NCBI GenBank assembly: GCA_031260345.1 | Contig: JAIRKA010000109.1 | Location: forward strand, 1-33,049 | Reading direction: 5' to 3' | Length of the DNA: 33,049 bases | From: Methanosarcinales archaeon | GTDB lineage: Archaea > Halobacteriota > Methanosarcinia > Methanosarcinales > Methanosarcinaceae | In this document: piece after piece, positions 1-33,049 of the stretch | Layout: each line of letters starts with the position of its first letter | Position numbering within the stretch: position 1 is the stretch's first letter | Notes under the pieces: model-generated | What the model was told of the DNA's origin: nothing | The model's database searches: none | The model's input: only the letters and a program-made list of their open reading frames with translations | Program-made: the position numbers and the translations under genes

Positions 1-472
1 CCTGAACTTTATCAGAGGTGACAAACAGTCCGCCGGCATTTATTGCGGTTTGGCGGATGAGCGCGTCCACTTCGCCGAGCTTAGCGTCTTTAATCTGGGC
101 AAGCGTCGGTCGATTGCCTTCGTATTTGAGATGGATTTCTCCCGCTTCATCCATTTGTCTGAGAATGAGAAGTTCATCAATGCCGTAAACGCCCGTTTCC
201 CTTCTGCTGTCGGCCTGGTTTTCAAGTTCCGCCAAAACCGCTTCGGGAATGATAACCGTCAAAACATCGTTGAGAGCAGGCTTGTATCTGCCGCTGCGAA
301 TTGACTCGGATAAAGCGCCGTCAATGACCGCGCTTGTATCGCTGATAACCGCGTCAATGGAAAAGCGGCGCTTCGGGTCGTAATCAAATTCAAAATCGTC
401 GGCACTGATGTCAGCGGAGCGGAATTTTTTAGGAGAAGAATTATTTGAGGAATAAGTTTTTCGGGTAGTCAT
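1..472 (-). CDS. PIN-domain (PINc/VapC-type) ATPase, N-terminal part only; C-terminus lies beyond the window
   Basis: Not in the ORF track because it runs off the left edge. Reverse-strand reading from ATG at 472 stays open: MTTRKTYSSNNSSPKKFRSADISADDFEFDYDPKRRFSIDAVISDTSAVIDGALSESI...VIIPEAVLAELENQADSRRETGVYGIDELL...KLGEVDALIRQTAINAGGLFVTSDKVQ. The DTSAVIDG, E and D pattern is PIN-like and resembles archaeal PINc ATPases. Confidence 0.75.
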   Translation of the reverse strand, partial: MTTRKTYSSNNSSPKKFRSADISADDFEFDYDPKRRFSIDAVISDTSAVIDGALSESIRSGRYKPALNDVLTVIIPEAVLAELENQADSRRETGVYGIDELLILRQMDEAGEIHLKYEGNRPTLAQIKDAKLGEVDALIRQTAINAGGLFVTSDKVQ

Positions 473-574
473 AGTGAAAAGTAGGTTTTGGTTGTATAAT
501 AAATGTTTGAAATAAAAGAAAAAGAGAGAACGGTTGTCAGCCGTTCTGAATTGTGCTCATTTGTTGTTTACAGC

Positions 575-3259
575 TTATGCTGCTGTCAATACATAATTCG
601 CCCCTTGACTGAAAGTATAAGGAGTACCGGCGGCGAATGTACCATCAGCAGTCCCTGATACAGTCATTGAAAGCGTACCTGAATCAACAGTAAAGGTGCT
701 GCTGCTGCCGATGTCGATAACGCTGTTAAATGTACCATTTGTCCAGGTTCTTCCGTCATCAGTTCGTGTGATTGTAACTCCATTGGGAACAACAATCTGC
801 AATGCAGCGGCATTTAAAATGTAAACACTGTAAGTTGTTCCATTCGCTGTCGCGTTGAAAGCGATAACAGACGGAACAGGTGTATTTGTAGCGCCTCCGT
901 TTTCAATACCTGTGATAGGATTGGCTAATGTTGCAGTGACAACTGTTCCGGTTTCGGTTGCAGAGCTAAGAATACCCGAGTAAACAGATGTCTGATCAAC
1001 AACAACAGTATCGGGGAACGTAAATGTCATTGTTTGACCCGCAGCATCTATGGCAGGGATGTAGACGTAAATGGTGCCAGGGGTGTTCAAGTTCTGGTCA
1101 ACATAAATGCTTGCACCATTAAGCGTTGTTGCAACCGGCAGACCAAACGTTGCTGTCACATTGTAGATAATGCTCCTGGATGGGTTTACATCAAAGTAAA
1201 GCGGGTTTGATGCATTGTTGTTGGCGGGGTCGTCATTAAGCTCGATTCCATTGACTGTCATTACACTGAGGCTCTCACTGATGTATCCTGTATTGGGAAC
1301 AGTGGTGAAGTTCATGTCAGTGCCGACATCGACTGCCCATGATGAGCCCATCGTGTTGTCAACACCTGAAAACTGAACAGTGCCGTTAGGATCGACAGTC
1401 GGGTAGAAGTTGACAATTGTAGCAGCCAAAAGGAAAACATCGTAAGTGGTGCCGCCTGCTGTTGCTGTGAAGCTGATATTAGCCGGAAGAGGCGTGTTTG
1501 AAGCGCCCGCCAGATCAAAGTCGGTAACATCGATGTTGGGCTGCATTGCAACAGAAACAACCGACCCGCTGAATGTCGGTTCGGCAGAAATGATTGTTGT
1601 GTTGTATGTCGGATCGATTGAGTCGACAGTTGTCGGGAATGTCACAGTTAACGTCAAACCTGCAATGTCATCGGCCGGAACATAAATGTAGAGCGTTCCC
1701 GGGGGCTGAGCCGGATTTTTAAAACTGCTGTCAACTGATAAGTTCACTCCAAGAACCGATGCAGTTGCAGGCGGTTCTGCCGTCAATACATAGTCTGCCC
1801 CTTGGCTGAAGGTATAAGCAGTGCCGGCAGCGAATGTACTGTCAGGGACTCCTGATACGATCATTGAAAGTGTACCTGAGACAACAGTGAATGTGTTGCT
1901 TTGGCCAATCGGAATAACGCTGTTGAATGTACCGTTTGTCCAGGTTGCTCCGTCGTCACGTGTAATTGTAATTCCGTCAGGAACATCAATTTGAAGCGCC
2001 GCAGCGTTTAAAATGTAAACACTGTAAGTTGTTCCATTAGATGTCGCATTGAAGGCAATAACGGATGGAACAGGCGTATTTGCAGCGCCGCCATTTTCAA
2101 TTCCTGTAATAGGACTGGCTAATGTCGCAGTGACAACTGTTCCAGAGCCGCCCGCAGAAGCTACGATATTTGTGTTAACACTCGCACTATCAACTGTAAC
2201 GGTATTCGAGAAAGTAAATGTCATTGTTTGACCTGCGGCATCATTGGCAGGGATATAGACGTAAATGGTATCAGGCATGTTCAAATTTTGATCAACGTAA
2301 ATACCGGCACCATTACGTGTTGCCGTAACAACTTGGTCAAATGATGCTGTCACGTTGTAAATAACGCTCGCAGACGATGCAACATCAAAGAAAAGGGGGT
2401 TTGATGCGCCGTTGTTGGCAGGATCGCTGTTTAGTTCAGTTCCGCCGACCATTACACTGAGATTCATACTGACGTATCCTGTATCAGGAACGGTGGTGAA
2501 ATTTATGTCAGTGTTCATATCAACTGCCCATGATGAACTCATCGTGTTGTCAACACCTAAAAACTGGACAATGCCGTTCGGACCGACAGCCGGGTTAAAG
2601 TTGACAATAGAAGCAGCCAAAAGGTAAACATTGTAAGTGGTGCCGCCTGCCGTAGCTGTGAAACTGATAGTCGCATTTCCTTCCGGTACAGGCGTATAGT
2701 TAACGCCTCCCCACGCAAAGCTGGAATTATCGATGCCCGAGTCCATTACAACAGAGACAGTTGAGCCGCTGTTTGTCGGAACGGCAGAAATAATTGTCGT
2801 GTCGTATGTCGCAGAAATATTTGTGACAGTTGACAAGAATGTCAAGTTTAAAGTCTGTCCTGCGATTTGGTCAGCAGGAACATAAATGTAAATCGAATTG
2901 GAAGGCATAGCCGGGTTACTTAAACTACTGTCAACTGCTAAGTTCACGCCGAGGACTGTTGAAGTGTAGTTCGTAGCTGCAGGAGGAGTACTTCTGCCAC
3001 CGCCGCCTGTTGTTTGATTTGCATAAACCACATCAGGGAAAAGAGGAACATCTCGGCCCGTTGTGTTGTTAGAAACGTTCGATGAATTGTTGGTTGTATT
3101 GTTGGATGCATTTCCGGTACCGTTTCCAGTGCCGTTTCCAGTGCCGTTCGTAGTTGTGTTGTTGCTATTATTGTTTCCGAGACAGCCGGCTCCAATAATA
3201 CCGATAACAGCAAGAATAACAATAAAAATAATTAAATATTGTTTTTTTCTGTTTATCAT
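575..3259 (-). CDS. Large secreted repeat lipoprotein with Asn/Thr/Gly-rich linker and duplicated beta-rich modules
   Basis: 894 aa; N-terminal KKQYLIIFIVILAVIGIIGAGC lipobox; low-complexity NNNSNNTTTNGTGNGTGNGTGN linker; modules starting VLGVNLxVDSS and IYVDQNLNxPxTIYVYIPA each occur twice. Confidence 0.85.
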   Translation of the reverse strand: MINRKKQYLIIFIVILAVIGIIGAGCLGNNNSNNTTTNGTGNGTGNGTGNASNNTTNNSSNVSNNTTGRDVPLFPDVVYANQTTGGGGRSTPPAATNYTSTVLGVNLAVDSSLSNPAMPSNSIYIYVPADQIAGQTLNLTFLSTVTNISATYDTTIISAVPTNSGSTVSVVMDSGIDNSSFAWGGVNYTPVPEGNATISFTATAGGTTYNVYLLAASIVNFNPAVGPNGIVQFLGVDNTMSSSWAVDMNTDINFTTVPDTGYVSMNLSVMVGGTELNSDPANNGASNPLFFDVASSASVIYNVTASFDQVVTATRNGAGIYVDQNLNMPDTIYVYIPANDAAGQTMTFTFSNTVTVDSASVNTNIVASAGGSGTVVTATLASPITGIENGGAANTPVPSVIAFNATSNGTTYSVYILNAAALQIDVPDGITITRDDGATWTNGTFNSVIPIGQSNTFTVVSGTLSMIVSGVPDSTFAAGTAYTFSQGADYVLTAEPPATASVLGVNLSVDSSFKNPAQPPGTLYIYVPADDIAGLTLTVTFPTTVDSIDPTYNTTIISAEPTFSGSVVSVAMQPNIDVTDFDLAGASNTPLPANISFTATAGGTTYDVFLLAATIVNFYPTVDPNGTVQFSGVDNTMGSSWAVDVGTDMNFTTVPNTGYISESLSVMTVNGIELNDDPANNNASNPLYFDVNPSRSIIYNVTATFGLPVATTLNGASIYVDQNLNTPGTIYVYIPAIDAAGQTMTFTFPDTVVVDQTSVYSGILSSATETGTVVTATLANPITGIENGGATNTPVPSVIAFNATANGTTYSVYILNAAALQIVVPNGVTITRTDDGRTWTNGTFNSVIDIGSSSTFTVDSGTLSMTVSGTADGTFAAGTPYTFSQGANYVLTAA

Positions 3260-3605
3260 AGTTTAAGTCCCGCAAGGTCATTGTCATTTTATATAAAATA
3301 GAATTGTATAAAAATTAAATTGTTAGGTATTAAGAGCAATGCTCTTTAATACAACAATAAGAGATAGGCGGGAAACTAAATATATATATTTCTTTGAATA
3401 GTATTTTGAGTTCTGTAAAATATATACAACAGAGCATGTTTAATTTTCAAACTGGTTTATTATATCATTAATATAATTAAAATGTAATAATTAGTTTTAA
3501 AACGGATATTCTATGAAATAAAAAAAGTTATTGACAATTATTTAAATTTCTTCAGGATCAATTCATTAAGAGAGAAGAAAGGAAAGAGGGAAGAAAGGAA
3601 AATAC

Positions 3606-3648
3606 CTCGGAGCTGCGCTCCGAGTTTGACCGCTCCTTCGGACCGGTC
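3606..3648 (-). terminator. Double hairpin at the 3' end of hisI
   Basis: CTCGGAGC-TGC-GCTCCGAG (3606-3624) next to GACCGCTCC-TTC-GGACCGGTC (3628-3648, one mismatch). The second hairpin overlaps the hisI stop codon; pyrimidine-rich DNA follows on the minus strand. Confidence 0.6.
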
Positions 3649-4042
3649 AAAGATCAAAAACTTTTTCACCGACGTTTTTCCCATCAATCGTTCGATAGAA
3701 ACATGAACGATACCCGTTGTGGCAGGCGCCGCCCTCCTGATCAACTTCAAGAAGAAGACAATCGGCGTCACAATCATAATAAATTTGTTTGACATGCTGG
3801 AAATGACCGGAAGTTTCCCCCTTCTTCCATAATGATTGGCGGCTGCGGCTATAGTAATGCGCGATTTTTGTCCTCAGCGTCAGTTTCAAAGCTTCTTCGT
3901 TCATGTAAGCGAACATGAGAACTTCTTTGGATTCGGTTTCCTGAACAATGGCAGGGATCAGACCGTTTTCAAATTTTAATTCGAAAAGGTTGACAGTATT
4001 CGGTAAATTTGCCTTGCCGCATTTGCATTTTGATTTGTCCAT
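3647..4042 (-). CDS. hisI: Phosphoribosyl-AMP cyclohydrolase
   Basis: 131 aa with hallmark HisI motifs: [62 protein letters not shown]. Confidence 0.95.
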
Positions 4043-4119
4043 ACCTGAAAAGCCGCCTGATGAGTATATATAAGTTTCGTTTTTGAAAAAAAGAGAAGCG
4101 GCTTATAAAAGAACGGTTT

Positions 4120-4899
4120 ATGTCTGTCTGTGAAAGAACAATGGCTTCAAATTTCACAACAGGAATCCCCGAATTTGACCGCTTGACGGAAAATAAGATT
4201 GAAAACGGTTCGTTTCTTTTATTGACCGGAAACGACGATGAGGGGATAGCTTCTTTTTCGGCGGCGATTGAAAAATCAATAGGGAGGCCTGCCGAAAAGG
4301 AAGTTTCTGGAAAAAACGGCTGCGCATTTCTGAAAATAACGCCTGAAAACCGGGATTGTTGGAGAGGAATGTGTTTTGAAAACAAAAAACAGATACAAAT
4401 AAAAACAGCACAAACGGCAAATCAAGCCGCAAATCAAACAAAACAGGAAGCCTTCACTGAGAATGATTTGGAAATGATTATTTTCATTGAAAGTCTCAGC
4501 GAACTGTTCCAAAACGGAAACAGTAATGAAAGATACCCCGCTCAACAAGAAGAATGCCAAACAGTTTCCTTTGTTAAGGAAATTAAAACGGCCATAAACA
4601 CGCAAAATGCAAAACCCTTAAACACGGAACCAATAAATACCAAACCTCTTAGCTGTGAAGGCAGCCGGCAGCTTGTTATCGGATGCCTTCACGGTAGAAT
4701 TTTTTCAAAAAAAACTGAAGAAAGGCTGAAACATTTGGCCGACTCGGTCATCCGATTTCAAATCAAGGAAACCGGCGGAAAAATAGAGCGCCGAATATGG
4801 ATCATCAAATACAAAGGAGTCGATGCAAGCGGAAACATATTTAAATACACGATTGAACGCGGCAAAATTCAAATTGAAAATAAAAAAAGAATTTATTAA
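4120..4899 (+). CDS. Degenerate KaiC/RecA-like (RAD55-type) protein, probable non-canonical ATPase; the start may be ATG at 4141
   Basis: FTTGIPEFDRLTENKIENGSFLLLTGNDDEGIASF aligns by eye with the KaiC N-terminus but lacks GxxGxGK[ST]. Walker B-like DLEMIIFIESLSELF; C-terminal ADSVIRFQIKETGGKIERRIWIIKYKGVDASG. Confidence 0.6.
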   Translation: MSVCERTMASNFTTGIPEFDRLTENKIENGSFLLLTGNDDEGIASFSAAIEKSIGRPAEKEVSGKNGCAFLKITPENRDCWRGMCFENKKQIQIKTAQTANQAANQTKQEAFTENDLEMIIFIESLSELFQNGNSNERYPAQQEECQTVSFVKEIKTAINTQNAKPLNTEPINTKPLSCEGSRQLVIGCLHGRIFSKKTEERLKHLADSVIRFQIKETGGKIERRIWIIKYKGVDASGNIFKYTIERGKIQIENKKRIY

Positions 4900-4953
4900 G
4901 GAGATTCTCGTTCTTCTCTTTCACAGAGTTACTAAAAAAGAGAGGGAAACGAA

Positions 4954-6117
4954 ATGGAAAACATATTTAATTTGAAAGCAGACAATATCGTTATCCGAAA
5001 TCCGATTGCGCTGTCGGCAATGGCCGGCGTTACGGACGGAAAATTTGCCGAAACGTATGCGAAAAACGCGGGAATTGCTGTTCTCGGCTCTTATAATTTG
5101 GATGAAGAATCCGAAAAGGCGGGGGCGGAAGCTGCCGCTCGCGGACGAACGGAGTTTTTTGCGAGAGAGGATGTGAACAATGACGTATACATTCAAATCG
5201 AAAATGAAATTGATTACGTCAATTTGAAAATGCCGGAAACGGTTCCCGCCGTCAGTGTCAGAAGCGCATCCCTTACACCGCTTTTAAAAGCGGCCGAATT
5301 GATCAAAAGCAAAAACGCGATTATGGAACTTGATATTCACTGCAGACAGCCCGAATTTACGGAGCGCGGCTTGGGGCAGTCACTGTTAAAAGACACGCAG
5401 AAGCTTGCTGAAATGATTCAAAAAATAAAAGAAACGGGTGTTGTCCTGTCAGTCAAATTCAGAACAAATGTCGTTGACCCGAAAACGGCCGCGGAATTCT
5501 TCGATGCTGCCGGTGCTGATGTCATTCATGCCGACGCGATGATTGAAGGAAAAGGCGCTGACATTGAAGCCATCGCAAAGATCCGAAACGCAACTCGAAA
5601 ACTCGTCATCGCGAATAACTCCGTTGATGATTTCGACGCCGCGCTTGACTTTTTCTCAAGCGGCGCGGATATGGTCTCGGTCGCCCGCGCTGCGGCAGAT
5701 GATCCTGAATTCATCCCGCATCTTGTCAAAAAAATAACTGAGTATCAGCAGGAAACGGGCTGGTACAACACGCCAAAGCACGTCTGCAAGCGCGGCGATA
5801 ATCGCAGTCTTGCGTTTTGCTGTCCGCCTGTCAAATACTGCGGCCTGCTCAAAAAAATTGACGAGGTCGGTTTGACAAATGAAGAATTCGTTCAATTAAA
5901 GCAGGATGCCGTCAAAGGAACGCCGCTTGAAGGCGGTAAAGACACTTGTTTCGGAAGTTTAGTGTGGTGCTGCAAAGGAACGAAATCCTGCTTTTATCGC
6001 GATGAGGCGCTGTCAGACCTCGGAATTTCACAAGTTGACTATATGAAAATGAAAAGAGAGCTGTCCGAAAAAATATTGGACGCGATTGACGAAAAGAAAT
6101 CACGTGCTTCAAACTAA
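4954..6117 (+). CDS. Methanogenesis marker protein 9-like (Dus/TIM-barrel-like domain plus Cys-rich C-terminus)
   Basis: N-terminal dihydrouridine-synthase-like barrel (NPIALSAMAGVTDGKFAE, DVIHADAMIEGKGAD, ANNSVDDFDAALDFFSSGADMVSVARAA), then a Cys-rich tail (HVCKRGDNRSLAFCCPPVKYCGL, DTCFGSLVWCCKGTKSCFY). Confidence 0.75.
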   Translation: MENIFNLKADNIVIRNPIALSAMAGVTDGKFAETYAKNAGIAVLGSYNLDEESEKAGAEAAARGRTEFFAREDVNNDVYIQIENEIDYVNLKMPETVPAVSVRSASLTPLLKAAELIKSKNAIMELDIHCRQPEFTERGLGQSLLKDTQKLAEMIQKIKETGVVLSVKFRTNVVDPKTAAEFFDAAGADVIHADAMIEGKGADIEAIAKIRNATRKLVIANNSVDDFDAALDFFSSGADMVSVARAAADDPEFIPHLVKKITEYQQETGWYNTPKHVCKRGDNRSLAFCCPPVKYCGLLKKIDEVGLTNEEFVQLKQDAVKGTPLEGGKDTCFGSLVWCCKGTKSCFYRDEALSDLGISQVDYMKMKRELSEKILDAIDEKKSRASN

Positions 6118-6178
6118 AAACAAATTAAAGCAAATAAAGCAAACAAATTAAGAATAAACAAAAACAGGCGAATTAAAG

Positions 6179-7162
6179 ATGGTTCAAATTCCGTTCAGCG
6201 AAGAAATTGCCTCAGCTGCGGCTCTTTCAATGGTTCTGGAAGCGGCGTCTTACCCGAAGCCCGGAAACGTTCACAGACTGCAGGATTTTAAAGATACTTC
6301 GTTTGAGCATTTTTTAGCGTCGGCATTATCCGTTCAATCCGTTTTTATGAAAAGCGCCGAATCGTCTCCCGAAACGGGTCCGCCGGAATTCGGCCCGCTC
6401 TTTTATGAAGCCGTTTTTAAAAGCCAATTCATGCAAAGCGGCGGAAATACCCATTTCGGAACGCTGATTCTTCTTCTGCCGCTTTCAATTGCGGCAGGAT
6501 ACATTTGTTCAAATGATGAAAAATGTGAGCGAAATAAAAAAACAGGAAAGGCGGTCATTTTAAAAGCCGCCGAAATTTGCAGAACAACAACATCAAAAGA
6601 CGCCGTTTGTTTCTATAAAGCGTACAATACGCTTTCGGTTCCGGTTCAAAAAACAGAAAAGGGAGAAGCGGATTATGAGCTGGATTTGACAAATACCGCC
6701 GCGATAGAAAAAATAAGAATTGAAAATATTCCGCTTTTTGATTTAATGGCGATGGGTGCGAAAAGAGATATGATCGCCGCCGAATGGGTAAACGGATTTG
6801 AGAAATCCGAAAAATTTGCTCGAAAACTTCAAAAAAATAAAGCTTACTTTGAAGAAAATCCGAAGAAATGCTTCGGAAGCATCATGAACAGTGCTGTTGT
6901 ATACACATTTTTGGAATTGATGTCACTTTATCCGGACACATTCATTGCCGCAAAATACAATGAAGAAACCGCTTTGGAAGTTCAGAAAGAAGCCTCAAAA
7001 ATAATGAAAAAATTGAAGAAATCAAAAAATCTGAAAAAGATGATTCCCGAAATTCAAAAATTAGATGAAAAACTTCAAAAAGAGAGGATCAATCCGGGAT
7101 CGCTTGCGGACATCACTGCCGCCGGCATATTCATTTCAATTTTGGAAGGATTGAAGATTTAA
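6179..7162 (+). CDS. Triphosphoribosyl-dephospho-CoA synthase-like (CitG/MdcB family) protein
   Basis: ASAAALSMVLEAASYPKPGNVHRLQDFKDTSFEHFLASA and QSGGNTHFGTLILLLPLSIAAG match the CitG family pattern (KPGNV, NTxxGxILLLxPL). Confidence 0.8.
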   Translation: MVQIPFSEEIASAAALSMVLEAASYPKPGNVHRLQDFKDTSFEHFLASALSVQSVFMKSAESSPETGPPEFGPLFYEAVFKSQFMQSGGNTHFGTLILLLPLSIAAGYICSNDEKCERNKKTGKAVILKAAEICRTTTSKDAVCFYKAYNTLSVPVQKTEKGEADYELDLTNTAAIEKIRIENIPLFDLMAMGAKRDMIAAEWVNGFEKSEKFARKLQKNKAYFEENPKKCFGSIMNSAVVYTFLELMSLYPDTFIAAKYNEETALEVQKEASKIMKKLKKSKNLKKMIPEIQKLDEKLQKERINPGSLADITAAGIFISILEGLKI

Positions 7163-7186
7163 GGAAGCGAAAAGGAGCAAGCGCGC

Positions 7187-7894
7187 ATGAAAGAAACGGC
7201 TGAAAACTTAAAACAGATGACAAAATTCGGAATTTCAGAAGGCATTTCTGAAATGATTCTGACAACGAAAAATATTTCCGAATCCGCCGACTCCAAATCA
7301 GAAAAAACAGCGAATGCCGCGCCCTTCGGGGTTACCTGGAAAAACGACAGAATGTTTCTTCATTTGTTTAAAGGATCGGTGACGTACAAAAATTTGATGC
7401 GTGGTGATTATTTTGCCGCGAATCTGACAGATGACGCCGTTTTATTTGCGAAATCCGCATTTTATGATTTGGAAAATGAAGAATTTGATACGGCTGTTTA
7501 TGCCGCAGAAAATAAAGAAGAGGCCGGGAAAACTGACAAAAATCAAACGACGATTTCAATTCCGGTTTTGAAAAGCGCTGATCGCTTCATATTATTCAGA
7601 TGCTTGAAACGAATGGATGCGGCAGATTCCGTTATTATTGATATTGAGCCCGTTGACTTTTTTATTTTAAATCCCGAAAAAGAAGGATTTGTATTCAACC
7701 GGGGTTTTCACTCGGTGATTGAAGCCTGCATTCATTTAACACGCTATGAATTAACGAAAGATCCCGTTTATATCGATTACATTCGGCATCATCAGAGAAT
7801 TATTCAAAGATGCGGCAGGAAACGGGACAAACAAGGATTTGCGATTGTTAAAAGAAAATTAATGGAACTTGAAATCGCTGATCAGACAGAATAA
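7187..7894 (+). CDS. DUF447 family (FMN-binding split-barrel-like) protein
   Basis: SEGISEMILTTKN...APFGVTWKNDRMFLHLFKGSVTYKNLMRGDYFAANLTDDAVLFAKSAF; typical DUF447 pattern, directly after the CitG-like gene. Confidence 0.7.
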   Translation: MKETAENLKQMTKFGISEGISEMILTTKNISESADSKSEKTANAAPFGVTWKNDRMFLHLFKGSVTYKNLMRGDYFAANLTDDAVLFAKSAFYDLENEEFDTAVYAAENKEEAGKTDKNQTTISIPVLKSADRFILFRCLKRMDAADSVIIDIEPVDFFILNPEKEGFVFNRGFHSVIEACIHLTRYELTKDPVYIDYIRHHQRIIQRCGRKRDKQGFAIVKRKLMELEIADQTE

Positions 7895-7903
7895 GATTAA
7901 TTT

Positions 7904-8623
7904 TCAAAACCGCTTTTTGAAGAGCCGGACGTTTTTTGAGGATTTTTTTTGAATGATGTCAATAATTTCGCCGAGATGATTTAATTTATAATCGGGCTCG
8001 AAATAAAAATCGCGGTCATGGTCGTTGCGGTCGCCGTAAGCGGCGTACGCTGTTGTCATTCCGATTTTTTTCGCAGGCGCGATGTCGCGGCGGAGACTGT
8101 CACCGATATACATGGAGTCGGCGGCGTTTGCACCCGAGCGCTTCAAAGCGAACTCAAAGGCGCCGAGATCAGGTTTTTTCTTGCCGGACATGTCGTAAGT
8201 AATCACATCGTCAACAAGGCCGTCTAATTTAACGCGCTTCATTCGGCGGTAAGCGTTTTCGGTGTCGGCGTCTGTGATGATAATAAAAGAGCGTCCCATC
8301 TCTTTGACGGCTTCAATCGTTTCGCGGACACCGTCATAAAGTGCGACATGTTCAACTTTAACATCTTCATAAATACGGCAGCATTCTTCAAAAAGAGATT
8401 CGGAGAAAACGTATTTCTCTTTCAGATAATCTTCAATATTTTCCAAATGTTCAAATCCGTAAATGCCGCGCAGGAAATAAGACAGCATTTCAAGAGGTTC
8501 ACCTGCTCCGATTCTGTCAACAACGGCGGTGCAAGCCTCAACTTTGGCATGGACAAAATCAAAAAGCGTGTTGTCCATGTCCGAAAATATGTATTGAATT
8601 TCTTGTTTTTCAGGTTCTGTCAT
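7904..8623 (-). CDS. HAD-superfamily hydrolase
   Basis: SDMDNTLFDF (motif I), FIIITDADTENA (motif II), KKPDLGAFEFALKRSGANAADSMYIGDSLRRDI (motifs III/IV). Confidence 0.9.
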   Translation of the reverse strand: MTEPEKQEIQYIFSDMDNTLFDFVHAKVEACTAVVDRIGAGEPLEMLSYFLRGIYGFEHLENIEDYLKEKYVFSESLFEECCRIYEDVKVEHVALYDGVRETIEAVKEMGRSFIIITDADTENAYRRMKRVKLDGLVDDVITYDMSGKKKPDLGAFEFALKRSGANAADSMYIGDSLRRDIAPAKKIGMTTAYAAYGDRNDHDRDFYFEPDYKLNHLGEIIDIIQKKSSKNVRLFKKRF

Positions 8624-8837
8624 AAAATCCCTTAAAATGTGTATTAAAAAGGATTACCAATTAGATTAATAAACTTATCTCAGAATTGACCGCCTCACTC
8701 ACAATTTCTCATTGGTATGGGGAAGGAGGGTGTCAGCAGAAAGTCCTTTTCGTGACCGTTAGAGGCTGCCGCGCGCGGGCTGCTCCATCTTTCATTATTT
8801 GCACGAAAATTGAACCACGCTTTTATTCAAAAAAGAT

Positions 8838-9815
8838 TCAAATGAGAAGTTCTTCTCCGATATCCAAACAAGTCAAAAAGCTGTCGATTTCGCCGTTTTC
8901 ATCTAATTTGCAGATTTTACGGTAAGGCTCGCCGAGCGGCTCCTGCCCGAGCGGATAAGTGCCGTAATGCATCGGAATTAAATGTTTGGCGCCGAGAATG
9001 TTCGCCGCTTTGGCAGCTTCATCAGGCGTTATGTGAACGAATTCGGCAACGGATCGCGGCGTATAAGCGCCGATTGGAAGAAGCGCGTAATCGATATCCG
9101 GAAACAGCTTGGCAATTTCTTCAAAGTGCATTCCCCAAGCAGTGTCACCGCCGAAATAAATTGTTTTGTCATTGCAGCGGATGATAAAACTGCCCCAAAG
9201 TGTTCGATTGTTGTCAAAAATATGCATTCCTGACCAGTGGAAACTCGGAAGGAAATAAACTTCAACGCCCGGCTTTGTTTCGTACTGCTGATACCAGCCG
9301 GCTTCTTGATATTTTTTGGTAAAAAATCGGACATAATTTCGGCCGTTTAACGGAATCAGCGCCTGCGTTTTATTATTTGCTTTGAAAATTCTCCGAAGCG
9401 AACGAAGGTCTGCATGATCGTGATGCATGTGAGAAATGAGGACGTAATCAACATATTTGAACTCTTCAATTTCACAGGGAAGCGGAACAAGGCGATTTCG
9501 CATCGGAAAACTGTAATAAGACGGATCGGTCAAAAAAGTAACGCCGCCGAGTCTTATAAAAAAGGAGGCATGACCAAGCCAAACAATCATATCTTCATTC
9601 GAATTCATAAAATCGTCATTCAAACAAAACCCGGCGTAGGATGTATCTTTTTTTCGCTCTTCGCGCTGCGGATTATGAAATCGGGATTTGACAAACTTCT
9701 TCACGCTGATTTGGCCGGATTTTTCATTCAGAAAAGAATTTCCTTTCATAGGGTTTCCGATCCAATCTTCTTTAATAATCGGCAGCGACGAATTGGAAGC
9801 ATACTTAATTGACAA
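8838..9815 (-). CDS. MBL-fold metallo-hydrolase, UlaG/NAPE-PLD-like
   Basis: VWLGHASFFIRLGGVTFLTDPSYY, ISHMHHDHADLRSLRR (HxHxDH), YFGGDTAWGMHF, LIPMHYGTYPL. Confidence 0.9.
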   Translation of the reverse strand: MSIKYASNSSLPIIKEDWIGNPMKGNSFLNEKSGQISVKKFVKSRFHNPQREERKKDTSYAGFCLNDDFMNSNEDMIVWLGHASFFIRLGGVTFLTDPSYYSFPMRNRLVPLPCEIEEFKYVDYVLISHMHHDHADLRSLRRIFKANNKTQALIPLNGRNYVRFFTKKYQEAGWYQQYETKPGVEVYFLPSFHWSGMHIFDNNRTLWGSFIIRCNDKTIYFGGDTAWGMHFEEIAKLFPDIDYALLPIGAYTPRSVAEFVHITPDEAAKAANILGAKHLIPMHYGTYPLGQEPLGEPYRKICKLDENGEIDSFLTCLDIGEELLI

Positions 9816-9980
9816 AATAACACCTGTTCAGCGTTTTTAGACTTGTTCTTGATCGGCTTTTAAGAGAATATTAAAAGAATGTATTTGTATCTAGTATAAA
9901 AACTGAATATAAACTTTCGGATTCAAAACTTTTTTATAAAAATCCGAGCTAATTTAAAATAAAAATGAAGAGAGGGTCAA

Positions 9981-10535
9981 ATGAAAATTATCGGAATACT
10001 CGGAAGCGCTCGTGAAGGCGGAAGCACACGTTATTTAATTGAAGAAGTCATGAAAGAGCCGAAAGCAAAAGGCGCCGAGACAAAAATATACAATTTAGGA
10101 AAAATGGATATCCGATGCTGTCTCGGATGCGGAGTCTGCCGCAAAAAAGAAAGAGACTGTGTTCGAAAAGACGATATGCGCCTTCTTTATGAAGAAATGA
10201 AAACAGCCGACGCGATCATCATCGGAACGCCGATTTACATGGGCGAAATGACCGGGCAGTTAAAAACGTTCATTGACCGCTGTTTTGCTTTAAAAGATGC
10301 GCAGAGCAAGCCGCTGATTCCGGCAGGCAAAAAACTTGCGGTTGTCATTACACAGGGCGCGCCGATGCCGGATCATTACATCAAAACGCCTGACCGAATC
10401 GAATATATTTTCAAAGGACTCGGTTTCATTCCTATCGGGAGAATTACCGCCGTGAGCGTTCACAACACAGAAGAGCTTTTACAGAACAAAGACGTTTTGG
10501 AGCAAGCAAGAGAACTCGGCAAACAGTTATTATAA
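9981..10535 (+). CDS. Iron-sulfur flavoprotein / NADPH-dependent FMN reductase family
   Basis: IIGILGSAREGGSTRYLIEEVM FMN-binding loop; cysteine cluster CCLGCGVCRKKERDC; GTPIYMGEMTGQLKTFIDRC. Confidence 0.9.
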   Translation: MKIIGILGSAREGGSTRYLIEEVMKEPKAKGAETKIYNLGKMDIRCCLGCGVCRKKERDCVRKDDMRLLYEEMKTADAIIIGTPIYMGEMTGQLKTFIDRCFALKDAQSKPLIPAGKKLAVVITQGAPMPDHYIKTPDRIEYIFKGLGFIPIGRITAVSVHNTEELLQNKDVLEQARELGKQLL

Positions 10536-10594
10536 TATGCAAAAAGTTGTTCATATTCATTATATTTTCAATAATCCAAAAGAGCGAATCGATT

Positions 10595-11500
10595 ATGAAA
10601 GATTGCATGAGTCATGATATGCAGCGTAAAATTTCCAGACATCCCTGTTATTCTCCGGAAGCGCAGCATAAATTCGGGCGGCTGCATTTGGCTGTTGCGC
10701 CTTCCTGCAACATACAATGTAATTACTGCGATCGAAAATTTGACTGCGTCAATGAAAGCCGTCCGGGCGTGACAAGTGCTGTGCTGTCGCCGAAAGACGC
10801 AATGGAAAAGACCACTCTGATTCTGAAACAGCACCCGTACATCAGTGTCATCGGCGTTGCCGGCCCCGGAGACCCGCTTGACAATGACGAAACGTTTGAA
10901 ACCTTCCGCCTCATCCGCGAAAATTTCCCCGACATAACGCTTTGCATCAGCACAAACGGGCTTTTGCTTCCCGACAGATTTGATGAATTGGCGGCGTTAA
11001 ATGTGGAAACGCTGACCGTTACTTTGAATGCGACCGACCCCGAGATTCAAAAAGAAATCGTCAGCATGATTTATTACAACGGCAAAAAATACGAAGGACG
11101 AGAAGCGGCTGAAATTTTGATTCAAAATCAATTGGAAGGAATCCGAAAAGCCGTCGCTGCCGGAATAACCGTTAAAATCAATACGGTTCTGATTCCGGGA
11201 ATCAACGACAAGCATATCATTGAAATCGCAAAGAAGATGAATGAAATGGGCGTCTACATCATGAATATCATGCCGCTGATCAATCAAGCTGCGTTTAAAG
11301 ACATTATACCGCCGACGGACTTGGAAAGAAAAGCCGTTCAAGATGCTTGCGCGCCGTATGTCAAGCAGATGAGGCACTGCCGCCAATGCCGCTCGGACGC
11401 TTACGGTCTGCTGGGGGAAGATTTGTCGGTGGAAAAAAAGAAAAAGAAAGAAGATTGTGGCGGGGAATTAAAAATGATTTCTCTGAAAAGAGAGGAATGA
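10595..11500 (+). CDS. nifB: NifB-type radical SAM protein (stand-alone core form)
   Basis: HPCYSPEAQHKFGRLHLAVAPSCNIQCNYCDRKFDCVNESRPGVTSAVLSP with CxxxCxxC; GVAGPGDPLDN; CRQCRSDAYGLLGED. The ORF track starts at a TTG (10547); internal ATG at 10595 is more plausible. Confidence 0.88.
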   Translation: MKDCMSHDMQRKISRHPCYSPEAQHKFGRLHLAVAPSCNIQCNYCDRKFDCVNESRPGVTSAVLSPKDAMEKTTLILKQHPYISVIGVAGPGDPLDNDETFETFRLIRENFPDITLCISTNGLLLPDRFDELAALNVETLTVTLNATDPEIQKEIVSMIYYNGKKYEGREAAEILIQNQLEGIRKAVAAGITVKINTVLIPGINDKHIIEIAKKMNEMGVYIMNIMPLINQAAFKDIIPPTDLERKAVQDACAPYVKQMRHCRQCRSDAYGLLGEDLSVEKKKKKEDCGGELKMISLKREE

Positions 11501-11522
11501 AAGACGTAATTGTAATACACTC

Positions 11523-13589
11523 TTAAACCGTCAATAAATGATCCAAAACTTTTTTGAAATTGTCTTTTGTCTCATCTGTTATTTCGTTTTCAAAAATTTT
11601 CTTTTTGAATAAGGAAGATTCATTCCACTCTTTGTCTTTTAGATTATATTTTTTTGCGTCTGCTGAAGAAAACAAACTTTCAAGATTTTTATAACTTGGA
11701 TTTACTTCATTCAAAGAAATAATCAGGTCTTTCTCCTTGGATTTATTTTTAGCGCTTAAACCCTGCCTATCAGCATCAACCAAAAGACGTGGATTTGTAT
11801 CAATTTCAGAAAGAATATCTGCAATATTATTACCAATTCCACCGACAGGCAAGAAAACTAATGAATTATAGTTTTGTTTTTCTCTAACGAACAATAATTT
11901 AAAAGCAGTCAGGTAATTATAATCAGTAATTCCTTCTGTAAAAATCACCTTTTGGTCTCCAATTAAAATATGTCTGCCAACGGTTAAACCTCTAAGAACA
12001 AAATCCAATTTGTCTGCACCTCTGCTAACAACATCAAATTTGTCTTCAATAATCACATGACCGTGTTCATCACGTTGCATTAATCGGAGTTCATCTAAAT
12101 AATCGCAATCAATCAAGAACGGTGAATGAGTACTAATCACAAATGTGAGACCATTTTTTTGTGCGAAGTCTTTGAGGAACTTACGCAATTCAAACTGTCC
12201 TGAAACATGAATATTTGTAGCAGGCTCGTCCATAATTATGATATCCCCAGGCTTTAAATCTTCCTTATATGCAAAATTAAAGAAGAAATCAAAAAACCAC
12301 CTGAAACCTGTGGATTGTTTATCGAGGTCAAGAGTGACATCCCCCCTATCAAGTAAAATATGAATTTTTTCAGATTCAAAATCAAATTTAAAGGCATACT
12401 CCTCCCCTGCATCACAGAAATACATATCATTAAAGTATTTTGTAATTTTTCCAGGTAACTCTTTATTTAGTTTTTTTCCAAATTTTTCCAGATAGCTTTT
12501 TTGGCTTTTTCCTTCATATTTGCTATAGATATCATCAAGAGCATTCTGACTTTGTCCCATTATTTTCAGGACATTCTTAATAAAAGCAGTAGGTTTATCT
12601 GGTTTACAAACAAGATCTTGTTGCTTAATAGGTTTTTGTGTATACACAACAATTCTAGAAGATAGTAAATAATCATGCTCAGTAGTAATACTAGCTTCTT
12701 CGGTTTCTTCCACTAATGGAGCTGGATCCTTTGAATTAGTCTTAGCAGTAGACTTCTTAAAATTAGTCTTCTTAGTATCAGTTTGAGACTTAAGCGAAAG
12801 AATGGTTTTACTTTTTTCAACGATTTTTTCTTTCGTAGTTTTCATATCTAAGTTAATTTGGTCAGAAATTTCTTCCAAATTGCTAAAGATATTTGCATTC
12901 GACCCTTGTTCTTTCAATTCAAGAAGTCTCTTTTCAATAGCAGAAATTAGATTTGGAGTATTGTTATAAACTTGTCCGTTCTTTAGTCTTGCCAAGTAAA
13001 TCTCTAAGTCTGCTTTTCCATCACTTCCAATAGTCCTATTTGTAATCAAGTCACTAATCAATTTACGTTCCAATTCGGTTGGATACTTATTTTTGTTTTT
13101 GTTCCGTTCAGATTTAATAGCATCCATTCTTTCAATTATATCTAGCTTCTCAGACCGAAGATCTTTCAAATAATCCTCTAAATTTTTAATTTCTAGTTCA
13201 ATAGTTCCAATTTTTTTAGAAATACTAATCTCATTGTTTTGACTAGCAGATCCATCAATTTCTAAAGAGTTGATTTTATCATTATCTTGAACGAACATGG
13301 AAATAGCAGGTTTTTGAGTACTATGGATAAAATCTGGAGAATCGTCTTCTTCAAGTTTTTTACTCCCAAATGCTTCCAAAGCAGCTAAAACATTTGATTT
13401 ACCTGAATTATTGGGACCGACAAGAAGTACAAGATCCCCTAAATCTTCTTTATTCAACCCGCGATTAAGAACAAGCTCTGCAGGTCGTTCTTTTTCGTCA
13501 AATGTAATACCAACATTCCTAAAATCTTTGATGGTTAATTTTCTAACATTTGAATTCTTTTTCTTCATTGCTATACCATTACTTACCAT
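11523..13589 (-). CDS. OLD-family-like AAA ATPase with C-terminal TOPRIM domain and a coiled-coil insertion
   Basis: Walker A LLVGPNNSGKSNVL; IIIMDEPATNIHVSGQFELRKFL ... FVISTHSPFLID (Walker B/H-loop); TOPRIM-like VIFTEGITDYNYLTAF and PRLLVDADRQG; Lys/Glu-rich coiled-coil region between. Confidence 0.82.
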   Translation of the reverse strand: MVSNGIAMKKKNSNVRKLTIKDFRNVGITFDEKERPAELVLNRGLNKEDLGDLVLLVGPNNSGKSNVLAALEAFGSKKLEEDDSPDFIHSTQKPAISMFVQDNDKINSLEIDGSASQNNEISISKKIGTIELEIKNLEDYLKDLRSEKLDIIERMDAIKSERNKNKNKYPTELERKLISDLITNRTIGSDGKADLEIYLARLKNGQVYNNTPNLISAIEKRLLELKEQGSNANIFSNLEEISDQINLDMKTTKEKIVEKSKTILSLKSQTDTKKTNFKKSTAKTNSKDPAPLVEETEEASITTEHDYLLSSRIVVYTQKPIKQQDLVCKPDKPTAFIKNVLKIMGQSQNALDDIYSKYEGKSQKSYLEKFGKKLNKELPGKITKYFNDMYFCDAGEEYAFKFDFESEKIHILLDRGDVTLDLDKQSTGFRWFFDFFFNFAYKEDLKPGDIIIMDEPATNIHVSGQFELRKFLKDFAQKNGLTFVISTHSPFLIDCDYLDELRLMQRDEHGHVIIEDKFDVVSRGADKLDFVLRGLTVGRHILIGDQKVIFTEGITDYNYLTAFKLLFVREKQNYNSLVFLPVGGIGNNIADILSEIDTNPRLLVDADRQGLSAKNKSKEKDLIISLNEVNPSYKNLESLFSSADAKKYNLKDKEWNESSLFKKKIFENEITDETKDNFKKVLDHLLTV

Positions 13590-13769
13590 ATTTTCCCTCT
13601 TTTTCCAATATTGGATGCTTTTTCAATATAATCGAATAAACATCGTATATAATACTTTACATTTTTTGTAAATTGCCCATACTTTCGTACAATTCGAATA
13701 AAACAAATGATTTAAAAGATGAAGCTGTTAGAACTGAGATAACGGAATAAAAAGCGGAAACAGAGAATT

Positions 13770-14786
13770 ATGAATGAGATGAAGAAAAGCCCGCCAATTA
13801 ATTTAGAAAAACTCGCCCAGACCATCCGAACTTTTGACGGTACCGCCCGAAAAAGTCCGATTGCATCCGTCTCGGAAATTTTCAAAGAGGTTGCCGACGC
13901 TTACGGCGGCTGCGTTGTTGATTTCGGTGACGACGCCGCGGCAATTGACATCGGAAACGGTGACGTTATTTTATTTTCCGCCGACGGCATTTGGGGCAGA
14001 TTGATTGAAAAAAGCCCTTGGTGGGCGGGTTTTACTTCCGTTCTTGTCAATGTGAATGATATTGCCGCAATGGGCGGGCGGCCTCTTGCGATGGTTGACG
14101 TTGTTTCCTCAGCCGATCCCGAAACGTTTAAAGAGATTTTTAAGGGAATGGCAGAAGGCGTCAAAAAGTTCGGTGTTCCCGTTGTCGGCGGACATACGCA
14201 TCCCGAAGGCGAAAAATCATTATCTGTCGCGATTATCGGAATCGCTAAAAAAGAATATATTATTCGAAGCGATACCGCAAAACCGGGAGACGTCGTCATT
14301 TATGCGATTGATTTGGACGGGAGAACCGGCCCGAACTCACTTTACAGCTTTGAATCCGTTTCTTCAAAAACGCCTGAAGTGATTCGAAAAATGTATGAAG
14401 CGCCTCAGATTATCGGGCAGAAACGGCTGGTGACAGCCGGAAAAGACATCAGCAATCCGGGAATTATCGGAACGCTTGGGATGCTGTGCGAAACAAGCGG
14501 CGTTGGGGCGCATGTTCGGCTTTTGGAGATTGTGATTCCGAACGACCCCGAAATAACGGTTGAAAGGTGGATGCTGATGCATCCCGGAACCGGATTTGTT
14601 TTTACGGCGGAAGCGGGCAATGCGGAGGAATGCATGCGCGTTCTCTCTGAAGGCGGAATGACGGCAGCGGTCTGCGGTGAAATCACGGCGGATAAAAAAG
14701 TGATTATTTCAGACGGGGCGGATTCGGCGGTTGTTTTTGATTTTGAAAAAGATATAATAACGGGCATTCAAAAATCATGGCATTAA
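13770..14786 (+). CDS. Methanogenesis marker protein 2-like (AIR synthase / selenophosphate synthetase-related)
   Basis: VVDFGDDAAAIDIGNGDVILFSADGIWGRLIEKSPWWAGFTSVLVNVNDIAAMGGRPLAMVDVVSS and VPVVGGHTHPEG are AIR-synthase-related N-domain motifs. Confidence 0.78.
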   Translation: MNEMKKSPPINLEKLAQTIRTFDGTARKSPIASVSEIFKEVADAYGGCVVDFGDDAAAIDIGNGDVILFSADGIWGRLIEKSPWWAGFTSVLVNVNDIAAMGGRPLAMVDVVSSADPETFKEIFKGMAEGVKKFGVPVVGGHTHPEGEKSLSVAIIGIAKKEYIIRSDTAKPGDVVIYAIDLDGRTGPNSLYSFESVSSKTPEVIRKMYEAPQIIGQKRLVTAGKDISNPGIIGTLGMLCETSGVGAHVRLLEIVIPNDPEITVERWMLMHPGTGFVFTAEAGNAEECMRVLSEGGMTAAVCGEITADKKVIISDGADSAVVFDFEKDIITGIQKSWH

Positions 14787-14911
14787 AGTAAATATTATCC
14801 CACCAATAGTAGATATTGTATCACTAAATTAGAATTATATTACTTTTTAAGGTAATATTTGTTATCCAAATATCAATCTTAATATAATGAATGAAGCTTA
14901 ATTACTGATTC

Positions 14912-15670
14912 ATGGAGTCTATGGCAATTCTTATTGTGATAGGGATACTGTCAAGTGTTTTTATTTTTGGATTAAAGACGGGGATTGGCTGCGGTTTTTC
15001 AAAAACCGGCAAAGGCACTGTGTTTGTTTTATGCCTTTTATACTTCGCGATCGCTCTTGTTGCGGGGTATTTCATGGATGTGCTTGACGTCACATCCTTT
15101 ATGGCTTCACCGTTAGCAACCGCGATTCATATTACGCTTGCTTTGTTCTTATTGATCGGCGGCATCGTCACAATGAAAAAGTGGCATGCCGGTTGTGATG
15201 TATCGAATAAAACCTTTTTAATCATGGTTTTTCCGTGCCCTGTCTGCATGGCGGCGCTTCTTGTCTCATGCATTGCGCTTTCGACTGTTGTTGACCTGAA
15301 CGGCCTTGTGATCGGCGCACTTGTCGGGGCCGTTTTCGCGATTTCAATATTGGTAACGACATATCTGATGAGAAATCTAAGCAAAGTCGCAAAGAAATTG
15401 AATATCGACTTTGACGGAACACCGGACACGCTCGGCGCGATTATGGTATTTATCGGTTTGTTCTATCTGATTGCCTCGATTATGATTCCGGCATACATCA
15501 GTTCAGGAAACGTCCAATCAACGGCAGTGAACGTGTTTGGTACAACCGAAATTGTTGTTTTAATTGGAATCTGCTTGCTTGTTTTGTTCGGTGCCCTTTT
15601 AACAATTACAGCTGACAAGTCGAGCAAGAAGGAAAAAAATTCCCGGAAAGGGAGATCGAATAATTTTTGA
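14912..15670 (+). CDS. DUF2162-like multi-TM membrane protein (putative transporter)
   Basis: Multiple hydrophobic segments; FPCPVCMAALLVSC motif; position just upstream of ExbB/DUF2149/CobN genes. Confidence 0.7.
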   Translation: MESMAILIVIGILSSVFIFGLKTGIGCGFSKTGKGTVFVLCLLYFAIALVAGYFMDVLDVTSFMASPLATAIHITLALFLLIGGIVTMKKWHAGCDVSNKTFLIMVFPCPVCMAALLVSCIALSTVVDLNGLVIGALVGAVFAISILVTTYLMRNLSKVAKKLNIDFDGTPDTLGAIMVFIGLFYLIASIMIPAYISSGNVQSTAVNVFGTTEIVVLIGICLLVLFGALLTITADKSSKKEKNSRKGRSNNF

Positions 15671-15748
15671 ATAAACTAAAAACGAACTGAAATAAAAAAC
15701 AAAATAATTTAGGGTAAAAATAATAAGAGGAGACAGTAGGGGAAAATT

Positions 15749-16414
15749 ATGGTAGAAATTGCATTTTTATCTGACTTCGGGTCAACAATGACATTTATTA
15801 CGTATGTTTTTTCAAATTCACTTTTGTATCCGGTCATGATATTGTTGCTCGTGTTTGCGCTTGTATCGCTGATCTTAACCGGTGAATTTATTACGGAATA
15901 CACACGCCGCAACAGAAATCAAAGAGAGCTGGAAAAGCAAACGTACCGCATCAGCGATATTATGAAGTCATCTCAGTCTTCTGATATCCGATACAAAGAA
16001 TCGGCGTCTATTCTCAGAAGTTTCGGCGGTAAACAGACTCAAATGGTTACCGCTTTTTCAAAAGATGCGGCAGATTCTGTTGAAGCGGGTGATTTGAGGC
16101 ACATTGAAAAAATCGCGGATGACTATGAAATTAGGATGACGAAAATAACAGAAAAGACAAGACTTATTACAACAATCGGCCCGATGCTCGGTTTGATGGC
16201 AACATTGATTCCGCTCGGCCCTGCTTTAATCGGTTTGACGGAAGGCAACATTGCCGCGCTTGCGACAAATCTTGTGATCGCGTTTACGACAACAGTTGTC
16301 GGTTTGTTTGCAGCATCCCTTTGTTTCGGTTTAACAACCATCCGCAACCGCTGGTATTGGCAGGATATGATTGATATTGATTACCTCATCGACGCCTTGG
16401 AGGAAAAGAAATGA
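15749..16414 (+). CDS. MotA/TolQ/ExbB-like proton channel family protein
   Basis: TM segments plus TRLITTIGPMLGLMATLIPLGPALIGLTEGNIAALATNLVIAFTTTVVGLFAASLCFGLTTIRNRWY, the ExbB/TolQ signature region. Confidence 0.9.
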   Translation: MVEIAFLSDFGSTMTFITYVFSNSLLYPVMILLLVFALVSLILTGEFITEYTRRNRNQRELEKQTYRISDIMKSSQSSDIRYKESASILRSFGGKQTQMVTAFSKDAADSVEAGDLRHIEKIADDYEIRMTKITEKTRLITTIGPMLGLMATLIPLGPALIGLTEGNIAALATNLVIAFTTTVVGLFAASLCFGLTTIRNRWYWQDMIDIDYLIDALEEKK

Positions 16415-16803
16415 GCAGAGCAACCAGAAGAGCTGTGCGCGGTTCAACATTTGCCCAAAATAATGCCGGGAACCCGATGAACAGCGTTGCGAATGTTTTT
16501 GACGTCGCAATGGTTTTCGCGGTCGCCTTGCTTGTTGCGCTTGTTATGTCATTCGGCATGAGCGAACTTTTAACGGAGCAGGATGTGACAATTGTCATAA
16601 ATCCGGGACAGGAAAACATGCAGATTATTCAAAAGACTGAGGACGGCATTGAAATCATGGAAATCAATGCTGAGCAGCAAATCGGCGGTGGTATCGGTGA
16701 TATCCTCGGAACGGCGTATCGGTTGGATGACGGGCGTGTGATATACGTCCCTGAAGGGAATAATACGATTGAACGCGCAAGCGCCCCGGCTGACAGCACA
16801 TAA
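16411..16803 (+). CDS. DUF2149-like single-TM protein with ExbD/TolR-like topology
   Basis: Overlaps the ExbB-like stop by 4 nt (ATGA). Short basic N-terminus, one TM (VFDVAMVFAVALLVALVMSFGM), soluble C-terminal domain. Confidence 0.75.
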   Translation: MSRATRRAVRGSTFAQNNAGNPMNSVANVFDVAMVFAVALLVALVMSFGMSELLTEQDVTIVINPGQENMQIIQKTEDGIEIMEINAEQQIGGGIGDILGTAYRLDDGRVIYVPEGNNTIERASAPADST

Positions 16804-16810
16804 TTAATGA

Positions 16811-16846
16811 CTGAAATGAAAATTAATTTTTCATTTCAGCTTTTTT
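16811..16846 (+). terminator. Intrinsic-type hairpin and T-tract after DUF2149
   Basis: CTGAAATGAAAA-TTAAT-TTTTCATTTCAG: perfect 12-bp stem followed by CTTTTTT. Confidence 0.75.
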
Positions 16847-16889
16847 GTGATTATTTTTTTTACATGATTTGAACCCAAAAAGATAATAA

Positions 16890-16920
16890 TTATTACCTAA
16901 ATATATGCATTTATTACCTA
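16890..16920. promoter_or_regulatory. Two identical 10-mers TTATTACCTA spaced exactly 21 bp, upstream of cobN
   Basis: TTATTACCTA at 16890-16899 and 16911-16920; AGGTAATA (opposite orientation) also at 14850-14857 upstream of the DUF2162 gene. Confidence 0.35.
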
Positions 16921-17044
16921 TTATAGCATTATAGAATTTAGAATTTGTTTACTTTTCTTGACAAGTGAATGATTCATATGTGGATAAAAGTCTACTTGAC
17001 TTGGTTTTAGCTTATTTTATGAATTAAAAAATAGGGATGATAAA

Positions 17045-20000
17045 ATGACTTCGTTAAAGAAATTCAGCATTTATTTTGTATTAATGCTGTTAATCACTTC
17101 AATGATTCCCGTTGCGATTGCAGACGGCGGCGAAGAGTTGGAGATAATAAAAGGAACAGATGGAAAAATCAATGTTCTGTATATCGGTTATGACACATTT
17201 TTCAATTTGCCGATAACAGAAGAAATGGCTTCTGATATGTATTATGGAGATGATTTCTCAATACATGTATTCGGACTTACTCGTTTTTCTACAGGCGTTG
17301 ATAACACCGCCGAATTTGAAAAATACGATTTGAATACATTTGATATAATAATTATCGACATGGTCATCGGCGAGCTTTCCGATTTTGAGGATGCGCTGAA
17401 AGCAGCACAAGAGAACGGAGCATTATTGGTTGCTTTTAATAATGGCAGATGGGATGGAACAGGAACTGATACACCCGAATTTTTTGACTTCAGAGATGCA
17501 GCCGAATTTACAATAAGCGACCGTCAATCCGAAGAAACGATTCGAGACTTTTTTGCGCTTCACGCAGATGCCGGTAACTACAGACCAAACGAAATACTTC
17601 ATCAGGCATATGCTGAAAATATTTTGATGTATCTTGCCAGAGTGAAAAGTGAAGATGACGCTTCAATCAGACAAATCACAGATAATTGGGAAAGAATAAA
17701 AATCGCATATGTCGGATTTTCAAATAACTTTGTTTGGGGTCTTTTAAACCAATACTCCTCATTTATGGAAGTGACGAATTTATTATGGTGGGGGCATGAA
17801 GAAGCGCTTGCAGAGTTCGGTCAAACCGGAGGTTTTGCGGACCAAGACATAATCATTTTAGACATGATGACTCTGACAGCCGTTAACAATGTTGATAATG
17901 CGATTTCTAACGAGAATTATAGATTAGAAACCCTTGCAGGAAAAGAAGGGACGCCGCACATAGTTTCGGTCAGAAGCGGAATGTTAGACTTCGCCCGCGA
18001 CATCCAACACCCCGAAGACCCGCTCGCAGTAGATGTTGTGATGACCGAGCAGCTTCTTGTTTTACTCGGCAGGGAACTCGGCGGAAAAGAGTTCGCCAAA
18101 AATTGGGAATTAGCGGCAGGGTTTTTGAGTTACGGAATATACCACCCCGATTTAGACCGAAAATATTTCGAAACATTGGACGAATATTTGGCAGCATATG
18201 AAACACCATGTGAGAGCAATCCTGAACGATATGTTTACGACGACAGAAATTTAACAGTCGGAATTTGGTTCCACCGCGACTATTTCGCGGGCGGAAATAA
18301 CGCGCGAGTCAATGTCATTAATGAATTAATTTGGGATTTGGAAAGTAAGGGAGCCAACGTTATCGCAGGATTTGACGTTTTCAGAGTTACGCATGACGAA
18401 GAAGGCAATCCGATCAATCCGATGCTGAAATACTATGCTCTTAACGGAGATCCAAATAGAATTCTGATCGATGTTGCCATTTCAATCAAAGACTTCGGCT
18501 TAAACGTTGATGATTATGAAAGAGGCGTTGAATGGCTGACTGAGTTAGACGTCTATGTTCTCAAAGCAATCATTTCGTCTGCGGATGGGGAAATTGATCA
18601 AATCCCGAGAGATATGCTTGTCTATTCAACCATTTCTCCGGCCAGAGACGGTATGAACGAATTCATTCTTCTCGGAAATAACGGCAACGTTTTTGAAGAA
18701 CAGGCAGACTGGCTGGCCAACCGTGCCATCGCCTGGGGATACTTGAGAAGAACGGAGAATCAAAACAAAAACGTCATCATCATGTACTACAACTACCCGC
18801 CGGGTAAAGCCCACATCGGCGCCAACTACCTCAACGTCCTGAGAAGTTTGGCAGGACCGGATTTGGATCTGTACCCAAACGCGGGAACCAATCAAGACGG
18901 CGTTCTCAGGGATTTGAGAAGAGCCGGATATACGGTTGAATTTGACTCATTGCCGATCAATATCGAAGACTTGAATGAAACATCTCTTATGGAATTGCTT
19001 TTCCAGCAGGGCATCAATGTCGGCGAATACGCGCCGGGTGTCTTGCATGGGATGGTGACTCAGCACGAAATGGGTACCCGAAGAAACGCCTCCGGCGCTC
19101 ATGATGATGACTGGTGGGGCGCAACTCTTGTACCCGTTGAAAAATATAAAGAATGGTTTGATGAAACATTTGTCAATGAAACTCTTCGAAATCAAGTCAT
19201 AGATTTATGGGGAACACCTTGGGACTACTCCATTTCAATGGCGGAATTGGCTGCCAATGATCAAAACACGATGATTTGGGAAAATGAATTCGGGCAGCGC
19301 TTCTTTGTGCTTCCGGCCATTCGTTTCGGAAATGTGTGGCTGATGCCGCAGCCGGCAAGAGCATCACAAACGGATGCTGCATTCTCCTATCACGGCGGCG
19401 ACATTCCGCCGACGCACCAGTACATTGCCTTCTATTTGTGGATGAATAATCATCACAAACCCGACGCGCTCATCAGTTTCGGAACTCACGGAACGCATGA
19501 ATGGCTTCCGGGAACACCGTATGGTTTAGCCGCAAAAGACGATTTCGGGCCGCTCCTCCTTCAGGATATCCCGAACATCTACCCGTACATTGTCGCCAAT
19601 GTCGGTGAAGGCTTGACCGCAAAATACCGCGGAAACGCGCTCATCATCAGTCACATGACGCCGCCGATGATTCGATCGAATTTGGATTCAAATGACAACC
19701 TGAGAGAATTGGAATTAGAAATTCAAGCGTTTTTCATCGGCAGAGCCGGATGGGGTACAGACACGATGGTTGAAAGGCAGGAACGTATCGTTGATGTGAT
19801 GTTTGATGCCAATATTCATAACATTATCGACATGAGAAGGCACCAAAGAGCAGTCAATCCGACAAATCCGAATGCCGTGACTGACGCTCAGCTCAAAGCC
19901 CATCTGAAAACACTTTCGCATGACAGATTTGCGATGTTTTTGAAAGATGAACTGTATGACTATGTCTCATCCATTATGGAAAATAATTTGCCTTTCGGCA

Positions 20001-22438
20001 TGCATGTTTTCGGTCAAAGCCCGACAGAAGTCCAAATTTCCGCAATGCTTCGAGCGATGTGGGGACTTCAATTTGATGATGTCCTTTTCGAAACGTATTA
20101 CGAAGAAGAGGGATTCATCGGTGTGCCGTACGAATCCGCCGGCAAAATACTCGACTTGGTCGCCGACTTATCAACAGTAACAACGGCCGACGAAATGATG
20201 AGCATTTTGAGAGCAGCATATCCGGGATACAGTGACGATAAGCATGAAGCCGTCGTTCAGTTTATTATTGGTCCGATTATGCATTTCGAAGGTGCCGCCG
20301 ATTCGAATGCAGTGATCAATGACTGGAAGAGAACGGGCGCATGGGAAGACTTGATTGATGAAATCATTTTCTCGTACTACTTCTATATGCAAAATCCGCC
20401 GGCGCGTTCGGTCATCAGCGGACAGATTGAAGAAGTCATAGAGTACTGCGTCAGCAGCGGAAAGCCTATCGATGCGGCTTTGCTTAACGAAGCTCTGTCC
20501 CATGTTTTCAGGACGCCATCTGTAATGAACACGGGTGTCATTGCCTATTTAACCGGATACGGCCGTTTGGATTACGCACAAAATCTCAGAGATTGCGGCG
20601 AAGAGGAAATAGCGGCATTGTTAAATGCTTTAAATGGCGGATTCGTTAGACCAAACGCCGGAAATGACCCGATTCAAAACCCGAACGCGATTCCGACCGG
20701 AACGAACTTCTACGGTATTGACCCGACAAAGTTCCCGACAAAGCACGCTTGGGAAGTCGGTAAATCATTGGCGCACCAATTGATGATTGACTACTATCTG
20801 AAGTACGGTGAATTCCCGAACACCGTCGCATTCTCAAGATTCGGTACTGAATTCATTCGCGATGAAGGTGCTTTGGAAGCGATGGCTTTGTACCTTCTCG
20901 GTGTTGAGCCCAGATGGGATGACAGAGGAAATGTTGATCATAGAAGTGTAACGGTCATTCCGCTCAGTGAATTGACAATAACATTTGTTGACGACAACGG
21001 TATTACACATACAATCGACCGTCCGAGGATTGACATCGTCTACATGACAGCTGGTATGAGGGATTCCTTTGGAGACAAATTGAGATTGCTCAATGTCGCT
21101 GTCAGAACGGTTTCAAACTTAGATGAGCCTGCCAACAGAAATTATGTTCGAACGAATACAAACGCGCTTAAAGCAGCCGGCTTAGGAGATATGGCTTATA
21201 TCAGAAGCTTTGCAGCTGCTCCCGGACAATATGATGTCGGAACCGGAAACTTCGTCAGCGCCAGCGGCTCTTGGGATGATCCGGCAGCAATTGTGGAAAT
21301 GTATTTGAGCAAGATGAGTTACGCCTACGGCGATGACAATAATTGGGGCGTCAATGCTCGAACCCTTCTGGAAGCGTTACTGAAGAATGTGGATGCATCT
21401 GTTCACTCAAAATCATCCAACTTGTATGACTCACTGGACAACGATGACTTCTTCCAGTATTTCGGCGCGCTGAACTTGGCCGTACAGCATCTGAGGCCGG
21501 ATGGAAAAATGCCTGAAATGTATGTTGCAGATACCAGAAATGTCGGACAAGGCTCCAGAAACACCGGAAATCTCGTTGGGATGAGGGAATACATAAATAA
21601 GGACTTAGAGTCGCGCTACCTCAATGAAGAGTGGATACGCGGCATGATGGAATCCGGATTCTCAGGATCAACGATGTTTGCGGAATTTGTCGACAATATG
21701 TTCGGCTGGGCCGTAACAACCGGTCTTATCAGCTTCGATAACTGGGAAAGAGTCTTTGAGATTTACGTCAATGATTCACTCAATTTGGGTATGAATCAAT
21801 ATTTCGAAAGGTATCCGTATACACTCCAATCAATTACGGGCAGAATGCTGGAAGCGATTCGAAAAGACTACTTAAGAGTCATGGCCGACCCAAGTCTCAG
21901 TCCTGAAGAACATCAGCGGCAGGTGGAGAAATTTGATGGGATGCTGCAGGCATTAGTGGAACAGCATATGCAATCTGTTGTTGACCATGGCGCTTCCTGT
22001 TGCCACCACACTTGCGGAAACCTCAGATTTACTGAGTTCATGTCAGGAGATTTGGCTGTATTGGGTGTTGATCCTGATCTTGTACAGCGGTTCTTGGATA
22101 TCATAAACGGTGTGCGCGAAGATCCCAATATGCCGCCGTCCGAATCAGCCCCAACCGGCGGAAGCGGTTTTGGAATGGCTACAACGGATGCAGGCACACC
22201 GGCTGAAGCTCAACAGACGCCTGATGCCGGAGCAGGATACGGAACAGAGACCGGACAAGCAGGAACACCCGCAGATACGGTGAGAGGATATGAAATGAGA
22301 ATCGTTGATACGATCTCCAATACAGTCAGAGATTTCATCAACAATCCGACATTTTCATCATCCAGCTTCATTGCAATCGCAATTGTCGTCCTTTTGGTCG
22401 GCGCGGTTTTCTTCGGATACAGAAGAAAAGGCATCTGA
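17045..22438 (+). CDS. cobN: Membrane-anchored, exported CobN-like (magnesium/cobalt chelatase large-subunit family) protein
   Basis: 1797 aa; signal peptide KKFSIYFVLMLLITSMIPVAIADG; CobN-type motifs (YNYPPGKAHIGANYLNVLRSL, DALISFGTHGTHEWLPGTPYGL, YVRTNTNALKAAGLGDMAYIRSFAAAPGQY, FQYFGALNLAVQHL); low-complexity linker, then C-terminal TM FIAIAIVVLLVGAVFFGYRRKGI. Confidence 0.9.
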   Translation: MTSLKKFSIYFVLMLLITSMIPVAIADGGEELEIIKGTDGKINVLYIGYDTFFNLPITEEMASDMYYGDDFSIHVFGLTRFSTGVDNTAEFEKYDLNTFDIIIIDMVIGELSDFEDALKAAQENGALLVAFNNGRWDGTGTDTPEFFDFRDAAEFTISDRQSEETIRDFFALHADAGNYRPNEILHQAYAENILMYLARVKSEDDASIRQITDNWERIKIAYVGFSNNFVWGLLNQYSSFMEVTNLLWWGHEEALAEFGQTGGFADQDIIILDMMTLTAVNNVDNAISNENYRLETLAGKEGTPHIVSVRSGMLDFARDIQHPEDPLAVDVVMTEQLLVLLGRELGGKEFAKNWELAAGFLSYGIYHPDLDRKYFETLDEYLAAYETPCESNPERYVYDDRNLTVGIWFHRDYFAGGNNARVNVINELIWDLESKGANVIAGFDVFRVTHDEEGNPINPMLKYYALNGDPNRILIDVAISIKDFGLNVDDYERGVEWLTELDVYVLKAIISSADGEIDQIPRDMLVYSTISPARDGMNEFILLGNNGNVFEEQADWLANRAIAWGYLRRTENQNKNVIIMYYNYPPGKAHIGANYLNVLRSLAGPDLDLYPNAGTNQDGVLRDLRRAGYTVEFDSLPINIEDLNETSLMELLFQQGINVGEYAPGVLHGMVTQHEMGTRRNASGAHDDDWWGATLVPVEKYKEWFDETFVNETLRNQVIDLWGTPWDYSISMAELAANDQNTMIWENEFGQRFFVLPAIRFGNVWLMPQPARASQTDAAFSYHGGDIPPTHQYIAFYLWMNNHHKPDALISFGTHGTHEWLPGTPYGLAAKDDFGPLLLQDIPNIYPYIVANVGEGLTAKYRGNALIISHMTPPMIRSNLDSNDNLRELELEIQAFFIGRAGWGTDTMVERQERIVDVMFDANIHNIIDMRRHQRAVNPTNPNAVTDAQLKAHLKTLSHDRFAMFLKDELYDYVSSIMENNLPFGMHVFGQSPTEVQISAMLRAMWGLQFDDVLFETYYEEEGFIGVPYESAGKILDLVADLSTVTTADEMMSILRAAYPGYSDDKHEAVVQFIIGPIMHFEGAADSNAVINDWKRTGAWEDLIDEIIFSYYFYMQNPPARSVISGQIEEVIEYCVSSGKPIDAALLNEALSHVFRTPSVMNTGVIAYLTGYGRLDYAQNLRDCGEEEIAALLNALNGGFVRPNAGNDPIQNPNAIPTGTNFYGIDPTKFPTKHAWEVGKSLAHQLMIDYYLKYGEFPNTVAFSRFGTEFIRDEGALEAMALYLLGVEPRWDDRGNVDHRSVTVIPLSELTITFVDDNGITHTIDRPRIDIVYMTAGMRDSFGDKLRLLNVAVRTVSNLDEPANRNYVRTNTNALKAAGLGDMAYIRSFAAAPGQYDVGTGNFVSASGSWDDPAAIVEMYLSKMSYAYGDDNNWGVNARTLLEALLKNVDASVHSKSSNLYDSLDNDDFFQYFGALNLAVQHLRPDGKMPEMYVADTRNVGQGSRNTGNLVGMREYINKDLESRYLNEEWIRGMMESGFSGSTMFAEFVDNMFGWAVTTGLISFDNWERVFEIYVNDSLNLGMNQYFERYPYTLQSITGRMLEAIRKDYLRVMADPSLSPEEHQRQVEKFDGMLQALVEQHMQSVVDHGASCCHHTCGNLRFTEFMSGDLAVLGVDPDLVQRFLDIINGVREDPNMPPSESAPTGGSGFGMATTDAGTPAEAQQTPDAGAGYGTETGQAGTPADTVRGYEMRIVDTISNTVRDFINNPTFSSSSFIAIAIVVLLVGAVFFGYRRKGI

Positions 22439-22461
22439 AGAGTGGATGATAGAACAAACAG

Positions 22462-22500
22462 CAAAGGCAAATTTTCGAATTTGTCTTTGTTTTATTTTTT
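22462..22500 (+). terminator. Terminator hairpin after cobN
   Basis: CAAAGGCAAATT-TTCG-AATTTGTCTTTG (12 bp with one G-T pair, TTCG loop) followed by TTTTATTTTTT. Confidence 0.8.
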
Positions 22501-22652
22501 ACTTTTTTAATACTTTTAGCCTCCATCTTCCAGTCAAGATATGCGTAAAAATCGAGCTTTCTTTTTTGAAATACTTTTGAAAAGTTTGTGCCGTCGCGCG
22601 CGCAAACGGTGTCTGCTGTCTAAGCGGGTCGGCAAATAATTCAGTAAAAAAC

Positions 22653-22781
22653 AAACATCGGTTTTAATTTATTTTCTTTAAACTCGAACGCCCATTAAAA
22701 CCTCAAAATAAAAATGTTTTATACTTAAGCGAAAAAACGGCGTTCGTCTCATTATTTAATCTTTAAGAAAAACCGATGTTT
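22653..22781. repeat. Nested inverted repeat, about 129 nt
   Basis: Outer arms AAACATCGGTTTT (22653-22665) / AAAACCGATGTTT (22769-22781), 13 bp perfect; inner arms CGAACGCC (22685-22692) / GGCGTTCG (22739-22746), 8 bp perfect. Confidence 0.8.
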
Positions 22782-22821
22782 CAGTTTAGCCTAATAAATG
22801 ATTGAAAAGCCAAATAACCTC

Positions 22822-22897
22822 CTCCAACGACGAGTTTCATGAGGGGCGGCGCGAAGCGGCGAACCGGATGCGAAGCGAATGAAAGGAGGCGTTGGAG
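22822..22897. other. GC-rich stem-closed element (candidate structured RNA)
   Basis: CTCCAACG (22822-22829) / CGTTGGAG (22890-22897) and TTTCAT (22835-22840) / ATGAAA (22879-22884), enclosing a G/C-rich core in AT-rich intergenic DNA. Confidence 0.45.
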
Positions 22898-23006
22898 ATT
22901 CACACCCGTATAACTCAACGAAAACAACCGCTTACTGATTCAATGCGTTTAAAGAAAAAATGAACAAAAAAGATTAAGGGAGAAGAGGAAACAAAAAAAG
23001 AAGGAA

Positions 23007-23318
23007 TTATCCTTCAAGCCAGATTTTGATTTCCTGTTTCAGGAATTTTTCCGCTTCCAAAACGCTCTCCAAAGGTCCGCGGAGCGCAATGGCAGGCGTT
23101 TGAGCAACTTCCGGTTCGGTTATTGAAATCATGCGGTTGACGACCTCCAATTCAAACATTTCAACCATATCCATGATGATTGACATGGGAGTGCCCAGCG
23201 GGATAACCAAATCATAAAGCTCTTCCAACTCGGCGTTTTCGCCGGACAGCTCCGCCAATTCAAAACGTTTTCTGCTGATTAAATCGTGAAGCGATAATAC
23301 TTTTGCCATAACTCCCAA
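23007..23318 (-). CDS. Small conserved-looking protein of unknown function
   Basis: 103 aa (likely start MAKVLSLHDL), acidic and helical with no recognised motif; plausible codon use; fills the gap between other genes. Confidence 0.55.
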   Translation of the reverse strand: MGVMAKVLSLHDLISRKRFELAELSGENAELEELYDLVIPLGTPMSIIMDMVEMFELEVVNRMISITEPEVAQTPAIALRGPLESVLEAEKFLKQEIKIWLEG

Positions 23319-23415
23319 AACTCCTCATTATTTTTTTTGGATTGTATTTTGTAATATCTTTACCGTCTTTATTTTTGATACAATTGGTATAATGATTCTA
23401 ATACATTTTCATCCA

Positions 23416-23441
23416 CGGGCTCAAATCCCGCTTGAGGCTTT
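23416..23441 (+). pseudogene. 3' fragment of tRNA-Thr (T-arm plus acceptor 3' strand)
   Basis: CGGGCTCAAATCCCGCTTGAGGCTTT matches the intact tRNA-Thr 3' end CGGGTTCAAATCCCGCTTGAGGCTTT (24156-24181) at 25 of 26 positions. Confidence 0.85.
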
Positions 23442-23632
23442 GAATCTTCGTATAAATTTGATTCTAATATATCTTCCACTATTAAAACCATAGCGATTCA
23501 GACAATTACAGCGGAAAGAAATACAAAAAATGACAGCAATGACTCTTCAACAAGAAGAAAGATTCAAGAAGGATGAAACCTTAAGAACTTTAAGTCAAAA
23601 ATAAATCAAAAAATGAATGAACAAGTGAGAAA

Positions 23633-23962
23633 ATGCAGGAATACAAGTTAAAACGCGGATATACGCCCGACATTGAAAGAATAAGAGGTTTGATGAAGGA
23701 CTACTTCGGCACAGGAATCTACGGCACGGAAGTCAAAGTAGAGGGCGGTAAGTTAAAGACATCTTACGGCGCGTTAAAAGAAATCACCGTTTGGATTGAC
23801 AACAAAAAGTTGTGCGTTGACACCGTTTCTGACAACTCCGGCGTTTCTGACGATATCATTTTAGACACAAACAAGCGTTTTAGATCCTTTTTGGACAATG
23901 GTACGGGCTACACTTCAAAAGACCGCGTGAAAAACGCTAAAAAAGAAGTCGGCGGCGAGTAA
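23633..23962 (+). CDS. DUF5611-like small archaeal protein
   Basis: 109 aa MQEYKLKRGYTPDIERIRGLMKDYFGTG...GALKEITVWIDNKKLCVDTVSD; family name from memory only. Confidence 0.55.
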   Translation: MQEYKLKRGYTPDIERIRGLMKDYFGTGIYGTEVKVEGGKLKTSYGALKEITVWIDNKKLCVDTVSDNSGVSDDIILDTNKRFRSFLDNGTGYTSKDRVKNAKKEVGGE

Positions 23963-23990
23963 TTCAAATACCGTCAAACATCAAAAGAAA

Positions 23991-24047
23991 AGACTCCGCA
24001 AAAGAATACCAAAAGATTAATATTTGAGGTATTCCTTCTTGGAGTCT
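23991..24047 (+). terminator. Two-tier palindromic terminator-like structure
   Basis: AGACTCC (23991-23997) / GGAGTCT (24041-24047) and GAATACC (24004-24010) / GGTATTC (24028-24034), 6-nt spacers on both sides; T-rich stretch follows. Confidence 0.6.
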
Positions 24048-24107
24048 GCTTAATTTCGTTTTTTACGAAAACGGCAAACTGTTTTCAATTGAGAAATAAA
24101 TACAAGC

Positions 24108-24179
24108 GCCTCAATGGCTTAGAGGTATAGCACTTCCTTGGTAAGGAAGAGGCCGCGGGTTCAAATCCCGCTTGAGGCT
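24108..24179 (+). tRNA. tRNA-Thr (anticodon GGT)
   Basis: Acceptor GCCTCAA/TTGAGGC; anticodon arm CTTCC-TTGGTAA-GGAAG; T arm GCGGG-TTCAAAT-CCCGC. Confidence 0.95.
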
Positions 24180-24446
24180 TTAAAATTCATAATCCGCTTT
24201 TTTCATGATTTAATTTTTCAAAAACAATCATTAAGGTTTTTGAAACAATCCACTTTTATCTGATTTTAACAAACGATCATCTAAGACAGCAATAATGCAA
24301 TCGGTTAATAATGCAAATAATACGAATTTTAATCGTTCATGAATTTATCCAATAAAAAAAGCAAGCGAATAAAAAACAACAAATCATTTGATTTTATCCG
24401 CTCATCAAATGTTTTTCTGTTTATGAGTCTATTTCAGAAAAACAAA

Positions 24447-24647
24447 TTAACTGCTTCCTTTTGCATACAAAAGACCGACGGCACCAACAACGAAAACAGC
24501 AAGACCTGCGATCATTGTAATAACTTCTCGACCGAGAATAAAGTTAAAGGACACAATCCTAAAATAAGCCACGGCACCGAGAAGTAATAAAATAATGCCA
24601 ATCACAGCTACAATTGCAGCAACGGTAGTAATTCCATTTGATTCCAT
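24447..24647 (-). CDS. Small two-TM membrane protein
   Basis: Start moved from the track's 24776 to ATG at 24647, preceded on the minus strand by GGAGGT: MESNGITTVAAIVAVIGIILLLLGAVAYFRIVSFNFILGREVITMIAGLAVFVVGAVGLLYAKGSS (66 aa). Confidence 0.65.
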   Translation of the reverse strand: MESNGITTVAAIVAVIGIILLLLGAVAYFRIVSFNFILGREVITMIAGLAVFVVGAVGLLYAKGSS

Positions 24648-24853
24648 AATATATTTACCTCCACAGGATATTTCCTGTAATATATTAATATTTTTATAAT
24701 TATATAAGCTTAATTGTGGAAAATGCAAATAAATTAAGAATTCTGCATACTTAAGCAGCGTTAGATTAAATATCATTAAAAACCATTCAGAAAAAACAGA
24801 TTTAAATATCTGATAATAAGATTCAACTTACCTAATAAAAGAGAGGTTATGAT

Positions 24854-25081
24854 ATGGCAGAACTTAATAAAGGACTCATTATACTTTTTGAAATAATTAC
24901 TGCGGTTGGCGCAATTCTTTTCATGCTCGGCCTTTTAGCAGAACTGACAAGCTGGGCAATTCCGGTTTCATCAAAGCTCGGCATTCTCCTCGGCAGCGCT
25001 CTTATTTTAATCGGCGGATTCGGATTGGCCTTTTACATTTCATACGCTTCAAAAGCGACGAAAGCGGCAGCAAAAAACTGA
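24854..25081 (+). CDS. Small two-TM membrane protein
   Basis: 75 aa, two hydrophobic segments; AGAGAGG upstream of ATG; hairpin terminator downstream. Confidence 0.65.
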   Translation: MAELNKGLIILFEIITAVGAILFMLGLLAELTSWAIPVSSKLGILLGSALILIGGFGLAFYISYASKATKAAAKN

Positions 25082-25124
25082 CTGCTTAAATTAAAGTAAA
25101 ATCAAAATATTCAAAAAATAAAAA

Positions 25125-25141
25125 CAGGGAGCTGCTCCCTG
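25125..25141 (+). terminator. Hairpin terminator
   Basis: CAGGGA-GCTGC-TCCCTG followed by GAAACATTTCTTTTTT. Confidence 0.6.
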
Positions 25142-25183
25142 GAAACATTTCTTTTTTAAAGTAATTTTTAAAAAAAATAAGAG

Positions 25184-25256
25184 GGCCGGGACCGAGAATC
25201 GAACTCGGGTCAAAGCCTCCACAGGGCTTCAGGATAACCTTTACCCCACCCCGGCC
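25184..25256 (-). tRNA. tRNA-His (anticodon GTG)
   Basis: Minus strand: G(-1)GCCGGGG...AAGCC-CTGTGGA-GGCTT...CCGAG-TTCGATT-CTCGG-TCCCGGCC. The extra 5' G is opposite C73, as expected for tRNA-His. Confidence 0.93.
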
Positions 25257-25410
25257 ACATTGTATTATTGATTTGTTTTTAACATCGGGAAGATGAATAA
25301 AACGCTTTTTAGGAAAAGCACTCCATAAAACATTTTTTTTGATATAAATCTTTCGAACAGCGAAAAAACGAATTTATGAAATTTTCGAATGTCAAAAGAA
25401 AAAATGAGAA

Positions 25411-25438
25411 GAAAAACCTCTTGGAGCTTCGCTCCAAG
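25411..25438 (-). terminator. Hairpin and T-tract downstream of the 25484-25687 gene
   Basis: CTTGGAGC-TTC-GCTCCAAG (25420-25438) with GAAAAACC next to it (T-tract on the minus strand). Confidence 0.75.
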
Positions 25439-25483
25439 TTTGCACTCTTATCGGCATCGGTCAAAACTTTAACGATTGGCCGC

Positions 25484-25687
25484 TCATTCTTCATCGGTCA
25501 TAGCGTTGTCGCCGTACATTCTCATTCTCTCAAACGTTAAAATTTTGCGGACGACAAGCTTTCTTTTACCGCACCAGCCTGCTTCGGGATAATTTTCGCT
25601 GACAAAAGCAGCCAGATCATCATCCGACATTTTTTCCATTTTATCTTGAAGTTTAAGCAAATGCATTGCATCATTATCCATAACCAT
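25484..25687 (-). CDS. Small acidic protein of unknown function
   Basis: 67 aa MVMDNDAMHLLKLQDKMEKMSDDDLAAFVSENYPEAGWCGKRKLVVRKIL...; followed by a terminator hairpin. Confidence 0.5.
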   Translation of the reverse strand: MVMDNDAMHLLKLQDKMEKMSDDDLAAFVSENYPEAGWCGKRKLVVRKILTFERMRMYGDNAMTDEE

Positions 25688-25839
25688 AACTGATCCCCCG
25701 TTAATAAACGTTAAAAATTGAAATTGAATATGAAAAATATCAAAAATTAAGTACGGCTAATAGGCTGAGAATTATTTAAAACCTTGCAAATCAAAAGAAA
25801 AATTAAGGAAAAACAAATAAGAAGGAGTCGGAAAAGGAC

Positions 25840-26133
25840 TCACCCTTCTTCGGCTTTAAAGAATAAAGCGCAGTGGCACATGCCGTCCCGTTCAATCTCC
25901 TCTTCATGATAAATACAGGGGCAGATAATGTTGCGATCGACCTTCTTGTCCCCAAAAACAATGCGGCACGGACAGTATTGGGCGCCGTATTGTTCGCGGC
26001 GCTTTGCAAGCCCTTCGTACACCAAATCCAACTCTTCAGGATTCGGGTTCAAACGATAGCCTTTTTTTTTGGCATACTTCTCGGCATACGCTTGAACTTT
26101 GTTTTTTGTTTCTTCAAATGTCATTTCAACCAC
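25840..26133 (-). CDS. Ferredoxin-thioredoxin reductase catalytic-subunit-like protein
   Basis: 97 aa with classic motif CPC-x16-CPC-x8-CHC (YCPCRIVFGDKKVDRNIICPCIYHEEEIERDGMCHCALFF). Confidence 0.93.
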   Translation of the reverse strand: MVEMTFEETKNKVQAYAEKYAKKKGYRLNPNPEELDLVYEGLAKRREQYGAQYCPCRIVFGDKKVDRNIICPCIYHEEEIERDGMCHCALFFKAEEG

Positions 26134-26308
26134 CGACTTAAACTCACTTTTCGAAATTTATTTTTTGTTATAATTTAAACCAATTTAAATCAATCACTAA
26201 TCAAATTAGAGAAGCCTGATTAATAAATTTTGGGTCACGATAAGAATGAGCATATTTTTTATTGTTAAAGCCTACAAGTGAATATCAAAACAAAGGGATG
26301 GAAAAAAT

Positions 26309-27100
26309 ATGGCAACAACTGCAATTGTCTCCTGTCGGATTTTTGAAGATGAATTAACACATTTAATGAAAAAGGAACAGGAAAAGAAAACACGCTTGTT
26401 TTTGATTGAAACGGAATTTATTGAATCTATTGAAAGAAAATTCAACGATGAAAGCATCGTTTATGAAAAAATTCAGAGCGATCAAGTCGAAGAGAAAGTC
26501 AGTGAGCCCACAGACGCTCAAAATACGATTATTCTTCGACTGATTGAGTTTTCAATGGAAGCGCGTCCTGCAGAGATTAAAAACGCCGTTTACGAAAGAA
26601 TTAAACCGATTCAAAATGTTGCCGACGGCATTCTGGTCTTTTACGGCCTTTGCGGCAACGTTCTCGGAAGCATTGAAGGTGACCTCAGCCTCCCTGATTG
26701 TCCGGTTCGTATCCTGCGCGATGAAGAGGGGAATGTAGGAGATGACTGCATTTGCATATCTCTTGGAAGCCGAAAGAAATATTTGCACATTCTCAAAACT
26801 GACGGGCGTGAAGGAACCTATTTTCTGACGCCGATGCAGGCAGCGTATTGGAGAGAAATCGCCTACGCCAGTATGCTTACGCCCGATCCGAATGACGATG
26901 AAATGTTGAAAATGGTTTTTGAATATTCCGGCTACAAAAATGTCGGAAAAATAAAAACAGGGCTTCAATATGAAAAAGAATTTGATGAAATCGTTGACGA
27001 TTTTTCAAAAAGATTCAATTTAAAAATCATTGAATATGAAGGAACGTCTTCAATGATTGAACAATCGTTTGAAAAATTTTTGAAAGAGTTGGATGCGTAA
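26309..27100 (+). CDS. DUF1638-like protein
   Basis: MATTAIVSCRIFEDELTHLM...GILVFYGLCGNVLGSIEGDLSLPDCPVRILRDEEGNVGDDCICISLGSRKKYL...GTYFLTPMQAAYW; typical DUF1638 layout. Confidence 0.75.
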   Translation: MATTAIVSCRIFEDELTHLMKKEQEKKTRLFLIETEFIESIERKFNDESIVYEKIQSDQVEEKVSEPTDAQNTIILRLIEFSMEARPAEIKNAVYERIKPIQNVADGILVFYGLCGNVLGSIEGDLSLPDCPVRILRDEEGNVGDDCICISLGSRKKYLHILKTDGREGTYFLTPMQAAYWREIAYASMLTPDPNDDEMLKMVFEYSGYKNVGKIKTGLQYEKEFDEIVDDFSKRFNLKIIEYEGTSSMIEQSFEKFLKELDA

Positions 27101-27223
27101 TCAGAGGCATCAATTTCAAAAAAGATTCCGAAAAACGAGTACACTCGATTATTAAAAACAAAAATAAACATGCGATTAAAGCATAATTGAAAAAAAGAAA
27201 ACGAAAAGAAAAAAGAATAAACG

Positions 27224-27242
27224 GAAAGGGAGTGACCCTTTC
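27224..27242 (-). terminator. Hairpin terminator between convergent DUF1638 and PKD genes
   Basis: GAAAGGG-AGTGA-CCCTTTC; T-rich on the minus strand afterwards. Confidence 0.55.
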
Positions 27243-27268
27243 ACAATTTATTCATGATCTTTGTTATT

Positions 27269-29074
27269 TTATTTGTTTGACCTTCTTCTGGAATACGCGC
27301 CGAGGCCGACAAGACCGAGGAGGGCCGCAATTGCAAGCAACATGCCGAAGCCCGGAATCACGAACTGCGGAGAGTCGTCAGATCCATTGCCTGATTGGTT
27401 GCTGTCATTTCCTGCGGGGGGTTCCGGCGGTATAGGAGGTACAGCGGTTTGTTGGTCTTCAGTCCAGATTTCCTGACCGTTTCCGAGTCTCTGAAGCTGA
27501 GATTCACCGTATGCGTTCTTAACCGTCAATGTGACGTTGTAGTGACCGGATCTCTGGTAGACATGTCTCGGGTTCTGCACGGTAGAGGTTTGGCCGTCAC
27601 CGAAGTCCCAGTGCCAGGAAGTCGGGTTGCCTGCTGAAAGGTCAGTGAACTGAACAGGGTGCGGTGCGACACCTGAGAGGACGTCAGCGCTGAAGTTGGC
27701 GCGCGGAGCGGTTCCGACTGTGATGTAGCGTTCCTTCGTTGCCGTGTTGTTGCCGAATTCATTTGTAACAGTTAACCTGACGGTGTAAGTACCTGCGGCA
27801 GTGTATGTGTGGTTGGGGTTTCTCTCAGTAGAAGTTCTGTTGTCGCCAAAGTCCCATCTGTACGTCAAGTTCTGACCCTGTGATCTGTCAGTAAACGAGA
27901 CATTCAGCGGGGAAACACCGCTTGTCGGTGTACCTGTGAAGTCCGCGACAGGAACTGCGCCGACACTGACGAAACCGGTCTTAAGGATAGAGTCCGTTGC
28001 GCCGCAGGGGTTCGTAACGGTCAAAGCGACTGTGTACGTTCCCGTTCTGTTGTAAACTTTGACAGGGTTTCTTTCAGTAGAAGTCGTACCGTCACCGAAG
28101 TTCCAAAGGTAACCGGAACCTGCGCCGGCTCCGACAGTCGCATCCGTAAAGTTGACTCTTAACGGAGCACTTCCCTGGTTGTTGGCTGCAGTAAAGTCTG
28201 CTTTAAGCGTGTCTGTGATTGACACGTTTCTCAAAGTGTAGTTGAATGTGCCGAAGTTATTGGACGCGGACATTGTCACGTTGTAAGTGCCTGCCGCGGC
28301 ATAGGTATGCGTCGGGTTTCTTTCGGTAGAAGTTCTGTTGTCGCCAAAGTCCCATCTGAAGGTGGTTCCTTCGGTAACATTTCCGTGTGTGGTAAAGACA
28401 ACCTGTTTAGAGTTGACCGTTCCGTTTGCAGTGAAGAAGACGTAAGGTGCCGTGCCGACATTGATGAAGGCTCTGGATGTCTTTGTGTCATTGCTGAATT
28501 CGTTTGAAACAGTTAAAGAAACATTGTAGGTTCCTGTCTGGTTGTAAACCTTCGTCGGGTTTCTTTCAGTGGAGGTTGTTCCGTCACCGAAATCCCAAAG
28601 GTATCTGGTCGGGTTTCCGCTGGAATTGTCCGTAAATCTGACAGAAAGCGGAGCCTGGCCTGCCGTGGTGTTTGCCGTGAAATCAGCAACAACGCCGCCG
28701 CCGACAAAGATGTAATTTGTCTTAGTCTCGGTTCTGTTTCCGAATGAGTTGGTAATTGTCAAAGAAACGGTGTAGTTTCCTTCTCTGGTGTAAGTGTGCG
28801 ATACATTGCCAACCCGATTGGAGGTTGTACCGTCACCGAAGTTCCAGAGATAGGTAAACTGCGCATCTGCGCCTCTGTAAGACAAGTCAGTGAACTGAAC
28901 GGTTAACGGTGCGACACCGCGGACGGGCTGGCCGGAGAAGTCCGGAGCGGGAAGCGCGCCCACATTAATATAACCGTCGTCAGCTAACGCCATCGATGTT
29001 AAGGAAAAAAGAAGACAAAGAGCAAAAATGCCCATTGCTGCTTTTTTCATATATTGCTTGGTTTTCATATGCAA
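27269..29074 (-). CDS. Multi-PKD-domain surface protein with PGF-CTERM-like sorting signal
   Basis: 601 aa; signal peptide; about six PKD repeats (W/D FGDGTTSTERNP...HTY...GTYxVxLTVTN); C-terminus VIPGFGMLLAIAALLGLVGLGAYSRRRSNK. Confidence 0.92.
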   Translation of the reverse strand: MHMKTKQYMKKAAMGIFALCLLFSLTSMALADDGYINVGALPAPDFSGQPVRGVAPLTVQFTDLSYRGADAQFTYLWNFGDGTTSNRVGNVSHTYTREGNYTVSLTITNSFGNRTETKTNYIFVGGGVVADFTANTTAGQAPLSVRFTDNSSGNPTRYLWDFGDGTTSTERNPTKVYNQTGTYNVSLTVSNEFSNDTKTSRAFINVGTAPYVFFTANGTVNSKQVVFTTHGNVTEGTTFRWDFGDNRTSTERNPTHTYAAAGTYNVTMSASNNFGTFNYTLRNVSITDTLKADFTAANNQGSAPLRVNFTDATVGAGAGSGYLWNFGDGTTSTERNPVKVYNRTGTYTVALTVTNPCGATDSILKTGFVSVGAVPVADFTGTPTSGVSPLNVSFTDRSQGQNLTYRWDFGDNRTSTERNPNHTYTAAGTYTVRLTVTNEFGNNTATKERYITVGTAPRANFSADVLSGVAPHPVQFTDLSAGNPTSWHWDFGDGQTSTVQNPRHVYQRSGHYNVTLTVKNAYGESQLQRLGNGQEIWTEDQQTAVPPIPPEPPAGNDSNQSGNGSDDSPQFVIPGFGMLLAIAALLGLVGLGAYSRRRSNK

Positions 29075-29505
29075 AACTCCATTTGTTTAAAGTGAAAATC
29101 ATGGTTAAGTGAACCATTTTTGCAGATTCGTGTAGAACTGAACAATGATAACAATAATAACAACAGTCAACACTGCAAAATGTCAGAATGCCCGACATTT
29201 GTTTTGAGAACGCTGTTAATTATCTGTGAACTTCCGGAATCTGAATTTGAAATGGACATAAATTATCAATGCCCGGCTTCAAATAGATTTCTGAGGTAAA
29301 ATAGAAAGGGAGAGTATAAATAGATTTTCATGAGCAAGGTGTAATTTATGACATGGAGATAACAAAATAAACAAAATATCAGGTAATATTTGAAATAATA
29401 ATGTTTAAAAACGCAAACCTAAAATTTCCCTTTGGTTTTTAAAATACACATTCTTATTATATAATTATTCGCATTCAAAAAGAGAAACCAAAATATTTTC
29501 AGTTT

Positions 29506-29570
29506 GAATTTGAAATAATTTTCAAGTCGGGATTTGAAATAATTTTTCATAGATCGGGCTTGAAAATATG
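29506..29570. repeat. Imperfect tandem repeat, about 25-27 bp, about 2.5 copies
   Basis: gaatttgaaataattttcaagtcgg / gatttgaaataatttttcatagatcgg / gcttgaaaatatg, in the long intergenic region before gatE. Confidence 0.6.
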
Positions 29571-29731
29571 ATCTTTTAAGAAAAACAACTGAAAATTCAG
29601 TAATATTATTTAATTCATCAATCATTGGGCAATGTTTTTTAATATTGATTTTATTTTGTAGTTTGTACTTTTTTATTTAAAATCTAAAAAATCAAAAATT
29701 TAAATTTATTTAAATTGCAAGGAAATTTAAA

Positions 29732-31648
29732 ATGAGTCATGAAGCTAAAACTATCCCTGACTACGATTATGAAGCGCTCGGCTTGATGGTCGGCCTTGAA
29801 ATTCACCAGCAGGTGGACTCGCCGACAAAACTTCACTGCCGCTGCCCGAACATCTACAGGGAGCCGGAAGAATCGACGCATGAAATCAGAAGATACTTGC
29901 GCCCCAAAGCCAACAATTTAGGCATGATGGACCGCGCCGTTGTTGAACAGACACAGGCGAACCGCCAAAGCCGGTACATGGTTTTTGATACGACTTGTTT
30001 GGGAGAGTTGGATGAAGCCGGTCCCGCGCCTGTGAACCCGGAAGCATTGAAAACAACGCTCGAAGTTTCCAAACTGTTGCACATGGTTCCTGTTGACCGC
30101 GCTCACACAATGAGAAAAATAATCGCTGACGGATCCAGCCCCGGCGGCTTTCAGAGAACGACATTTATCGCCGGAAACGGCCGGATTGAAACGAAGTCCG
30201 GGGTGTGCCGCATTGCCAGCTTGTGCTTAGAAGAAGAATCCGCGCCGAGAATGGAAGAATCAGAAGGATATATCGTCTTTTCTCTTGACCGACTTGGAAT
30301 TCCGTTGATTGAAATCGCAACCGAACCGGATATCAGAACGCCGGAACAGACTTTTGAAGTTGCCGCTTATCTCGGCATGGCGCTTCGCTCCACCCTCGGC
30401 GTTAAAAGAGGGATTGGAACAATCCGTCAGGATGTCAACGTTTCAATCAAAAACGGAACGCGTGTTGAAATGAAAGGTGTCCAGGCTTTGTCCATGATTG
30501 GCGAAATCGTCAAGCGAGAGATATTCAGACAGCTTGCGCTCATTGAGATTAAAGATGAACTGAACGCAAAAGGCGCGTCTGTCGATACAACGCTCTATGA
30601 TGTGACGGACGTGTTTGCGGAAACGAAATCTAAAGTGATTTTGAACAGCGCCAAAGACAGAAAGATTGTGGCCATTCGCCTGAAAGGATTTAACGGCTTC
30701 ATCGGAAGAGAAGTTCAGCCAGGCAGAAGGCTCGGAACGGAATTGTCTGAGAAAGCCAAAGCTGTCGGCGTTTCCGGATTGTTTCACACGGACGAGCTGC
30801 CGAATTATGGCATTACCGCTGAAGAGACGGAAGCGCTCAGAAGGGCTGTCGGCGCCGAACCGGACGATGCCGTCATCATGATTTCCGGCCGCACTGAAAT
30901 CGTCAATCGCGCAATGGAATCAGTTGTTCAGCGCGCGGAACAAGTCCTCGTTGAAATTCCGCAGGAAACGCGCCATGCGCTTCCCGACGGCAATAATTCA
31001 TATTTGAGGCCGCTTCCGGGAGCGGCCAGAATGTATCCGGAAACAGATCTTCCGACATTTACAATCAGCCGTCGGGAATACCTCGATTTAGCGGCGCCCG
31101 AACTTTTGATTGAAAAAGCGGAGCGCTACATGAAAGAATACGGCATTAACGAAGAATTTGCCGATGCGATCGCGTTTTCCAAATACATGCAGCTTTTTGA
31201 AAAGCTCGCCGAGAAATACAAAGGAAACGAAGCGGCAACGCCGACTTTGCTTGTCAGAACATTTACAGGCGTTTTGCCCGAATTGAAAAGAGAAGGGCTG
31301 GACGTTGATTCAATTACCGACTCGAAATTCGAAGAAATGTTTGATTTGATTGCAGGCGGAACGCTTCCGAAAGATGCCTCCCGCAATATTTTAGTGATGG
31401 TCTGCAATGACTCGGGCTGCATTATTGTCGAAGCCGCTGAGAAACTCGGCATCGGTGCCGTTGATCGGAAAGAAATCGAAGAGTATATGGACACCATTGT
31501 CGCTGAGAGAAAAGATTTCATTGCCGAAAAAGGTCCCGCAGCCGTCGGTCCGCTGATGGGAATCGTGATGGAAAAATACCGCGGCAAGATTGAAGGCAAA
31601 GAAGTCAGCGCAATGTTAAAAGATAAGATTGACAAGATGGCGAAGTGA
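29732..31648 (+). CDS. gatE: Glutamyl-tRNA(Gln) amidotransferase subunit E
   Basis: 638 aa; GLMVGLEIHQQVDSPTKLHCRCPNIYRE, DGSSPGGFQRTTFIAGNGRIE, RLGIPLIEIATEPDIRTPEQ, LGVKRGIGTIRQDVNVSIKNGTRVEMKGVQ; GatB/E tail at the C-terminus. Confidence 0.96.
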   Translation: MSHEAKTIPDYDYEALGLMVGLEIHQQVDSPTKLHCRCPNIYREPEESTHEIRRYLRPKANNLGMMDRAVVEQTQANRQSRYMVFDTTCLGELDEAGPAPVNPEALKTTLEVSKLLHMVPVDRAHTMRKIIADGSSPGGFQRTTFIAGNGRIETKSGVCRIASLCLEEESAPRMEESEGYIVFSLDRLGIPLIEIATEPDIRTPEQTFEVAAYLGMALRSTLGVKRGIGTIRQDVNVSIKNGTRVEMKGVQALSMIGEIVKREIFRQLALIEIKDELNAKGASVDTTLYDVTDVFAETKSKVILNSAKDRKIVAIRLKGFNGFIGREVQPGRRLGTELSEKAKAVGVSGLFHTDELPNYGITAEETEALRRAVGAEPDDAVIMISGRTEIVNRAMESVVQRAEQVLVEIPQETRHALPDGNNSYLRPLPGAARMYPETDLPTFTISRREYLDLAAPELLIEKAERYMKEYGINEEFADAIAFSKYMQLFEKLAEKYKGNEAATPTLLVRTFTGVLPELKREGLDVDSITDSKFEEMFDLIAGGTLPKDASRNILVMVCNDSGCIIVEAAEKLGIGAVDRKEIEEYMDTIVAERKDFIAEKGPAAVGPLMGIVMEKYRGKIEGKEVSAMLKDKIDKMAK

Positions 31649-31754
31649 TGAAAAACATTTTGAAATCTTACTTTTTTAATTTAAAAATCGGAAGTGATGA
31701 TTTAGGGTTTTTTTGAAAAACGGGACGATAAATTAGGATTAAATATTGAAAAAC

Positions 31755-31820
31755 GGAGCAGTTCGCGCGCGACGACAACCTCCAAAGACCGCGAAGCGAT
31801 TTTTCAGCAAAGAGTGCTCC
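31755..31820 (+). other. Candidate structured GC-rich element downstream of gatE
   Basis: Closed by GGAGCA (31755-31760) / TGCTCC (31815-31820), with internal TTCGCG (31762-31767) / CGCGAA (31790-31795). Confidence 0.4.
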
Positions 31821-32040
31821 CAAGTGCAAACAGGCGAAGCCGAACAATTCTTCGCTCAGCGTTTTGAAAAAAGCGATCACAAATGCCGAATATGAGGTTT
31901 AACTGCTATTCCGTCTAGGTTTTTCATTTTTGGATTCATCGACATATACAGGCTAAAAATTTTATAAATATAAATATATATTAGATGCTATATTTATTTT
32001 AGCATCCGACTTTTTGGAGGATAAACTCGGAGGATAAAAT

Positions 32041-33049
32041 ATGGCACTCAATCACTTATTACAATCCAATTTGGATACACATCGCTTTATAAAATACATT
32101 TTTCTGATTTTTGCATCATTGATTCTCTTATTTTCGTTCGTTGGCGGAGCACACGCTGCCAATGGCGCTTTCGGCGGAGGGGAAGGGACTCAGCTCAATC
32201 CTTTTATCATTGAAGATGCCGCTGACTTAACGGCAATCAATTCACATCTTGGCAGTTGCTTTATTTTGGGTCAAAATATTACGCTGACAGGGGAATGGAC
32301 ACCGATCGGGTCTCTCGCAAATCCGTTTACGGGAAGGTTGGACGGAAACGGGAAAACAATTTCAAATTTGACAATTAATTCGACATCACCCTATGTCGGT
32401 TTATTTTCCTGCACAAGCGGCGCTTCTATTACCAATTTAACGCTTGAATCTGCAGTTGTTCAAAGTACTGCATCTAATTCCGGAGCTCTTGCAGGCCAGG
32501 CAAATAATACGATTTTTGACAACATCACCATTACGGGAGATATAAAGGGAAATAGTCAGGTCGGCGGTTTGGCGGGCTTTGTAGTCAGTAATTCAACTAT
32601 TTCAAACTCCTTTGCGGCAGGAAATGTAAGTGGAAATGGTACAGTCGGCGGTTTTGTAGGCGATGTATACAGTTCAACCATTTCAAACTCCTCCGCTGTC
32701 GGAAATGTAAGTGGGGCCGGCTCCACCGGCGGTTTTGTAGGCTATGCATTCGAACCAACCATTTCAAACTCTTTCTTTATCGGAAATGTAAGTGGAAGTG
32801 AATTAGTCGGCGGTTTTATAGGCGAGACATATCTTTTAAATATTTCAAACTCCTTCGCGGCAGGAAATGTAAGCGGAAATGAGTTAGTCGGCGGTTTTGC
32901 GGGCAAAGTAAGCTTTTATTCAACTATTTCAAACTCCTTCACTATCGGAAATGTAAGTGGAAATAGTTCAGTCGGCGGTTTTATAGGTCAGATGGACCGC
33001 ACTGAAATCAGCAACATTATGATCCTAAATAATTTTGTTAACGGAACAA
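32041..33049 (+). CDS. GLUG-motif repeat surface protein, incomplete at the right edge
   Basis: Absent from the ORF track because no stop lies in the window. MALNHLLQSNLDTHRFIKYIFLIFASLILLFSFVGGAHAANGAFGGGEGTQLNPFIIEDAADLTAIN...; repeats of ISNSFAxGNVSGNxxVGGFxG. Confidence 0.85.
   Translation, partial: MALNHLLQSNLDTHRFIKYIFLIFASLILLFSFVGGAHAANGAFGGGEGTQLNPFIIEDAADLTAINSHLGSCFILGQNITLTGEWTPIGSLANPFTGRLDGNGKTISNLTINSTSPYVGLFSCTSGASITNLTLESAVVQSTASNSGALAGQANNTIFDNITITGDIKGNSQVGGLAGFVVSNSTISNSFAAGNVSGNGTVGGFVGDVYSSTISNSSAVGNVSGAGSTGGFVGYAFEPTISNSFFIGNVSGSELVGGFIGETYLLNISNSFAAGNVSGNELVGGFAGKVSFYSTISNSFTIGNVSGNSSVGGFIGQMDRTEISNIMILNNFVNGT
32599..33006 (+). repeat. About five tandem 81-84 bp repeats within the GLUG protein gene
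   Basis: ATTTCAAACTC starts or near-starts at 32599, 32680, 32761, 32842 and 32926; steps 81, 81, 81, 84. Confidence 0.85.

Follow-up and report, generated by a model that had tools for sequence, protein, structure and literature searches.

The closest described system to the gene set analysed here is the hmuSTUV core of the hmu operon of Bacteroidota, with which gut bacteria extract iron from heme. Its HmuS protein is an anchored extracytoplasmic heme de-chelatase with cryo-EM structures (PDB 9d26/9p4s); the His538Ala replacement abolishes its activity, it needs no ATP, and in purified form it comes to a halt after 1-2 turnovers (PMC12583661). The independence from ATP and the stalling leave room for a missing energiser, and HmuS is active in vitro without HmuU/V. 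According to the same 2025 paper, it is unclear what the archaeal homologues do, and complete hmu operons are lacking in archaea (PMC12583661). Two further groups of known systems are relevant. CobN (of CobNST) and ChlH (of ChlHID) belong to the same family, PF02514, with the same body domains and a catalytic His that is common to all, but they are cytoplasmic, have neither an anchor nor the CCHHTCGN motif described below, and insert metal with the help of AAA+ ATPases. ExbB/ExbD, TolQ/TolR and MotA/MotB are ion-driven motors, in which a channel subunit carrying two pore Thr residues is combined with a single-TM partner that has a conserved Asp in its TM helix.

The window, by which we mean the whole analysed stretch of 33,049 nucleotides from a Methanosarcinales archaeon, contains at 14912-22438 four intact open reading frames, all on the forward strand. 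The order is DUF2162, a polytopic membrane protein of 252 aa (14912..15670; PF09930, E=1e-47); a channel subunit of the ExbB/TolQ/MotA family, 221 aa (15749..16414; PF01618, 3.5e-7); DUF2149, 130 aa (16411..16803; PF09919, 2.1e-29); and an anchored extracytoplasmic CobN-family protein of 1797 aa (17045..22438; PF02514, 1.8e-225), which a tree places in subfamily A. The start of the DUF2149 gene overlaps the ExbB-like gene by 4 nt. The coordinates of the reading frames and the family profiles thus confirm the arrangement of four co-directional genes and the overlap that the earlier note had reported. A chance association, an artefact or a pseudogene is ruled out, given four frames that are intact and conserved; many genera share both the topology and the gene set, hence the set is not accidental. 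No Rfam riboswitch was found in the window, nothing consistent with a shared operator (DtxR/NikR-like) was seen upstream of 40 DUF2162 genes, and no relatives of the set were found in viral contigs.

Hydropathy gives the CobN-like protein exactly two hydrophobic segments, at residues about 7-29 and about 1767-1794. The first is a predicted signal peptide, MTSLKKFSIYFVLMLLITSMIPVAIA-DG (17045..17125, forward strand), which recurs in every homologue whose ends are complete. The second is a predicted C-terminal transmembrane anchor followed by RRKGI (22343..22426, forward strand), and it is likewise found in homologues. These two predicted elements bear out the suggestion of the earlier note that the body of the protein lies outside the membrane. 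In an alignment of 113 sequences, His815 of the FGTHG motif (19487..19489, forward strand) and Glu855 (19607..19609, forward strand) are equivalent to the catalytic His538 and to Glu577 of HmuS, and both positions are nearly invariant. The extended motif, HFG(T/A)HG around His538, reads SFGTHG in the window, with Ser in place of a first His that is present in the other 8 members of subfamily A. The CCHHTCGN motif occupies residues 1652-1659 (21998..22021, forward strand). Anchored CobN proteins are long and variable, and tandem paralogues occur.

Which of the known systems does this locus resemble most? The best PDB match of the CobN-like protein is HmuS (9d26, E=1.4e-93), and in 12 Bacteroidota loci the archaeal HMMs match hmuU (about 1e-53) and hmuV (about 1e-40) beside hmuS; the ExbB-like protein is thus homologous to HmuU and DUF2149 to HmuV. 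The earlier note knew of no functional characterisation of such genes. This needs correction, since the core is homologous to hmuS/hmuU/hmuV and HmuS has been characterised (PMC12583661). Both enzymes are extracytoplasmic members of the CobN family with an N-terminal signal or anchor and a C-terminal TM, and both have, besides the equivalents of His538 and Glu577, a C-terminal Cys pair (CCHHTCGN here, CSGFVCDN in HmuS).

There are also differences from HmuS. His1209 and Glu1212 of HmuS, in its motif LSLDHxxEFMGG, are replaced here by Asp1468 and Gln1471 of DNDDFFQY (21446..21457, forward strand, aligned with LDHxxEF); Asp stands at the position of His1209 in 9/9 sequences of subfamily A and in 34/48 of subfamily B. 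The heme ligand His254 has no counterpart in the archaeal anchored sequences, and the other ligand, Met79, aligns with M275 of the window's protein, which is not conserved in the archaeal anchored group, both statements concerning a head region that aligns poorly. The Met-rich insertion of HmuS (about 120 residues) is not matched by any Met-rich stretch in the archaeal anchored proteins, where the maximum is 9 Met per 60 residues versus 9-15 in HmuS, admittedly a weak test. Judged by these absences from its sequence (His1209, Glu1212, His254 and the Met-rich insertion, which define HmuS), the archaeal anchored enzyme is not HmuS. The surroundings differ too. DUF2162 takes the place of HmuT without clear homology, the CobN gene is last here and hmuS is first in the hmu operon, the archaeon has no outer membrane, neither hmuY nor the TonB-dependent hmuR occurs in the window or was recognised in the listed neighbourhoods, and the neighbours in archaeal relatives are cobalt genes rather than heme or iron genes.

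Regarding the motor pair, the invariant T152 (16202-16204) and T182 (16292-16294) of the ExbB-like protein align with the pore residues T148 and T181 of E. coli ExbB, and its profile matches the TolQ/ExbB structures 9avi, 8vlw and 5sv0. DUF2149 has a single TM helix with Asp31 (16501-16503), invariant in an alignment that includes Bacteroidota, and its small extracytoplasmic domain carries the motifs NPG and YVP. Unlike the partners in the known motors, it is not detectably ExbD: a profile search matched no ExbD structure, and a fold search with its model, which is of low confidence (pLDDT 52), returned no match, ExbD included. Since ExbD was above cut-off in 0/119 archaeal genomes, DUF2149 appears to stand in for it. 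Here there is no TonB or TolA and no outer membrane, and the apparent client is an enzyme of the chelatase family. Because archaea lack an outer membrane and those with the set also lack ExbD, an ExbB-type motor in them must act on a target other than a TonB receptor, and a direct coupling of motor and chelatase is therefore predicted, which can be tested in Bacteroides as well.

The association of CobN with ExbB/DUF2149, also proposed in the earlier note, holds well beyond this genome: DUF2149 is present in 36/36 archaeal genomes with an anchored CobN, and lies within 1.5 kb of 31/57 anchored CobNs versus 0/44 cytoplasmic ones. Its further claim, that there is no AAA+ partner, is supported in 10 of the 19 genomes with anchored CobN only, which have no ChlD-type AAA+ protein (six of these ten are single-contig), while such a protein is missing in only 3/56 genomes with cytoplasmic CobN; the other 9/19 anchored-only genomes have a remote ChlI/ChlD pair. 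The window's genome (76% complete) gave only a background match to a ChlD/CobT-type partner.

The evidence on the metal comes from relatives. Two other archaeal families have ten loci (L044, L048, L049, L051, L187, L188, L190, L191, L192 and L194) where the set is embedded in adjacent, co-directional genes of cobalt uptake (cbiMNQO) or corrin synthesis, in several different arrangements; the corrin-ring genes linked to it are cbiT/L/F/G/H. This linkage concerns these two families and CobNs of subfamily B, and no cobalt genes were found near the window's locus or in loci of its own family. A role with metals or tetrapyrroles, as suggested in the earlier note, is thus supported, and the gene neighbours in other archaea narrow it to cobalt. 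In our opinion cobalt is the best-supported metal, and the link may carry over to the window's genome, but two proteome studies, taken up below, point to nickel (PMC12350162) and iron (PMC10846266).

We propose that the four genes encode a membrane assembly similar to HmuS-HmuU-HmuV and suited to an archaeon that lacks an outer membrane. The CobN-family enzyme would be exported and then tethered to the cell surface by its single C-terminal helix. Ion flow through the ExbB-type channel, which has DUF2149 as its partner where other motors have ExbD, would drive conformational cycling of the enzyme, a job that ChlI/ChlD or CobS/CobT, which are AAA+ proteins, do for the cytoplasmic relatives. An extracellular metallo-tetrapyrrole would be bound in the cleft around His815, the metal most likely being removed there, and the freed metal, for which cobalt is best supported, would be taken up by importers that are not part of the set, CbiMNQO for example. 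Located where the anchor begins, the CCHHTCGN motif could bind the metal, pass it on or serve as a redox switch, and DUF2162 may be a membrane partner for the product or for electrons. The transmission of force to CobN, the direction of the reaction, the exact substrate and the functions given to the Cys motif and DUF2162 are parts of the scheme that we infer. We give about an even chance to the general reading, namely that the set is a surface metal (de)chelatase driven by ion-motive force and serving cobalt acquisition, with direction, substrate and energy coupling as we infer them. The bolder version is tentative and rather doubtful: it holds that the ExbB/DUF2149 motor replaces the AAA+ ATPase outside archaeal cells, that the enzyme strips cobalt from extracellular corrinoids, and that HmuU/HmuV and HmuS are coupled alike.

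Several other explanations deserve consideration. To our knowledge, no enzyme that removes cobalt from a corrin is known, and such removal is chemically hard. It is possible, although we doubt it, that the metal is kept, the surface CobN capturing intact corrinoids or precursors which the motor passes to DUF2162 as a permease. The corrin-ring genes would fit such uptake, and long, variable proteins with tandem paralogues would suit varied ligands. However, cbiMNQO, an importer of Co2+, and genes for de novo synthesis are linked to the set just as much, the loci that were read showed no recognisable btuCDF or salvage genes, the catalytic His and Glu are nearly invariant, and the permease role of DUF2162 is only putative. 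That the enzyme instead takes Fe(II) out of heme to supply FeoB, as an HmuS-like de-chelatase, we consider very improbable: HmuS is indeed its closest structural relative, the motor genes are homologous to those of hmu, and 'BtuS' of M. barkeri increases with the iron sources Fe(II)/Cys and FeS2 (PMC10846266), but the HmuS residues listed above are replaced, missing or, in the case of Met79, not conserved, the Met-rich insertion is not seen, hmuY/hmuR are absent and the neighbours in relatives are cobalt genes.

Nickel could be acquired in a similar way, from F430 breakdown products or Ni-porphyrins. The nickel need of methanogens is large, and importers of the CbiMNQO type are able to carry Ni. 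Methanothermobacter produces high levels of NikR1 and of CobN1, a protein that may or may not be of the anchored kind, only when Ni is limiting (PMC12350162). Nickel genes were not recognised beside the set, however, and the linked Cbi enzymes are specific for cobalamin, so that we find this explanation unlikely. Finally, ExbB-DUF2149 pairs without CobN also adjoin S-layer, CARDB and Peripla_BP_2 (periplasmic-binding) proteins, hence the motor may serve something else, perhaps energising surface-layer or adhesion proteins generally, with CobN merely a co-regulated metal-binding surface protein. The constant company of anchored CobN and DUF2149 at the genome level and the conserved pairing in Bacteroidota speak against it, and we would not expect it to be correct.

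DUF2162 has invariant K22, G26 and C109-P-x-C112 and a near-invariant C27 (14990-14992; 15236-15247) among 23-38 archaeal homologues. Its invariant PCPxC and GCG brought up the idea of an electron conduit of the CcdA/DsbD type, which was rejected when the profile of DUF2162 was compared with that of 20 archaeal CcdA sequences (probability 2%). The comparison with HmuT was marginal (probability 20-35%), and a single-sequence structure model (pLDDT 51) is too poor for use.

The membrane core of chelatase, ExbB and DUF2149 is present in many methanogens and their relatives, in some lineages within cobalt/B12 operons. Besides the direct coupling, a way for methanogens to acquire cobalt is predicted. 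If the bolder version is true, HmuU/HmuV of Bacteroidota would power HmuS, either instead of a TonB receptor or in addition to it. As for annotation, the window's protein reaches at best 700 bits with the NCBIfam CobN equivalog, below its cut-off of 1619. The CCHHTCGN-type motif is found in 54/57 anchored CobNs, with the Cys pair also in 11/12 HmuS, and the C-terminal Cys motif in 0/44 cytoplasmic CobNs; the signature C-x4-C[GD]N before the C-terminal TM thus tells the extracytoplasmic enzymes apart from the cytoplasmic CobNs, two groups that databases at present confuse.

The four co-directional genes proposed in the earlier note are indeed intact open reading frames on one strand: DUF2162 (14912-15670; Pfam match E=1e-47), an ExbB-like gene (15749-16414; MotA_ExbB, E=3.5e-7), DUF2149 (16411-16803; E=2.1e-29) and a CobN-like gene (17045-22438; CobN-Mg_chel, E=1.8e-225), with the 4-nt ExbB/DUF2149 overlap at 16411-16414. 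Hydropathy agrees with the signal peptide and C-terminal membrane helix assigned to the CobN-like protein, since there are just two hydrophobic segments and the C-terminal helix is followed by RRKGI. Because methanogenesis marker 2 lies upstream of the set, the genome is a methanogen's; it is a 1.59 Mb draft of 76% completeness and has a single PF02514 gene. The window also encodes a surface protein with about six PKD domains (27269-29074, reverse strand) and a short NifB-like radical SAM protein of 317 aa (10547-11500, forward strand), adjoined by FMN reductase (9981-10535).

Our survey covered 119 genomes of the phylum and 113 neighbourhoods; DUF2149 occurs in 42 genomes and PF02514 in 75. 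The CobN proteins split into two clean classes. Of the 57 anchored ones, all whose two ends are complete have a signal at the N-terminus and a helix at the C-terminus, and in 54 the motif CCHHTCGN stands just ahead of the linker and anchor; the 44 cytoplasmic ones, mostly 1150-1430 aa, have neither signal, helix nor motif. The suspected association of anchored CobN with the motor (ExbB-like channel plus DUF2149) is borne out: DUF2149 is present in 36/36 genomes with an anchored CobN (35 in one count, plus G090 from the phylum-wide search), 6 genomes have DUF2149 without anchored CobN and 77 have neither (Fisher p about 1e-24, uncorrected for genome kinship). It lies within 1.5 kb of 31/57 anchored versus 0/44 cytoplasmic CobNs, and within 40 kb of 43/57 versus 1/44. 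DUF2162 co-occurs as well, the full DUF2162-ExbB-DUF2149 triad standing at 38 of 54 DUF2149 loci. Anchored CobNs also form tandem arrays; the highest number per genome, six, and a protein of 2284 aa are both found in G117, where five paralogues follow one motor operon (C1:306644-336847; loci L077, L129, L137, L131) and the sixth lies elsewhere.

Among known structures, the ExbB profile finds those of TolQ and ExbB. Two invariant threonines of the archaeal channel, T152 and T182, fall at the positions of T148 and T181 in the pore of E. coli ExbB. DUF2149 has a single helix with an invariant Asp31; profile comparison detected no homology to ExbD, and ExbD itself was found above cut-off in 0/119 archaeal genomes. 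The lack of an AAA+ partner, seen earlier in the window alone, recurs: a ChlD-type protein (TIGR02442, our own threshold E<1e-60) is absent from 10/19 genomes with anchored CobN only, six of them single-contig, versus 3/56 with cytoplasmic CobN, some unfetched CobNs being assigned cytoplasmic from length alone. Anchored CobN is therefore independent of the usual ATPase. ChlI and a separate ChlD-like gene accompany the lack of cytoplasmic CobN in G027, G034, G045, G050, G060, G080, G085, G113 and G117.

Among solved structures, the window CobN is best matched by HmuS (9d26, E=1.4e-93), a heme de-chelatase of Bacteroidota that is membrane-anchored, extracytoplasmic and ATP-independent, and that stops at 1-2 turnovers when purified (PMC12583661). 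Its operon includes HmuU (ExbB) and HmuV (DUF2149), as described in a paper on the Bacteroidota hmu genes (PMC10434189). In the 12 Bacteroidota hmu loci that we fetched for comparison, the archaeal HMMs match hmuU (about 1e-53) and hmuV (about 1e-40) adjoining hmuS; GLMGTLIPxGPA and RWY are common to archaeal ExbB and HmuU, and NLFD, NPG and YVP to archaeal DUF2149 and HmuV. HmuT shows no clear homology to DUF2162. We found no publication describing the archaeal set, and no mention of DUF2162 in the literature searched, where five papers name DUF2149. In a CobN tree, rooted at the midpoint only and leaving out ChlH and bacterial CobN, subfamily A (anchored, including the window protein), subfamily B (the other anchored group), HmuS and cytoplasmic CobN each form one group, and one branch with full support sets off A, B and HmuS together. 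Several genomes carry A and B in succession.

The archaeal set is similar to HmuS in architecture, but the active site, third membrane protein and metal context differ, and so does the host, which lacks an outer membrane. By alignment, His815 and Glu855, both nearly universal, correspond to HmuS His538 and Glu577, while His1209, Glu1212 and His254 are replaced by Asp1468, Gln1471 and a gap, and the Met79 position is not conserved; by published criteria, then, the window protein is not an HmuS. The cysteine pair of CCHHTCGN aligns with HmuS Cys1371/Cys1376 (CSGFVCDN), which the main text of the HmuS paper does not discuss (PMC12583661). The pair is present in 11/12 HmuS proteins and the remaining one lacks both, a joint loss that points to either a disulfide bond or a metal site formed by the two together. 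Two archaeal anchored paralogues (L080, L036), with their own motor genes adjoining, have CCxxCC here (CC-A/V-L-CC-GN), hinting at a different metal.

We have, then, an exported and anchored CobN-family enzyme with its catalytic His intact. It occurs in hosts without ExbD and always together with an ExbB-type channel and DUF2149. We propose that ion flow through the channel would drive the enzyme's conformational cycles in place of AAA+ proteins, that the enzyme would free metal from an extracellular tetrapyrrole, and that separate transporters would then import the metal. In the published view, the TonB receptor HmuR draws its power from HmuU/HmuV. Archaeal hosts have no outer membrane. As that view is inapplicable to archaea, a direct effect of the motor on the chelatase is the simplest function common to archaea and Bacteroidota.

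Surface proteins of several kinds seem to be clients of the motor. In two genomes (L045 9856-13662, L047 9819-13684) a gene for an S-layer protein of 873 aa is immediately followed by ExbB-DUF2149, with no CobN alongside, and the pair possibly forms an ion-driven motor working on the S-layer. The pair also adjoins giant surface proteins of 1966, 2660 and 1506 aa (L053 2837-10269, L056 963-10199, L054 1525-12021) with CARDB, PQQ propeller and NosD/beta-helix domains, and Peripla_BP_2 proteins are present in L056 and L059. Such neighbours support action beyond the membrane, and weaken the idea that the motor serves CobN only.

Regarding the metal, cobalt-uptake and corrin genes flank the set co-directionally at ten loci in two other archaeal families, for example DUF2162-ExbB-DUF2149-CobN-cbiM-cbiN-cbiQ-cbiO-cbiT-cbiL-cbiF-cbiG (L048), CobN followed by cbiT-cbiL-cbiF-cbiG-cbiH/C (L049, L187), cbiM/Q/O genes to one side or to both (L190-L192) and cbiMNQO upstream (L044). 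As the arrangements differ, the link has repeatedly been retained or re-formed. The window itself has no neighbours of this kind, none were found in loci of its own family, and published proteomes of other methanogens hint at nickel or iron. Cobalt is the best-supported metal for the protein family as a whole, and a likely one for the window's protein. In the cobalt-linked operons, the gene immediately before DUF2162 encodes a Dph6-like ATP pyrophosphatase (L048 11607-12308, L049, L187, L188, L190, L193).
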